Assembly (NCBI RefSeq): GCF_014698235.1
Contig: NZ_JACJSP010000001.1
Span: 1-64,000, forward strand
DNA: 64,000 nt
From: Limnothrix sp. FACHB-406
Lineage (GTDB): Bacteria > Cyanobacteriota > Cyanobacteriia > CACIAM-69d
Reading direction: 5' to 3'
Below the pieces are notes generated by a model. It was given only the letters and a program-made list of their open reading frames with translations, was not told the origin of the DNA and searched no databases. Numbering within the stretch: position 1 is the first letter of the stretch; each line of letters starts with the position of its first letter. The position numbers were made by a program, and so were the translations under genes. This document shows, in pieces, positions 1 through 64,000 of this stretch.

Positions 1-464
1 CACCCCCATTAGGAACCCTTGCGAGTCAACGATAATGTGGCGTTTACGTCCCTTAACCTTTTTGCCACCATCGAAGCCGTAGACCACCCCCTTTTTTCCG
101 TCGTTTTCACCGACTGAGAGTCACCGATACTGACACTAGATTGCTCTGAACGACCTAATTTGCTCCGCAGTTGCTCTCGCATCTGGTCATGCATTTGCTG
201 CCAAATTCCTTTCCGTTGCCATTTCTGGAAGTAATGGTAGACCGTGCTGTAAGGGGGTAAATCGTGAGGCAGCATTTCCCACTGGCAGCCAGTGCGCTGG
301 ACGTAAAAGATGCCATTGAGGATTTCTCGGAAATCAACTTCTATCGGATGTCCAAAGCCTTTAGGAGCGGGCAGCAGCGGCTGGAGGAGCACCCACTCAT
401 CATCGCTCAAATCACTGGGATAGGCTTTGCGGGTAGGATTGGCAATGACCGGGAGACGACTCAT
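1..464 (-). CDS. IS5-family transposase, cut by window edge, frameshifted
   Basis: This is the N-terminal part of a DDE transposase of the IS5 type. The first 130 or so residues read through a DUF4096-like helix-turn-helix region (YPSDLSDDEWVLLQPLLPAP, then CQWEMLPHDLPPYSTVYHYF) to the first catalytic Asp motif, GDSQSVKTTEKRG. After that, the reading frame turns to nonsense and stops near base 9, while the -1 frame gives the expected continuation VYGFDGGKKVKGRKRHIIVD (roughly bases 20-87). The switch lies at an A6G5 run on the coding strand (87-97). Related elements can make the full protein by programmed frameshifting, so this may be a functional two-frame arrangement or a simple indel. The C-terminal catalytic residues lie outside the window. 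No terminal inverted repeat could be identified in bases 465-571. Confidence 0.85.
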
Positions 465-571
465 GAGCTGGGTGATACTTCGGGTAGGTCTAGCCTAAAA
501 CCGAATTTAGAGCTGCCAAGTCGGCTTTAGCTTCTCTTTATGAATTAGCTCTAAGGATCAAATCTTCAACG

Positions 572-1183
572 TTAAGCACTGGGAAATTGGTTGCGAATCA
601 CCACCTCTGAAAGGGGCAATTGGCCACCCCGTCCCCGCGCCGGTTGCACGGCCTTGCCTACCGTAATCATCATGCCAATTAGATGGTCGGCCGGTAGCTG
701 AATAATGTCAGCAACCGCCTGGGGATCAAAACCAATCATCGGACAGGTATCGTAGCCCATGGCTTTGGCAGCCAACATCAAGGTTTGGGCCGCAATCCCA
801 CAGGAACGCATGGCTTCATCCCGTTGCAGGGCCTCGCTTCCCTCATAGAACTGAATAATCATCGGCACCAGTTGTTGGCGAACCGCTTCGGGGGCATTTT
901 GCCAATAGCGTTCCGGTTGCTGTTGCCAAGCGTTCAAATTTCCACACAACAACACCAACAGGGACGCATCGGTCACTTGGGCTTGATTCCAAGAGGCGGC
1001 CCGAATTTGTTGGCGCAATTCGGGATCGTCCACAATCACAAATCGCCAATTTTGAATATTGAACGATGTGGGCGACAGCAACACATGTTCCATTAGGGTC
1101 TGAATTTCCGATTCAGACATTTGATGATTGGGGTCGTAATGCTTGACGGCGCGACGTTGCTGAATAGCGGTCAGGGTATCCAT
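572..1183 (-). CDS. Nitroreductase family protein (NAD(P)H:FMN-dependent)
   Basis: A 203-residue protein with the nitroreductase fold. The N-terminus shows RRAVKHYDP, the FMN-phosphate-binding RR(S/A)(V/I)(R/K) motif, and the middle has SPTSFNIQNWRFVIV, the family's S-(P/S)-x-N-x-Q-x-W motif. The C-terminal part has GYDTCPMIGFDP and a GKAVQPARGR stretch typical of the dimer's cofactor pocket. Members reduce quinones, nitro-compounds or flavins with NAD(P)H as dimers in the cytoplasm; the physiological substrate cannot be told. The ATG follows AGGACAGCTC, a reasonable ribosome binding site. It is transcribed alone, toward the transposase fragment. Confidence 0.9.
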   Translation of the reverse strand: MDTLTAIQQRRAVKHYDPNHQMSESEIQTLMEHVLLSPTSFNIQNWRFVIVDDPELRQQIRAASWNQAQVTDASLLVLLCGNLNAWQQQPERYWQNAPEAVRQQLVPMIIQFYEGSEALQRDEAMRSCGIAAQTLMLAAKAMGYDTCPMIGFDPQAVADIIQLPADHLIGMMITVGKAVQPARGRGGQLPLSEVVIRNQFPSA

Positions 1184-1383
1184 GAGCTGTCCTGAATAGG
1201 GTGAATCGACTCAATTTAAGGGAAAACTGCGGGTCGCCAAGGCCATGGGCCGCCTCCTAGCGACTTTGGTTCAAGCTCAGGGTGGGGAAATCAAACCGGG
1301 GAACGAAACCGACGAAAATTTCTCCTCACCCTGCGTTAAGTTTAGTAACATTGCCCGCAACTGCGACGACTAGGAGAAACACC

Positions 1384-1851
1384 GTGAATCTGATTCCCGA
1401 AGACATTAAGCCCTATTTGAATTTGTTTCACCCGATTTTGATGTGGGTGTTGCTGGGTCTGACGGTTTATGCACTGTATTTGGGAGTCCAGGCCCGTCGG
1501 ACTCGGACAGCGGAGGCGGAGGTGCGCAAGGAGTTGATTAAGGGGAAGTTTGCCAATCGCCACTACCAAATCGGTTCGTTGATTTTGGCGCTGATGGTGT
1601 TGGGGACGATCGGGGGGATGGCAGCGACCTATATCAATAACAACAAGCTGTTTGTGGGGCCGCACCTGTTGGCGGGCTTGGGGATGACGGGGCTGATTGC
1701 GGTGTCGGCGGCCCTTTCACCGTTGATGCAAAAGGGGCAAGATTGGGCCCGCTATGCCCACATTGGTTTGAATGTGGCCATTGTGGGACTGTTTGGCTGG
1801 CAGGCGGTTTCGGGAATGGATATTTTCCAGCGCATTTTGCAGAATTTCTAG
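1384..1851 (+). CDS. DUF4079 family membrane protein
   Basis: A 155-residue protein when started at GTG 1384, which follows TAGGAGA (about 1370-1376) at good spacing. An upstream in-frame ATG at 1282 would add 34 low-complexity residues without a binding site, so I prefer the GTG. It has four hydrophobic segments, beginning with HPILMWVLLGLTVYALYLGV, and a charged cytoplasmic loop (RRTRTAEAEVRKELIKGKFA) followed by NRHYQIGS. This matches the small cyanobacterial/plastid DUF4079 family, whose function is not established; resemblance to cytochrome b561-like four-helix proteins is an inference. A strong terminator follows at 1896-1921. Confidence 0.8.
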   Translation: MNLIPEDIKPYLNLFHPILMWVLLGLTVYALYLGVQARRTRTAEAEVRKELIKGKFANRHYQIGSLILALMVLGTIGGMAATYINNNKLFVGPHLLAGLGMTGLIAVSAALSPLMQKGQDWARYAHIGLNVAIVGLFGWQAVSGMDIFQRILQNF

Positions 1852-1895
1852 GCGCAGGTTGCTGACCCAAAGCCTGATGGATCCTGTGTAGGCGG

Positions 1896-1921
1896 CCGGT
1901 GCGATCGCGCCGGTTTTTTTT
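1896..1921 (+). terminator. Rho-independent terminator after the DUF4079 gene
   Basis: A seven-pair stem (CCGGTGC with GCGCCGG, one G-T wobble) closes a GATC loop and is followed at once by eight T residues. The loop and inner stem are a HIP1-like GCGATCGC, so the terminator has been built around that palindrome. It lies 45 bases after the stop codon at 1851. Confidence 0.85.
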
Positions 1922-2126
1922 GGGCCCCTGCTTCGGGGCCGATCGAGACCGGGTGGCCACCAATTTGGAGGCCGGCTCCCCCCTGCCCGTACGGGCGATC
2001 GCAACGTTACCATGGCCAAATTGGGCCCAAACTTGCGCCACCTGCGTTGAAGGGCGTTTAAGGGCGATCGCCTCGCCCGGGGCCGCAGCACCTTCATCCG
2101 TTGTTAATACAGCATCGATATCAACC

Positions 2127-4256
2127 ATGCCACAGACGTTTTATGTGAACCCGACCAGCGGTAATGACAGCGCTGATGGATCCCAGGGTGCGCCGCTGAA
2201 GACCATTGCGGCGGCCCTGCGCAAAACCCAAGCGGGCGATCGGGTGCAACTGGCTGCGGGAACTTACAGCAGCACCAGCGGCGAAGAATTTCCGCTGACG
2301 GTTCCTTCGGGGGTGACCGTGGTGGGCAACGAAGGAACGAAGGGCGGCGGCATTTTGGTGCGGGGCAGTGGCCGCTATGTTAGCCCCACCTTTGCGGGTC
2401 AAAATGTCCTTTTTCTATTGACGGATGATGCCCACCTGCGGGGGGTGACGGCGACTAATCCGGAAACTCGGGGAACGGCGGCTTGGGTAGAGTCGGCTCG
2501 CCCCACGATCGCCAACAATACCTTTGTGAACTCCAACCGGGAAGGGGTGTTCGTCAGCGGTTCCAGTGTGCCCCTGGTGGAAGGGAACTTGTTTGAAACC
2601 AACTCCGGTAATGGCTTGTCGATCGACCGGAACTCTAGCGGCACAATTCGCGGCAACACCTTCCGAAATACGGGATTTGGGATTGCGGTGGGGGGCAACG
2701 CCAGCCCCACGATCAGCGGCAATGTGATTACAGGGAACCGTAGCGGTGTGGTGGCTTCCCAAACGGCCCGCCCCATTTTGCGCAACAACACGATCGAGAA
2801 CAACCGAGATGACGGTCTGACGGTCATTAATCAGGCCCTGCCGGACTTGGGCAGCACTGGCCAACCGGGCAACAATGTGTTTCGGGCGAACGGTAAGTAC
2901 GACATCCAAAACGCCACCACGAACACGATCGTGGCCGTTGGCAACCAGATTGGCACGGTGTTGGGATCCGTGTCCTCGTCCGGTTCGGTGTCGCCTTCGC
3001 CTACGCCCGTGCCAATTCCGTCGCCGGGCCCCTCACCGACCCCAACTCCCACGCCGGTTCCCGTACCCACGCCGGTTCCTGTGCCCACCCCGATCGACGA
3101 TCTGAAGGGCCATTGGGCAGAGGCCTTCATTCGGGCTTTGATCAGCCAGGGGGTGGTGAAGGGGTTTGAGGATGGCTCTTTCCGGCCCAATAACAAGTTG
3201 ACGCGGGCGGAATATGCGGCGCTGGTGGTGAAGGCGTTCGATCGCCCGCTGGTCAAACCTCCCATTGGTTTTAGTGATGTGCCAGCGGGTTTTTGGGCGA
3301 TCGGGGCGATTGCTAAGGCCAGTCAAATGGGCTTCATTTCCGGTTTCCCAGATAACAGCTTCCGCCCGGGCCAGAACTTGACCCGCACCCAAGCCCTGTT
3401 GTCCATTACCAATGGTTTGGGCCTGTCGGGTGGATCGCTGAATCTGTTGGGGAATTTTGCCGATCGTGCGCAAATCCCCAGCTACGCCACCAACCCGATC
3501 GCGACGGCCACGGCCAATCGCCTGGTGGTGAATTATCCCCAACTGAACGCCCTGCGTCCCCTAGAAGACATTACCCGCGCTGAAGTGGCCGCTTTGATTT
3601 ATCAAGCACGGGTGTTGCTGAACCAAGCGTCGGCCCTCACATCGCCCTACATCGTACAGCCCGATACCAAGCTGCCGGCCTTTACGGACACGCGCAACCA
3701 CTGGGCAGAGCCGTTCATCGAGGCCTTGGCGAATCGGGGACTAATCGGGGGCTTCCCCGATGGATCCTTCCGTCCCGATGCCACCATGACCCGCGCCCAG
3801 TTTGCCAGCGCGATCGCCAAGGTCTTTAATCCACCGGCCGAGCGACCGGGCAAAACTTTTACGGACGTGAATTCCAACTTCTGGGGCAATGCGGCGATCC
3901 AGCAGGCCTACCGGGCGGGCTTTATGTCTGGCACGTCGGAAACCACCTTCAGCCCCGATGCCACGTTGCAAAAGGTGCAAATTGCCGTGGCCCTGGCCAG
4001 TGGCTTGGATTGGCCGGACGGCACGGAGGCGGATTTGGCGGCCTTGAGCGATCGAGAAGCGGTGGCCAAGTGGGCCCGGCCCAAGGTGGCGGCTGTTTTG
4101 AAGCGCAAGGCGTTGGTCAGTTACCCCAGTGCCAACACCTTTGCTCCCGAGCGGTTTGCAACGCGGGCGGAGGTGGCGGCCATGTTGTACCAGGCCCTGC
4201 GCGATCGGGATGGATCGTTAACGGCCATTAATTCTCCCTACGTTCTTTCGGCTTAG
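2127..4256 (+). CDS. Parallel beta-helix (DUF1565-like) protein with six C-terminal SLH motifs
   Basis: A 709-residue protein from ATG 2127. Residues 1-285 start MPQTFYVNPTSGNDSADGSQ, the usual opening of DUF1565 proteins, and continue as right-handed beta-helix rungs rich in N-x-(F/I)-x-x-N-x-x-G. Residues about 290-321 are a Pro-Thr/Ser-Val linker. From about 325 there are two cassettes of three SLH motifs each (HWAEAFI...DGSFRPN...TRAE; FWAIGAI...FRPG; then VVNYP...TRAEVA), the second starting near 516. SLH motifs usually bind cell-wall polymer, or in cyanobacteria outer-membrane porins anchor to peptidoglycan through them. No Sec signal peptide is visible at this start or at longer alternatives back to 1899. 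The C-terminal half is clearly paralogous to that of the next gene. Confidence 0.85.
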   Translation: MPQTFYVNPTSGNDSADGSQGAPLKTIAAALRKTQAGDRVQLAAGTYSSTSGEEFPLTVPSGVTVVGNEGTKGGGILVRGSGRYVSPTFAGQNVLFLLTDDAHLRGVTATNPETRGTAAWVESARPTIANNTFVNSNREGVFVSGSSVPLVEGNLFETNSGNGLSIDRNSSGTIRGNTFRNTGFGIAVGGNASPTISGNVITGNRSGVVASQTARPILRNNTIENNRDDGLTVINQALPDLGSTGQPGNNVFRANGKYDIQNATTNTIVAVGNQIGTVLGSVSSSGSVSPSPTPVPIPSPGPSPTPTPTPVPVPTPVPVPTPIDDLKGHWAEAFIRALISQGVVKGFEDGSFRPNNKLTRAEYAALVVKAFDRPLVKPPIGFSDVPAGFWAIGAIAKASQMGFISGFPDNSFRPGQNLTRTQALLSITNGLGLSGGSLNLLGNFADRAQIPSYATNPIATATANRLVVNYPQLNALRPLEDITRAEVAALIYQARVLLNQASALTSPYIVQPDTKLPAFTDTRNHWAEPFIEALANRGLIGGFPDGSFRPDATMTRAQFASAIAKVFNPPAERPGKTFTDVNSNFWGNAAIQQAYRAGFMSGTSETTFSPDATLQKVQIAVALASGLDWPDGTEADLAALSDREAVAKWARPKVAAVLKRKALVSYPSANTFAPERFATRAEVAAMLYQALRDRDGSLTAINSPYVLSA

Positions 4257-4526
4257 GCCGATCGGGGGGGATCGGGGATCGATCGGGAGCCGATCGGGGC
4301 TGGATGGGGAGTTGTGCGCGATCGCCCAACGTGATCGCCCAACGTGATTTGAGGCGTGATCAGCAAGGGCAATCGGCCGCAACCCACCCTCAACCAAGCA
4401 TCCCAGATCCCCCCACCACGCCGCAGCACCCTGCGGAACAGCAATCTAGTTCAGCAATCCAGTCCAGCAATCCAGTCCAGCAATCCAGTCCAGCAATCCA
4501 GCAAAGCAACGTCGGTGAATCCTGCC
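4257..4526. other. Spacer between the two SLH genes
   Basis: The spacer is built of low-complexity sequence: GATCGGGG-type repeats just after the first gene, two GATCGCCCAACGTGAT-like copies near 4320-4345, and a 13-bp tandem array (4439-4506). It can be read in frame with the downstream gene from 4356, but the translation (polar, repeat-encoded) does not look like protein. No terminator is seen. Confidence 0.6.
4439..4506. repeat. 13-bp tandem repeat, about five copies
   Basis: Unit CAGCAATCCAGTC, starting with a diverged copy (CAGCAATCTAGTT) at 4439-4451, then three identical copies to 4490 and a partial copy. It ends about 20 bases before the likely start codon of the FAD-SLH gene. Confidence 0.9.
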
Positions 4527-7304
4527 ATGACTCGGGACTATGACCTGATTGGTTACGGTGATGAAGTGCCAGGGGTTCTGGCCCTGGTGGCGGCGGCCCG
4601 GGAATATCGGGCCCGATCGGGCGGTCAACCACTCAAAACCCTGCTGCTCACGGCCGGCGACACCAGCTATGGCGTGGGCGGCCACCTAATCCGAGGACAA
4701 CTGTGTTACCTAGACCGCACCCACCTCTCCCCTAAGCTTCGGGAACAATACGGCATGGGTCTTTATGGCGATCCCGCCAGCCTATATCAGGAGTTCTTGC
4801 AGCGATCGGGCGTGGTGGAAGTGGGCCTCGATTGGCGCAAGGGCGATCGGGCCCTGCGGGAAATGCTGTTGGAAGCGGGCGTGGATATTGTTGACCAGGC
4901 AAAAATCAGCCGCGTTCAAAAAACGGGCGATCAGCTCCTGTCCATCACCACCGACGATGGCGACACCTTCCAAGCCAAGCAATTCATCGATTCCACCGTG
5001 AATGCGGGCCTCCTGCAAAGGGCCCAGGGCCTGACCGTCCGAGGCTTTGGCACGTTGGGGCTACCCGATTCGGCCCTGCCCGTTTCGCTGGTTTTCGAGA
5101 CCCAGGGCCTCACCGTAGACTTCCTGCGCCGGGCCGAGGCAGGTTGGATCCAACGATTCTGTAATCCCAAGGATACCGAAGCTCAAAAATATCTCTCGAT
5201 CGCGGCCGGCGGCGATCCCAAGCGCGTGCAGTGGTTCATCTCCCGAATGCAAGATAGTGCCGGCCGACCGATGACCATGGTGGTTGGCCCCGACTACATC
5301 GATGTGCGCTGCCATGTCCTCTCGGTGCTCTATCACGCCTATCGCGGAACCGCCTGGAATTTGGAGCAAACCAAATTCATTCTCGACTCACCGAACATTG
5401 CCGTGCTGCCAGGCGGGCGCATGTCCTGGAACGCACTGCTTTGTTTTGTGACCGCCAACGAAGCGGAAGCCTTGGCCCAAAATGCCGGACTGCCCACCGC
5501 CCGGATGCAGCAGGAGGTGGAGCATGTGAGTCGGTGGCTCAAGAGCTTTGGGCAACAAATCGCCGTGACCCCGGCCCATGAGCTGTACATTCGCTATGCC
5601 GGCAGCATGGTCGATCCCATTCACCCCTTTTCTGGGGCCCAAATGCTGGCGGGCGGTTTGCCCACCCGTGAGGCCCTAGGCACGTTCTGCTACAAATTCG
5701 ATGTGCGGGGCGGCATTCCTGGCCTGGGCAAAAAAGCGCTGGCTAAAAATCACAAGAGTTTGCAATTTTTGGCGGAGCCAGTGCCGGTGTTTAACTACGG
5801 CATTCGCCACGCCATTTCTAAATCCGTGCCCAATGTGGCGGTGGTGAGTCCGGCTTCTGGTTATTTCGGCATTGCTCCGGCGGCCGGGCGGATTGTGGAG
5901 TTGAATGCGGGCGTGGGCCAAGGTTTGGGGATTGCGGCGGCGATCGCCATTCAAGGGGGGCGCAACTTGGCCGATGTGACCAACGTGGAGGTCAATCAAA
6001 TTCTGAAAACGCGGGGTCAGTTGCCAACCATCTACGGGATTGGGCAGGCCCTCTCCCAAAAGTTTGCGGACTTTGAAAAGGACATGTTTCCTAATCCGTT
6101 GCCGATCCCGCGACCCGACCCGATCGATGATGTGTCCGAGCACTGGGCGAAAGACTTCATTCAGATCCTGCGCGATCGCAAAGTCATGGGGGGCTATGAA
6201 GACGGCTCTTTTCGCCCCAACAACACCATCAGCCGGGCGGAGTTTTCGGCGGTATTGGGTCGGGCATTTGATTTACCCCTGCGGAGGGCGGAGCGATCGT
6301 TTGTGGATGTGCCCAGCAACCATTGGGCCCATGGGGCGGTGCAAAAGGCCTGGCGGATGGGATTCTTAACGGGCTATCAGGGCGATCGCTTCTTGCCCAA
6401 TGCGGAAATTCGGCGCGGCGATGCCATGACCGCTCTGGTGAATGGTTTGGGGTTACCGGCGGGCGATCTGAAACTGCTGGGGCTGTACCAAGACCGGGCC
6501 ACCATTCCTCCCTATGCAACGGGGGCGATCGCCACGGCCACAGAGCGGCGCATGGTGGTGAACTATCCCCAAAAACGCCAGATTCGATCCCAAGATCCCC
6601 TCACTCGGGGAGAGTTGGCGACCCTGATTCACCAGGCCCTGGCGGCGCGGGGAACCGTTCCGCCGCTAAATTCCGAGCATATTGTGCAGCCGATCGACCC
6701 CAGCACCTTGCCCCTGTTTGCCGATTTGGAGGGACATTGGGCCCGGCATTTTGTGGAAGCCTTCGCGATCGAGGGTTGGATCAGCGGCTACAAAGACGGC
6801 ACTTTTCGCCCCAATGACCCCATGACGCGGGCCCAATTTGCCGTGCTGGTAACTGCCGCCATCAAACCCCTAGCCCGGCGACCTGCCAAGGCGTTTCGGG
6901 ATGTGCCCCGAGGTCACTGGGCCGATCGCGCCATTGAGCAGGCCTATGCGGCCGAGTTTCTTTCGGGCATGGGAGCCGATCAATTTCAGCCCGATGGCCC
7001 CCTCAAGCGGCTGCAAGTGGCCGTGGCCTTGGTGAGCGGGTTGCGGTGGGCCGATGAAGCCGTGGCGGTGCTCAATAGCTTGAGCGATCGTGCGGCGATT
7101 CCCGCTTGGGCCCAACCCAAGGTGGCCACCGCCCTGCGTCGCCGGTTGTTGGTGAACTATCCCGATCCCCAGCGGCTCGATCCCGATCGCACCGCAACCC
7201 GGGCGGAAGTTGTCGTCATGCTTTACCAAGCCCTGGTCGCCAGCGGCCGGCTCAAACCCCTGAACTCCGACATGATCAGCCAACCGGCTCCCCTGCCCAC
7301 TTGA
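4527..7304 (+). CDS. FAD-dependent oxidoreductase fused to six SLH motifs
   Basis: A 925-residue protein from ATG 4527; this start is chosen because MTRDYDLIGYGDEVPGVLAL begins the dinucleotide-binding fold directly. Residues 1 to about 525 resemble FAD-dependent oxidoreductases of the FAD_oxidored/GMC-like Rossmann type: beta-strand and Gly-rich turn (GYGDEVPG, not the classic GxGxxG), then GDTSYGVGGHLIRGQL, a QFIDSTVNAGLL segment, and a late PASGYFGIAPAAGRIVELNAG segment with GQGLGIAAAIAI, the usual second FAD-contact region. Residues 532-925 carry two three-SLH cassettes like those of the preceding gene (HWAKDFI...DGSFRPN...SRAEF). Substrate unknown. No signal peptide is apparent, which is odd for an SLH protein. 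It probably arose by duplication of the neighbouring SLH region. Confidence 0.8.
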   Translation: MTRDYDLIGYGDEVPGVLALVAAAREYRARSGGQPLKTLLLTAGDTSYGVGGHLIRGQLCYLDRTHLSPKLREQYGMGLYGDPASLYQEFLQRSGVVEVGLDWRKGDRALREMLLEAGVDIVDQAKISRVQKTGDQLLSITTDDGDTFQAKQFIDSTVNAGLLQRAQGLTVRGFGTLGLPDSALPVSLVFETQGLTVDFLRRAEAGWIQRFCNPKDTEAQKYLSIAAGGDPKRVQWFISRMQDSAGRPMTMVVGPDYIDVRCHVLSVLYHAYRGTAWNLEQTKFILDSPNIAVLPGGRMSWNALLCFVTANEAEALAQNAGLPTARMQQEVEHVSRWLKSFGQQIAVTPAHELYIRYAGSMVDPIHPFSGAQMLAGGLPTREALGTFCYKFDVRGGIPGLGKKALAKNHKSLQFLAEPVPVFNYGIRHAISKSVPNVAVVSPASGYFGIAPAAGRIVELNAGVGQGLGIAAAIAIQGGRNLADVTNVEVNQILKTRGQLPTIYGIGQALSQKFADFEKDMFPNPLPIPRPDPIDDVSEHWAKDFIQILRDRKVMGGYEDGSFRPNNTISRAEFSAVLGRAFDLPLRRAERSFVDVPSNHWAHGAVQKAWRMGFLTGYQGDRFLPNAEIRRGDAMTALVNGLGLPAGDLKLLGLYQDRATIPPYATGAIATATERRMVVNYPQKRQIRSQDPLTRGELATLIHQALAARGTVPPLNSEHIVQPIDPSTLPLFADLEGHWARHFVEAFAIEGWISGYKDGTFRPNDPMTRAQFAVLVTAAIKPLARRPAKAFRDVPRGHWADRAIEQAYAAEFLSGMGADQFQPDGPLKRLQVAVALVSGLRWADEAVAVLNSLSDRAAIPAWAQPKVATALRRRLLVNYPDPQRLDPDRTATRAEVVVMLYQALVASGRLKPLNSDMISQPAPLPT

Positions 7305-7427
7305 GATCCCATCAGACGATCAAGGACGGTGATCGAGGGCGCTTGTTTAGGGCGATCGCTAATGATTTCGTCCAAACCATCGCAGGCAAGAAAATTTAGC
7401 CTCTTGTCTTCAGGATTTCAACCCAAG

Positions 7428-7478
7428 ATTGCCCCAAGATCGCCCCAAAATTGCCCCAAGATCGCCCCAAGATTGCCA
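7428..7478. repeat. 11-bp tandem repeat upstream of corA
   Basis: Unit ATYGCCCCAAG, four full copies (7428-7438, 7439-7449, 7450-7460, 7461-7471) and a partial one. It sits in the spacer between the FAD-SLH gene and corA. Confidence 0.9.
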
Positions 7479-7515
7479 TTAATCCCCCCTTGGCAATTGG
7501 GGTGATTTTGGCAAC

Positions 7516-8748
7516 ATGGGGGTGCAAACCCGATCAAAATCCCCCATGCCTTTCCAAGCCATTCCTCGTCGCCTCAAACTCTGGCGTGGTCAGCGGCGCT
7601 CCAAGCTGTTTGGCATTCCTGCGCAAATCGTGCAGCCCGCCGTTTTTCCCTGGACCCAGGACGGATCCGAAGACTTTTTTGCCGAAGAACCCGGCAGTAC
7701 CCCGGGGACATTGCGGATTGACCCCGATGCCGCCCCGTCGGAGCTAATCGCCATTGATTACAGTCGCACTCACTGGGAGCGGCAACTTTTGGCTGCCCCC
7801 ACTGACTGTGAACCCCTGCTCGATTCCGGATCGGTCACTTGGTTGGATGTGCAAGGGCTGGGTTCCGAGGAGGTGTTGCGCCAGTTGGGGCAAGTGTTTC
7901 GCCTCCATGCCCTCACCTTGGAAGATATTGCCAATGTGCCCCAACGGCCCAAGGTGGAATTTGAGGACGATCGCATCTTGGTGTTGGTGCATATGTTGTC
8001 GCCCAGGGGCAAAGGTGGCGGTTATTTCACAGAACAAGTCAGCCTTTTGTTGGGCAGCAATTATGTTGTGACCGTGCAAGAAGAATCGGAGCACGATGCC
8101 CTAGAACCCGTGCGAGAACGCTTGCGAACCGATCGCGGAATTATTCGGCGGATGGGATCGGATTATTTGCTATGTGCCCTTTTGGATGCGATCGTGGATG
8201 GGTGCTATCCCGCCATGGATTATTACGCCCAGGAAATTGAACGATTGGAATGCGCCATTTTGTTTGAACCCGATCGCAAATTAATGCGCGAAATTTATAT
8301 GATTGAGCGCGATTTGTTAACCCTACGGCGGTGGATGGCTCCCCAAACCCACGCGATCGCCCTGTTGATGCGCGAACAACATCCCCTAATCAGCCCAGAC
8401 GTGCGGGCTTATTTGCAAGAGTGTTATGAACATGCCACGGATATTTTGGATGTGGTCACGCTCTATCAAGAATTGACTGTGAACCTGATGAATTTATACA
8501 TGTCCGCTGTCAGCAACCGCATGAATGAAATCATGAAGGTGTTAACAATTGTTTCGGCAATTTTTATTCCCCTCACCTTTTTGGCGGGGATCTATGGCAT
8601 GAATTTCAATACCGAAACTTCGCCTTGGAATATGCCAGAATTGAATTGGCGCTATGGCTATCTTGTCTGTTGGTTGGTGATGATTGTCACTGCCTGTGGA
8701 TTGGTGCTGTATTTTTGGCGAAGAGGCTGGTTCAAGAATTCTTTTTAG
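7516..8748 (+). CDS. corA: CorA-family magnesium/cobalt transporter
   Basis: A 410-residue protein of the CorA family of pentameric Mg2+/Co2+ channels in the cytoplasmic membrane. The N-terminal cytoplasmic domain has the usual WLDVQGLG...LQALTLEDI-type sequence (here LHALTLEDIANVPQRPKVEF). Long helices follow, then SNRMNEIMKVLTIVSAIFIP leading into the first membrane segment, the signature YGMNF near residue 358, and a second membrane segment ending in a basic tail (FWRRGWFKNSF). The start is ATG 7516; ATG 7546 is an equally possible start ten codons later. It is followed by a spacer without an evident terminator. Confidence 0.93.
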   Translation: MGVQTRSKSPMPFQAIPRRLKLWRGQRRSKLFGIPAQIVQPAVFPWTQDGSEDFFAEEPGSTPGTLRIDPDAAPSELIAIDYSRTHWERQLLAAPTDCEPLLDSGSVTWLDVQGLGSEEVLRQLGQVFRLHALTLEDIANVPQRPKVEFEDDRILVLVHMLSPRGKGGGYFTEQVSLLLGSNYVVTVQEESEHDALEPVRERLRTDRGIIRRMGSDYLLCALLDAIVDGCYPAMDYYAQEIERLECAILFEPDRKLMREIYMIERDLLTLRRWMAPQTHAIALLMREQHPLISPDVRAYLQECYEHATDILDVVTLYQELTVNLMNLYMSAVSNRMNEIMKVLTIVSAIFIPLTFLAGIYGMNFNTETSPWNMPELNWRYGYLVCWLVMIVTACGLVLYFWRRGWFKNSF

Positions 8749-9081
8749 GAAACTGGTGGGTGCTGTTGATTGTGGCCGCTGATGGTGGCCGCTCGGGCCA
8801 TGGGCAGTTGGGCAATGGGAAAATCGGGGTTCAGTGGGTTAAGGGTGATCTGGATCGAGAGCGATCTGGATCGAAGATTAACCCCACCATTGCGAAGCAC
8901 GATCGAGCGGCTCAGGGATCGAAGAACCGGGCCATAATGAAACTGAACCGGTTTAAGTCTCAGCCGATCGGGCAGTAGCCGCACTTCGTGCAATTAAGCC
9001 CAAAACTTCTTGCTGCGGGCCCCTATTTCGGCATAAATCGCGATTGATCTGGATTTTGCAATCACCGATCGGGAGGTGGCT
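8749..9081. other. Non-coding spacer
   Basis: A 333-base gap between corA and the GDP-mannose pyrophosphorylase gene. It contains a short direct repeat, GATCTGGATCGA, near 8850-8875, and near the end a ribosome binding site GGGAGG (9071-9076). No gene, RNA or convincing promoter seen. Confidence 0.5.
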
Positions 9082-11634
9082 ATGCGCGCAGTGTTAATGG
9101 CTGGTGGTTCTGGAACGCGCCTGCGCCCATTGACCTGTGACTTACCCAAGCCAATGGTTCCCATTTTGAACCGCCCGATCGCTGAGCATATTATTAACCT
9201 GCTCAAGCGCCACGGCATTTTTGAAATTATCGCCACCCTGCACTATTTACCCGATATTTTTCGGGACTATTTTCAAGATGGGTCAGATTTTGGTGTGCGT
9301 TTAAGCTATGCCGTTGAGGAAGATCAACCCCTTGGCACGGCCGGTTCAGTGAAGAACGTGGAAGAGTGGCTGAGCGGCACGTTTTTGGTCATTAGCGGCG
9401 ACAGCATCACGGATTTTAATTTACAAGCAGCGATCGACTTCCATCGCCAAAAGCAATCGAAAGCGACCCTAGTGTTGACAAGGGTTCCCAACCCCATTGA
9501 GTTTGGGGCCGTGATTGTGGACTCGGATCAGCGAATCGTTCGTTTTTTGGAAAAACCATCGGCCAGCGAAATTTTTTCAGACACAATTAACACGGGAATT
9601 TATATTCTAGAACCGGAAGTTTTGCGCCATCTAGAACGTAATCAGGAAGCGGACTTTTCCACAGATTTATTTCCCCTGCTGCTGGCCGAAGGAGAACCCA
9701 TTTATGGCTATATCGCCGAGGGCTATTGGTGCGATGTGGGGCATTTGGACACCTATCGCGAAGCCCACTATGCAGCCCTCCACGGCAAGGTCAAACTGGA
9801 TTTCGCCTATCAAATGATTTCGCCGGGTTTGTGGGTGGGCGAAAATACCGCGATCGACGATCGCGCCAAAATTGTGCCCCCCGTTTTGATTGGTCACAAC
9901 TGCCGAATTGGCCCCCGTGCCACGATCGAGTCCGGCACGGTCATTGGCGATAACGTCACGATCGGCACCGAAGCGGATCTCAAGCGCCCCATCATTTGGA
10001 ACGGGGCAATTATTGGCGAAGAAGCCCACCTCTACGCCTGCACGATCGCCCGAGGGGTGCGAATCGATCGCCGGGCCCGGGTGTTTGAAGGCGTGGCGAT
10101 CGGTTCCCTGTCCATGGTGGGCGAAGAGTCCCAAATCAACAGCCTGGTGCGTGTTTGGCCCAGCAAACACATTGAATCGGGAGCCATCCTCAATTTGGAT
10201 TTAATTTGGGGCCAAACCGCCCACCGCAACCTGTTTGGTCAGCGCGGCGTAGCTGGCTTAGCCAACATTGACATCACGCCAGAATTTGCCGTCAAACTGG
10301 GAGCCGCCTATGGTTCCACCCTGCAACCGGGCGCACAGGTGACCGTTTCGCGCGACCAACGCAGCATCTCGCGGATGGTGACGCGATCGTTCATTTCCGG
10401 CCTGATGTCCGTGGGAGTCAATGTCCAAAACCTGGAGGCCACACCGATTCCCGTAGCTCGCAGTGTTGTGCCCACCTTGGGAGTGGTGGGCGGTGTGCAT
10501 GTGCGCATTGATCCCGATCGACCCGATCGCGCCGCCATTGAATTTTTTGACGACAAGGGCATTAACCTCTCCAAAGGCAAAGAGAAAAAAATCGAAGGAG
10601 CCTATTTCAAAGAAGATTTGCGCCGGGTGCAAATTGACGAAATTGGCGATGTTTTTTACCCCAGCCAAACCCTTGAAATCTACCGCAGTTGCTTTGAAAA
10701 ACACCTCAACCTAGAGGCCATTCGCTATAGCAACGCCAAGGTGGTGGTGGACTATGCCTATTCCGTATCCGGTGCTATTTTGCCCCAACTGCTGAGTAAG
10801 TTTGGTTGCGAAGCGGTGGTGCTAAATGCCAGCTTGACCCAAATGGTGGCCGATGCCGATGGCCGAGAAGCCCTGTTGGTGCAACTCGGCCGCGTGGTGG
10901 AAGCGATTTCCGCCACCTTTGGGGCCCAAATTTTGGCCAATGGGGAACAGTTAATTTTGGCCGATGAAGCCGGTGGCCTGATTCGGGGGGAGGCGCTGAC
11001 GGCATTGATGGTGGAGGCCGTGTTGGCGGCCCATCCCCGATCGTCCGTGGCGGTTCCCGTGCGGGCTTCGGGCGTGATCGAACAAATTGCCCGCCGCCAC
11101 GATGGCCGCGTCATTCGCACCAAATGTAATCCCACCGCCCTGATGGAAACCTGCCGTGCTTATCCCAACGTTGTGCTGGGCGGCAGTGGGGATATGGGTT
11201 TCATTTTTCCAGAATTGCACCCGGGTTTTGATGCCATGTTCTGTGTTGCCAAACTCATCGAATTATTGGCAATTCAAGAGCGCACCTTAGCGGATTTGCG
11301 AGCCGATAGTTTGCCCCGCATCTATCACAAATACTTCACGGTGCGCTGTCCCTGGACGGTGAAGGGAGCCTTGATGCGCCACTTGGTTGAATCCCACTCG
11401 CCCAGCACCTTGGAAATGATTGATGGGATCAAAGTCCACGATCGCGCGCGGGACAGTTGGATCCTGGTGCTGCCCGATGCCAGTGAACCCCTGGTGCATT
11501 TAATTGCTGATAGCCCCAGTCGAGAATGGGTGGAGCTGACCCTGCGGGACTATCGCCAATTGGTGCAGGAATTCATTGCACGCGATCGGGGAATTGAAGA
11601 AATTGTGGAGTTTGAAAACCGCGTTTTGGCCTAA
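9082..11634 (+). CDS. Mannose-1-phosphate guanylyltransferase fused to degenerate phosphomannomutase domain
   Basis: An 850-residue fusion. ATG 9082 follows GGGAGG at five bases. Residues 1-235 are a nucleotidyltransferase with AGGSGTRLRPLT and LPKPMVP, the NTP-binding signature; the late GYWCDVGHLDTY fits sugar-phosphate binding. Residues about 245-375 are hexapeptide left-handed beta-helix repeats (IGHNCRIGPRATIESGTVIG). Residues about 390-850 align to the alpha-D-phosphohexomutase fold, but the phosphoserine loop TASHNP is replaced (GGVHVRIDPDRPDRAAIEFFD aligns by its flanks, near residue 470) and the metal loop DGDxDR is replaced by ANGEQL near residue 620. So GDP-mannose (or related NDP-sugar) synthesis is likely and mutase activity unlikely. 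Cyanobacteria such as Synechocystis carry a similar fused protein of about 840 residues. It probably feeds exopolysaccharide or glycan synthesis. Confidence 0.85.
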   Translation: MRAVLMAGGSGTRLRPLTCDLPKPMVPILNRPIAEHIINLLKRHGIFEIIATLHYLPDIFRDYFQDGSDFGVRLSYAVEEDQPLGTAGSVKNVEEWLSGTFLVISGDSITDFNLQAAIDFHRQKQSKATLVLTRVPNPIEFGAVIVDSDQRIVRFLEKPSASEIFSDTINTGIYILEPEVLRHLERNQEADFSTDLFPLLLAEGEPIYGYIAEGYWCDVGHLDTYREAHYAALHGKVKLDFAYQMISPGLWVGENTAIDDRAKIVPPVLIGHNCRIGPRATIESGTVIGDNVTIGTEADLKRPIIWNGAIIGEEAHLYACTIARGVRIDRRARVFEGVAIGSLSMVGEESQINSLVRVWPSKHIESGAILNLDLIWGQTAHRNLFGQRGVAGLANIDITPEFAVKLGAAYGSTLQPGAQVTVSRDQRSISRMVTRSFISGLMSVGVNVQNLEATPIPVARSVVPTLGVVGGVHVRIDPDRPDRAAIEFFDDKGINLSKGKEKKIEGAYFKEDLRRVQIDEIGDVFYPSQTLEIYRSCFEKHLNLEAIRYSNAKVVVDYAYSVSGAILPQLLSKFGCEAVVLNASLTQMVADADGREALLVQLGRVVEAISATFGAQILANGEQLILADEAGGLIRGEALTALMVEAVLAAHPRSSVAVPVRASGVIEQIARRHDGRVIRTKCNPTALMETCRAYPNVVLGGSGDMGFIFPELHPGFDAMFCVAKLIELLAIQERTLADLRADSLPRIYHKYFTVRCPWTVKGALMRHLVESHSPSTLEMIDGIKVHDRARDSWILVLPDASEPLVHLIADSPSREWVELTLRDYRQLVQEFIARDRGIEEIVEFENRVLA

Positions 11635-11965
11635 CGCATTTTGACCTAGCGCATTTCATCTGAAGAAAGGGTAATCATCGCTTTGAGGCTAGATGTTGCC
11701 TTGGCTAGGGAGTCGTGAATTAGGTCGTGAATTAGGTCGTAGTCAATAATACTCACCCTGATAGCTGGATCTTGGCTGAAATCTTGATTCAGACCTTGGC
11801 CGCGGCCAGCCCTCCGCAGCCCCTGCCACAACCCAAGTAACAATTAATACAAACAAATCACTGGAATTGGGATTCCACCCAGAAACCGGTAGCATTCCGT
11901 AGCATTCAGTCGCCACCAAACTCGGCACAATCGAGTATTCTGTGAATGACTCTCGCGATCACCCC
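11635..11965. other. Non-coding spacer upstream of the CRP-like gene
   Basis: A 331-base gap. CTARCGCATTT occurs twice just after the previous stop (about 11631-11656) and GTCGTGAATTAG is repeated in tandem near 11713-11736. The remainder is somewhat AT-richer and probably carries the promoter of the regulator, but no confident -35/-10 pair could be picked. Confidence 0.5.
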
Positions 11966-12673
11966 ATGGAAGACCGTCCCACCTCCCGTGACACCCATGC
12001 GGACATTGAGCGGCTCATCGAATCGGCTCCGTTTTTCCGGGCGCTGCCGCGTGATGCCGTTGAGTTAGCCACTGCCCACGTTGTCACCCGCACCCACCCA
12101 TCGAACCAAGTCATTCTGCTGGAAAATGACTGGGGCGGTTCGGTGTACTTCATCTTGGAAGGCTGGGTCAAAATCCGCACCTACAACCTGGAAGGCAAGG
12201 AAGTGACCCTGAATATTCTGGGTCGCGGTGAAATTTTTGGCGAAATGGCGGCCCTCGATGAAGTGCCCCGATCGACCGATGCCATTACCTTGGCCCCCAC
12301 CACCATTGGCAGCATTCCCGCCCAAGACTTTATTACCCTTGTGGAAACGGAACCCCAGGCGGGCATCAAGTTGGCCCAACTGATGGGGCGGCGGTTGCGC
12401 CAGGTGAACCGGCGGTTGCGATTGCGGGAATCCGACAGCGTATCGCGGGTGGCCGATATTTTGATGTTTTTGGCGGAGGGTCAGGGCCGCAGCAGCGATC
12501 GGGGCGTGGAGATTCCCAACTTGCCCCATCGCGAACTGAGCAGCCTTAGTGGCCTGGCCCGCGAAACCGTGACCCGGGTGCTGACCAAGTTGGAAAAAAA
12601 GAGCTTGATTGAACGGGATGGGGATGTGCTGCGAATCCCCAGTTTGAACGCTTTGGAGCGAACCATTTGCTAG
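11966..12673 (+). CDS. CRP/FNR-family transcription regulator, SYCRP1-like
   Basis: A 235-residue regulator from ATG 11966 (GTG 11942 would add eight residues; neither has a strong binding site). The cyclic-nucleotide-binding barrel has VYFILEGWVKIRTYNLEGKE and the phosphate-binding cassette IFGEMAALDEVPRSTDAIT, which keeps the Gly-Glu and Arg-Ser-Thr that contact cAMP in CRP. The C-terminal winged helix has the recognition helix LSSLSGLARETVTRVLTKLE (R-E-T-V-x-R, as in CRP). The sequence resembles Synechocystis SYCRP1, a cAMP-responsive activator of motility genes, and not NtcA. It is followed by a MidA-type methyltransferase gene in the same direction. Confidence 0.88.
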   Translation: MEDRPTSRDTHADIERLIESAPFFRALPRDAVELATAHVVTRTHPSNQVILLENDWGGSVYFILEGWVKIRTYNLEGKEVTLNILGRGEIFGEMAALDEVPRSTDAITLAPTTIGSIPAQDFITLVETEPQAGIKLAQLMGRRLRQVNRRLRLRESDSVSRVADILMFLAEGQGRSSDRGVEIPNLPHRELSSLSGLARETVTRVLTKLEKKSLIERDGDVLRIPSLNALERTIC

Positions 12674-12744
12674 GTTGGTCGCGCCACGGGGCCCCAGGCC
12701 CAGCCGGAACCGCGGCCGGAGATCCGCCCCCGATCGCCCCGGCC

Positions 12745-13932
12745 ATGGCCCAGACCTTGCACGATCGCCTGGCTGCCGCCGGGGGACAAATCACCTTTGC
12801 CGACTACATGGCCCTGGTGTTGTATGACCCCCAGGTGGGCTACTACGCGGGATCGGGCGATCGGGTTGGCATTGGCCCCCAGGGCGATTTTGTCACCTCG
12901 CCCCACCTCTGCCCCGATTTTGCGGAACTGTTGGCCGATCAGGTGGCCGAATGTTGGGCAAGGCTGGGTTGTCCGTCTGCCTTTGACCTGGTGGAAATGG
13001 GAGCCGGCCAAGGGGTGATGGCGGCGGATTTGCTCACCCATTTGCGAACGGCCCATCCAGACTGTTGGGCCGCCACCACCTATCGAATTGTGGAAATTTC
13101 GCCGGCCCTCAGGGCTGTGCAGCGATCGCGCTTGGCGGCCTGTCCAGCGGCGGGCGATCGGGTCGTTTGGGTCACCTGGGAGGCGATCGCCCCCAACTCG
13201 ATCACCGGCTGTTTTGTGTCCAATGAATTGGTGGATGCGTTCCCTGTTCATCGGGTGATTTGGCAAGGGGGGCAGCTCCAAGAATGTTACGTCACCGCCT
13301 CCGAAGGACACCTGAGCGATTGCGTGGGGCCCCTGTCCACGGAGCGGCTAGCCACCTATTTCCAGACCCTCAACATTGACTTTGCTCAGGGTGCTTATCC
13401 CGAGGGCTATTGCACAGAGGTGAACTTGGCCGCATTGGACTGGTTGGCAACCTTGGCCGATCGACTGCGATCGGGCTACCTGCTCACCATTGACTATGGC
13501 TACGATGCGCAGCGGTTTTACCACCCCAGCCGATCGGGCGGCACGCTACAGTGCTACACCCGCCACGCCCACCACAACGATCCCTACTGGTTGCCGGGCC
13601 AGCAGGACTTGACGGCCCACGTGGACTTCAGCGCCCTGCAACATTGGGGCGAACAACAGGGCCTGCAAACCCTAGGATTCACACGCCAAAGTTTGTTTTT
13701 AATGGCCCTTGGCTTGGGCGATCGACTAATGGCCCTCAGTCAGGGCGGGGCGATCGCCCAAGCGATCAATTTTCAGCAAATCTTGCACCGTCGAGATGTG
13801 TTGCACCGCCTCATCGATCCCACGGGTCTCGGCAACTTTGGAGTTCTGATTCAGGCCAAGAACCTCCCACCGGGGGCGATCGATTCTCCCCTCAAAGGCC
13901 TGCAAGAACCCATGGGTCTGGGCTTTATGTAG
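12745..13932 (+). CDS. MidA/NDUFAF7-type SAM-dependent methyltransferase
   Basis: A 395-residue protein. ATG 12745 opens MAQTLHDRLAAAGGQITFAD, the normal start; an in-frame TTG at 12667 overlapping the previous stop would add a Pro/Gly-rich stretch and is unlikely. It shows the family's ITFADYMALVLYDPQVGYYA, GDFVTSPHLCPDFAELLADQ and LVEMGAGQGVMAADLL (SAM-binding Gly loop), plus SNELVDAFPVH. The eukaryotic homologue NDUFAF7 dimethylates an arginine of complex I subunit NDUFS2; the bacterial role is unproven. The gene lies 71 bases after the CRP-like gene and may be co-transcribed. Confidence 0.88.
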   Translation: MAQTLHDRLAAAGGQITFADYMALVLYDPQVGYYAGSGDRVGIGPQGDFVTSPHLCPDFAELLADQVAECWARLGCPSAFDLVEMGAGQGVMAADLLTHLRTAHPDCWAATTYRIVEISPALRAVQRSRLAACPAAGDRVVWVTWEAIAPNSITGCFVSNELVDAFPVHRVIWQGGQLQECYVTASEGHLSDCVGPLSTERLATYFQTLNIDFAQGAYPEGYCTEVNLAALDWLATLADRLRSGYLLTIDYGYDAQRFYHPSRSGGTLQCYTRHAHHNDPYWLPGQQDLTAHVDFSALQHWGEQQGLQTLGFTRQSLFLMALGLGDRLMALSQGGAIAQAINFQQILHRRDVLHRLIDPTGLGNFGVLIQAKNLPPGAIDSPLKGLQEPMGLGFM

Positions 13933-14106
13933 GGTTTGTGTAGGGGGAATCTCCAGCCCGATCGCCCGGTTCCAGCACCGCTTGTCCAGTGGCCGACTAC
14001 AATGCCGACTACAATCAAGAATGCCGTCCTTTTGGGGCGGGGTTATCAGATCCCGTAATTTTCTAACGAAAAACGGATTCAATCTTTATCCCTTTGAACA
14101 GCAACC

Positions 14107-14358
14107 ATGGTCACGCCCGATCGCATCACAACTGCCATCAAGGCCAACCTGCCCGACGCAGAAATTCAGCTTGCGGGTGACGGCGACCACTACGAGGCGA
14201 TCGTTGTCTCTGCGGCCTTCGCGGGCAAAAGCCGTGTCCAGCAACACCAACTGGTCTATGGCGCGCTGAATGAAGATCTCCGCAGCGGGGCGCTTCATGC
14301 CCTCGCCCTCAAGACCTTTACCCCCGAAAGCTGGGCCGCACAACAAGCCACCGTTTAG
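14107..14358 (+). CDS. bolA: BolA family protein
   Basis: An 83-residue BolA-fold protein: IKANLPDAEIQLAGDGDHYE, then VSAAFAGKSRVQQHQLVYGAL (the helix-turn-helix-like signature RxxxHxxVYxAL) and a C-terminal ALHALALKTFTPESW containing the conserved His that can help ligate a shared iron-sulfur cluster. BolA proteins pair with CGFS monothiol glutaredoxins, and exactly such a gene follows 246 bases downstream on the same strand. Probable role in iron-sulfur cluster trafficking or iron sensing. Confidence 0.9.
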   Translation: MVTPDRITTAIKANLPDAEIQLAGDGDHYEAIVVSAAFAGKSRVQQHQLVYGALNEDLRSGALHALALKTFTPESWAAQQATV

Positions 14359-14604
14359 GGGGTCTCAGCCGGGGCAAAACATCAGCAGTTCCTGAGAATG
14401 AGGAACCTCTAGAAACCCAAAGTTTCTGGAAACTGGCCAAGTGAAGATGCAGAAAGCGTCAAAAAAAGGCAAAAATTAGCCAAAATTGGCCAGGATGAAT
14501 CCTTAGCTGTTTCACCCTAATCACCAAGGCAAGGAGCCGCAGTTCCTTGTTTTGTTCTAACTTTGTTCTAACCACGTCCACTATTACGATCGCAGATAGC
14601 CACC

Positions 14605-14928
14605 ATGACCCCTGAAACGAAACAACGCATCGAAAGCTTGGTGCAGAACAACAAAGTGATGCTGTTTATGAAGGGCACAAAATTGATGCCCATGTGCGGC
14701 TTTTCGAACACTGTGGTGCAAATTTTGAATGCGGTGGGTGTGCCCTTCGAGTCTTTGAATGTTCTGGATGAGCCAGACATTCGGGAAGGCATCAAGGAGT
14801 TTTCCAACTGGCAGACTATCCCGCAACTTTACATCGATGGCAACTTCATCGGTGGTGCTGATATTGCCGTTGAACTGTTCAACAGCGGCGAGCTGCAACA
14901 ACTGTTGGAAGTCGCGATTGCTTCTTAA
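14605..14928 (+). CDS. grxD: Monothiol glutaredoxin, CGFS type (Grx4/GrxD-like)
   Basis: A 107-residue glutaredoxin with the active site MCGFS (Cys31), FMKGTKLMPMCGFS with the conserved Lys24, the TIPQLYIDGNFIGG cis-Pro and GSH-binding segment, and the ADIAVELFNSGELQ C-terminal part. CGFS glutaredoxins bind a [2Fe-2S] cluster between two monomers with glutathione and pass it to BolA or target proteins. Its neighbour bolA supports that role. A 20-bp palindrome downstream (14990-15009) may end the transcript. Confidence 0.93.
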   Translation: MTPETKQRIESLVQNNKVMLFMKGTKLMPMCGFSNTVVQILNAVGVPFESLNVLDEPDIREGIKEFSNWQTIPQLYIDGNFIGGADIAVELFNSGELQQLLEVAIAS

Positions 14929-14989
14929 TTGCTTCTTAGATGAAGCCTAAAAAACACCTTGAAGCCATTGCCTTTTGGTCATTTTGGGG

Positions 14990-15009
14990 CAAGGGGCTTA
15001 AGCCCCTTG
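14990..15009. repeat. Palindromic repeat, copy A
   Basis: Perfect 20-bp palindrome, half-site CAAGGGGCTT, followed by TCTT and then a second partial arm (GCCCCTTGTCTT) at about 15022-15033. The same element with longer arms occurs at 63354-63381. Both copies lie shortly after a stop codon, so a terminator role is plausible. Confidence 0.85.
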
Positions 15010-15076
15010 TCTTCGTTATACGCCCCTTGTCTTTGTTAATTGATTAGGCAACTCACCCATTCCCATTCCTAACTCC

Positions 15077-15640
15077 ATGACCCTCCATCCCCTGATGTTT
15101 GCCATTTTTGGCCTGTCGTTGGATACGATTTTCTCTACCCAAGGCATCATGGTGCTGCTGTTGATGGCCTATGGGGGAGCCATGTGGATGTTTCTGTCCA
15201 GCGCGCCCAAAGTTCACACCATCATGGTGTCGGATTTGGAAATTGCCCGACAGTTCTATGAGGGAGATTTGGAATTGGCGGTGGCTGATGTGCCCTTGCA
15301 GTATTACTACAACTACGAACAAACCCTTGGGGCCACCACGATCGACCCGCTTTATATGGCCCCCAGCACCTTTGCGCGCGTTGCCAATCCGGCTCCTGTG
15401 CCCGATGGTTTGTGGTACCAACTCAAGAAAAATGTGCAGCTCCATGTAATTGCTGGAGCCAGTTTGGGCGATCGTAACCACCAACGCCACGTTTGTTTCG
15501 ATCGCGACTGTCTAGAGCAAATTCTGTTGCGAATTCAGGTGCGGGGAATTCGGCACAAAATTCGCCAGGAGTTACCGCTCAATTTCTTGGTCAAGGATTG
15601 GTCGGGTCGCACCTTGGAATTAACCGAAGCGGGCCAGTAG
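15077..15640 (+). CDS. Membrane-anchored glyoxalase-like (VOC-fold) protein
   Basis: A 187-residue protein. The N-terminal 45 residues are hydrophobic (IMVLLLMAYGGAMWMFLSS), probably one or two membrane segments. The rest begins KVHTIMVSDLEIARQFYEGD, resembling the first beta-alpha unit of the vicinal-oxygen-chelate superfamily, and ends NFLVKDWSGRTLELTEA, like the last strand of a VOC half (D-x-x-G-x-x-(I/L)-E-(L/F)). Cyanobacterial relatives are annotated only as glyoxalase-like or hypothetical. Metal ligands cannot be assigned with certainty, and no substrate is proposed. Confidence 0.7.
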   Translation: MTLHPLMFAIFGLSLDTIFSTQGIMVLLLMAYGGAMWMFLSSAPKVHTIMVSDLEIARQFYEGDLELAVADVPLQYYYNYEQTLGATTIDPLYMAPSTFARVANPAPVPDGLWYQLKKNVQLHVIAGASLGDRNHQRHVCFDRDCLEQILLRIQVRGIRHKIRQELPLNFLVKDWSGRTLELTEAGQ

Positions 15641-15649
15641 CCATCAAGG

Positions 15650-15742
15650 GCGATTAATCAACCTTGATCAGTCAACATTGATCAATATTGATCAATCAAC
15701 CTTAAGGAACGATCAACATTGATCAATCAACCTCAAGGAACC
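15650..15742. repeat. GATCAACMTTGATC-type repeat cluster
   Basis: Between the convergent VOC-like and phosphoesterase genes, short units ATCAACCTTGATC, ATCAACATTGATC and ATCAATCAACCT follow each other, with CCTYAAGGAAC occurring twice. The units are partly palindromic (TTGATCAA). They overlap the last codons of the phosphoesterase gene. Confidence 0.75.
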
Positions 15743-16677
15743 GGAATGAGCGGTGTTGATGGATGCTGAAGTGCGGGGGGCTGCCCCAGCCAAGCCTCAG
15801 CAGCATCGATCGCCCCGGTGCGATTGACCCAAACGGAAGCGGCCCGGGTCACCTGCCCGCCCAGCAATTCCACCCACACAAAATGGTGGAGCCGTCCCCG
15901 ATCGTGTTCTCGAATTCGGGGAACCACCGCCGCATTCACATACACCGTTCCTTGGGCATCGTTGGCTGTGGCCTGCCGCAAGCGATCTTTGCGGTGGCGC
16001 AGGTGGTGGTGCATGTGGCCAAAGGTGACCAAAGCCACCTGTTGATGGCGCTGTTGGGCAATGCGGATCGCTTGGCGCAGGTCAGGATCGCCAAAATCGC
16101 CACCGAGCGGTTGCCAGTCGCGCCCGCAAATCGACTCCGGTTGATCCCCCAGCCCATAGGGGCCGTTATGTCCCAGAAAAATGAGGGTGGGTTGAGTGGC
16201 GCGGGCCGCCGCTTGGGCAATTCGATCGGCCGAATCCATCATGCCCGTCACGGCAAAGCGATCGCGGTAAAACTCCCCATAGCTCCAGTTTGGGCCGCCC
16301 CAGCTAAAGGGCCGCCCCCCAATCACACTCAACCCCAACTCCGGCCAATCCAGGCAACCGTAGCCCACATGGGCCGCCCCCAACAGATCCAGTTGCGCTT
16401 GCACCCGATCTTCGCGGCTGCGATCGTAGGGACATTTTTTGCGGCCCCAAGGAGTGGCGCTATACCAGGAATCATGGTTGCCCAGAATCACCGCTTTGGG
16501 CAAAGGCAACGCCGCGATCGCCCGGGTAATTTCCACCGCTTCGTTGCCAAAGTCACCCACAAACAACGCCGCATCCACACCTAGGCCTTGAAGCGCATGG
16601 GCATCGTCAACCGTCCACTGGTCATGGACATCGCCAATGATGGCGAGATGGATTGGGCGAGGGGCAACGGCGGTCAT
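15733..16677 (-). CDS. Calcineurin-like metallophosphoesterase (TIGR04168-like)
   Basis: A 314-residue phosphoesterase with all five metal motifs in order: IIGDVHDQW (about 13-21), VGDFGNE (about 40), LGNHDSW (about 65), FLGHNGPYG (about 169) and FGHMHHH (about 221). It resembles the cyanobacterial/plastid TIGR04168 family of unknown substrate, which belongs to the dinuclear-metal phosphoesterases. ATG 16677 directly precedes the fold (MTAVAPRPIHLAIIGDVHD). Monocistronic by position. Confidence 0.88.
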   Translation of the reverse strand: MTAVAPRPIHLAIIGDVHDQWTVDDAHALQGLGVDAALFVGDFGNEAVEITRAIAALPLPKAVILGNHDSWYSATPWGRKKCPYDRSREDRVQAQLDLLGAAHVGYGCLDWPELGLSVIGGRPFSWGGPNWSYGEFYRDRFAVTGMMDSADRIAQAAARATQPTLIFLGHNGPYGLGDQPESICGRDWQPLGGDFGDPDLRQAIRIAQQRHQQVALVTFGHMHHHLRHRKDRLRQATANDAQGTVYVNAAVVPRIREHDRGRLHHFVWVELLGGQVTRAASVWVNRTGAIDAAEAWLGQPPALQHPSTPLIPVP

Positions 16678-16881
16678 GGTGATTTTTAGAGATGCGATTT
16701 TAGAGATGCGATTTCGTTAAAGCGTAGTTAAGGCGTTCAGGAAGTTCAAGCATTCCAAATGCGATTGGTTCCAGATGCAATTGAGCGATGAAGTTAAAAA
16801 ATGAAATTCTAGAGATACCTTTGAAAACTAATTAAAACCAATTATCGAAACCAATTGAAGCCAATTAAAGGCAAAATTGAA

Positions 16882-17703
16882 TTAAAAGTCCGAAAGACGA
16901 TCCAATAAGGCAGCGATCGGGGCCCGATCGAACGCTTGTGGTTTTGCTTCCAAATAGGCTTGCAAATCAGCTCGGGCTTCGGTAAATCGCTCCAATTGGT
17001 AATACAACAGTCCCCGATCGCGCCGCTCCTGAATCGCATCGGGAAAAATCAACAGAATTTGCTCAATCACTCGGGCTGCACGGATCGGATCCTGCCGACT
17101 GATGTAGATTGCCTTGAGGTTGGTCAGCATTCTCACCAGGAAACGATGCGGATCCACCGGTTCCAAAAATTGCGGCTTGAGGGCGACCGGTTGCCCATAG
17201 ATGCTACTGAGGCGATCAGCACAATCTTGTGGAAACAGAATTTCGCCCTGGGCAAAGGCATCGACAAAAATCCCCGCCTCTTCAAAGTCGGGGCGGATGA
17301 TAAAGTGGCCTGGCATTCCAATGCCCACCATGGGGAAATTCAGTCGCTTAGCAATTTCTAAATAGACTAATGAAAGGGTGATGGGAATGCCCAAACGGCG
17401 ATCCAACACTTCATTAAAAAAGCTATTTCGAGGATCGTAATAATCCGATTGATTGCCGCTAAATTCTAATTCCGTGAAGAGGTATTGATTAATCGCCCGA
17501 ATCACCCGCATGGGAACCCGATCGCCCGCCAGTCGATCGCCCACCACCGCCGCCATCTGATCTAGTTGGTTTAAATAGGATTCCACCACCAGCCCCGGAT
17601 AGTCTTCCTGGGCAAGATAGAGGGCTGCTCGGGCTAGGTCAATTTGCTCGATCGGTCGTCGAACCTCTTGCAAAAAAGCCTGTCGAGCTTGGGAAAATTC
17701 CAT
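16882..17703 (-). CDS. SirB1 family protein (transglutaminase-like fold plus TPR)
   Basis: A 273-residue protein with the SirB1 N-terminal region: IDLARAALYLAQEDYPGL, then YYDPRNSFFNEVLDRRLGIPITLSLVYLEIAKRL and GMPGHFIIR, the typical transglutaminase-like core, followed by FVDAFAQGEIL. The last 100 residues form TPR-like helices (NLKAIYISRQDPIRAARVIEQIL). In other bacteria, homologues are fused to or neighbour protein-release-factor methylation genes; the biochemical activity is not established. A 204-base AT-rich spacer separates it from the next gene. Confidence 0.88.
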   Translation of the reverse strand: MEFSQARQAFLQEVRRPIEQIDLARAALYLAQEDYPGLVVESYLNQLDQMAAVVGDRLAGDRVPMRVIRAINQYLFTELEFSGNQSDYYDPRNSFFNEVLDRRLGIPITLSLVYLEIAKRLNFPMVGIGMPGHFIIRPDFEEAGIFVDAFAQGEILFPQDCADRLSSIYGQPVALKPQFLEPVDPHRFLVRMLTNLKAIYISRQDPIRAARVIEQILLIFPDAIQERRDRGLLYYQLERFTEARADLQAYLEAKPQAFDRAPIAALLDRLSDF

Positions 17704-17793
17704 CGTGGCGATCGTCGCTAAAGGGCAGAGTTGAGAATTTGCAAAATTGAAAATCTAAGGCCAGCAGAACCCGAAACAGGCAAAGCCCAGAAA

Positions 17794-18588
17794 TCAAAAT
17801 AATAACGGAATTAGAAAAGAACCAACACCGCGCACAAAGTTCAGCACCGAAATTCCCACTCCGTTGCCTTCCGACTGCTCACGGCCGCCCTTTTTGACAT
17901 AGCGCTCCAATTCATCGGAAAACTTTTCCGCCAATGCCTGCTGCTCGGGATTGTTGGCCTGGGCAAAGAGCTGGGCCGCCACTCGCCCATCCCCGATCGC
18001 CCCGCCATAGTCCGCCATGTGCGATCGCGCCACGGCTCGGTTTAGGTAAGCCTCGGCAAATTGCGGATCCTGGGCGATCGCCTGATTGTAGTGATTAATG
18101 GCCCCGGCGAAGTTGCGTCGATCAGCCTCATACACGCCCCAGTTGAAACGATCGCGCGGCGTGGCCACCTCGATCGGCAACCCCACAGCCCCAATCACCA
18201 GGGCTTGGGTCATGGTGGCCCCGCTGAGATCGGCCCCAAAGAAAACCGCCTCCCGCAAATCCGTGCTCACCAAATTGGCATTGGTCAACTGAGCATTGAT
18301 CAACGTGGCTCCAAACAGGGTGGCGCTCTGCAAATTTGCGCCGCTCAAGTTGGCCTGGCTGAGGTTGGCACGGCTCAGATTTGCACCCCGCAGGTCAGAC
18401 CCCATCAGGTTTGCGCCGCTCAAGTTGGCATAAACCAGGCTGGCCCCCGTCAAATCGCATTGCACACATTGCCGCGTGAGCAACAGTGTTTGGACATGCT
18501 CTGGATTGGCCCCATAGCTCGCAGGACTGGCCAGCACCGTCAGTCCCAATGCCCAGCCCAGCCCAACCAGCCCACGCCCAGCTTCCAT
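17794..18588 (-). CDS. Secreted pentapeptide-repeat and TPR protein
   Basis: A 264-residue protein behind a strong ribosome binding site (GGAGGAAG). Residues 1-27 look like a signal peptide (hydrophobic run ending ASYGA-N). Residues about 40-125 are pentapeptide repeats A(N/D)LXX (for example LSGANLMGSDLRGANLSRAN), which fold as a quadrilateral beta-helix. TPR helices follow (YNQAIAQDPQFAEAYLNRAVARSHMADYGGAIGDG). A C-terminal hydrophobic run (VGSFLIPLLF) could anchor it. Cys37 and Cys40 form a CVQC pair just before the repeats. Such proteins are common in cyanobacteria in the thylakoid lumen or periplasm; function unknown. Confidence 0.85.
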   Translation of the reverse strand: MEAGRGLVGLGWALGLTVLASPASYGANPEHVQTLLLTRQCVQCDLTGASLVYANLSGANLMGSDLRGANLSRANLSQANLSGANLQSATLFGATLINAQLTNANLVSTDLREAVFFGADLSGATMTQALVIGAVGLPIEVATPRDRFNWGVYEADRRNFAGAINHYNQAIAQDPQFAEAYLNRAVARSHMADYGGAIGDGRVAAQLFAQANNPEQQALAEKFSDELERYVKKGGREQSEGNGVGISVLNFVRGVGSFLIPLLF

Positions 18589-18774
18589 AACGGCTTCCTC
18601 CCGGTTCTTGTGCCGACACCCTATCTTAGAAGATGTTTCAAACGTCCGAATTGATCGTCATTGATCGTTCAAGCTGATCGATCAGCCGATCAGTCCAGCC
18701 CATCAGCCAGATTGGTCGGTTCGGTCGATGAACCCTTGCCCTATTGGCTTCAACTGAAGACCGAGAAAATCCGG

Positions 18775-18802
18775 GTAGGGGCGTACGGCCGTACGCCCCT
18801 AC
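18775..18802. repeat. 28-bp perfect palindrome (dispersed repeat)
   Basis: Perfect inverted repeat with 14-bp half-site GTAGGGGCGTACGG. Elements of this form occur as dispersed intergenic repeats in many cyanobacterial genomes; this one is in the long spacer upstream of hup. Confidence 0.88.
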
Positions 18803-19201
18803 AGGGTTAACGGATTTCAATCAACGTTGATTGGGTTGATTTTGCACAGGCTCACCGTTAGTTTGAAGCACCTGCCCTTGCCCGGGCCCCAAAAACTAGC
18901 AAAGATCTGATCTCCCCCCTAGTCAGCTCAAGTTCAGCTCAGTTGAGGCAGCTCATCGCAGTTGGCGAGCCTGAATCAGTGGTGCTGATTGGGTTGAATT
19001 GCTCAGACTGAATTTCCAGGATTTTGCCGCGCCGTCTTCATTTCAGCCCGTGCCCCTCGGACTCAGAACCATTGCAACAGGGCAGAAATTGAGGAGATTG
19101 ATCTCAGCATTGACCCGAGATCGAAGCCGGTTTTTGCTCGATGACAAGCTGTTAGAAACTGAAAAAAAACTTCAGATAGCTACAAATTGTCAGTTCCTAT
19201 G

Positions 19202-19230
19202 GTCACATCCCGAGAGTTTATGGATAGAAT
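19202..19230 (+). promoter_or_regulatory. Possible hup promoter
   Basis: A -10-like TAGAAT at 19225-19230 lies 17 bases after a weak -35-like GTCACA (19202-19207) in an AT-rich region. It would give a leader of about 100 bases before hup. This is a weak call based on spacing and the -10 match only. Confidence 0.3.
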
Positions 19231-19335
19231 ATGCGATTGAAACCGCTATTCGGTAGGGGTTTCAGCCACTCATTCTACTGATTGCCGACCCGGAAACTGG
19301 GTTGGCTCCCCTTTGCATTCAGGAGATTTCGAATT

Positions 19336-19611
19336 ATGAATAAAGGCGAGCTGATTGATAAGGTGGCCGAAAAGGCGAATGTCACCAAAAAGCAGGCCGA
19401 TCAAGTGCTGACCGCAGCGCTCGACTCGATCGTGGAAGCGGTTTCGTCAGGCGAAAAGGTGACTCTGGTGGGGTTTGGCTCGTTTGAGCGCCGTGAGCGG
19501 AAGTCCCGCGAAGGCCGCAACCCCAAAACCGGCCAAAAGATGGAAATTCCGGCCACCTGTGTTCCCGCCTTTTCTGCCGGTAAGTTGTTCAAGGAAAAGG
19601 TTGCGCCTTAG
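19336..19611 (+). CDS. hup: HU family DNA-binding protein
   Basis: A 91-residue HU homologue. ATG 19336 follows AGGAGA (19321-19326) and starts MNKGELIDKVAEKANVTKKQ, as expected; an in-frame start 18 codons upstream is not supported. The DNA-binding arm has VTLVGFGSFERRERKSREGRNPKTG and the usual IPA motif (EIPATCVPAFSAGK; most HU proteins have P-x-F-x-x-G-K here, which is kept). HU bends DNA nonspecifically and compacts the nucleoid as a dimer. Cyanobacteria usually have a single essential HU gene. Confidence 0.96.
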   Translation: MNKGELIDKVAEKANVTKKQADQVLTAALDSIVEAVSSGEKVTLVGFGSFERRERKSREGRNPKTGQKMEIPATCVPAFSAGKLFKEKVAP

Positions 19612-19890
19612 GCAGTCCCCTAAGCGCCCTTTCAGGTCTCTGTGGTTGCCATGGCCGACTGGTGTTTGAGGGTCGGTCATGGAATTTGTTTTACCAGCGC
19701 TCAACAATCTGCATGGCAAAGCAGCGAGCTGCCCTTGAGCCGATCGAGTGGGCCGATCGAACCAGGCCCGTGAGTTGCAAGTGAATTAGTGACGGTTTGG
19801 GATTAATCGCCCTGGCGGGATGAATCAACGGAAAAGCATCGGTTGTAGACTAAATCCCGACTGCCCGACCCATCATTTTGCAAATTTGCC

Positions 19891-20676
19891 ATGCACGCTT
19901 CCATGGATGCTTCCCCGATCGCCCCGCGCCCGTTGAAGGCTACGGTGCTTCAGTTGCCGGTTCATCTGCTGGATGACTACACCCAGTGGTTGTTGGATCG
20001 GCGACAGGAGGGAGGCGCGCAGGTGGTGACCCTCAATGCGGAAATGGCGATCGAGGGGGAACGAAACGCCCGGTTGGGGGAAACGATTCGCCAAGCCGAT
20101 TTGTGCATTCCCGATGGGGCCGGCGTGGCCCTATACCTGAAGCTGCGGGGCTATCGCCAAGTACGCCGGGTTCCGGGCATTGAGTTAGCAGAATCGGTGC
20201 TGACGGCCTTTGGTCGATCGCCCAATGCCTACGGAACCGTTTGGTGCTATGGCGGTCAACCGGGTGTTGCTCAGGCGGCGGCCCAAGCCTGGGAAAAACG
20301 GGCCCCCGGCATTCAATTTTCAGGGATTTATCACGGCTTTTTGAGCGAAGACGAGCGATCGACCATGGTGCAGGCCATGCGAGAAGCTCAACCGGGTCTG
20401 ATTTTGGTGGCGCTGGGTGTTCCTCGCCAGGAATATTGGATTGCGGAACACCGCCACCTTTGTCCCAATGCCATTTGGATTGGTGTTGGGGGCAGTTTTG
20501 ATATTTGGTCGGGCACGAAGGAGCGCGCGCCCGCCTGGTTTTGCGAAAACAATCTGGAATGGCTCTATCGGCTCTATCAAGAACCTTGGCGCTGGCGGCG
20601 AATGCTGGCTTTGCCGAAGTTTGCTTGGCGGGCGCTGCTGGAAACGCTACGCCCCCAGCGCTCCAGTTCTCGTTAA
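19891..20676 (+). CDS. WecG/TagA/CpsF-family glycosyltransferase
   Basis: A 261-residue GT26-type enzyme: VVTLNAEMAIEGERNARLGE, then IRQADLCIPDGAGVALYLKL (family motif A-D-x-x-x-(P/A)-D-G-x-G-(V/I)) and RVPGIELAESVL, GTVWCYGGQPGVAQAAAQAW, and LILVALGVPRQEYWI near the C-terminus (G-x-P-(K/R)-Q-E). The tail is rich in Arg and aromatic residues (LYRLYQEPWRWRRMLALPKF), typical for peripheral membrane binding. Such enzymes add N-acetylmannosaminuronate or N-acetylmannosamine to lipid-linked sugars; the substrate here is unknown. It could act in the same glycan pathway as the GDP-mannose enzyme. Start: ATG 19891; 19903 is also possible. Confidence 0.9.
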   Translation: MHASMDASPIAPRPLKATVLQLPVHLLDDYTQWLLDRRQEGGAQVVTLNAEMAIEGERNARLGETIRQADLCIPDGAGVALYLKLRGYRQVRRVPGIELAESVLTAFGRSPNAYGTVWCYGGQPGVAQAAAQAWEKRAPGIQFSGIYHGFLSEDERSTMVQAMREAQPGLILVALGVPRQEYWIAEHRHLCPNAIWIGVGGSFDIWSGTKERAPAWFCENNLEWLYRLYQEPWRWRRMLALPKFAWRALLETLRPQRSSSR

Positions 20677-20690
20677 GGCGTTGATCAATA

Positions 20691-20861
20691 GACCTCTTGC
20701 ATTAATCAAGACCCTCACCCTAAATCCCTCTCCCAAGTCGGGAGAGGGACTTGATCACCCGCCACGAGATCGCCGTAACCCAGCAGTTCTGGCTCCCCTT
20801 CGCCCACCTTGGGAGAAGGGGTTGGGGGATGAGGGCAACGAGCTGATTCGTGCAAGAGGTC
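20691..20861. mobile_element. 171-bp MITE-like element, intact copy
   Basis: The element begins GACCTCTTGCA and ends TGCAAGAGGTC, a perfect 11-bp terminal inverted repeat, and is flanked by TA on both sides (20689-20690 and 20862-20863). Inside are CTCACCCTAAATCCCTCTCC and CACCTTGGGAGAAGGGG, sequences widespread as small repeats in cyanobacterial genomes. A second, diverged copy of the same length lies inverted at 27775-27945. TA duplication suggests mobilisation by an IS630/Tc1-mariner-type transposase supplied elsewhere. Confidence 0.85.
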
Positions 20862-20971
20862 TAATGAAACTTTGATCAAATGAGACTTTGACCAATTGGT
20901 TCCTGATCGATACAGCCTTTACCTAAAAATAATTGGCACGCCATATCACGGATGCCATGAAGCAGTGGTTT

Positions 20972-20988
20972 GGTGGGCAGTGCCCACC
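20972..20988. repeat. 17-bp palindrome (dispersed repeat)
   Basis: Inverted repeat GGTGGGCA-G-TGCCCACC between the MITE-like element and the next gene. Palindromes of this form recur between genes in many cyanobacteria. Confidence 0.8.
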
Positions 20989-21046
20989 CCACGGGCTGAT
21001 CGATAAGACTCTGATCAATTAGTAATTCCTGATCAATCAATTCCCT

Positions 21047-21637
21047 CTAAAACATGCCTTCAGGAACGGGAATGTTGCCATTGTTGTAGTCTTCCCAAAC
21101 TCGGAACAGGAACATTCGCCGATCGCGGGCAGTGTTGCCATAATTTTCTAGTTCCGATCGAAACAGTTTGCGAAGTGTGGGATTTTGCGCCAGACTCAGC
21201 AGTTCCTGAAGCTCGGTTTCAGAAAACTGGCTATCGAGACGACGGCTGTAAGTGAGGGCGACGGTTTTCCAGCCGGCCCGCTCCTTGAGCACATCATTCA
21301 ACCAGTTAATGAATTTCAGGGACTGGTTGGGCGAAACGGCTAAATCTACAGCATTTCCCAAATATTGATCGTAGCGTTCAGCAACTCCCAATTCTTGCAA
21401 AACAGCGGTGATTAGTTGCCGTTTTGTCATGGGCTGTTCAGGCAAGGCCGGCGTGGTTTGCGCAAGCCGATCGCCAGGATTTTCGCTGATCAAATTCACG
21501 GTGTTTTGAGGGGTGATCGGCTCTGTGGCATTGGCTGGTTGCAAATGGGCGATCGCCATGGCAATGCAAAGACCGGCGGCCGCAAGGGCGATCGATTGCC
21601 AAAAATTAATCCAACGAGCTTGCTTGAGATGGGTCAT
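21047..21637 (-). CDS. Secreted hypothetical protein
   Basis: A 196-residue protein when started at ATG 21637. A longer frame reaches 21790 but would overlap the U32 gene by 85 bases and bury the signal peptide, so I prefer the shorter form. Residues 1-37 look like a Sec signal peptide (KQARWINFWQSIALAAAGLCIAM... cut near ANA-T). After a low-complexity segment, residues about 75-196 are helical (MTKRQLITAVLQELGVAERYDQYL; ETELQELLSLAQNPTLRKLF), reminiscent of DUF2059-type periplasmic proteins, though I cannot confirm that. Function unknown. Located 68 bases after the U32 gene on the same strand, so probably co-transcribed. Confidence 0.7.
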   Translation of the reverse strand: MTHLKQARWINFWQSIALAAAGLCIAMAIAHLQPANATEPITPQNTVNLISENPGDRLAQTTPALPEQPMTKRQLITAVLQELGVAERYDQYLGNAVDLAVSPNQSLKFINWLNDVLKERAGWKTVALTYSRRLDSQFSETELQELLSLAQNPTLRKLFRSELENYGNTARDRRMFLFRVWEDYNNGNIPVPEGMF

Positions 21638-21705
21638 ACCAGTGACTAAAAAAGGGGGAAAAAGGGGTTGAAGGATGAAGATCTTTGGCCGATTGGCGAA
21701 AAATA

Positions 21706-24342
21706 CTAGCGGCCAGATTGCGATCGCTCTCGTTTCCCGATCGTGCCGCGCGTGACTCCTAGTTGGCTGGACAGTTGCAAATCTTGCCAAAGTTCAGTGC
21801 CAGAAATTTCGCCCCGCAGGAGTTGTTGATAGCGGGCGATCGAGTGACTGACCCGATCAGGCGATTCATTTAGAAACTCCAACCGGAATTGCCGGGCCCC
21901 GGATGCGATTAACCGTTGCACCACCTCTGCGCCCGTCTGTGCCACCCCATTAAACACCGTGTTTCGGCAGCCCGCATCCGCCTGTAACCGATGCTCCACC
22001 CCGGCTCGATCGCGCAGGGTAACCGTTTGTTTTTCGCAGGGACGACCGCAGTTTGTGTGATCAGTTCCGGTGGACAAAAAAGCACAAAAAACGCAATGCT
22101 CCATATGGAACATGGGCATATGCTGATGAATCGTAATTTCCAACCAGTCGGGAGGACAGGCTTTCAGCAAATCGACCAATTGATCGGCATTTAAATCGTA
22201 GGAGGCTGTGAGTCCGGCCAGTTGAAATTCTTGCTGAAAATAGCTAGCGGCGATTGGGTTAGCCACATTCAGCGAAAAATCTCCCATGCAGCGATCCTGG
22301 GCAAAGAAGCTGAGATGGTCATAATTTCGCACCAAATAGCCATCCGCATTGCTGTTGCGAACTTGCTGCAAAATCCAGGTTTCACCGGTTTTGTAAATCC
22401 GAGGGGGCGCAACCCAAAGGGTTTGTTGATCCGATTGTTTTTGGGTGCGAAACCATTCCACTAGCGATCGATATTGGCGCGGATCTTCTAATTCGCAATA
22501 GAGCCGATCGATTCCGGCGGCCATGGCGCTGGCCAGTTGGGCCCGGTTGCGCACCAAAACCGACAGTTGGGCAGGCTTCGGAGCCGGTCGATCGCCCATG
22601 GCGGGCCAAAGGTCTCGCGATCGCGCCGTGGCGTGCAACGTCCAACGGGGCGGTTGGGCCCGCTGCTGTTCCAGTTGAGCCACCAAGTCTCGCCGCATCC
22701 GGTTTAGCTCGCTGGCGGGCAAAATCACCTCGCCACTGAGTTGTTGCTCAAAGCGATCGAGCCGAAAAGCCGTATTGCCCAGCCGGCCAAACTGGTCTTG
22801 CAGCCGCTCGGCCGTGAGGGGTTGGCGCTCGGCCGCCGCCAGGGGCATGGTGGACACCACTTGGGCAATGTGGCCCAACTCGTCCCGGGCGATCGCGGTG
22901 GCGGGCTGACCCAGCACCCCATGGAATTCAATGGCGATCGGGCGCTGAAATTTGGGTTGCTCGCCCGCGTAGGTTTGGCGCACCCGCTTTTCCAGTTCCG
23001 GATCGGAAGTTTTCCACAGCCGATCGCCCGATCGCACACGTCGCAAATCCAACCTACTGAAGCGATCGACCCGCAAACCCCACAGCTCGCCCGATCGTCC
23101 CGGTTCCCGCACCTCACAGATGCGGCCGCCCTGTTCGCCGCCGGGCCCGTCCAGGCCAATGCCATCGCCAGGGCTGAGGTGCAAACCAGTCGATCGCACC
23201 CACAACCAATCGCCCTCCACCCGCACCACTTCCCCCAAATAGGCCCCGCGCTTTTTGGCATATTCCCCATGCACCAGCGCTTGATTGTTGATGCCCTCAA
23301 ACCAGCCCGTGAATAGACCACGAGAAAAGGACATTTCCAATTCGTAGCGATCGGCTGAGTCAGTTATGGGCTGCGCTTGTCGCTGCGATCGCGATGGAGC
23401 AAGGGGCTGAATCGCCGGGTCTACCCAACCGGCCACGGCGGCCACCGCCCGATCGAGCGCTTGGCGATAAATTCTTGTGGTGCTGGCCACATATTCCGGC
23501 GCTTTCAACCGGCCTTCAATTTTCAGGCAACTGACCCCCGCCGCCACCAACTCCGACAGCACCGGCAACCCAGACAAATCTTGGGGACTGAGCAGATAGT
23601 CCCGATCGCCCAAATCCACCACCTGTCCATCGGCCACCAACTCATAGGGCATCCGACAAGCCTGGGCACATTCCCCCCGATTAGCCGATCGCCCACCCAG
23701 CGCCTCACTAGTCAGGCATTGGCCCGAATAGGCCACACAAAGGGCCCCATGCACAAACACCTCCAGCGGCAAAGACAAGCCCCGATCGCCCAACTGGGTT
23801 TGAATTTTCTCAATTTCCCGAATCGAACATTCCCGCGCCAACACCACCAACTGGCAACCCAAATTCCGCGCAAACGTCACCCCCGCCGCACTGGTGATCG
23901 TCATTTGCGTTGAAGCATGGATCGGAAAATCCGGCGACAGATGCCGAATCAACCGCACCAACCCCACATCCTGCACGATCGCCGCATCCACCCCCGCCGC
24001 AATCACCGACTTCAGGTAGCGCTCCGCCTCCGCCAGCTCATCGGTGAAAATCAGCGTGTTGATCGTCACATAGCCCTTCACCCCGCGCCGATGCAGCCAG
24101 GCCATCAGCTCCGGCAAATCTGCCTCCGTGAAGTTTTCGGCCCGCATTCGCGCATTGAAGCGATCGAGGCCGAAATAAATCGCATCGGCCCCGTTTTCCA
24201 CCGCCGCCTTCGCACAGTCCCAATTGCCCGCCGGAGCCAACAACTCCGGCAGCCCCAAGGGCCGCGAAGCCGTCACCACATCCTCTGGGCGCTTGGAGCA
24301 TGGAACATCGGATTGCTGAGCGTCGGGCAACGAAGAAAGCAT
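21706..24342 (-). CDS. U32 peptidase family protein (RlhA/YdcP-like)
   Basis: An 878-residue protein from ATG 24342. The N-terminal half is the U32 TIM-barrel: LPELLAPAGNWDCAKAAVENGADAIYFGL, IHASTQMTITSAAG, and the Cys cluster EVFVHGALCVAYSGQC...GGRSANRGECAQACRMPYEL. A central linker resembles DUF3656. The C-terminal half repeats the fold and has another Cys cluster (HMEHCVFCAFLS...NCGRPC). U32 proteins of the RlhA branch add a hydroxyl to a cytidine of 23S rRNA and use iron-sulfur clusters, so the label 'peptidase' is historical. The exact reaction here is inferred. The gene lies head to tail with a secreted hypothetical gene. Confidence 0.88.
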   Translation of the reverse strand: MLSSLPDAQQSDVPCSKRPEDVVTASRPLGLPELLAPAGNWDCAKAAVENGADAIYFGLDRFNARMRAENFTEADLPELMAWLHRRGVKGYVTINTLIFTDELAEAERYLKSVIAAGVDAAIVQDVGLVRLIRHLSPDFPIHASTQMTITSAAGVTFARNLGCQLVVLARECSIREIEKIQTQLGDRGLSLPLEVFVHGALCVAYSGQCLTSEALGGRSANRGECAQACRMPYELVADGQVVDLGDRDYLLSPQDLSGLPVLSELVAAGVSCLKIEGRLKAPEYVASTTRIYRQALDRAVAAVAGWVDPAIQPLAPSRSQRQAQPITDSADRYELEMSFSRGLFTGWFEGINNQALVHGEYAKKRGAYLGEVVRVEGDWLWVRSTGLHLSPGDGIGLDGPGGEQGGRICEVREPGRSGELWGLRVDRFSRLDLRRVRSGDRLWKTSDPELEKRVRQTYAGEQPKFQRPIAIEFHGVLGQPATAIARDELGHIAQVVSTMPLAAAERQPLTAERLQDQFGRLGNTAFRLDRFEQQLSGEVILPASELNRMRRDLVAQLEQQRAQPPRWTLHATARSRDLWPAMGDRPAPKPAQLSVLVRNRAQLASAMAAGIDRLYCELEDPRQYRSLVEWFRTQKQSDQQTLWVAPPRIYKTGETWILQQVRNSNADGYLVRNYDHLSFFAQDRCMGDFSLNVANPIAASYFQQEFQLAGLTASYDLNADQLVDLLKACPPDWLEITIHQHMPMFHMEHCVFCAFLSTGTDHTNCGRPCEKQTVTLRDRAGVEHRLQADAGCRNTVFNGVAQTGAEVVQRLIASGARQFRLEFLNESPDRVSHSIARYQQLLRGEISGTELWQDLQLSSQLGVTRGTIGKRERSQSGR

Positions 24343-24879
24343 GATGGGGGTTGAAAGCTGCTGGTGGATTCGTTCAAGAGGTTCACTAACCAGTATCAGG
24401 AAAAAGTACCGCAATCGGTATGTTGGGATGTTGGGCAGGCAGTTCCCGCTGAAGTCCTGTGGGCGCGATCGCGGTGGACTTGCGTGGGCTGCAATCACCT
24501 TTCGCGGCCCTCAGTTTCGTTGAATTATTTTCAGTTGCATGGAAGTTGTGCAGAGTGGCATGGTGTGCAGAGTTGCGTGGAAGCCTGAAATGGGCTAGGC
24601 ATGATGGGTTAGTGATCAACCGTGATCAATCAGCCGCCCTGATCAGTCACCTCGATCAATCTGTTTGGATTAGTCTGTGCTAATTAGCCTGTGCTGATTA
24701 GTTCATGCCGACCAGTTCATACTGATCAATCTGTCCGGGTCAGTTAGTCTGTCTTAGTCAGGTTGTTCTGAGAATTCTGGCAGCGGGTGCAGGTTCTGGT
24801 TCGATCGAGCCGGTGTTTGCTCCCCTGGCCCAGATCGATCGTTTGAAGTCCCTAGCGTGTCAATTCCTAAATAGCAGCA
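24343..24879. other. Spacer between divergent U32 and STAS genes
   Basis: A 537-base gap. Near 24540-24590, GTGCAGAGTTGC/GTGCAGAGTGGC units recur; from 24605 to 24770, TGATCAATC, TGCTGATTAG and TCAGTTAGTCTG units recur in a degenerate array. The sequence should contain two divergent promoters, but none is convincing by eye. No gene or RNA seen. Confidence 0.5.
24605..24772. repeat. Degenerate TGATCAAT/CTGATTAG repeat array
   Basis: Short related units, TGATCAATC, TGATCAGTC, TGCTAATTAG, TGCTGATTAG, CAGTTCAT and TCAGTTAGTCTG, fill this stretch. They are similar to the repeat patches at 15650-15742 and 18655-18720. Unit boundaries are irregular. Confidence 0.6.
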
Positions 24880-25200
24880 ATGGATCGCCTAAGCATCGTG
24901 CAGCCTTTCGGTATTTTGGACGGCAAACAAGCTGGCCCCTTCCGTCAAGAAGTGAGCGATCAGGTTCAATCAGGAATGCAACATATCCTGGTTGACTTTC
25001 AAGATGTGTCTTTCATGGATAGTTCGGGACTGGGGGCCCTGGTTTTAGCCTTGAAAACGGCTCGATCGGCCGGAGCCAAGCTTTATCTTTGCTCAATCAA
25101 TGACCAAGTGAAGATGCTGTTTGACCTGACAAGTATGGATCGGGTATTTGAAATCTATCCCGACCAGGAGTCGTTCATGGAGCATTTCAATTCCCTTTAA
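24880..25200 (+). CDS. STAS-domain anti-sigma factor antagonist
   Basis: A 106-residue single STAS domain: a first beta-strand pair LSIVQPFGILDGKQAGPFRQEV, then HILVDFQDVSFMDSSGLGAL with the phosphorylatable serine in D-S-S-G (Ser48/Ser49), and a C-terminal LTSMDRVFEIYPDQESFMEHF helix. SpoIIAA-type proteins switch partners with anti-sigma kinases when this Ser is phosphorylated. No kinase or phosphatase of the RsbW/SpoIIE type is adjacent; a sensor kinase-like gene follows 327 bases downstream. Confidence 0.9.
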   Translation: MDRLSIVQPFGILDGKQAGPFRQEVSDQVQSGMQHILVDFQDVSFMDSSGLGALVLALKTARSAGAKLYLCSINDQVKMLFDLTSMDRVFEIYPDQESFMEHFNSL

Positions 25201-25527
25201 AGTTCGATTGAAGGCTCGATCGCCCCTGGGGACTGGCAGTGAGTTATGGGCGAAAATCCTATGAATCTGCAAGATCCCTGTGCAATGCTAGGCATCAACG
25301 CTGTGGCGGAGTCTCCAAAACCAAGGCGGGCGGATGGGGCGATCGCCCATGTGGCCCCTCCACAAAGCCCCAGCGAGGGCCGGTCTAGATTTGCATCTCT
25401 AGTGAACTGCCGGTGAATTTTTGGTGAACCCTGGAATTTGGAACACCAACTTGCAACCCTAGGCCGAAACACTGGATTTGAGCATTTGCATCGGCCCTAG
25501 TTCAACTAGCGGAATGAAAGCGCAGTC
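25201..25527. other. Non-coding spacer
   Basis: A 327-base gap between the STAS gene and the kinase-like gene. It holds one HIP1-centred palindrome ATGGGGCGATCGCCCAT near 25335-25351. No gene, terminator or promoter is convincing. Confidence 0.5.
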
Positions 25528-26613
25528 ATGAGTTGGCCAGACTGGACGAGTTTGATCGTAGGGATCGGCATTGGGTTTTATGGGGCGCTGCGACGCTCAA
25601 CCAGTCCGGCATCATCACCCAAAACACCTGAAGCAACCGCATCGCAAATCTTGCCAGTCGCGCCCATGCCGCCGATCGCGGCGGGAACCTATCCTGGGCT
25701 CCATGCGGAAATGGCTGAGGTTGCAGCCAACTCACTGGATGCCGAAAAAGATGCTGAAAGTGCCGATGCCAGTGCCGATGCCAATGCCCAGGATGCTGAT
25801 CCATCCAACGTCGAGCCATCCAACATCGATCAAGTCCAAAACACCAGCCCGCCAAATGCGGACACTTCAGCCTTAGCTGCTGCCTATCATTTGGCGAAAC
25901 AGTGGGGTGCGTTTCAGGCGGGATTTTTGGCCCGGACAGCCCATGAGTTGCGATCGCCCATGAGCAGCGCGATCGGGCTGCACCAAATGATTTTGAACGA
26001 TCTGTGTGATGACTTGGAGGAGGAACGCCAGTGCGTGGCCGATGCCAACCAAGCGGCTCAACGGATGGTGAATTTGCTCGATCGCCTGATTGAAGTGTCC
26101 AAATTTAATAGCGGAGCCATTGAGCCAGATTTTCAGGTTGTTGCCCTGTCCCTCATTTTGGATGATGTGGAAGGGTTGACCTATTTACAGGCGGCAAACC
26201 GCAACATTGGCTTGGATTTTGAGGAACCGCCCGAGGTGGATGTGTGGGTGGATTCCAAACGAATGCGCCAGGCCTTGGCATTGGTGGTGGATGGTTTGAT
26301 CACACAGCTTGCCCAGATTGGCGACAAGGGGCCAATTACCCTGCGCACCTCCGTGATTGAGCAGACGGTTCAGATTCAAATCCAAACCACCTGTGCGCTG
26401 GAAACCTGGAGCGACCCGATCGACTTGATGGATCTGGGAATGTCCGTTGCCCACAGTGTGGCCGATCTGCGGGCGATGGCGGCCCACAGTCAGCTATCAC
26501 CGATGATGGGCCTGTGGGTGGCTCAGTTGGCGATCGAGTCGATGGATGGGCAATTAACGGCTACTTCAAGCGAAAACGGCATGGAACTGCTCTGCAAGGT
26601 TTCCTTGGCTTAG
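25528..26613 (+). CDS. Membrane-anchored histidine kinase-like protein with degenerate ATPase domain
   Basis: A 361-residue protein. A hydrophobic N-terminus (WTSLIVGIGIGFYGAL) is followed by a low-complexity Ala/Asp/Pro-rich linker to about residue 120, containing SADASADANAQDADPS. The dimerization helix has ARTAHELRSPMSSAIGLHQM with a normal H-box His (His139). The ATP-binding half keeps the overall layout, including DSKRMRQALALVVDGLI, but the N-box Asn and the G1 box DxGxG are gone, so autophosphorylation is doubtful. It may be a phosphate acceptor, a decoy, or regulate a partner kinase. Its stop codon overlaps by four bases with the convergent LD-carboxypeptidase gene. No response regulator is nearby. 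Confidence 0.8.
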   Translation: MSWPDWTSLIVGIGIGFYGALRRSTSPASSPKTPEATASQILPVAPMPPIAAGTYPGLHAEMAEVAANSLDAEKDAESADASADANAQDADPSNVEPSNIDQVQNTSPPNADTSALAAAYHLAKQWGAFQAGFLARTAHELRSPMSSAIGLHQMILNDLCDDLEEERQCVADANQAAQRMVNLLDRLIEVSKFNSGAIEPDFQVVALSLILDDVEGLTYLQAANRNIGLDFEEPPEVDVWVDSKRMRQALALVVDGLITQLAQIGDKGPITLRTSVIEQTVQIQIQTTCALETWSDPIDLMDLGMSVAHSVADLRAMAAHSQLSPMMGLWVAQLAIESMDGQLTATSSENGMELLCKVSLA

Positions 26614-27713
26614 GGAGACTTGGATGAGCGACGATCGAGAGGTTCCCGCAATTCCACAGGGGCTTCCAGTAATTGCAGCGTGGCCCGCTCGGCATCGATC
26701 GCGACCGGAATCCCGATCGGGAGGGTGAGCTTGTCGGGCACATGGCCCAGGGCCAACCCCTGCCAACTGGGAATTCCCAAGGGGCGAATCCAATCATCCA
26801 GCACGCGGTTGAGGGAAAGGGCCGGCTCCCGATCGCCCGGACTCTCGCAGCGCGTGCATTGGGCAAACACGAACCCCGCCAACTGATCCAGCAAACCCGC
26901 CAGCTTCAGTTGCGACAACAGGCGATCGACCCGATAGACCGGCTCGCCCACCTCTTCCACCACCAAAATTTTGCCCGCCCACTGGGGAAGATAGGTGGAT
27001 CCCACCATGGCCGCCAACACCGACAGATTCGACACCACCAAGGGGCCCTGGGCTTGGCCGGGGTGAATCACTCGGTGGGTTTGCTGGGGCGGATTTTGGA
27101 GGGTGGCCGCTGTCCCTGCCATCAAAACCTGTTGCCAAGCGGCCGTGGAAAATGCATTCCAGCGAGAAGCGATCACGGGGCCATGGAACGTGACCAAGCC
27201 CGATCGCTCGTAATAGGCCAACAACAGGGCGCTGATGTCGCTGAAGCCCAGGAGAATTTTGGGGTGCGATCGCGCCAACTCCCAATCCAGCAAGGGCAAA
27301 ATCCGCGCACAGCCCCACCCACCGCGCGCACAAATAACTGCCGCCACTTGCGGATCGGCAAAGGCCCGGTTTAAATCCGCCGCCCGATCCCGATCGCGCC
27401 CGGCCAAGTAACCATCTCGATCGAATAAATGTCGCCCCGGAATCAGCCGAAATCCTTGCTGAGTCAACCACTGCCAGCCCTGCTGTAGGTCGGCTGCCGC
27501 AACGCGCCCCGCCGGAGCCACAATCGCGATCGTGTCGCCGGGTCGGAGCGATCGCGGCCGCAGCAGAGGCCGCACCGGGTTAGCCGTTGGCAATGGCGAC
27601 AAGGGAGAATCTGCCGCCCTGGCCAGCGATCGGCCGTCGATTTGCGTAGCTAGGGCCAGAGCACCCAAACCCCTCAGCCAAAACCGGCGCGATCGCCCAT
27701 GGTTGATCATCAT
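26610..27713 (-). CDS. Murein tetrapeptide LD-carboxypeptidase (peptidase S66)
   Basis: A 367-residue S66 peptidase. The nucleophile motif reads ILLGFSDISALL, the Glu appears in LVVEEVGEPVYRVDR, and the His in LALGHVPDKLTLPIGI, in the expected order. LRPGDTIAIVAPAG opens the mature domain. The N-terminus (RSRRFWLRGLGALALA) has a twin-arginine-like signal followed by a hydrophobic run, so export to the periplasm is likely, unlike the cytoplasmic E. coli enzyme. It would remove the terminal D-Ala from recycled or cross-bridge tetrapeptides. Start: ATG 27713 or the adjacent ATG 27710. Confidence 0.9.
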   Translation of the reverse strand: MMINHGRSRRFWLRGLGALALATQIDGRSLARAADSPLSPLPTANPVRPLLRPRSLRPGDTIAIVAPAGRVAAADLQQGWQWLTQQGFRLIPGRHLFDRDGYLAGRDRDRAADLNRAFADPQVAAVICARGGWGCARILPLLDWELARSHPKILLGFSDISALLLAYYERSGLVTFHGPVIASRWNAFSTAAWQQVLMAGTAATLQNPPQQTHRVIHPGQAQGPLVVSNLSVLAAMVGSTYLPQWAGKILVVEEVGEPVYRVDRLLSQLKLAGLLDQLAGFVFAQCTRCESPGDREPALSLNRVLDDWIRPLGIPSWQGLALGHVPDKLTLPIGIPVAIDAERATLQLLEAPVELREPLDRRSSKSP

Positions 27714-28250
27714 TAATCGCTTTTTGAAAAAAGTTATGAATAGAAATAAGAACGGCTCCGCAGCCTGATCAGTAGACTTCTTACACGAATCGGCTAGCAG
27801 CCCTCATCCCCCAACCCCTTCTCCCAGGGAGGGCGAAGGGGAGCCAGAACCATTGCGTTACAGAGATCTCGGGACTGGCGATCAAGTCCCTCTCCGAACT
27901 TGGAAGAGGGATTTAGAGTGAGGGTCTTGATTGATACAAAAGGTCTAGTGATTGATTTCATAATTCCATGATCATCCATTACCCAGTCCTAGCTTCAGAC
28001 AATCTTTTGTTAAGCTAGACTGAGAATTAATTGCAATAATGCTAGGCTCATACTTCAATTAAAACGCCGATTATCCGGCCGAGGTGCGATCGCCAGCAGT
28101 CATCAGCAATCCTCGATCGACCCACCATCCCAGGCGCTCAGCGCCCTCGGGGTAGACCCTGGAATTGGGTCACGACAACAGCCGATCTCCCTGCCCAGAC
28201 TGACAACCACCCCGAACCGGATTTTCATCAACCCGACATTGCCAGCTTCC
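27714..28250. other. Spacer with MITE copy upstream of futA
   Basis: A 537-base gap between divergent LD-carboxypeptidase and futA genes. The inverted MITE-like copy occupies 27775-27945. Bases about 27950-28070 are AT-rich and are the likely promoter region of futA. The rest shows no gene. Confidence 0.5.
27775..27945. mobile_element. 171-bp MITE-like element, diverged inverted copy
   Basis: Same length and layout as the copy at 20691-20861, on the opposite strand: GACTTCTTACACGAATC at the left end, CCAACCCCTTCTCCCAGGGA inside, TAGAGTGAGGGTCTTGAT near the right end, and GGTC at the end. TA flanks both ends (27773-27774, 27946-27947). Its terminal repeats have several mismatches, so this copy is probably older. 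The 61-codon frame inside it is a repeat artefact. Confidence 0.8.
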
Positions 28251-29348
28251 ATGAGACGTTTGACCCGCCGCGCCTTTTTGGCGACCAGCTCAATGGCCAC
28301 CGCCGCCGTTGCGATCGCCCAGGGTTGCACCCCATCTTCATCCACTTCCAACAACGCCAACGGCAGTTCCAGCAATGGATCCAGCCAAACAGTGTTGCGG
28401 CTCTATTCCGGCCGTCACTACGACAGCGACAAGGCTGTTTATGAAGGATTTGAACGCAAAACCGGCATCAAAATCGAATACATCTCCGATGATGCCGACA
28501 AGCTCATTGAGCGGATCCAAGCAGAGGGCAGCAACAGCACAGCAGATTTGTTGCTAACAGTGGACGCGGGGCGATTATGGCGGGCTTCGGCAGAAGGGTT
28601 GTTTCAGCCGGTGACCCCCACCCAGGCCCCCAACCTTTACAGCGCGGTCCCAGAAAATTTGCGCCACCCGGAAGGCCAGTGGTTTGCCCTGTCGAAGCGG
28701 GCCCGCGTGATTATGTACAACAAGGAAAAGGTGCAACCCTCGGAACTCAACACCTATGAAGCGCTGGCCGATGCCCGGTGGCGCAGCCAAATTCTGGTGC
28801 GCACCTCCAGCAACATCTACAACCTGTCCTGGGTGGGGGAAATGATTGCTGTCCATGGCGAGGCCAAGACGGAACAATGGGCCCGCAGCATGGTGGCGAA
28901 TTTTGCGCGGCCACCGGAAGGCAATGACACGGCGCAAATCATGTCCTGTGCAGCGGGCATTGGTTCGATCGCCATTTCCAACACTTACTATTTGGTGCGT
29001 TTGGCCAAGTCCACCAAACCGGAAGAGCGCACCGCCTTCCAACGAATTGGAGTCTGTTTCCCAAACCAGGGCGATCGGGGAACCCACATCAACATCAGCG
29101 GCGTGGGCCTGGTGAAAAATGCTCGTAACCCCGAAGGGGCGATTCAGTTCATGGAATATTTGCTGAGTCCCGAAGCCCAGGAACTCTTTGCCAAGGGCAA
29201 CCACGAATATCCCGTGCTGAAGGGTGTGGCGCTGGATCCAGATCTGGCCAAGCTGGGCACTTTCAAGGAATCCACCGTGAGCGCCACCACCTTTGGCCGC
29301 AACAACGAGGTGGCGCTCAAACTGCTCGATCGCGCTGGTTGGAAGTAA
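28251..29348 (+). CDS. futA: Iron(III) ABC transporter substrate-binding protein, FutA type
   Basis: A 365-residue ferric-binding protein from ATG 28251. The signal has a twin-arginine motif ([13 protein letters not shown]) and a lipobox-like AIAQGC (Cys26), so it may be Tat-exported, lipidated, or both. The mature part starts [20 protein letters not shown], as in FutA/FbpA, with [21 protein letters not shown] and the tyrosine-bearing [11 protein letters not shown] that ligates iron in FutA. It fits FutA1/FutA2 of Synechocystis. No permease or ATPase genes are next to it, which is common in cyanobacteria. A Fur box could not be identified with confidence upstream. Confidence 0.92.
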
Positions 29349-30169
29349 CGTTGCCATGGGCCAGGAACCCACTCCCCGATCGCTTCCTCTGGTTTGGAGC
29401 GCCTTCGAGCCTCAGACCCTGCGGGGGTGGTCATGGGTTCATGGCCATTGCCGCTCGATCGCCCAATCCAATTGACTAATTAACTTAACTTATTAGACTA
29501 ATTCATGAGATCCAGTCATCGGATCAAAAATCCAGCGTGCCTTGTGCAAACTGCCACGAAATCGTTTCAGTAGGTTTTTCAGTAAGTCACTGAATTTTGC
29601 TAACTAGTGAGCTATTGTCGATCGCCCAATTGCAGCTTGTGTTTGCCAAGCCAATTCGTGCTATCTCCGCAGGTGCAATGTAGCTTTTTTAGCAAGGTTG
29701 CTGGGGCGGAAACTCATAATTCCTGAAAATTGATTCAAAATTTAAATTTTCAATGTCAAAAAAGTTACAGACTGGTCTCAATTCATGGTTAATCTGTTGA
29801 TCTCGTCAGGGCAAAATCTTTAGAAAATATTGAAGAAATATTACAATTATCTGAGAAAGCATCTGAAATTCATTCAGAATCATTTCGTTCAATAATGACA
29901 GTCATCTCACTTTCTTGATCAAAATCTGAAACGAGACAATGAAGGTTTTTGTTTACAGTCTCGGTCTCTCAAAATGGCAAAAATCTGATCAAGCTAAATG
30001 AGAATTGGTTTAGTCAACCCTCATTTTAAAAGCCAGTTTGGTCAGGAGTGAGGGATGGCAAATCAAAATTTTTCTTTATACTAAAGCAGTAACTAGGACA
30101 GTGACCTAAACTCAAGTTTCGGGCTTCTGATGAAATTCCCGTGACACTACTTCCCCTGAGTTTGAACCC
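29349..30169. other. AT-rich gene desert upstream of the multidomain kinase
   Basis: An 821-base gap, distinctly AT-richer than the surroundings and poor in CGATCG motifs, especially 29500-30100. All frames are short. A possible -10 TATACT is at 30077-30082, but there is no matching -35. I see no tRNA cloverleaf or repeat structure. It may hold a regulatory RNA, but nothing positive supports that. Confidence 0.5.
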
Positions 30170-33100
30170 ATGACGAGTGCGCCCGGTTCCACCAACCCAG
30201 CGATCGCCCATCTTCCGGCATACCAGATTCTTGAGCTGATGTATGAAGGCACAAGAACACTGGTCTATCGCGCAGTGGAAAAGGCAACCCAGCGATCGGT
30301 CATCATTAAAGTTCTGTCTCAGGAATATCCAAGTTTTGCAGAATTAGTCCAATTTCGCAATCAATATACGGTCACCAAAAACTTACCCATTGATGGTATT
30401 GTTCACCCCCTTAGCCTCATTCCCTACGGCAATGGATATGGGTTGGTGATGGAAGATTTTGGAGCAATTTCCCTTGCTCAATATCTTCAAGATAATACAG
30501 TCACTCTCGTTGAAATTCTAGGAATTGCAGTTCGTTTAGTTGAAATTCTCCATGAATTGCATCAATATCGAGTTATTCATAAAGATATTAAACCAACCAA
30601 TATTCTCATTGACCCCACTTCCAAGCAAGTCAAATTAATTGACTTTGGAATTGCTTCTCTGCTGCCGAAGGAAACGCAATCCCTCCAAAGTCCTAAAAGT
30701 CTGGAGGGAACCCTCGCCTATTTGGCTCCAGAACAAACGGGGCGCATGAATCGGGCGATCGATTATCGAGCTGATTTTTACGCCCTAGGAGTCACGCTCT
30801 ATCAAATGTTGACGGGGGAATTACCGTTTAAGGGTCAAGATCCGCTGGAGCTAATTCATTGCCATATGACGCAAATTCCGCCAGCGGTGGATGTGTTGAA
30901 CCCTCAGGTTCCTGGCATGGTGGCAGCAATTGTCAACAAGTTGATGGCCAAAAATGCGGAGGATCGCTACCAAAGTGCCTTGGGGTTGAAGCATGACCTG
31001 GAGCATTGCCTCAACCAATATGCCCTTCAAGGACGGGTGGCGGTTTTTTCTTTGGGCGATCGGGACTTAAACGATCGATTCCTGATTCCTGAAAAACTTT
31101 ATGGTCGCCACACAGAAGTTCAAGCCCTTTTAGATGCGTTCGATCGCGTGGCCCAGGGAGCCTCGGAATTAATGTTAGTGGCGGGATTTTCCGGCATTGG
31201 CAAAACTGCCGTGGTTAGTGAAGTCCATAAGCCGATCGTGCGGCAACGGGGCTACTTCATTAAGGGAAAGTTTGATCAATTTAACCGCAATATTCCTTTT
31301 TCGGCCTTTGTTCAAGCGTTTCGAGATTTGATGGGGCAGCTTCTCTCAGAATCTGACCAACAACTTGCCCAATGGCGCACGAAAATTTTGACGGCCCTGG
31401 GAACCAACGGGCAGGTACTGATTGACGTGATTCCTGAGCTAGAGCGGATTATTGGTTCGCAACCACCGGCTCCGGAGTTATCCGGTGCGGCGGCTCAAAA
31501 TCGATTTAATTTGCTCTTTCAGAATTTCCTCCAAATCTTTACCCAAGCGACCCATCCCCTGGTTTTATTTTTGGATGATTTGCAGTGGGCTGATTCAGCC
31601 TCTTTGCAACTGATTAAGATTTTGATGGATGGTCATCCCTATCTTTTGCTATTGGGAACCTATCGAGATAATGAAGTCTCGTCTGCCCATCCGTTAATGC
31701 TGACCATTGAGGAACTGAAAAAAGCAGAGGTCACGCTGCAAACAATCACCCTTGCTCCCCTAGGGTTTCGCGATACTAACCAGTTGGTGGCGGAAACTTT
31801 GCATTGCGGCTTGGATCGATCGCGCTTGCTGACGGAGCTAATTTATCTTCGTACTCAAGGAAATCCTTTCTTTACGGCCCAATTTTTGAAGGCTCTCAAA
31901 GAAGATGGCTATATTTTGTTTGACCGAGAGCAAGGCGTTTGGGAATGCGATTTAGCACCCATCAGCACCCTGTCTTTAACGGACAATGTGGTGGAATTTA
32001 TGGCCTTGCAGCTTCAGAAGTTGCCTGCGGTTACCCAAGGAGTTTTGAAGCTAGCCGCTTGTATTGGCAACCAGTTTGATTTGAGCACCTTGGCCATTGT
32101 TTCTGAACAGTCAGAAACGGAGACCGCCGCAGCCCTCTGGAAAGCGCTGCAAGAGGGATTAATTTTGCCCCAAAGCGAGGTTTATAAATTCTATTTAGGT
32201 CAAGAAACACCAGAGGCGACAGAAACAGAAACCACAGTGAGCGATCGGGCTGTTTATCGCTTTTTGCACGATCGTGTTCAACAGGCAGCCTATGCCTTGA
32301 TTGATGACGACCAAAAACAGGCAACCCATCTTTGTGTGGGTCGGTTACTGTTGGAGCAACTTTCAGAGCGCGATCGGGAAGAGCGGATCTTTGAAATTGT
32401 TAACCACCTCAACGTGGGTCAAGCGCTCATTGCAGCACCCAACCAACAGCGAGAATTAGCCCAATTAAATTTCTTAGCCGGTTGCAAGGCCAAAGCCGCC
32501 ACCGCCTATGCCGCCGCATTGACCTATATTCGCACGGCGATCGAGTTGTTACCGGAGGCGATCGCCCAAAAGGACTATGACCTCAGTTTTAGGCTCGATA
32601 AAGAACGGGCAGAAATTGAATATTTGAATGGCAACCTGGAAGCAGCAGAAATCTGGATTCAAAGAGCCTTGAGCAAGGCGAAAACTTCCTTAGAAAAAGC
32701 CGATGTTTACAACATGTCGATCTTGCAATATACCTTGCAAGCCAAATATCCCGAAGCGATTCAAGCGGGCCGTCAAGGCTTAGCCCTCCTGGATATTGAT
32801 CTGCCTGTTGATCAATTGGAAGCGGCCCTAGCCCAGGAATTAGGCCAAGCAAAAACATTGGCCAATCATAATTCCTTTGAGGTGCTGACTCAGTTGCCGA
32901 TCATGACTGAGCCGGAGCAAAAAATGGCGATCAAGCTGTTAATTAGCATGGGGCCACCCACTTATCGCTCCCATCAACGGCTGTGGTCGGTCATTTGTGC
33001 CAAGGCAGTGAATCTTTGTTTGCAATATGGCAATACACCGGAAATTGGCTATATCTACCCGGCTTTTGGTGGGCTGCGGGGCTATGCCTTGAATAACTAT

Positions 33101-35605
33101 CAAGGCACTGATCAATTACTGGATATTACCCTTCAGCTAATTCAGGCTTTTAATAATAAGTCCGCTGAAAGTGTGGCTTATTTGATGATTGGCAGTTCCT
33201 TACGCCATTGGTCAGATCCCCTCAAAATTGCCACGGAAGATTATCTATCTTCCTATCGAGTGGGGCTGGAATCAAGTAATTTGCAATACGCGGCCTATGC
33301 TTTTGGTCACAACATGTATTGCCGGTTTTATCAAAGCCTGCCCCTAGATCAACTATTTGATGAAATTACAGAATATTTAAACTTCAGTCGCAAGCATAAA
33401 AATCAGTGGGCGATCGATCTGATGTTAGGGGGTCTGTCGGTGGTTGCCAATCTCCTAGACCCGGAATATGACCCAACGGATTTATCGATCGGCTGGGGCA
33501 AAATTCAGTCAGAGCTAGCCTACTTAGAGCAATGCCGGATTCACAAAAACTGGCAAGTTATTTGCATTTTTAATATTCTGCGCACCCAAGTTCTTTTGAT
33601 TTTTGATCAACTGGAAGAAGCCTATTATTACGGTCAGCAGGCGGAATCAGAAATTATTAATGTGGCTCCTCAAGGACTATTGCCCTATGTTCATCACTGT
33701 TTTGTTTATGCACTGCTCTTAGCGGCTCGATATGAGCAAACCCCTGAAGAACAAAAAGCCAGGGATTGGACAACCATCATTCGCTATCGTGATCAGCTCA
33801 AAATTTGGGCCGATAATTGTCCCGAAAACTTCTTGCACCTTTACTTTTTGGTCAAGGCGGAAACCGATCGCCTCACCAATCAATATCCTGAGGCGATCGA
33901 GTCCTATGATTGGGCGATCGCCAACGCCAAAGGCATGGGCTATCTCCAGGAAGAGGCCCTGGCCAATGAACTGGCTGCGAAGTTTTATATGAGTTGGGGT
34001 AAAGAGAAAATTGCCGCCGTTTATCTCCAGGAAGCCTACTATTGCTATGCCCGCTGGGGAGCCAAAGCCAAAATTCGAGATCTGGAAATTCGCTATCCCA
34101 AATTGTTGCGACCAATTCTTCAGGCGAGTTCCACCTCGGTTGACTTTCTCAACACGTTGATGACCCTTACTTCGGTTAACCCGACCATCCACAGCAGCAC
34201 GCGCAAAAGTGCTAGCAGCGCTCGGCTTAATCAAACCTTGGACTTTGCTAGCATTTTGCGAGCGTCACAGGCCCTTTCTAGCACTATTCAATTAGAAGAA
34301 TTGTTGGGTCAACTCACGCAAATTATTTTGCAAAATTCCGGAGCAGAACGCTGCGTTTTGGTGTTGGCTGATGATCGTGGAAGCTGGCAAGTGCGTGCTA
34401 CGGCCACACTGAAATCGACCCAACTGGGAAATGATCCTTTAACCGATCACAGTCAAGTGCCGGCCAAGCTCATTCGGTATGTAAAAAATACCCAAGAACT
34501 GATTGTTATTGATGATTTGGTTACGGATTTACCAGTAATCGGAAGTTATTTAAATCAACATCAACCGAAGAGCGTCCTCTGTTTGCCTATCTTGAATCAG
34601 GGGCAATTATTGGGTTGCTTGTATTTGGAAAATCGGCTAACCGCTGGAGTTTTCACCAACGATCGAGTGATTATTCTCAACTTCCTTTGCACGCAAGCAG
34701 CCATTTCTCTCAACAATGCCAAGCTTTATCAGCAGGTACAACAGTCTTTTACGGACTTACAGCAAGCACAATTAAAGCTAGTTCAAAGTGAAAAAATGTC
34801 GGCTTTGGGAAGTTTAGTGGCAGGGGTAGCCCACGAAATTAATAACCCGATCGGCTGCATTATTGGCAACATTGACGCAACCCAAATCTATATTGAAGAC
34901 CTTCTGAGCTTGCTAGATCTCTATGCTCAAGAGTTGCCGAATCCCAGCGCCCAAATTCAAGCGGAATTGGAAGCAGTGGATTTGGACTATGTGCGCGATG
35001 ATGCCATGCAACTGATTCGGGCCATGAAGGAAAGTAGCGATCGAATCCGTGCCATCAGCAAGAGTTTGAGAACCTTCTCCCGAGCGGATACGGAAAGCAA
35101 GCAATTGTTTGATGTGCGTGAAGGCATTGACAGCACGGTTTTGATCTTGCGCCATCGCCTGAAGGGCAATGATCACCGACCAGCGATTCATGTGGCCACC
35201 AATTACGATCCAGTGCCCGAAATTTATTGCTTTCCGGGGCAACTGAACCAAGTGTTTATGAATTTGTTAGCCAATGCGATCGATGCGTTGGATGAGGCCA
35301 GTCAAGGACATAGTTTTGAAGCATTAACCGCCGCTGCTCAGGCAATTTCCATTCGCGTCACGTCCGACCAAGCAACGGTTCAAGTCACGATCGCTGATAA
35401 CGGGGTGGGAATCCCTGAGGAAATTATCGGCAAGATTTTTGACCAAGCGTTTACGACTAAAGCAGTGGGTCGCGGAACGGGGCTAGGATTGGCGATCGCC
35501 CGCCAAATTGTGGTGGATATCCATGGGGGCAGCTTGGAGGCGAAATCAACGGTCGGTCAAGGGACAGAATTTGTGATTGGCTTGCCGATCGAGCGTCCCA
35601 ATTAA
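30170..35605 (+). CDS. Ser/Thr kinase - AAA ATPase - GAF - histidine kinase hybrid, 1811 residues
   Basis: A large hybrid signalling protein. Residues about 15-280: Ser/Thr kinase with VIHKDIKPTNILID (catalytic loop, near 135), KLIDFGIASL (DFG, near 157) and GTLAYLAPEQTGRMN. Residues about 305-560: AAA_16-type ATPase with AGFSGIGKTAVVSEV (Walker A, near 340) and LVLFLDDLQWAD (Walker B). Residues about 600-1340: helical TPR-like region. Residues about 1375-1525: GAF domain. Residues about 1535-1811: histidine kinase with VAGVAHEINNPIGCI (H-box, near 1550), MNLLANAIDAL (N-box), IADNGVGIPEE and GTGLGLAIARQIV. All catalytic motifs look intact. This architecture is known in filamentous cyanobacteria (HepK/HstK-like kinases). 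The gene has lower GC than its neighbours and stands alone. Confidence 0.93.
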   Translation: MTSAPGSTNPAIAHLPAYQILELMYEGTRTLVYRAVEKATQRSVIIKVLSQEYPSFAELVQFRNQYTVTKNLPIDGIVHPLSLIPYGNGYGLVMEDFGAISLAQYLQDNTVTLVEILGIAVRLVEILHELHQYRVIHKDIKPTNILIDPTSKQVKLIDFGIASLLPKETQSLQSPKSLEGTLAYLAPEQTGRMNRAIDYRADFYALGVTLYQMLTGELPFKGQDPLELIHCHMTQIPPAVDVLNPQVPGMVAAIVNKLMAKNAEDRYQSALGLKHDLEHCLNQYALQGRVAVFSLGDRDLNDRFLIPEKLYGRHTEVQALLDAFDRVAQGASELMLVAGFSGIGKTAVVSEVHKPIVRQRGYFIKGKFDQFNRNIPFSAFVQAFRDLMGQLLSESDQQLAQWRTKILTALGTNGQVLIDVIPELERIIGSQPPAPELSGAAAQNRFNLLFQNFLQIFTQATHPLVLFLDDLQWADSASLQLIKILMDGHPYLLLLGTYRDNEVSSAHPLMLTIEELKKAEVTLQTITLAPLGFRDTNQLVAETLHCGLDRSRLLTELIYLRTQGNPFFTAQFLKALKEDGYILFDREQGVWECDLAPISTLSLTDNVVEFMALQLQKLPAVTQGVLKLAACIGNQFDLSTLAIVSEQSETETAAALWKALQEGLILPQSEVYKFYLGQETPEATETETTVSDRAVYRFLHDRVQQAAYALIDDDQKQATHLCVGRLLLEQLSERDREERIFEIVNHLNVGQALIAAPNQQRELAQLNFLAGCKAKAATAYAAALTYIRTAIELLPEAIAQKDYDLSFRLDKERAEIEYLNGNLEAAEIWIQRALSKAKTSLEKADVYNMSILQYTLQAKYPEAIQAGRQGLALLDIDLPVDQLEAALAQELGQAKTLANHNSFEVLTQLPIMTEPEQKMAIKLLISMGPPTYRSHQRLWSVICAKAVNLCLQYGNTPEIGYIYPAFGGLRGYALNNYQGTDQLLDITLQLIQAFNNKSAESVAYLMIGSSLRHWSDPLKIATEDYLSSYRVGLESSNLQYAAYAFGHNMYCRFYQSLPLDQLFDEITEYLNFSRKHKNQWAIDLMLGGLSVVANLLDPEYDPTDLSIGWGKIQSELAYLEQCRIHKNWQVICIFNILRTQVLLIFDQLEEAYYYGQQAESEIINVAPQGLLPYVHHCFVYALLLAARYEQTPEEQKARDWTTIIRYRDQLKIWADNCPENFLHLYFLVKAETDRLTNQYPEAIESYDWAIANAKGMGYLQEEALANELAAKFYMSWGKEKIAAVYLQEAYYCYARWGAKAKIRDLEIRYPKLLRPILQASSTSVDFLNTLMTLTSVNPTIHSSTRKSASSARLNQTLDFASILRASQALSSTIQLEELLGQLTQIILQNSGAERCVLVLADDRGSWQVRATATLKSTQLGNDPLTDHSQVPAKLIRYVKNTQELIVIDDLVTDLPVIGSYLNQHQPKSVLCLPILNQGQLLGCLYLENRLTAGVFTNDRVIILNFLCTQAAISLNNAKLYQQVQQSFTDLQQAQLKLVQSEKMSALGSLVAGVAHEINNPIGCIIGNIDATQIYIEDLLSLLDLYAQELPNPSAQIQAELEAVDLDYVRDDAMQLIRAMKESSDRIRAISKSLRTFSRADTESKQLFDVREGIDSTVLILRHRLKGNDHRPAIHVATNYDPVPEIYCFPGQLNQVFMNLLANAIDALDEASQGHSFEALTAAAQAISIRVTSDQATVQVTIADNGVGIPEEIIGKIFDQAFTTKAVGRGTGLGLAIARQIVVDIHGGSLEAKSTVGQGTEFVIGLPIERPN

Positions 35606-35695
35606 CCTGTAATCAATTGCGCATCGAATGCATGGCTCATCGATCGCCCCCATGAATCGTTTCGCCCCAATGGATAGTTAATGCGATCCAGCATC

Positions 35696-36304
35696 TTAGC
35701 CAAGAAATTGGATGGCCCCTTGGCGCAATACTTCCCAGCCCGTCGGCCCCCAGCGCACCACGGTGGATGGTTCGCCGGAACCCACTTCCGAATCGCCCAT
35801 GGCGGCCACTTCATCGGGGCTGAGGGTCAGCAGTTCGGGAAATTCTCGGTTAATGTCTGCGATCATCCGTAGGGGAGGCTGCCCCGATCGATTCACACTG
35901 GTGGTGAGTAGCGGCCCCGTTTGCGCCAAAATCGCCTTGGCTACTTCACAGGCGGGAACTCGCAGCCCGATCGAGCGTGTGGGGCCCAAGATGTCGTTCA
36001 TGGGCGGCAGGCGATCGCTCTGGGCAGGCAACACGATCGTTAAGGCTCCTGGCCAATAGTCTTGGGCGATCGCCTGCCATTGGCCCAGATCGCCGGCCCG
36101 ATCGTCCACATAGGGCCACAAATCCGCTGGCTGGGCCCCCATCAAAATCAGAGGCTTTTGGAAATCGCGCTGCTTGGTGGCATAGACCGCCGGGGCCCGA
36201 TCGGGCCGAGCCGCCAGGGCCGGAACCGTATCCGTAGGGAAACTGGCGAGGGCGGTTCCTGTCCGCAAGCCGGTGATTAGGGCTGAGAGAGTGACTTGGG
36301 GCAC
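35696..36304 (-). CDS. tsaC: L-threonylcarbamoyladenylate synthase (TsaC/Sua5/YrdC)
   Basis: A 202-residue YrdC-domain protein: LASFPTDTVPALAARPDRAP (family motif FPT(D/E)T(V/L)YGL), YATKQRDFQKPLILMG (K-x-R with P-L), and LLTTSVNRSGQPPLRM (S-x-N-x-S-G). It makes threonylcarbamoyl-AMP from threonine, bicarbonate and ATP for the t6A37 modification of ANN-decoding tRNAs. The start is GTG 36304 behind AGGAG at good spacing. There is no Sua5 C-terminal extension, so it is the short TsaC form. It lies downstream of clpB on the same strand with 142 bases between. Confidence 0.92.
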   Translation of the reverse strand: MPQVTLSALITGLRTGTALASFPTDTVPALAARPDRAPAVYATKQRDFQKPLILMGAQPADLWPYVDDRAGDLGQWQAIAQDYWPGALTIVLPAQSDRLPPMNDILGPTRSIGLRVPACEVAKAILAQTGPLLTTSVNRSGQPPLRMIADINREFPELLTLSPDEVAAMGDSEVGSGEPSTVVRWGPTGWEVLRQGAIQFLG

Positions 36305-36446
36305 GCTGAGAACTCCTGGTGCGATCGCAACAGTTGGCCAAATCGGCGAGAAATGACAAGAAATTGGGAGAGATTAGGAAAAATTAGGGTGCGAGAACTG
36401 CGGGCGCTTGGCGCAACCGGGAGCAACTTAGCCGCTGCATCAACCC

Positions 36447-39400
36447 CTAAACCTCATCATCTTCGTCATAGAACCGGGTGGAAAAAACAGGTTCAGACAT
36501 CTTGCTCGTGGGAATCAGGGGCGGCTGTTCTGGGTCGAGGGAGTCGAGGGCGGGCAAATCAACCACCGTGGGAATGATCGGGGGGTCGGTGGTTGCGTCC
36601 TTTGCCATGTCCGCCGGGGCATCCAAGTCCCGATCGGCTACCGTAACGGCAAAGTTATCCCGATCGCCCGCTTCATCTCGATCGAGCGGTTCTTGATCAA
36701 GCGGGTCAATTGCTGGGGGATTGAGCACCTCGGGGAGGGTTGACGGCTGTGGTGGGTTTGGCTCCGAATCGGTCGCTTCGGTCGCTTCGTCGGGATGCGC
36801 CGTGGGCCGATCGCTGGCCCGTCGAAACACCAAGTTGGTTTGACCATTCACCTCGATCGCTTCCACCTCGATCGTGTCGCCTTCGGTGAATGCGCCGGCC
36901 AGGATTTGATCGGCGATCGGGTTTTCCAATTCCTTTTGGATGGCTCGCTTCAGGGGGCGGGCCCCATACACCGGGTCGTAGCCCACATCGGCAATGTAGG
37001 TTTTGGCCGATTCAGACAGGGCGATCGCAATTTTTTGATCGGCCAACAATCGCTCAATTCGCTTCATTTGAATGGACACGATTTGGCGCAAATTCCCCTT
37101 CGAGAGGGCTTCAAAAATAATCGTTTCATCCACCCGATTCAAAAACTCGGGGCGGAAGTGCGATCGCAAAGCCTTCAACACCCGATCGCGCATTTCGTCA
37201 TAGCCTTCCTCTTCCAGGCTAGATTTCAAAATATGCTCGCTGCCCAGATTACTGGTCATGATCAAAATGGTGTTCCGGAAATCCGCCACACGCCCTTGGC
37301 CATCCGTTAAGCGCCCATCATCCAGCACTTGCAGCAAGATATTAAAAATATCCGGGTGCGCCTTCTCCACTTCATCAAACAAAATCACGGAATAGGGATG
37401 CCGCCGCACTGCATCAGTGAGCTGGCCACCCGCTTCATAGCCCACATATCCCGGCGGCGCACCCACCAACCGCAACACATTTTGCTTCTCCATATATTCG
37501 GACATATCAATCCGAATCATGGCATCTTCGCTATCAAATAGCAGCTCCGCCAAGGCGCGGGCTAATTCTGTTTTGCCGACCCCCGTGGGCCCCAAAAACA
37601 GGAAGGAACCGATCGGGCGGCCCGGGTCTTTCATGCCAGCGCGGGCCCGGCGAATGGCGGCGGCCACGGCGGTGATCGCCTCCTGTTGGCCAATCACGCG
37701 ATCGTGTAAATAGCGCTCCAGTTGCAAAAGTTTTTGGCGCTCCGATTCCATCAACCGATTAACCGGAATGCCAGTCCATTTCGCCACCACTTCCGCAATA
37801 TCCGCTTCCGTGACCTGCTCTCGCAACATGGGCACGGCCATTTGCGTTTGGATGGCCAACAATTGGGATTCTTTAGCGGCTCGTTCCTCTTGAATACGCT
37901 CTAGGTCACCATACTTAAGCTGGGCTGCCAAATTGAGATCATAGTCCCGTTCCGCTTGTTCAACTTGTTTTTGCAGGGTGCTTTCTTGCTCTTTCAAATT
38001 GCCAATTTCATCGAGCAATTCTTTCTCACCCCGCCACTGTTGATCCAGCTCCGTTTGTTGACTCTGAAGGGTGCTAATTTCAGCTTCAATGCGCAGCAGT
38101 CGATCGCGCGAGGCTGTTTCGCCCTGCAAGGACAACCGCTCCATTTCCAATTGCCGTAGCCGCCGTTCGATCGTCTCCAGCTCCACCGGCTTGGAGGTGA
38201 TTTCCATTTTTAATTTGGCGGCCGCTTCGTCCACCACATCGATCGCCTTATCGGGCAAGAATCGATCGGGAATATAGCGATTAGACAGTTGGGTGGCCGC
38301 CACCAACGCCGCATCGGAAATCTTCACCCCATGGTGAACTTCGTAGCGCTCCTTCAGGCCACGCAGGATCGAAACCGTCACGTCGATCGTCGGTTCTTCC
38401 ACCAAAACCTGTTGGAATCGCCGTTCCAGGGCCGGATCCTTTTCCACATGGGTGCGATATTCATCGAGGGTGGTGGCTCCAATGCACCGCAGTTCCCCCC
38501 GCGCCAACATGGGTTTCAGTAGGCTGCCCGCGTCCATGGCGCTGCTTTGGCCCGATCCCGTGCCGATGATGGTGTGCAGCTCATCGATGAACAGCACCAC
38601 GGAGCCGCCCGAGTGGGTCACGGCCCGCAAGACCGATCGCAGTCGTTCCTCAAATTCCCCCCGAAATTTGGCTCCGGCGATCAGGCTGCCCATGTCCAGC
38701 ACAATTAACCGCCGATTTTTGAGGGATTCCGGCACATCCCCATTCACAATCCGTTGGGCCAAGCCTTCCACCACGGCGGTTTTGCCCACGCCCGGCTCCC
38801 CAATCAACACCGGGTTATTTTTGCTGCGGCGTGAGAGCACCTGAATCACGCGGCGAATTTCCTCGTCGCGTCCAATTACCGGATCTAATTTGCCGGCCCG
38901 GGCTTGTTCGGTCAGGTCGCGTCCAAAGCGCTCCAGGGCTTCCAGGGGATCTTCTTCTTTGCTCACGCTGTCGCGGGCGGGGCCAGTGGCTTCGCTCGAT
39001 CGCTCCTGGGCCTTGATGGCGCTGCGAATTTCTCGAATGGCCGCTTCCACATCCTGGGGATCGACCCGTAGCGATCGCAGAATTTTGCGCCCCACCCGAT
39101 CGTCATCGGCAAAGGCCAACAGCAGGTGATCAATGCCAATTTCCCGATCGCCCCAGGATTCCCGAGCCACATCAGCCCGATCGAGCAGGGCATCTAACCC
39201 CCGCCCCAGATAGAGCTGGTCACCCGCGCCGCCCCGGGGTTGCCGCTGGCCAAAATTTTCCAACTGCCGCGCCACCTGGGCCGGATCCAGTTGGGCCCGC
39301 TCCAACACCACCGCCGCCGTGTCGTTAATTTCCAGCAGAGCCAAGATCACATGCTCCACCTCCAGGTTCTGCTGGCGCATCCGGCGGGCCACTTCTTGGG

Positions 39401-39458
39401 AATTAACGATCGCTTCCCAGGCTTTTTCGGTGAATTGATTGGGGTCGGTGGGCTGCAT
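36447..39458 (-). CDS. clpB: ClpB-type AAA+ disaggregase with acidic C-terminal extension
   Basis: A 1003-residue ClpB; typical ClpB proteins have about 860-880. Order: Clp-N repeats (residues 1-150), NBD1 with GEPGVGKT (220-227) and [13 protein letters not shown], a coiled-coil middle domain (about 405-530, [20 protein letters not shown]), NBD2 with GPTGVGKT (near 620), [13 protein letters not shown], and the C-domain ending [11 protein letters not shown]. There follows a 122-residue acidic, Pro/Asp-rich tail (882-1003) ending FYDEDDEV. The pore loop reads [18 protein letters not shown]. ClpB threads aggregated protein with DnaK; many cyanobacteria have two ClpB genes, and this could be the ClpBII type. 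The tail is not part of the normal fold. No CIRCE element was found upstream. Confidence 0.92.
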
Positions 39459-39537
39459 GGATGGCGCTAGGAAAAGTGAGCATGGCCCGATCGTAGTCGA
39501 TCGGGAGTGCCTACGAGGACGTTGGCTATTTTAGGGG

Positions 39538-40644
39538 TTAATCAACAGCCTGAAGACAAGTTTGGGCGAGCTGCTCCGCTTGGGCCGGGTCGATCGACTC
39601 AGGCGTTGCCAAGACCTGGCCGTTCAGGCCGCTCCCTTGCCAATAGTCCACAAACTCTGGCGCAGCACCGCAGAGGATCCAGCACGAGGGCGTTGCTTGG
39701 CCATAGGCGGTGATGGTTTCGATCGCCAGGGAAAACCCACCGGCCTTGAATTTGGGGTTCAAATCCCCGTCATATTCAAACTTGCTCAACATCAACTGCA
39801 CGGCCCGCAAGGCTCGGGCATCAAACCCGGGCGCATCGGTCAAGGTACGGGCCCGAAACACCGGTCGCAAGGTTCGGAAAGGAATGCGCACCGTTTGCCA
39901 AATGTTGTAGACCGTATCAAAAGAGGCGCAGTAGCCAATGCCGTCCCAGCGAGATTCCGCACGCAAAATCAGCTTGTAGCGTTGGCCATCGCCCTTAATG
40001 CGCAATTCCAACCCCTCAAAGGCCGACAGATTAATCGGTTCCTGAAAATTGCGGGTGCGAATGGAGGCAAACCCCCCGGAATTGTCGGTGGAAACATTGC
40101 CCGCAAACAGGCCATACCCACTAAACAGACGCAGATCGCTGCTGCTGACTCCGCCCATCACCACATCGTCGATCGCCCCCCAAACTTGGGCCAGTTCGGG
40201 GCTGGGTTGCCGAAAATCACAAACCATTTGCGGCGCTCGTTGGGGCGCTCGGGTCGCTTGAGCCGCGCGATCGACCCAGGCTTCGGGGGCCGCCGCTCCA
40301 AAAATCAAAATTGCCGCCGCCTGTTCGATCGGCGCTTCAGCCCATTGCTCAAGGGTCAGCCAATGGAGTTGGGGATCGGCCGGGAGCCGGGCCCGATCAA
40401 CTCCCAAGGCCCAAACCTGATAGTTCCGTTGCAAGAGCAAGCGCACCACCCGCCGGCCCACATCCCCACAAGCCCCCCACACCAGGGCGATCGGGCGCGC
40501 AGTCTGGGCTAAAGACGGTTCCATCCAATCCACCTTGGCCTGTGTCCCCATCAGTTTTTGTACCCAACCAAAATCACCAATCACGGGAAACACCCCAAAA
40601 TAGCGCAGGGTGCTGACGAATCGATCAAATGCCCAAGTTGCCAT
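39538..40644 (-). CDS. CIA30-domain protein with short Rossmann-like N-terminus
   Basis: A 368-residue protein. Residues about 50-130 begin a dinucleotide-binding fold (IALVWGACGDVGRRVVRLLLQRNYQVWALG, with WGACGDVGRR in place of GATGGVGRR), but it is cut short. Residues about 145-320 are a CIA30/NDUFAF1-like domain: FRQPSPELAQVWGAIDDVVMGGVSSSDL, GLFAGNVSTDNSGGFASIRT and GLELRIKGDGQRYKLILR. Cyanobacterial and plant homologues often join a full SDR domain to CIA30. NDUFAF1 is a complex I assembly factor; in cyanobacteria a role with NDH-1 is only inferred. The ATG at 40644 has no clear ribosome binding site. Confidence 0.82.
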   Translation of the reverse strand: MATWAFDRFVSTLRYFGVFPVIGDFGWVQKLMGTQAKVDWMEPSLAQTARPIALVWGACGDVGRRVVRLLLQRNYQVWALGVDRARLPADPQLHWLTLEQWAEAPIEQAAAILIFGAAAPEAWVDRAAQATRAPQRAPQMVCDFRQPSPELAQVWGAIDDVVMGGVSSSDLRLFSGYGLFAGNVSTDNSGGFASIRTRNFQEPINLSAFEGLELRIKGDGQRYKLILRAESRWDGIGYCASFDTVYNIWQTVRIPFRTLRPVFRARTLTDAPGFDARALRAVQLMLSKFEYDGDLNPKFKAGGFSLAIETITAYGQATPSCWILCGAAPEFVDYWQGSGLNGQVLATPESIDPAQAEQLAQTCLQAVD

Positions 40645-40788
40645 TGGTTTGCGTGGGGTGAATCAACGATTTAGGAAACAATTGGAAACGATTTAGGAAA
40701 AGACTCGATGCAGTGGACTGATTGATCCTGTGAACTGTATTGATCCTAATGATTTCCACCAATGCTTTGCGGAACCATGGGCCGTGAT

Positions 40789-41928
40789 TTAGCCCAATCG
40801 ATGGCGCAACCAAAGGGCCATGAGCGGCAAAGCCACCCGATATCCCAAATCGGGCCCGTAAACCAAGCCCTTTTGTTGCAAGCTGGCCAGGGCCCCTTGC
40901 AGGCCGCCCCCCCGCGAAAGGCGGTGTTTTTGGACATATTCCCGCGCATGGGGGCGATCGGTCGGATCCAACGCCAAACTTTCCAGCAGCCGCACTTGGG
41001 AATCGGGCAGCAACAACAGCAAGGATTCAAACGTGGCCGACAAGTCCTCCACTAACCCGATCGCCGCGCGATCGACCTGCTCTGCCGTAATCGCCACCGG
41101 GGTCGCCGTTGATCGGCCCCGTTGCCCCGCCAACACATCAAGCCAAATCCGCCGGGCCAGGGCGATCGACTCGCCAAAATGGCCCCCCGCATTCAGGGCA
41201 AACCGTCGAATCGCCTCTGGAGTCCAATGCAACCCCAGCCGATCGCTCCGTTCCCGCAACCAGGGTTCCAACTCCGCCGCCGACAGGGGAGGCAGCAACA
41301 AAATTGCCAAATTGTGATCGGTGACCCACTCATCGGCCGTTGTCGCAATCAGGGCATAGCTCACTCGGGTTTGTCGCTGAATTTCGGCCCGCAAATATTG
41401 CTCCCAGCGCCCGTCACGATCCCATGACCTAAGGTGGGGTAAGTTTGCCAAAACCATCACCACTCGATAGTTCAGCCCATCGGCTAACTGTTGGGGCAAG
41501 GCCAGCAAAGATTGAAAACTCGCCCATCGATCGGCCGTGGGCGGCAACCGCAGTTCCGGCCGATGACCCCAGCGGATGGCGGCCCCCATGGTTTCGGCCC
41601 AGCGTTGCAGGGTTTGGCGCTCCCGTTCTTGGCGGCAGGCTTGCAAAATACCCGTGGCCAAGCAGTCCACCAATCGCTCCGGACTCACGGCCCGCAAGCA
41701 ATCAATTTCCATGACTTGGGCCCCCAAGCTGGCGGCCGCATAGGTCAAAAGGGTGCGCCGACCAATGCCCGGCACTCCGGCCAACAGCACGTCGCCATCC
41801 GCTTGCAGAATTTGACACAACTGCTCCCGATCGCTCACGCGGCCCACCAAATAGGGCGGAATAAAGGGATTCAGCGGGGGGCGATCGGGAAATGCATTCG
41901 CAGCCGCCACGGGCGAAAGGATGACCAT
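40789..41928 (-). CDS. AAA/STAND-like ATPase with altered Walker A
   Basis: A 379-residue protein from ATG 41928, preceded by GAGG. NPFIPPYLVGRVSDREQLCQ leads into VLLAGVPGIGRRTLLTYAAA, where the Walker A lysine and following Ser/Thr (GKT/S) are Arg-Arg. YRVVMVLANLPHL occupies the Walker B position without an acidic DD pair. Then LIATTADEWV resembles sensor 1, and LLPPLSAAELEPWLRER and a small helical lid follow; the C-terminus (VRLLESLALD...LQGALASLQQKGLVY) is winged-helix-like. This is the layout of ORC/Cdc6-like or STAND ATPases, but nucleotide hydrolysis looks doubtful. It is divergent from the PacL-like ATPase gene. Confidence 0.72.
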   Translation of the reverse strand: MVILSPVAAANAFPDRPPLNPFIPPYLVGRVSDREQLCQILQADGDVLLAGVPGIGRRTLLTYAAASLGAQVMEIDCLRAVSPERLVDCLATGILQACRQERERQTLQRWAETMGAAIRWGHRPELRLPPTADRWASFQSLLALPQQLADGLNYRVVMVLANLPHLRSWDRDGRWEQYLRAEIQRQTRVSYALIATTADEWVTDHNLAILLLPPLSAAELEPWLRERSDRLGLHWTPEAIRRFALNAGGHFGESIALARRIWLDVLAGQRGRSTATPVAITAEQVDRAAIGLVEDLSATFESLLLLLPDSQVRLLESLALDPTDRPHAREYVQKHRLSRGGGLQGALASLQQKGLVYGPDLGYRVALPLMALWLRHRLG

Positions 41929-41988
41929 TTTCACAACCTCAGCCAAACCAGTGACGGACTTCAATCAAGATCGATTGCGATCCTGATA

Positions 41989-42005
41989 GCACTATATAAT
42001 AGTGC
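41989..42005. promoter_or_regulatory. 17-bp inverted repeat containing TATAAT, between divergent genes
   Basis: GCACTAT-ATA-ATAGTGC is a perfect 7-bp inverted repeat with a 3-bp centre. TATAAT (41995-42000) within it could be a -10 box for the PacL-like gene 162 bases downstream; TTGCGA upstream (41975-41980) is at a short 14-bp spacing. The same sequence lies 61 bases before the AAA gene's start. A repressor bound here could control both genes. Confidence 0.5.
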
Positions 42006-42161
42006 CAGCCGATCCCGCTGACTCATCTCGCCTTAGGGGATCGCAATTTTTAGCGACCAACGCGACCAAAGCCCATTTGCAAATTTTCTGATCCCAAACC
42101 CCGCGATCGCCCACCATCCCACTAGAGCGATCGGGTTTGGTCACCCACCCCCTCCAGATCT

Positions 42162-45134
42162 ATGACTATTGACTCTCCTGCCCGCACGGCCACCCCCAAC
42201 GCGGCGGCAGCCAAGCCCGTGGCCTGGCATTCCCTGGATCCACAAGCCGCGATCGAGCAGTTGCAAGCCCGACCCGAAACCGGCCTCAGTTCCGCCGAAG
42301 TGCGCGATCGGCTGGCCCAATACGGGCCCAACGAACTTGATGACGGCGGTGGCCGCAGCGTTTGGGAAATTCTGTTGGGTCAGTTTGGCGACATCATGTT
42401 GCTGATGCTGATCGGGGTTGCCTTTGTGTCCGCCGGCCTGGATTTGTTTGAAGGTTGGCAAAGCACCCAACAGGCCAACCTCAGCTTGGCGGAAGGCTTC
42501 CAACAGGGCAAATTTCCCTTTCCCAAGGATGCCTTGGCCATCTTTGTGATCGTGATTTTGAACGGCACGTTGGGCTATTTGCAGGAGAGTCGGGCCGAAA
42601 AAGCCCTATCCGCCCTCAAAAAATTGTCATCCCCCCGAGTTCGGGTGCAGCGAGATCAGCAAATCTTGGAAGTGGATGCCAAGGAACTGGTTCCCGGCGA
42701 TGTGATGTTGATTGAAGCCGGAAACCAGGTGGCCGCCGATGGCCGAATTTTGGAACTGGCCAATCTGCAAATTCAAGAAGCCGCCTTGACCGGGGAAGCC
42801 CATGCGGTGGATAAGCAGGTGAATTTGACCCTGGATCCGGAAACATCCCTGGGCGATCGCCTCAACCTGGTGTTTCAAGGCACGGAAGTGATTCAGGGCC
42901 GCGGCAAGGTGCTGGTCACGGAAACCGGAATGCGGACGGAACTGGGCAAAATTGCCACCATGATCCAGTCCGTGGAAGCGGAAGAAACCCCCCTGCAACA
43001 ACGGATGGAGCAGTTGGGCAAGGCCCTGGTCACTGGCTCCATGGTGTTGGTGGTGCTGGTGGTGGTGGGTGGAACCTTTGCCCTGGGCTGGGAAAACTTC
43101 CGCAAGCTGTTGGAAGTGTCCCTCAGTATGGCGGTGGCCGTGGTTCCGGAAGGATTGCCCGCCGTAATTACCGTGACGTTGGCCTTGGGAACGCAGCGGA
43201 TGGTGCGCCGCCATGCCCTGATTCGCAAGCTACCGGCCGTGGAAACCCTTGGCTCGGTCACCACCATTTGTTCCGACAAAACCGGGACGCTGACCCAAAA
43301 CAAGATGATTGTGCAGGCCCTAGAACTGTGCGATCGCTCCGTGCGGGTCACGGGCCAAGGGTACGAACCCTTCGGCTCTCTGCAACCGGTGGATGCGACG
43401 GGCCCAGTGGGTGAGCCGATCGCCGCCGAAACCTTGGCCCAGGAAGCGCCGGACGTATATTTGCTGCTGTCGGCCTGCGTGCTCTGTAACGATGCCATTT
43501 TGCAGTGCGACAAAACCGTAACCGATCGGGGCAAGTCGCCTTGGATGATCATTGGTGACCCCACCGAAGGAGGGCTGTTGGCCCTGGCCGGCAAAGGCAA
43601 CCTGAGCCAAGAAGAGTGGACGAAGCGCTATCCCCGTGCCGCTGAAATTCCGTTTTCGTCCGATCGCAAACGGATGAGCGTGTTTGTGCGCACCGATCAG
43701 GCCGGGCCCCTGTCGTTGACAGCCATCACCGGCCCCGCCAAGGTTTTGATGGCCAGCAAGGGATCGCCAGAATTGTTGCTGGAACGGTGCGATCGCCTTC
43801 AAAGCGGTGTTGAGGCCCGTCCCCTGACCCCAGCCGATCGAGCCGACATCTTGGAGCGCAATAACGAACTGGCCAGCAAAGGGCTACGGGTCTTGGGCTT
43901 GGCCTACAAACCCTTGGATCAACTGCCCCCCGAAGCCAACAATCATTCACCGGAACCGAACGGCTCCGCCACCGACCCCGAACAGAACCTAATTTGGCTC
44001 GGATTGGTGGGCATGATGGACGCGCCGCGCCCCGAAGTGAATGAAGCCGTGGCCCGCTGTCGCATGGCTGGCATTCGCCCAATGATGATTACCGGTGACC
44101 ACCAACTGACCGCCAAAGCGATCGCCCAAGAGTTGGGCATTTCCGCCGAGGGCGATCGGGTCTTGACCGGCACGGAACTGGAAAGGATGACCCAAGGGGA
44201 ACTGGAAGAAGCCGTGGGCCGCGTTTCTGTCTATGCCCGCGTTTCCCCAGAACACAAGCTGCGGATTGTGAAAGCCCTGCAACACCAAGGCAAAATCGCC
44301 GCCATGACCGGCGACGGCGTGAACGACGCGCCCGCCCTCAAACAGGCTAACATCGGCATCGCCATGGGCATCACCGGCACCGATGCCAGCAAAGAAGCCA
44401 GTGACATGGTGCTGCTGGATGACAACTTCGCCACGATCGTTGCCGCCACCGAAGAAGGCCGCGTTGTTTATGACAACATCCGCCGCTTCGTGAAATACAT
44501 CCTCGGCTCCAATATCGGTGAAGTGCTGACGATCGCCAGCGCTCCTCTGATCATCCCCATTTCCCAGGTGGGTGGCGATTTGGTGCCCCTCACGCCCCTG
44601 CAAATTCTGTGGATGAACTTGGTCACCGATGGGTTGCCGGCCTTGGCTCTGGCAATGGAACCCGCTTCCCCGGACGTGATGCAGCGGCCACCCCATGCCC
44701 CCCACGAAGGCATCTTCGCGCGTGGATTGGGGGCCTACATGGTGCGGATCGGGATTGTGTTTGCGGTGGTCACCATCGTTCTCATGGTTTGGTCCTATAA
44801 CTATGCCCAAGGCACTGACCACCCCGAAAGCTGGAAAACCATGGTCTTCACGAGCCTTTGCATTGCCCAGATGGGCCACGCTTTGGCCGTGCGATCGGAC
44901 ACGAAGCTGATTGTGGAAATGAATATGTTCTCCAATCCCTATGTGCTCTGGTCGGTGACGCTCACCACGCTGTTGCAACTGGCGTTGGTTTACCTGCCGC
45001 CGCTGCAATCTTTCTTTGGCACTTCGGCGTTGGATTTCACGGAACTGCTGGTTTGTCTTGGCTTCAGCGCCCTGATTGTGGTTTGGATTGAGGGCGAAAA
45101 GCTGTTCCTCCGTTGGTTCTGGAACAAGCGCTAG
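42162..45134 (+). CDS. Cation-transporting P-type ATPase, PacL/SERCA-like (P2A)
   Basis: A 990-residue P-type ATPase. Motifs in order: actuator [15 protein letters not shown] (TGES has become TGEA), [19 protein letters not shown] in M4, phosphorylation site [15 protein letters not shown] (Asp near 372), [11 protein letters not shown] nucleotide-binding region, [14 protein letters not shown], and [23 protein letters not shown]-terminal membrane helices include [16 protein letters not shown], as in Ca2+-ATPases. It most resembles cyanobacterial PacL, a Ca2+ exporter in the cytoplasmic membrane; Mn2+ or Na+ is also possible. About 70 extra residues near 90-130 ([20 protein letters not shown]) lie between M1 and M2. 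Ends at a clear terminator. Confidence 0.9.
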
Positions 45135-45192
45135 GCGATCGGCATTCAGCCGCAAGCAGTGAAATTACTGAAATCACTGGCATGAGCATGAT

Positions 45193-45217
45193 GGGGGGCG
45201 ATCGCTCCCCTTTTTTT
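45193..45217 (+). terminator. Rho-independent terminator after the P-type ATPase
   Basis: GGGGGGC-GATCGC-TCCCC type stem (four G-C pairs, a G-T wobble, then the inner GC pairs around GATC) followed by seven T residues. As at 1896-1921, the loop is a HIP1 core. Confidence 0.8.
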
Positions 45218-45594
45218 ATGGCTTGTTTTTAATGGCTGGTGGCGACCAAGGCCCAAAGCACGATCACCGCGAGCAGAATCACCTCCCTGAAGACAGCGGC
45301 CGGTGATCAAAAAATTGCTAAATGTAACGCGATCGCGCCAGTCTTCAGGTCTGCTGAACTGAAAGTTTAGATTTCTTTATCAATTCATGACCAATCACTG
45401 ACATTCCTGATCATGATCTTGTCAGCAATCTTGAACACCCAAATGGCTCCATAGCAGGATTTCTGGCAAAAATTGCCTAAAATTCCCATTTTTAATTCTT
45501 TACTTACAGCAAAAAAGATTTATGAATAACGCTTTACGAAGTCAGTAGAATAGCAACATCCATAAGGCAGTAAGTATTCTTGCTCACCACCATC
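45218..45594. other. AT-rich spacer upstream of ndhD
   Basis: The spacer carries a stretch (45360-45580) markedly richer in A and T than the flanking genes. A TAGAAT at 45546-45551 may be a -10 box, with no well-spaced -35. It probably holds the ndhD promoter and leader. No gene seen. Confidence 0.45.
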
Positions 45595-47274
45595 ATGGCG
45601 GATCATTTTCCCTGGCTGACCGCGATCATTCTGTTTCCGCTGATCGCGGCCTTCCTGATTCCCCTCCTCCCCGATCGCAACGGCAAAACCGTCCGCTGGT
45701 TCGCACTCAGCGTCGGCGTATTGGACTTTCTATTGATGGTCTATACGTTCTGGACGCACTACGACTCCAGCAACTCCAGCTTCCAACTGGTTGAAAAATA
45801 TCCCTGGCTGCCGCAAATCGGCTTTAGCTGGGCCGTCTCCGTTGACGGCATCTCGATGCCCCTTGTTCTGTTGGCTGGATTCGTCACCACGTTGGCCATG
45901 TGGGCCTCCTGGCAGGTCGATCGCAAGCCCCGGTTGTTCTATTTCCTGATGTTGGTGCTCTATGCAGCCCAAGTCGGGGTGTTCGTGGCCCAAGACCTGC
46001 TGCTGCTCTTCATTCAGTGGGAATTGGAACTGGTTCCGGTGTATCTACTGGTTTCCATTTGGGGCGGTCAAAAGCGCCGCTACGCCGCCACCAAGTTTCT
46101 GATTTACACCGCTGCCGCTTCGATCTTTATCTTGGTTGCTGGTTTGGCCTTGGCCCTGTCCGGCGACGGCCCCGTCACCTTTGACATCGCAGACTTGGCC
46201 CTCAAGAACTATTCCTTGGGCTTGGAACTGTTGCTCTATGCGGGTTTGTTGATTGCATTTGGGGTCAAGCTAGCCATTTTCCCCATGCACACTTGGTTGC
46301 CGGATGCCCACGGGGAAGCTTCTGCACCCGTGTCCATGATTCTGGCGGGTGTGCTGTTGAAAATGGGCGGCTATGGGTTGATTCGCCTGAATCTGGAATT
46401 GCTGTCCGATGCCCACATCTACTTCGCACCGGTACTGGCCATTCTGGGGGTGGTGAACATCATTTATGGTGCTTTCGCTTCCTTTGCCCAAACGAATATG
46501 AAGCGCCGCTTGGCCTATTCGTCCGTGTCGCACATGGGCTTTGTGTTGCTGGGCATCGCTTCGTTCACCGACTTGGGGGTCAGCGGCGCAATGCTGCAAA
46601 TGCTGTCCCATGGTCTGATTGCAGCACTGCTGTTCTTCTTGGCGGGTGTGACCTATGACCGCACCCACACCCTGGCGATGGATCAAATGCGCGGCATGGG
46701 TCAACTGATGCCGAAGGTGTTTGCGCTGTTCACGGCGGGGGCGCTGGCTTCCTTGGCGCTGCCGGGGATGAGCGGTTTTGCCAGTGAGCTGGCGGTGTTT
46801 GTTGGGTTCACCAGCAGCGATATCTATAGCTCCACGTTCTGCACGGTGACGGTGTTCTTGGCTGCGGTGGGTGTGATTCTCACGCCGATTTATCTGCTGT
46901 CGATGCTGCGTCAGGTGTTTTACGGCACGAGTGCGGATCTGGCTTGCGAGGTGGGCAATGCGGGCCTGCAAAACCAGGATGTGGAAGGCGCAGTTTGTTT
47001 CGGTACCGATTGCGTGTTGCCGGATCAGGCCGTGTTCCGGGATGCCCGGAAGCGTGAGGTGGCCATTTCGATGGCGTTCCTGATTCCGATCGTGGCGATC
47101 GGGGTGTATCCGCAACTGGCCACGAAGGTCTATGACGTGAAGACGGTGGCCGTGAACTCGCAGGTGCGGGAGTCTTACACGATCGCGAAGGCCAATCCTG
47201 AGTTCTTTGCCCAGGGTCTGTTCCAACGGTCGATCGCCCAGAAGGTGGCTCAGGCTCCGACGCTGGCGGAATAG
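45595..47274 (+). CDS. ndhD: NAD(P)H-quinone oxidoreductase subunit 4 (NdhD)
   Basis: A 559-residue antiporter-like membrane subunit of cyanobacterial NDH-1. About 14 membrane helices; conserved segments include [38 protein letters not shown] (key Glu), [49 protein letters not shown] and [16 protein letters not shown]. The C-terminal tail is long. The respiratory/cyclic-flow paralogues NdhD1 and NdhD2 cannot be told apart here with certainty. NdhD3/NdhD4 of the CO2-uptake complexes are less likely, because no NdhF3/F4, CupA or CupB gene is adjacent. The start is ATG 45595; an in-frame TTG at 45580 is possible. Confidence 0.93.
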
Positions 47275-47356
47275 GGCAGTGGAACCGGGTTGGAAAATGC
47301 CCGGTTTCGCCGCTCGGTCAATTCATTGGTTAACTGAGTTAACTGAATAGACTTCG

Positions 47357-47402
47357 ATCGGGGGCGATCGCTATCTCAAGAGGATGGTCGATCGCCCCCG
47401 AT
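47357..47402. terminator. Long 14-bp hairpin between convergent genes
   Basis: ATCGGGGGCGATCG (47357-47370) and its exact reverse complement (47389-47402) enclose an 18-base loop. There is no T run, so this is either a factor-assisted terminator, an RNA-stabilising end for ndhD mRNA, or a repeat. Confidence 0.55.
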
Positions 47403-47463
47403 TCAGTTACCAGATCCGCAAAAATACAGCCCTAAAAAATTACAGATCGAAAAAATACAGATC

Positions 47464-47489
47464 AAAAAAGGGAGCCGATCGACTCCCTT
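47464..47489 (-). terminator. Rho-independent terminator of ilvC
   Basis: On the minus strand, AAGGGAG-TCGATCGG-CTCCCTT is followed by four further T residues, forming a 7-bp stem and six T residues in total across the stem end. It lies about 90 bases after the ilvC stop. Confidence 0.75.
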
Positions 47490-47581
47490 GAAAGCTATCT
47501 TTTCAAGCCGCATCCAGACTCATAAGCCTGGATTAGTCATGATTAATTTGCTAAAGACACCCTAGGAAATTCCTGGGAATC

Positions 47582-50854
<3,273 letters not shown>

Positions 50855-50926
50855 GCTGCTCGCCACTGCAATTCGTAGCCTGCTGAACAGCAAAAATTTT
50901 GATTTGCTTCAACATTGACGGGTCGC

Positions 50927-50973
50927 ATATCTAGTGTTTGACTGAAAAAGGTTTTCTGTTTCACGCTAGATAT
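50927..50973. promoter_or_regulatory. Hairpin upstream of the BtuR-like gene
   Basis: ATATCTAGTGT (50927-50937) pairs with ACGCTAGATAT (50963-50973), one G-T wobble, enclosing a 25-base loop rich in T and A. It ends 19 bases before ATG 50993. It does not match a cobalamin riboswitch by eye. Confidence 0.5.
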
Positions 50974-50992
50974 TGTGGGTGTCCCATCAGCT

Positions 50993-51523
50993 ATGGTCTC
51001 GCAACTTGAGGTTTCCACCCTATCGCGATCGTCCAACTCCCTCGCTCATGGTTTGGTGCAGGTGTTTACCGCACCCCGGCGAACGTTTCTGACAGATGTA
51101 ATGGCCCAGGCCCTGCGCGTGGCCGGCCAGGGACAGTCGGTGTTAGTGGCCCAATTCCTCAAGGGCGGTATTCGTCAGGGCAGCGACCATCCGATCTCCT
51201 TGGTGCAACGACTGGATTGGCTGCGTTGTGACCTCTCGCGCAATTTGGATGAAACCCAGCCCACGCCGGAAGAAATCGCCGCCATTCGCGATCTTTGGCA
51301 ACAGGTGGTCGATCGGGTGCAATCGGGACAATACGAGCTAATCGTGTTGGATGAATTAAGCTTGGCAATTCGGCTGGGGGCGATCGACTGCAAGGAAGTG
51401 CTGGATTTGCTCGATCGCTGCCCGCAACACCTGGACGTGATTTTGACTGGGCCCGACGTACCCCAATCGCTGTTGGATGCGGCTGACCAAATCACCGAAG
51501 TGCGTCGCAGTCGTCGTTCTTGA
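50993..51523 (+). CDS. Cobalamin adenosyltransferase (CobA/BtuR)-like protein without P-loop
   Basis: A 176-residue protein from ATG 50993 (a GTG at 50975 is the alternative). It aligns to the CobA/CobO/BtuR fold: GLVQVFTAPRRTFLTDVMAQALRVAGQGQSVLVAQFLKGG parallels the family's strand-P-loop-helix-strand, VDRVQSGQYELIVLDELSLAIRLGAI matches the VLDE(I/V) segment, and DVILTGPDVPQSLLDAADQITEV the typical end. The Walker A motif GxGKGKT of true enzymes is replaced by TAPRRTFLT, so ATP-dependent adenosylation is unlikely in the usual way. It could bind corrinoid or have another role. It is followed 151 bases later by dcd. Confidence 0.75.
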   Translation: MVSQLEVSTLSRSSNSLAHGLVQVFTAPRRTFLTDVMAQALRVAGQGQSVLVAQFLKGGIRQGSDHPISLVQRLDWLRCDLSRNLDETQPTPEEIAAIRDLWQQVVDRVQSGQYELIVLDELSLAIRLGAIDCKEVLDLLDRCPQHLDVILTGPDVPQSLLDAADQITEVRRSRRS

Positions 51524-51674
51524 TCGTTAACTCTGGCTGGTTTGGGCTGGTCTGCTCGATCGGGACTGCGCCCTAGATTGCGCCGCCCCCGAAAGCCATC
51601 ACAGCCAGGGGTAGCAAGCCCAAGGCTGCTTTATGCTAAGGTGGCTTGCTGCCCTACCTCACTCGCTGACGATC

Positions 51675-52256
51675 ATGCTCAAGAACGATGCCTGGATTAC
51701 CGAGATGGCCCGCCAAGGGATGATTTCCCCCTTCGAGCCAAAACTTGTACGGCGCATCGAACAGCATCCCGTCATCTCCTATGGGTGCAGCAGTTTTGGC
51801 TATGACATCCGCCTGTCGCCCAAGGAATTCAAAATTTTTCGCCACATTCCTGGCACAGTCGTTGATCCCAAAAACTTCAACCCCGCCAACCTGGATCCCG
51901 CCGAGCTACACCGCGATGAGAACGGTGAATTTTTCATCCTGCCGGCCCACTCCTACGGCCTCGGAGTCGCCCTAGAGCATTTGCAAATTCCCGACACCAT
52001 CACCGTCCTTTGCATCGGCAAAAGCACCTACGCCCGTGTCGGCTTGATTGCCAACTTGACCCCAGCAGAGGCGGGCTGGCGCGGCCATTTGACCCTGGAA
52101 ATTTCCAACGCATCGAGCGCCGATTGCCGGATCTATGCCAATGAAGGCATTGTGCAATTGCTCTTTATGGAAGGCGATCCTTGCGAAGTCAGCTATGAAA
52201 CCCGCCGGGGGAAATATCAAGACCAACCCGAGTCGATCGTGATTGCCCGAGTCTAA
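51675..52256 (+). CDS. dcd: dCTP deaminase
   Basis: A 193-residue trimeric dUTPase-fold enzyme from ATG 51675; an upstream in-frame start at 51633 is not supported. It starts MLKNDAWITEMARQGMISPF. Key segments: SSFGYDIRLS, VLCIGKSTYARVGLIANLTP (Ser and Arg of the active site), WRGHLTLEISNAS (catalytic Glu) and EGIVQLLFMEGD. The TIPD-GKS-A-GL layout fits monofunctional Dcd, which deaminates dCTP to dUTP; the bifunctional archaeal type differs in this region but I cannot exclude it. Paired with thyX 69 bases downstream, it supplies dUMP for thymidylate synthesis. Confidence 0.95.
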   Translation: MLKNDAWITEMARQGMISPFEPKLVRRIEQHPVISYGCSSFGYDIRLSPKEFKIFRHIPGTVVDPKNFNPANLDPAELHRDENGEFFILPAHSYGLGVALEHLQIPDTITVLCIGKSTYARVGLIANLTPAEAGWRGHLTLEISNASSADCRIYANEGIVQLLFMEGDPCEVSYETRRGKYQDQPESIVIARV

Positions 52257-52325
52257 TTCGCACCCAGTTTGCCGGTTATCCATCTCCCTTTTCCTGCCCC
52301 TCATTGTCGCTTTCCCTCGAACGTC

Positions 52326-53048
52326 ATGGATCTGTTTCGTGTTGAAGTGCTTTCCGCCATGCCCAATCCTCAGCAGTTGGTGTGGGCAGCCATGCACCAG
52401 GATTATTCAGAAAACTTTGTGGTTGATGAGCGCGATCAATTCCCCGACGAGGCCCGAGCGGGTGAGTTAATTATCAAGCACCTCTTACAGGGAAATCGGG
52501 GACATTTTGGGCCGATCGAGCATCCGCAAATTGTGTTTAATGTGGGCTTTTTTCCCCATTCAACCATGCAACAATTGCGGACTCATCGAGTAGGAATTTC
52601 CTTCGATGTTCAGTCCGGAAGATATTCAGGAATGCGAATTCTGGACGTAATCGAAGGAAAACGGGCACTGGAAGAAATTTTCTACCTGCGGCCGGTTGGT
52701 TACTACGCCGATCGCCAAGGGAAAAAGTATTTTTATTCGCCTGAGCAACGGCAAGCGGATTTGGATTGGTGCTTAGAAGCTTGCAAGCGCTATAAGCAAC
52801 GGATTGAGGAAGGCCTGTCCGAAGAGCACGCTCGCGGGTTGATTCCCTTCGATGTGCGCCAGCATTTCGTGATGAGTTGCAATGCCCGATCGCTCATGCA
52901 TATTCTCGATTTGCGAGCCAAAGCTGACGCACAGTTGGAAATTCAAAAGCTGTGCGACTTGTTGATGGTGCATTTCAAAAATTGGATGCCGGCCTTGGCC
53001 GATTGGTATGAAACCAATCGGTTGGGTAAGGCGCGGTTGTCGCCCTAG
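52326..53048 (+). CDS. thyX: Flavin-dependent thymidylate synthase ThyX
   Basis: A 240-residue ThyX from ATG 52326. The signature RTHRVGISFDVQSGRYSG (RHRxxSxNxxSxRY type) lies near residues 80-97. GHFGPIEHPQIVFNV supplies the FAD- and dUMP-binding His, and RQHFVMSCNARSLMHILDLR is the second conserved block (active-site Arg-Ser-Leu). It makes dTMP from dUMP with methylenetetrahydrofolate, FAD and NADPH, without ThyA. Its neighbour dcd makes dUTP from dCTP. The stop overlaps by four bases with the convergent hypothetical gene. Confidence 0.96.
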   Translation: MDLFRVEVLSAMPNPQQLVWAAMHQDYSENFVVDERDQFPDEARAGELIIKHLLQGNRGHFGPIEHPQIVFNVGFFPHSTMQQLRTHRVGISFDVQSGRYSGMRILDVIEGKRALEEIFYLRPVGYYADRQGKKYFYSPEQRQADLDWCLEACKRYKQRIEEGLSEEHARGLIPFDVRQHFVMSCNARSLMHILDLRAKADAQLEIQKLCDLLMVHFKNWMPALADWYETNRLGKARLSP

Positions 53049-53476
53049 CGCTGATTATTGACGGTTGGCCGAATGATAATCACGGTGGTGCGATCGAACC
53101 CAGGGGGCAGCCCGGGCGGTACTGGAGAGCTGGGATTGTTCGGTGTGGCGCTAGGGGTGTTGCTGCGGGGGCGATTGGCTCCTTCGCTCACGGTGCTGGG
53201 TGTGCCGCTACCGGTTGCGCCGCGCCCACCCAGAGGATCCGCCATCCCATCCAGTGCATCAATCACAAAGGTTTCGGAAAAGCCGGTGCGGGCCGGCCTC
53301 CGGGACTCTTCAAAAAAAGAGGGCTTGGGACTGCTGCCCGAAGAGCCACTGGGGGCTGCCGGTTGGGCGATCGCCCCCATTGTTCCTAACCCCACGCCCA
53401 ACAAGACTCCGATCGCCCCGCCGCTCAAACGCCATCCCCAGACCATAACCCGCCCCATCGCGATCGCCCTCTTCAC
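53045..53476 (-). CDS. Secreted Pro/Ser-rich hypothetical protein
   Basis: A 143-residue protein with a likely signal peptide (MVWGWRLSGGAIGVLLGVGLGTMGAIAQ, cleavage near AIA-Q). The mature part is of low complexity: AAPSGSSGSSPKPSFFEESR, a conserved-looking centre GFSETFVIDALDGMADPLGG, a Ser/Pro/Asn stretch, and a short C-terminal VIIIRPTVNNQR. No known domain recognised. It converges with thyX and overlaps it by four bases, so transcripts of the two genes are complementary at their 3' ends. Confidence 0.65.
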   Translation of the reverse strand: MKRAIAMGRVMVWGWRLSGGAIGVLLGVGLGTMGAIAQPAAPSGSSGSSPKPSFFEESRRPARTGFSETFVIDALDGMADPLGGRGATGSGTPSTVSEGANRPRSNTPSATPNNPSSPVPPGLPPGFDRTTVIIIRPTVNNQR

Positions 53477-53740
53477 TAATCAAGCTCAACAGTTCAGGCA
53501 AAATTTCTCGGATTGTAGCCAAGTTATTGCCCCAGCCTGCACCCAGATCGCTATCCAACCCGATCGTCATCCAGATTGAATCCGGCGAACTGCCGCGCTA
53601 GGATTCCTAAGCGGTGGCAAGAAACGCCAGCAGTTCCCCCGTTGGAATTGCTAGACGAACAAGAGCCATCGATCGTTTCCCTCGTCGCCGCCCAGACAAC
53701 CTAAAAAACTGCTCCACCCGATCGGCCCCCTTTGCAACCC

Positions 53741-54760
53741 ATGAGCCAAACCAGCAAAAAACGAGTTCTCTCCGGCGTACAACCCACCGGCAGCATCCAC
53801 CTCGGCAACTATTTGGGCGCAATCCGTAATTGGGTCGTCGATCAGCACCAGTACGACAATTTCTTCTGTGTGGTGGATTTGCACGCCATCACCGTTCCCC
53901 ACAATCCGGCGGTGTTGGCCGCAGACAGCTTCAAGATTGCCGCCCTCTACTTGGCCTGTGGAATTGACCTCAGTTGCTCCACAATCTTTATCCAATCCCA
54001 CGTGAGCGCCCACAGCGAATTGGCTTGGTTGCTGAATTGCGTCACGCCCCTGAATTGGCTGGAGCGGATGATTCAGTTTAAGGAAAAAGCCCTGAAGCAA
54101 GGCGAAAACGTCAGTGTGGGTCTGCTGGACTATCCGGTGTTGATGGCGGCGGATATTTTGCTTTATGACGCGGATTTGGTGCCGGTGGGCGAAGACCAGA
54201 AGCAGCACTTGGAGTTAACCCGCGATGTGGCGATTCGGGTGAATCATCAATACGGCAGCGAGGAGCGGCCGATTCTGAAAGTGCCTGAACCCGCCATCCG
54301 CAAGGAAGGGGCCCGCGTGATGAGCCTGACGGACGGGACGAAGAAGATGTCGAAGTCGGATCCGACGGAGATGAGCCGGATTGAGCTGTTGGACAGCCCC
54401 GACACGATCGCCAGGAAAATTAAGCGCTGCAAAACTGACCCCCAGCGCGGTTTGGAGTTTAATAACCCCGATCGCCCCGAATGCCACAACCTGTTGGGTC
54501 TCTATCAAATTTTGTCCGGCAAATCCCGCGAGGAAGTGGCGACGGAATGTGCCGACATGGGTTGGGGACAGTTCAAGCCCCTGCTGACGGAAACGACGAT
54601 CGCGGCGCTGGAGCCAATTCAGCAAAAATATAACGAGGTGATGGGCGATCGGGGCTATCTGGAATCTGTGTTGCGGGATGGCCGCGAAAAGGCGGCCGCC
54701 GTGGCCAATGCCACCCTGCTTCGGGTGAAGGATGCTTTGGGCTATTCGCGACCGCTTTAG
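53741..54760 (+). CDS. trpS: Tryptophanyl-tRNA synthetase
   Basis: A 339-residue class I synthetase. The start ATG 53741 gives MSQTSKKRVLSGVQPTGSIH. HIGH appears as SIHLGNYLGAI (near residue 20) and KMSKS as TKKMSKSDPTEMSR (near 200). Other family parts: ILLYDADLVPVGEDQKQHLE and GLYQILSGKSREEVATE. It charges tRNA-Trp. An in-frame TTG at 53732 is three codons upstream and unlikely. Length matches bacterial TrpS. Confidence 0.97.
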   Translation: MSQTSKKRVLSGVQPTGSIHLGNYLGAIRNWVVDQHQYDNFFCVVDLHAITVPHNPAVLAADSFKIAALYLACGIDLSCSTIFIQSHVSAHSELAWLLNCVTPLNWLERMIQFKEKALKQGENVSVGLLDYPVLMAADILLYDADLVPVGEDQKQHLELTRDVAIRVNHQYGSEERPILKVPEPAIRKEGARVMSLTDGTKKMSKSDPTEMSRIELLDSPDTIARKIKRCKTDPQRGLEFNNPDRPECHNLLGLYQILSGKSREEVATECADMGWGQFKPLLTETTIAALEPIQQKYNEVMGDRGYLESVLRDGREKAAAVANATLLRVKDALGYSRPL

Positions 54761-54855
54761 GGCCGATTCGAGGGTTAATCACCCGCTGACGGGCGATCAG
54801 TGTGGCCCCGGAATTTGAGACCATAACCAACTGGATAAGGGAGACGGAAACAACG

Positions 54856-55512
54856 ATGAAAGCCGTGGTGTTTGGTGCAACCGGCGAAACGGGCCGGCGA
54901 ATTGTGCAAGCCTTGGTCGATCGCCAAGTACCTGTGCGGGCCGTGGTGCGCGATTTGGCCACCGCTCGCGCGATTTTGCCGGATTCGGTGGAAGTGGTGC
55001 AGGGCAATTTACTCGATCGCCGCTCGATCGACTCTGCCTTAGCCGGTTGCACGGTGGTGTTGAGCGCTGCCGGAGCCAGGCCCAGCTTGGATCCAACGGG
55101 CCCCTTGCAGGTGGATTATCTGGGAACCAAGAACTTAACCGATGCAGCCAAGGCGGCGGGCATTGAGCAGTTGGTGCTGGTCTCTTCCCTTTGTGTGTCC
55201 AAACTGCTCCACCCGCTGAATTTGTTTTGGTTGATTCTGTTTTGGAAACAACAGGGTGAGCGCTACTTGCAAAACAGCGGCCTGACCTACACGATCGTGC
55301 GGCCCGGCGGTCTGAAAAACGAAGATCGGGACACCCCTGTGGTGATGAGCACTGTCGATACGCTCTTTGAGGGATCGATTCCCCGATCGCAGGTGGCCAA
55401 GGTTTGTGTCGAAGCCTTGTGGGAACCGGCGGCCCGCAACAAAATTGTGGAAATCGTGGCGCGGGATGATGCCCCCGTGCAGCCTTGGTCAGCCCTTTTT
55501 GCCAGCGTTTAA
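54856..55512 (+). CDS. SDR-family NAD(P)-binding oxidoreductase (atypical)
   Basis: A 218-residue protein from ATG 54856. MKAVVFGATGETGRRIVQAL has the Rossmann loop GATGETG of atypical SDRs. VEVVQGNLLDRRSIDSAL, TVVLSAAGARPSLDPTGP, DYLGTKNLTDAAKAAGIEQLVLVSSL and YTIVRPGGLKNED follow, as in Tic62/NmrA-like proteins. The usual catalytic Tyr-x-x-x-Lys is not obvious, so an NADPH-sensing or chaperone-like role is possible. It is 95 bases after trpS and 14 bases before a small membrane protein gene, so it may form a unit with the latter. Confidence 0.85.
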   Translation: MKAVVFGATGETGRRIVQALVDRQVPVRAVVRDLATARAILPDSVEVVQGNLLDRRSIDSALAGCTVVLSAAGARPSLDPTGPLQVDYLGTKNLTDAAKAAGIEQLVLVSSLCVSKLLHPLNLFWLILFWKQQGERYLQNSGLTYTIVRPGGLKNEDRDTPVVMSTVDTLFEGSIPRSQVAKVCVEALWEPAARNKIVEIVARDDAPVQPWSALFASV

Positions 55513-55526
55513 GCGCGGTTCGATCG

Positions 55527-55835
55527 ATGTTTCCTAACTCATCCAATCCCAATCCCTTGGGGGGTTCTGGGTCGTCGCTGCCCGGTTCGCTGCCCGGTTC
55601 ACTGCCTGGATCTCCCACCGGAGAACCCGGGGGCGATCGCTACGGCACTGGGCTAGTGGCTCCCCAAAGCGTGGATGCGCGCACCAAAAAATTGATGCAG
55701 CGCACTTTCTTGATCTTGCTTCTGGCGGGTCTGGCGATCGGGGCGGTCATCTCCGTAGGGGTGGTGATTGCCTTCCAAAAATTTGGACTGATTGGCGTAC
55801 CCACCCCCAGCGCCCCGATCACGCCAGGGAATTAG
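55527..55835 (+). CDS. Small single-span membrane protein, low-complexity N-terminus
   Basis: A 102-residue protein from ATG 55527, 14 bases after the SDR stop. Residues 1-45 are Gly/Ser/Pro-rich with a repeated GSLPGSLPGS; residues about 60-85 form one membrane helix (FLILLLAGLAIGAVISVGVVIA). The short C-terminus is Pro-rich. No function is recognised. Linkage to the SDR gene suggests the two could act together at a membrane. Confidence 0.65.
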   Translation: MFPNSSNPNPLGGSGSSLPGSLPGSLPGSPTGEPGGDRYGTGLVAPQSVDARTKKLMQRTFLILLLAGLAIGAVISVGVVIAFQKFGLIGVPTPSAPITPGN

Positions 55836-55860
55836 CCCCAAGCTGACACATAACAAGCCA

Positions 55861-56391
55861 TTAGGATTGGCGCACCACCGCCCCTCGCACACATAACCCC
55901 AACAGGCTGCCACTCAACAGCAGCTTTAGGGTTTCCAGCCCAAAGTAGCCCCCATGCCAAAGGGTCATGGCCGCCGGAACCGAGGGAGCAGTGCTAGCCC
56001 AAGACAGGGAAGCCCCTAGCCCCGCCATGGTCGGCGCGAGCCAATAGGTTTGCATCAACATAATGGCCATCAGCACCGCCGCGATCGCCACCACCCACCG
56101 CTCGCTGAGGCGGCTCACTTCGTGACGATATCCCAAGGCCAGCGCACCGGCCATCACAACCCCGGCCACCAACAGCCCCACGTGGTTGAACCCATTGAAC
56201 AGTAACCAACCCACGGGCGCAAAGTCGGGCCGCTCCATCATGCCGCCCATGTAGAGGGCCGGCATGGCCGCCAGGTCGATCGCCAAGGTGGCCCCAACCC
56301 ACAACAAGAGGGCGATCTCAACGGTCATTTTCCAAGCCGATTGCCCCAGACCGAGAGCGTGGCTGAGACTGGTTTTAAATTCAGAACTCAT
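55861..56391 (-). CDS. Four-helix membrane protein of unknown function
   Basis: A 176-residue protein from ATG 56391 after GGAGG (56401-56405), which is better than the ATG at 56415. Four hydrophobic segments are clear: VEIALLLWVGATLAIDLAAMPALYMGG, NGFNHVGLLVAGVVMAGALAL, WVVAIAAVLMAIMLMQTYWLAP and a C-terminal LETLKLLLSGSLLGLCVRG. His residues in helices two and four (NHV, WHGGYFG) could bind haem or copper, as in the DUF4149 type of proteins, but that is inference. It is convergent with the small membrane protein gene. Confidence 0.7.
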   Translation of the reverse strand: MSSEFKTSLSHALGLGQSAWKMTVEIALLLWVGATLAIDLAAMPALYMGGMMERPDFAPVGWLLFNGFNHVGLLVAGVVMAGALALGYRHEVSRLSERWVVAIAAVLMAIMLMQTYWLAPTMAGLGASLSWASTAPSVPAAMTLWHGGYFGLETLKLLLSGSLLGLCVRGAVVRQS

Positions 56392-56625
56392 GCTCGATCG
56401 CCTCCTAAATTCCAATTTCTAGCCTAGGAAACTTCCGAGATCAGCGGTAGCCTTTGTTGGGTTTATTCATGATTTGCACATGAACCGTAATACCGGCGAT
56501 TGCTGAAGAATCTAGAGAATTGAGGATCATGGTCTGATCGAAAAAATGAAGTTCTTCGGTTGCTCATTGCCCAAGTTTCACAATGGGTCATGTTCCAGTG
56601 TTGACGATCGGCCGATCGATCGGTG

Positions 56626-58314
56626 CTAGGGCGCTTTGGGGGGTGATTGATCGAGCGCTTGAATGACCCAAGTGTTGTTAAAGGGTTCGATCGCCTGGAT
56701 TTGGTAGCGGGGATTGGTTTTGAGCCGATCGAGCCATTCTGTTTTGGGCCGATAGGCGATCGCCCGCTGAATGGTTTCAGGAAGGGGCAGATCGGGTTCC
56801 TCTAGGTAAATCAGTTGGGCTTGGGACGGCAGGCGACGGGCCAGGGTGAGCAACCGCAGAGCATTGCCGCTGATCACCACGGGTGGCTGCAGCTCACTCA
56901 CCCGCTGGGCGATCGCCGGATCGTCGTAACTGCTGTATTTGTTCCACCAAGTGGGAGCCATCACGCCTTGGCTACTGGACCACAGCCCCACCACCCACAA
57001 CAGGGCGATCGCCCCCGCAGCCCAAGGCCGCCGCCGTTGGTTAGCCCAAGCTTCGCTGAGGCCAAAGGCCAGCACCCAGGTGAGGGCCAAGTAGGCCGGA
57101 AGGAAGTAGCGGGCAATGGTCGATCGCTGGCCGCCATCCACCGCATCCAACAGGGCAAAGGGCAGGGCGATCGCGCCAGTCAACAGGGGAAACAGCCAAA
57201 TATCCGGCGGCGTGACCCGCAGCAAGCGCCGGATGCTGAGTGCAACCATCGCCAGCAACAACCCGATCGGGAGCCAGTGCCAGGACAGGGTGATCGGGTC
57301 GGTTTCCTGGGTGATGTCAAACAGGGGCCGATCGAAACAGGCTTGCCAATCCAGGGCGATCGCGCTGAAATTCAGGCCCCAACGCTGCACCAAGGTTCCC
57401 CAAGTCAGCTCCCGATCGATCCAACCCATGGGTTTTCGATAGGTCAGCCAACAAACCAGCCAGGGACTGAACAGCACCAGCGCCCCCAGCAGGGAACCAC
57501 CCCAGGCTAGAAGGTTATGGCGCAAGGCATTCCAACCCCGGTGCGATCGCTCCAGCCATCCCCGCAGGGCCACGTAGGCTCCTTGGGCAGCAATCCCAAG
57601 GGCCAAGGGCAAATGACCATAGAAATTGCAGGCCACCAAGACTCCGTAGGTCATCCAGGCCGATCGGGTGGGTTTGCCCAAGCGATCGAGCCGCAGAGCA
57701 CGCAACAGGGCCCAACTGGCCAACAAAAACAACACCACCGCCAAACTGTAGCCCCGGGCTTCGCGGGCATAGACCACTTGGATCGGGGAAACGGCCACCA
57801 GACCGATCGCCAAACCAATCACCGATCGGGCCCTGGGCCAATCGGCTAACCAAGCCTGCCCAAACAGAACTAAAGCCGGAAACACCAGCAGACTCACCAG
57901 GGCAGAAAAGGCCCGAATCGCCGCTACCGAGTCCCCTGCCAAATGCGTCCAGCCCCGCAGCAACAGGTAATAGAGCGGCACTTGGTCGGGGGTTTCGGTG
58001 GCCAGGCTGTGGAGCGTCGCCAGCCAAGGATGATCGCCCGATCGCTGCAAGGGAACTAAATCAGCGGGGAAAACGGGCCGCCCTTGGGGCTGGAAAAAGT
58101 CCTCCACTTGCTCCTTGGTATAACCCGCAATGCGCACGGAGGTGATGGTTTCGTCGTACCAGTAAACCGCGCGATCGAGGGCCGAAAACCGCAACAGCAC
58201 CGCCACCACCAGAACGAACCCAAGCACCCAACCCGATCGGCCCGGCCCAGATCCGCCGGGCCAAAAACCGCCTAAATTCCCAAATCGGCTCGATCGCTTC
58301 GGGGAGCTGCTCAT
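56626..58314 (-). CDS. GT-C family membrane glycosyltransferase (GT39/PMT_2-like)
   Basis: A 562-residue membrane protein with about 11 helices. After the first helix, AVYWYDETITSVRIAGY carries the acidic D-E pair (residues 54-55) that is catalytic in GT-C enzymes. Other typical parts are DQVPLYYLLLRGWTHLAGDS and FSALVSLLVFPALVLFGQAW. The C-terminal 100 residues are soluble. GT-C enzymes use lipid-phosphate-linked sugars and act on the outer face of the membrane; the acceptor is unknown. The start ATG overlaps the stop of the zinc-ribbon-GUN4 gene in an ATGA (58311-58314), so the two are translationally coupled. Confidence 0.88.
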   Translation of the reverse strand: MSSSPKRSSRFGNLGGFWPGGSGPGRSGWVLGFVLVVAVLLRFSALDRAVYWYDETITSVRIAGYTKEQVEDFFQPQGRPVFPADLVPLQRSGDHPWLATLHSLATETPDQVPLYYLLLRGWTHLAGDSVAAIRAFSALVSLLVFPALVLFGQAWLADWPRARSVIGLAIGLVAVSPIQVVYAREARGYSLAVVLFLLASWALLRALRLDRLGKPTRSAWMTYGVLVACNFYGHLPLALGIAAQGAYVALRGWLERSHRGWNALRHNLLAWGGSLLGALVLFSPWLVCWLTYRKPMGWIDRELTWGTLVQRWGLNFSAIALDWQACFDRPLFDITQETDPITLSWHWLPIGLLLAMVALSIRRLLRVTPPDIWLFPLLTGAIALPFALLDAVDGGQRSTIARYFLPAYLALTWVLAFGLSEAWANQRRRPWAAGAIALLWVVGLWSSSQGVMAPTWWNKYSSYDDPAIAQRVSELQPPVVISGNALRLLTLARRLPSQAQLIYLEEPDLPLPETIQRAIAYRPKTEWLDRLKTNPRYQIQAIEPFNNTWVIQALDQSPPKAP

Positions 58315-59453
58315 GGGTTCACATCCCGATCGCGGGCAATCTCAGCGGCGGCATCCGGCAAATCATCGAAATCCTCAGGGAGATCATCATCGGGAACATC
58401 ATCCGCTGGCAATCTCAACCCATGCTCCTGGTCATCATTCATGAATCGATCCTCCTCGACGGCCGACCAATCGGCCGGGGGCCAGTGAAGCGCCAAATAG
58501 GGTACATCCCAAGAGTCTTGGCGCGATCGCCCCGCTGCAAAGTTGCGCCCCGTCTCCGCACCGGGGTAGGGCAAATGACCCACCGGGGCCGACAGGTCAA
58601 AAATGAGGGAATCGTAAGGAATCAGTTCCACCACCCGATCGGGCGCAGTGCCCCGAAACCGTTGCCACCAGAGGGCCAGCCGTTGCCAGTCATCCTGGGC
58701 CACCGCATCGGGATCAAACAGGGTCACTTGCCAGCCCACATAGTCCGCCAACTGCTCATAAACCTCTGGATCCCAGTCTCCCGGCTGCCCGCCCAATTCT
58801 GTCCACAGGGCCGCTTGAATGCTCCAGCCAAATTGCCCGCGACTGTAGGTCACCCACAGCTCATCAATCTGTTGCAGTTCCGCCGTGGGTAATTCCAGAA
58901 AGGAGCATTGGGCGGCAAAGTAACGCACTAGCCGATCGGTTTCCCGATCGGCCGATCGCCAATCTCCCACTTTCAATGCTTCAAACAAATCCTGATACAA
59001 ATCTTGGCGGGCAAACCCGCCCCTTGCTTCCGCACAAATCCGATGGGCTTCGCCTCGGCGGGCAATATCTTCGTAGATCAGCAGGCCATCTCGTTCAACG
59101 TTGTGGATCCAATCCTCACAGCCGGTCAGCTCTGGTGCAAAGGCATGGCCACAAAATTTACAGGCCTGGTGATCCAGAGGCGCACCACAGTTGGGGCAAT
59201 GTTCCAAGGACGCATCCAGGGCCAAGGCTCCACAACTGCCACAGGGGCGCGGGGCTAATTGCACCTGAGCCAAGCAATCTTCATGAAAGAAGCGCTGCAA
59301 CTGGGGTAAATAAACCACCGCCGAGGGGGCGATCGGCTGCTGACAAACCGCACAGGGCAATCCCAAATAGTCGATCGCCCCGCAATGGGGACAGGCCGCC
59401 GCCCCCAAGGGCACTGCTCCGCCACAGTCCAGGCAGGTGGATAACTCAGCCAT
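58311..59453 (-). CDS. Zinc-ribbon protein with GUN4 domain
   Basis: A 380-residue protein from ATG 59453, preceded by AGGAG. Residues 1-113 hold successive Cys pairs: CLDCGG/CPHCG, CAVCQQ, CGSCG/CPNCG, CKFCGH/C (zinc ribbons). Residues about 152-285 match GUN4: LYQDLFEALKVGDWRSADRE, LPTAELQQIDELWVTYSRGQFGWSIQAALW. The family core is F-x-C-x-D-L-x-x-I-D-x-L-W-V-x-Y-S-x-G-R-F-G-F. The tail is very acidic (DDVPDDDLPEDFDDLPDA). GUN4 binds Mg-chelatase substrates and products; GUN4 domains also occur fused to other domains in cyanobacteria, where their ligand is unclear. It is coupled with the downstream glycosyltransferase. Confidence 0.85.
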   Translation of the reverse strand: MAELSTCLDCGGAVPLGAAACPHCGAIDYLGLPCAVCQQPIAPSAVVYLPQLQRFFHEDCLAQVQLAPRPCGSCGALALDASLEHCPNCGAPLDHQACKFCGHAFAPELTGCEDWIHNVERDGLLIYEDIARRGEAHRICAEARGGFARQDLYQDLFEALKVGDWRSADRETDRLVRYFAAQCSFLELPTAELQQIDELWVTYSRGQFGWSIQAALWTELGGQPGDWDPEVYEQLADYVGWQVTLFDPDAVAQDDWQRLALWWQRFRGTAPDRVVELIPYDSLIFDLSAPVGHLPYPGAETGRNFAAGRSRQDSWDVPYLALHWPPADWSAVEEDRFMNDDQEHGLRLPADDVPDDDLPEDFDDLPDAAAEIARDRDVNP

Positions 59454-59881
59454 GCATTCTCCTGCGTTGCTCAACCCCGGGCGATCGCTCCAGTTATGCA
59501 AAATTTTGCAACCATCGGGGGCGATCGGCGTTTGTCTGTGGGTTATTTTGCCTGATTTTCTGGTTTCTATTTCCTGGCGCTCAGTGTGTTGATGAACCCC
59601 TGTTGATGAACCCTGTGGGCCGTTGCCTGAACTGCTGGGGTCAATCAACCGTTGGGATCACGGGTTGATGGCAACGCCGTTCAGAATCAATGCAGCGCCA
59701 ACTCAGTACCAATTCAGTTCAGTACCAATCCAGCGCCGAAGGTTCATAAACAGTTCAAGGGTTACAGCCGCGATCACTCGCTTCGGCGGTCGGGGTTGCG
59801 GTGTAGTATGTTCGTTGCGACATCCGGCCCGTTTCGGGGGTCGTTGGTTCAGCCGATCGGCGACGCGCAATCCTGAGGCCT
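59454..59881. other. Spacer between divergent GUN4 and secD genes
   Basis: A 428-base gap. GTTGATGAACCC repeats near 59587-59612 and CAGTACCAAT(C/T)CAG near 59703-59732, but no gene or RNA is seen. It should contain two divergent promoters; none could be picked with confidence. Confidence 0.5.
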
Positions 59882-61297
59882 ATGCAACGCCAAAAATTTA
59901 CCCTTGGTTTCATTGTGGTGCTGACGATCGCGGCGATCGCCGTGATTGTTAACCTGCCCGTGCAGTTGGGGCTTGACCTACGCGGTGGTTCCCAACTGAC
60001 ACTCCAGGTCATGACCACGCCGGAAATTCCCCAGGTCACGCCCGAAGATCTCTCGGCCGTCCGCAAAGTTATTGATAACCGGATTAATGAGCTGGGGGTT
60101 TCCGAAGCCCTGGTGCAAACGTCCGGCAACGACAAGCTGGTGGTGCAACTGCCGGGGGTCAGCGACCCGGAACAGGCGGAGCGAGTTTTGGGCAACACGG
60201 CGCGGCTGGAGTTTCGGGAGCAAAAACCGGGAACCGAGGCCCAATACCAAGCGGAACGGCAAGTTTACGACGAGCTGAAGGCGAAACGGGCCGCGCTGAT
60301 TCAGGCAGGGGACAAGGCCGCGATCGACGAAAATCAGCGGGCGATCGAACGGAGCCAGGAAGCCATTAGCCAACTGTTTGAAAAAGCGGTGCTCACGGGC
60401 CAAGATCTCCGGGAAGCGGGAGCCGCCCCGGATGGTGGCTTGGGTAACTCTTGGGTTGTGATTATTCGCTTTTCAGCCGATGCCGCCGATCGCTATGCGG
60501 AACTGACCAAAAAACTGGCGGGCACGGGTCGCGGCCTGGGTATTTTTCTCGATCGGGACTTGTTAACCGCACCCGTGGTGGGGCCGGAATATGCCCAATT
60601 GGGAATTACCGGCGGCAGCACCGAAATTCGCGGTAACTTCACCGCCGACTCCTCCCAAGAGTTGGTAATTCAACTGAAGGGTGGAGCCTTGCCCCTGCCC
60701 GTGAAGTTGGTGGAAACCCGCACCGTAGGCGCAACTTTGGGTCGCGACAGCGTAGAAAGCAGCATTTGGGCCGGTGTGGGTGGCTTGGTGTTGGTGCTGA
60801 TCTTTATGGCCATCTACTATCGCCTGCCCGGCGTGGTGGCTGACCTGGCCCTGATCATCTATGCCCTGTTGAACTTTGCAGTATTCGCGCTGGTGCCTGT
60901 CACCCTCTCGTTACCGGGGATTGCGGGCTTCATTCTCAGCATCGGGATGGCGGTGGATGCCAACGTGCTGATCTTTGAGCGCACCCGCGAGGAACTGCAA
61001 GCGGGCAAGAGTCTTTATCGATCGGTTGAATCCGGTTTCTATCGGGCGTTTTCCAGCATTTTGGATGGTAACGTCACCACCCTGATTGCCTGTGTGGTGC
61101 TGTTTTGGCTGGGCACAGGTTTGGTTAAAGGGTTTGCCCTCACCCTGGCGATCGGGGTGTTGTTGAGCATGTTCACCGCCCTCACCTGTAGCCGCACTCT
61201 GTTGTTTGTGGCCCTCAGTATTCCTTCCCTGCGCCGTCCTGAGTGGTATTGCCCCGGTTTAAAAGCCAATCTGAAAACGGCTGGCTCGGGCAACTAG
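59882..61297 (+). CDS. secD: Protein translocase subunit SecD
   Basis: A 471-residue SecD. The first membrane segment (FTLGFIVVLTIAAIAVIVNL) is followed by LGLDLRGGSQLTLQV, the D1 motif; the periplasmic part has RINELGVSEALVQTSGNDKL, VVQLPGVSDPEQA, LTKKLAGTGRGLGIFLDRDL and RGNFTADSSQELVIQLKGGALPLPV. The membrane half has VESSIWAGVGGLVLVLIFMA and SIGMAVDANVLIFERTREEL. SecD/F use proton motive force to pull proteins through SecYEG. Cyanobacterial SecD is about this length. secF follows 48 bases later. Confidence 0.96.
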   Translation: MQRQKFTLGFIVVLTIAAIAVIVNLPVQLGLDLRGGSQLTLQVMTTPEIPQVTPEDLSAVRKVIDNRINELGVSEALVQTSGNDKLVVQLPGVSDPEQAERVLGNTARLEFREQKPGTEAQYQAERQVYDELKAKRAALIQAGDKAAIDENQRAIERSQEAISQLFEKAVLTGQDLREAGAAPDGGLGNSWVVIIRFSADAADRYAELTKKLAGTGRGLGIFLDRDLLTAPVVGPEYAQLGITGGSTEIRGNFTADSSQELVIQLKGGALPLPVKLVETRTVGATLGRDSVESSIWAGVGGLVLVLIFMAIYYRLPGVVADLALIIYALLNFAVFALVPVTLSLPGIAGFILSIGMAVDANVLIFERTREELQAGKSLYRSVESGFYRAFSSILDGNVTTLIACVVLFWLGTGLVKGFALTLAIGVLLSMFTALTCSRTLLFVALSIPSLRRPEWYCPGLKANLKTAGSGN

Positions 61298-61345
61298 CGC
61301 CCCCCTTCGCCCCATTCCACCTGCCCTCCTGAATCAGCAAGCGTG

Positions 61346-62341
61346 ATGAACCTGAAGATTATTGAAAAAAGTCGGTTGTGGTGGTCGCTGTCCCTGGCCT
61401 TGACCGTTGCCGGGGCGATCGCCGTGATTGGTTGCATGGTCACCTTTGGCACGCCCCTGAAGTTGGGACTAGACTTTGTGGGGGGAACTCGTCTGCAACT
61501 GCAATTGGACTGCCCAGCCACCGGGGCCCAACCCCAATGCCAAAAACCTGTGGAGCTGGCCGATGTGCGGGCCGTGCTGAACGAACAGGATTTGGGCGGC
61601 GCGGCTGTTCAGTTGTTGGATGTGGATTCCAAGGCCCAAGACCGACATATCATCGCCATTCGATCGCAGGATTTAGCGGCCGAGAAGCGCACGGCCTTGG
61701 TGACCGCCCTGGAAGCCAAATTGGGCAAGTTTGATGCCCAAGGAACGCTGATTGACACGGTGGGGCCCGTACTGGGGCAGCAGGTGCTGAACTCCGGGGT
61801 GATGGCTGTGTTGCTGTCCCTGCTGGGCATTGTGATCTATCTGCGTTTTCGCTTCCAGTGGGACTACGCTATTTTTGCGGTGGTGGCCCTAATCCACGAT
61901 GTGCTGATTACGGTCGGGGCATTTGCGGCCATGGGCTGGTTTGGCGGCACGGAAATTGACACGCTGTTTATCGTGGCCTTGCTGACGATCATTGGTTTTT
62001 CCGTGAATGACACTGTGGTGATTTACGATCGGGTGCGGGAAAACATTGCCCAAAATCCCACCGCCCCGATCGATACAGTAGTGAACGATGCGGTGAATCA
62101 AACCCTGACCCGATCGCTCAACACCACCGCCAGCACCTTGCTTTCGGTTGTGGCGATCTTCCTGTTTGGGGGTTCCACCCTGCGGGACTTTTCGCTAGCC
62201 CTGATCATTGGGTTCATCTCTGGGGCTTACTCCAGTATTTTCATCGCCAGTACCCTGCTAGCCTGGTGGCGATCGCGCCCAGGCTATGTGCCCCCCAAAC
62301 CTGCCACGGAAACCGAAACCAAGCTCCAAGACTCTATTTAG
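61346..62341 (+). CDS. secF: Protein translocase subunit SecF
   Basis: A 331-residue SecF from ATG 61346 (the preceding GTG 61343 is an alternative). MNLKIIEKSRLWWSLSLALT begins the first helix; LGLDFVGGTRLQLQL is the SecF counterpart of D1. The membrane domain includes YLRFRFQWDYAIFAVVALIHDVL, IIGFSVNDTVVIYDRVREN and SLNTTASTLLSVVAIFLFGG. It forms the SecDF complex with the upstream gene product. Confidence 0.96.
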   Translation: MNLKIIEKSRLWWSLSLALTVAGAIAVIGCMVTFGTPLKLGLDFVGGTRLQLQLDCPATGAQPQCQKPVELADVRAVLNEQDLGGAAVQLLDVDSKAQDRHIIAIRSQDLAAEKRTALVTALEAKLGKFDAQGTLIDTVGPVLGQQVLNSGVMAVLLSLLGIVIYLRFRFQWDYAIFAVVALIHDVLITVGAFAAMGWFGGTEIDTLFIVALLTIIGFSVNDTVVIYDRVRENIAQNPTAPIDTVVNDAVNQTLTRSLNTTASTLLSVVAIFLFGGSTLRDFSLALIIGFISGAYSSIFIASTLLAWWRSRPGYVPPKPATETETKLQDSI

Positions 62342-62352
62342 CCATTCCCTTC

Positions 62353-62430
62353 TTTGCTGAACTGATTTACTGAGTCGGTTTACTGAATCGGTTGGCTGAA
62401 CAGGTTTACTGAACGGGTTTTCTGAGCTTC
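62353..62430. repeat. 13-bp tandem repeat downstream of secF, six units
   Basis: Units TTTGCTGAACTGA, TTTACTGAGTCGG, TTTACTGAATCGG, TTGGCTGAACAGG, TTTACTGAACGGG and TTTTCTGAGCTTC follow each other in phase. The CTGA core is invariant. The array lies between the secF stop and the start of the small membrane protein gene. Confidence 0.85.
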
Positions 62431-62458
62431 TGCAACTTTGCTGTTGCTGATTGCCCCA

Positions 62459-62815
62459 ATGCCAGTTTCTTGCTCAACTCCAGAGACTTCTCAATCGGCC
62501 GTTTGTCTTTTCTTCCTCGCCCCTTGCCCAAGTGTGCCTGCTCCTTCTTCCTCTCGCTTGCCCAGTCGATCGCGCTGGTTGCTGCTCGTCCTCTGTTGGG
62601 GCACGATCGGCCTAGCTAGTCTCTGGGCAATGCGCGAAGAATTTGATCTCTGGCGCACCTATTTCACCTGGGCTGCGGTGCGCTATGCCATTTTTTTCAA
62701 CCGCTGGCCGGTTTTTGGCCTGTCCCTTTGCCTGGGGCTGACTGTCACCACGCTGATCGATTACGGTCGCCATTATTTCTGTGATCAGCAGCCCGATCGC
62801 CCACGTAAACCCTAA
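62459..62815 (+). CDS. Small membrane protein of unknown function
   Basis: A 118-residue protein from ATG 62459. Residues about 1-45 are Ser/Pro/Cys-rich (PCPSVPAPSSSRLPSRSR). Two hydrophobic segments follow: WLLLVLCWGTIGLASLWAM and WPVFGLSLCLGLTVTTLID, with EFDLWRTYFTWAAVRYAIFF between. The latter part resembles small conserved cyanobacterial proteins, but no name is known to me. The start is uncertain; a later start close to the first helix may be correct. Confidence 0.6.
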   Translation: MPVSCSTPETSQSAVCLFFLAPCPSVPAPSSSRLPSRSRWLLLVLCWGTIGLASLWAMREEFDLWRTYFTWAAVRYAIFFNRWPVFGLSLCLGLTVTTLIDYGRHYFCDQQPDRPRKP

Positions 62816-63024
62816 ATGGGTCACAGGCGTAAACGCTTTAACCAACCCCCAGACCTAGGCATTTTCAGAACCGCGATCGCAAGTTGACTGTCGAGAAAAG
62901 TTGATAATAATAAAGAGTGAATTGCAGTGAGCGATCGCTCCTCTTGCTAATCGGGTTTAAGCAATTAGGCCAACGGCTCGATCGCCCCAATGGTTACTTA
63001 TGCCGTTTACCGAGGAACTACGCC

Positions 63025-63312
63025 ATGTCCGTTGAAATCATAGAAAAGAAGTCAGCCGCCACCATCCGTAAACCAGCACCTCGCTACAAAGTGCTGCTGC
63101 ATAACGATGACTTTAATTCCATGGAATACGTGGTGGAAACGCTGTTACAAACCGTTAGCAGCCTTACCCAACCCCAAGCCGTTAACATCATGATGGAAGC
63201 CCATTTTAACGGCTTGGCTTTAGTGATTACCTGTGCCCAAGAACATGCGGAATTTTATTGCGAAACCCTCAAAAACAAAGGGCTAACCAGCACGATCGAG
63301 CCAGATGAATAG
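63025..63312 (+). CDS. clpS: ATP-dependent Clp protease adaptor ClpS
   Basis: A 95-residue ClpS from ATG 63025, after GAGGA. RYKVLLHNDDFNSMEYVVETL contains the adaptor's N-degron-binding LHNDD motif, and the later HFNGLALVITCAQEHAEFY matches the ClpA/C-contact part (usually HxxGxxxVxxxxxExAE). ClpS delivers N-degron substrates to ClpC/ClpP. Cyanobacteria have one or two ClpS types; this has the classic features of ClpS1. A 36-residue in-frame upstream extension is rejected. Confidence 0.95.
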   Translation: MSVEIIEKKSAATIRKPAPRYKVLLHNDDFNSMEYVVETLLQTVSSLTQPQAVNIMMEAHFNGLALVITCAQEHAEFYCETLKNKGLTSTIEPDE

Positions 63313-63353
63313 GAACCAATTCATCAGTCGTTTTGAGCGATTCTAAGGAACCA

Positions 63354-63381
63354 AAGACAAGGGGCTTAAGCCCCTTGTCTT
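63354..63381. terminator. 28-bp perfect palindrome, probable bidirectional terminator
   Basis: A perfect palindrome with 14-bp half-site AAGACAAGGGGCTT. It sits 42 bases after clpS and 72 bases after the end of the convergent kinase gene, the right place for a shared terminator. The same core occurs at 14990-15009. Only two T residues end the arm, so termination strength is uncertain. Confidence 0.65.
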
Positions 63382-63452
63382 CACCACTACTGGTGCTTTG
63401 CCAGTACCCCAAGTTATTGCTCAGACATCTTCTTGATCAGTTAATGGTTGCC

Positions 63453-64000
63453 CTATAAAGCAGACGGCTTGTACCCCAGCTTTTGGTAAACCGGGAGGGT
63501 GAAATGAAAACAACTCCCGCCGCCCGGCCGCTCATCAACCCAAATTTGTCCATAGTGGGCCCGAATCGCCCGCTGACAGGCAGCTAGCCCAATGCCATAT
63601 CCTTCTGAGCGTTGATCTCGTTGCAGTCGGAATCGCTCTTTAAAGATGGAGCTACGTTGACTGTCGGGAATGCCGGGGCCACTGTCGCAAATGCTGACCT
63701 GCACATTCTGGGTGGTGCGGTGGAGGGCGGCCACATGGATTGTGCCCCCATCCGGCGTGTATTTCACGGCATTGTCCAGCAGGTTGGAAATCACTTGCCG
63801 AATTCGATCGGGGTCGGCATAAACCACCGGCAAGTCCTGGGGAATATCCGTTTCTAGGGTTTGGTGCTTCAGGTGAATTCGACTGCTGAAGGTGTCGATC
63901 ACCGCGTGACACAGGGCCTTGAGATCAACGGACTGGGGTTGAATGTCGGCCTCTTGCCCCTCCCCTTGGGACACTTCCAACAGGTTGGCAATCAAGCGAT
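63453..64000 (-). CDS. sasA: SasA-like histidine kinase, C-terminal part (cut by window edge)
   Basis: The last 182 residues of a histidine kinase whose start lies beyond base 64000. Visible: the end of the dimerization domain (LIANLLEVSQGEGQE), RIRQVISNLLDNAVKYTPDGG (N-box), VSICDSGPGIPDSQRSSIFKERFRLQRDQRSEGYGIGL (G1, F and G2 boxes) and AHYGQIWVDERPGGGSCFHFTLPVY at the end. The LQRDQxxEGYGIGL and AHYGQIWVDS..GxGSCFHFTLPVY strings match the end of SasA, the KaiC-interacting kinase of the circadian output pathway. The N-terminal KaiB-like domain cannot be checked. ATPase motifs look intact. Confidence 0.75.
   Translation of the reverse strand, partial: RLIANLLEVSQGEGQEADIQPQSVDLKALCHAVIDTFSSRIHLKHQTLETDIPQDLPVVYADPDRIRQVISNLLDNAVKYTPDGGTIHVAALHRTTQNVQVSICDSGPGIPDSQRSSIFKERFRLQRDQRSEGYGIGLAACQRAIRAHYGQIWVDERPGGGSCFHFTLPVYQKLGYKPSAL

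Follow-up and report, generated by a model that had tools for sequence, protein, structure and literature searches.

A GUN4 paralog with a predicted zinc array, encoded next to a GT-C-type glycosyltransferase gene in one cyanobacterial order

Introduction

What can a GUN4 domain do outside chlorophyll synthesis? Eight of the nine GUN4 matches in the genome of the cyanobacterium Limnothrix sp. FACHB-406 are not the chlorophyll GUN4, and the roles of many such cyanobacterial domains are largely obscure. One of the eight is encoded in the stretch of 64,000 nucleotides analysed here (the window), where its gene runs into that of a putative membrane glycosyltransferase. A preliminary description, made from the sequence of the window, saw at this locus a GUN4 protein with several zinc ribbons and an acidic tail, which might act as a tetrapyrrole sensor or scaffold linked to glycan export. 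A conserved and specific gene partner, together with clear replacements of pocket residues, makes the pair a small testable case for two questions: does a GUN4 domain need a tetrapyrrole to function, and can it regulate the enzyme encoded beside it?

Two genes with a shared junction

The locus comprises the following features.

58311..59453, minus strand: zinc-array GUN4 paralog, 380 aa (Pfam GUN4, 74.7 bits; dN/dS 0.069 against genome G019)
59016..59453, minus strand: N-terminal zinc array, residues 1-146 (ortholog alignment and Pfam DZR; predicted grouping into four sites)
58488..59015, minus strand: GUN4 domain with a conserved C-terminal GRN...DSWDVP stretch, about residues 147-322 (Pfam; model pLDDT 84; GUN4 structures at Z 15.3-16.4)
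58548..58568, minus strand: YPGAETG, residues 296-302, counterpart of LLNQLRG 209-215 of Synechocystis GUN4 (alignment)
58311..58463, minus strand: acidic C-terminal tail, residues 331-380, with the stop codon (genomes G000 and G019 only)
58311..58314, minus strand: ATGA overlap of the GUN4-gene stop and the GT-C-gene start (sequence)
56626..58314, minus strand: GT-C-type (PMT/ArnT-like) membrane glycosyltransferase, 562 aa (relatives, hydropathy and tree)

On a reading of the sequence, the GUN4 gene starts with ATG and has AGGAG 5 nt upstream. The coding strand at the junction reads ...GTGAACCCATGAGCAGC, in which the TGA stop and the ATG start share ATGA, just as first described. Pfam assigns residues 150-300 of the 380-aa protein to GUN4 (PF05419, 74.7 bits, cut-off 29.2), and the GUN4 profile matches all six orthologs at E <= 0.1 (best 2.4e-27). 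GUN4_N is absent from the protein's Pfam matches at E <= 1, and NCBIfam gave no family above its cut-off for either the GUN4 protein or the GT-C protein. The 380-aa protein is a GUN4 paralog, other than the chlorophyll GUN4.

The window genome (G000) was compared with G019 by the NG86 method, using our own script. The GUN4 gene gave a dN/dS of 0.069 and the GT-C gene one of 0.124, which argues that neither is a chance open frame, and the GUN4 gene is under purifying selection. Among its parts the zinc array has the lowest value (0.037, from 2 non-synonymous and 15 synonymous differences), followed by 0.077 for the GUN4 part and 0.18 for the tail, with few changes in each. Against the more diverged G050 the values are 0.121 for the GUN4 gene (dS 1.55) and 0.252 for the GT-C gene (dS 0.99), synonymous sites being saturated or nearly so. 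The acidic tail of the preliminary description is real, with 19 D/E versus 4 K/R in residues 331-380, but in the six-ortholog alignment it is conserved only in the window genome and the 97-98%-identical G019. As the other four orthologs have no tail, we rejected it as a functional part.

The downstream 562-aa protein has no PMT_2 match and none above cut-off to any other Pfam family, and the linked GT-C protein at locus L053 has no PMT_2 match either, its best Pfam match being TMEM260-like and below cut-off. Two relatives (L058 and L060), 32-33% identical to the window protein over about 530 residues, do pass PMT_2, at 31.5 and 46.4 bits (cut-off 26.1). A simple hydropathy scan of the window protein gave 10 hydrophobic segments, the first (28-46) followed by an acidic pair, D54-E55, which we take to be the outward-facing GT-C motif in the first outer loop. 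The protein may thus be called a PMT/ArnT-type GT-C, a label that rests on its relatives, hydrophobic segments and acidic pair; the first assignment stands on these grounds, but not on a direct Pfam match. Enzymes of this type act on the outer face of the membrane, where they would add sugars rather than export glycan. Similar GT-C proteins occur in 184 of 388 genomes of the class at E <= 1e-30.

Distribution among cyanobacterial GUN4 proteins

Of the nine Pfam GUN4 matches in the window genome, eight lie above the cut-off. The set consists of L001, a NACHT protein (L004), a kinase (L006), a single-ribbon protein (L003), L002, L005, L008, the window protein and one match below the cut-off. L001, which is encoded elsewhere in the genome, scores 209.8 bits, has GUN4_N (36.9 bits) and carries the motif TTNQLR. 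The presence of this separate chlorophyll-type Gun4 in the same genome argues that the window protein is not the chlorophyll GUN4, and agrees with the earlier suggestion that a role in chlorophyll synthesis does not explain it.

Full-length orthologs were found in all six genomes of the window's order and, among the matches listed (best five candidates per genome), in none of the 382 other genomes of the class. Matches to the GUN4 protein at E <= 1e-10 are much more widespread, occurring in 124 of the 388 genomes among the same best five candidates. Outside the six orthologs, no match among those listed starts before residue 95. Zinc motifs were read in the five non-order matches that start before residue 142 (residues 95-141: G188 at 95, G328, G205, G066 and G232), with five that start at 144-146 left out; CxxC/HxxC was present in none of the five.

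A predicted array of four zinc sites

Sixteen Cys/His residues are invariant in all six orthologs: C7/C10/C21/C24, C34/C37/H57/C60, C71/C74/C86/C89 and C98/C101/H137/C140. Residues 7-44, with their paired CxxC motifs, match a double zinc ribbon (Pfam DZR, PF12773, 28.4 bits, cut-off 27.3). We group them into four putative zinc sites, C4 alternating with C3H (C4, C3H, C4, C3H), an array probably built from a duplicated unit. The "several zinc ribbons" seen at first are therefore partly right: two sites have the CxxC...CxxC form of a ribbon, but the two alternating with them are CxxC...HxxC. That the predicted metal sites are real is argued by the invariance of all 16 residues and by the lowest dN/dS (0.037) falling in this part, and the N-terminal array would accordingly be expected to bind zinc. 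A structure prediction of the full-length protein with the six orthologs was poor (pLDDT 47.9, about 30-60 in the zinc-array block) and was discarded.

A profile of the complete array (residues 1-146) was searched against the 388 genomes of the class, with the best ten or so candidates considered per genome. Six genomes, all from the window's order, gave full-length matches, and seven others gave partial ones at E <= 0.001. Five of the partial-match proteins were read by eye (L090, L091, L092, L094 and L095, with L093 and L096 left out). L090 combines a ribbon and a CxxC...HxxC unit with transmembrane segments, L091 and L092 have a ribbon followed by ankyrin-like repeats, and L095 carries a similar array with a C-terminal end that we presume to be CFI-box-like. 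The fifth, L094, is an ion-channel-like protein that looks unrelated. Since related units carry such different C-terminal parts (ankyrin-like, transmembrane and CFI-box-like), the zinc unit seems modular, in keeping with an adaptor.

GUN4 fold and pigment pocket

The GUN4 part (residues 141-338) was predicted anew with AlphaFold2 from 31 domains, made up of the six orthologs plus 25 of 33 other prepared domains, giving a mean pLDDT of 84. Foldseek matched this model to the GUN4 structure 1z3y at E 6.8e-6, with modest TM-scores of 0.47-0.56. In VIA-align, GUN4 structures reached Z 15.3-16.4 over 126-134 residues, the top entry being 4xkc (Z 16.4) and the best non-GUN4 entry scoring Z 3.8. Neither search gave a strong match outside GUN4 proteins. 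As modelled, the zinc-array protein retains the GUN4 fold. The stretch from VGW to FDL exceeds that of chlorophyll GUN4 in length and is modelled partly as helix; insertions at this place also occur in a few other GUN4 paralogs. The APxGHLP-like core is retained, with GQFP in one ortholog.

The preliminary description left it to be seen which pocket residues are kept. Pocket positions were mapped through the Synechocystis GUN4 chain and the domain alignment, so that what follows is an argument from position. Phe196, Asn211 and Arg214 of Synechocystis correspond to Leu283, Gly298 and Thr301 of the window protein. None of the three is kept in any ortholog: Phe196 is replaced by Leu and Asn211 by Gly in all six, and Arg214 by Thr in five and Ala in one. 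In the window protein the LxNxLR bilin motif reads YPGAET. The chlorophyll-type Gun4 of the same genome, L001, keeps Phe, Asn and Arg at these positions. Of 31 aligned rows, the 30 with a GHLP-like motif were read, by place after that motif; the rows from outside the window genome were those most similar to the window protein, and the sample is uneven. Asn occupies the bilin position in three of the 30 rows (L001, L006 and L034) and Arg its position in three (L001, L015 and L023), with both present in L001 alone.

In the available excerpts of PMC8967248, the Arabidopsis equivalents of Phe196 and Arg214 add to porphyrin binding, and mutants lower porphyrin affinity. Excerpts of PMC10156173 report that an Asn-to-Gly change in Chlamydomonas GUN4 abolishes bilin binding and keeps porphyrin binding, and that no member of the paralog clade described there retains the bilin-binding Asn. 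Its replaced pocket residues group the window protein with these paralogs. From the residues present, we consider bilin binding by the window GUN4 domain unlikely and porphyrin binding doubtful; since the Chlamydomonas replacement spares porphyrin, the substitutions do not prove the loss of all tetrapyrrole binding. The original suggestion of tetrapyrrole sensing keeps the fold in its favour but is weakened by the replacement of all three residues in all six orthologs.

Conservation of the gene pair

Evidence on linkage comes from one small order of six genomes. The two genes are directly adjacent in four of the six, and a partner lies within about 1.7 kb in five, which upholds the linkage to a membrane glycosyltransferase and shows that the pair is not unlinked in most genomes where the GUN4 gene exists. 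The genes overlap by 4 nt in the window genome and G019, and are separated by gaps of 10 nt in G064 and 11 nt in G075. In G050 the distance is about 1.6-1.7 kb, according to which GT-C start is used, and the DNA in between is rich in repeats (63 matches in the G050 genome, counting itself) and has inverted ends, as expected if an insertion had split the pair. The GT-C frame of G075 is interrupted, perhaps through an assembly error or because the gene has decayed; the assembly is in 730 contigs.

The exception is G036, where no GT-C of the pair clade lies near the GUN4 gene; a genome-wide search (best 3 of 8 candidates) gave two GT-C rows, both outside that clade. A Trypco1 gene (48.3 bits, cut-off 24.6) is found instead, 107 nt downstream of the GUN4 gene. 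Because G036 keeps the GUN4 gene in this setting, the GT-C is not an obligate partner, and with this one Trypco1 case the GUN4 protein could still be an adaptor with more than one kind of partner.

As a control, six genes flanking the pair in the window were sought in 17-18 kb around the GUN4 gene in G050, G036, G064 and G075 (loci L051-L054). They gave 0 of 24 possible matches, at loci where the GT-C was found in three of four. In a 40-protein tree the five linked GT-Cs form one clade, with bootstrap/SH-aLRT support of 100/98 and recovery in all of 200 bootstrap trees, and ten further GT-C rows from the order fall outside it. The G075 row of this tree is a fragment, other GT-Cs of G019 and G050 were left out, and some long-branch placements are uncertain. 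A first quick tree also gave the pair clade. Thus, the pairing is older than the genus. Its survival through changes in the flanks, and its origin before the split of at least two genera, favour a functional link.

In the flanks of 26 GT-C loci (L058-L083), a match to the GUN4 protein was found at L059 only, which is the G075 pair. The closest GT-C outside the order, that of G338, was considered as a second linked case and rejected, its GUN4 and zinc-protein matches being on another contig.

Possible functions

Our tentative preference is for a zinc-GUN4 adaptor or regulator that is made together with the GT-C enzyme and acts on it, by a presumed mechanism of the following kind. Both proteins would probably be translated from a single mRNA at coupled levels, the glycosyltransferase in the membrane and the GUN4 paralog in the cytosol. 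With its two C4 ribbons and two C3H sites, the zinc array may be an arm that docks protein or nucleic acid, in the place taken by the ARM-like N-terminal domain in chlorophyll GUN4. As its fold is kept but its pocket rebuilt, the GUN4 domain could bind a protein or an altered ligand instead of sensing bilin. So built, the adaptor or regulator would control how active the GT-C enzyme is or how it is assembled; the enzyme in turn would move a sugar from a lipid carrier to an acceptor in the envelope. We infer the cytosolic location, the co-transcription, the physical or regulatory link to the GT-C and the acceptor. A bolder version strikes us as quite improbable: that one cyanobacterial order has re-used the GUN4 fold as a non-pigment, zinc-dependent switch directly controlling a membrane glycosyltransferase, for example one responsive to redox or metals through its 16 Cys/His, tying envelope glycosylation to redox or metal status.

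Other explanations have to be weighed against this adaptor. The pairing might be incidental, the GUN4 protein being a general zinc adaptor, of a conflict- or defence-type network for example, that merely shares a transcript with the GT-C gene. We hold this to be somewhat unlikely. It would suit G036, whose GUN4 gene is without the GT-C and adjoins Trypco1, a domain named from conflict systems (in excerpts of PMC7159879), as well as the GUN4 paralogs of the window genome that sit on NACHT and kinase proteins. Such GT-Cs are also common without this GUN4 gene, being found in 184 of 388 genomes and having a GUN4 match at only 1 of 26 loci. However, Trypco1 was seen in one genome only, where the surroundings were covered by reading the open frames in about 9 kb by eye. 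Moreover, five genomes from two genera have orthologous GT-C partners, although their flanking genes differ.

A tetrapyrrole sensor, in which the GUN4 domain binds porphyrin rather than bilin and uses the zinc array to signal the state of photosynthesis to the GT-C, is in our judgement unlikely. It draws on the modelled GUN4 fold, on the retained APxGHLP-like core (GQFP in one ortholog), on the Chlamydomonas Asn-to-Gly change that removes bilin but not porphyrin binding (PMC10156173, in part), and on published passages in which fusions of GUN4 with kinases, caspases, trypsin and TIR are interpreted as tetrapyrrole sensors (PMC7159879, in part). Against it, the counterparts of Phe196 and Arg214, whose Arabidopsis mutants lower porphyrin affinity (PMC8967248, in part), are Leu and Thr/Ala in all six orthologs, and LxNxLR is lost, with Asn and Arg together in L001 alone of the 30 rows, so that almost every paralog compared lacks residues of known importance. 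A chlorophyll-pathway GUN4 cooperating with magnesium chelatase has domain homology for it and nothing else, and is highly improbable: the same genome encodes L001, with GUN4_N and TTNQLR at 209.8 bits, whereas the window protein has neither a GUN4_N match nor the pocket residues and, among the matches listed, was not found in the 382 other genomes of the class.

Comparison with known systems

On the membrane side, the nearest known systems are GT-Cs of the PMT/ArnT type (Pfam PMT_2). The window GT-C resembles them in being multi-pass with an acidic pair after the first segment, and its relatives pass PMT_2; it differs in passing no Pfam cut-off itself and in its linkage to a GUN4 gene.

With the chlorophyll GUN4 of Synechocystis (1y6i, 4xkc and 7e2t) the window protein shares its fold over 130-134 residues (Z 15.3-16.4), 32% identity and an FDLSAPxGHLP-like core. 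Unlike that protein, it has no GUN4_N match, has replaced the counterparts of Phe196, Asn211 and Arg214, and has a longer VGW-FDL segment, an N-terminal zinc array and a linked GT-C gene. Single-ribbon GUN4 proteins of the same bacterial order (L003, L047 and L048) likewise place CxxC...CxxC at the N-terminus and GUN4 at the C-terminus, but with one ribbon and a long linker in place of four sites.

In the titles and abstracts searched, which leave most subscription papers and bioRxiv preprints outside their scope, neither a zinc-array GUN4 protein nor a GUN4/glycosyltransferase pair was found; in the available text of PMC7159879 the terms "GUN4 domain" and "zinc ribbon" both occur, in separate contexts. 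Fusion of GUN4 to signalling modules has already been published (PMC7159879 and PMC2176072, seen as excerpts), which makes the zinc-array architecture a variant of a known theme. The multidomain cyanobacterial proteins in these excerpts and in those of PMC10156173 likewise join a C-terminal GUN4, mostly without LxNxLR, to signalling parts such as kinase, NACHT, caspase, TIR and trypsin. The window protein differs from them in that its GUN4 is joined only to a zinc array and to no enzyme domain; the enzyme beside it is a separate membrane GT-C.

Neighborhoods of zinc-GUN4 genes in other genomes

The zinc-GUN4 gene and the gene for the GT-C membrane glycosyltransferase are separated in genome G050 by repeat-rich DNA with termini that are inverted copies of each other (90% over 58 nt). 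Parts of this segment are found dozens of times in G050 and also recur in G019 and the window genome (G000), where most copies are less identical; the repeats possibly represent a MITE-like family in Limnothrix. At the G036 locus (L052), no GT-C gene was found near the zinc-GUN4 gene; a Trypco1 gene lies 107 nt 3' of it on the same strand. Tandem genes at a third ortholog locus, L053, encode a GFSGGxDxF-like (PP-loop-like) motif, and a Pfam scan of one of the three products gave no match at E <= 0.1; at least two genes of this type occur at a fourth, L054.

L051:7190-8783, repeat-rich DNA between the pair, G050
L052:8210-8596 (-), Trypco1 gene, G036
L053:10869-14633 (-), three tandem related genes, 391-399 aa

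Other GUN4 and zinc-array proteins

A second zinc-GUN4 subfamily, within the same order as the window genome, comprises L003, L047 and L048, in which a long linker that looks helical connects a single N-terminal ribbon to a GUN4 domain at the C-terminus. The kinase-GUN4 protein L006 retains Asn at the bilin position (SRNWVG) of its GUN4 part; its N-terminus carries a Cys-rich stretch. Read by eye, a G318 protein has a zinc array similar to that of zinc-GUN4, with GUN4 replaced by a C-terminal part that we take to be CFI-box-like.

G000:C4:186683-187066 plus upstream part, L003, single-ribbon zinc-GUN4
G000:C16:59060-59440, L006, kinase-GUN4 protein
L095:871-1656 (-), zinc-array protein, 261 aa, G318, read by eye
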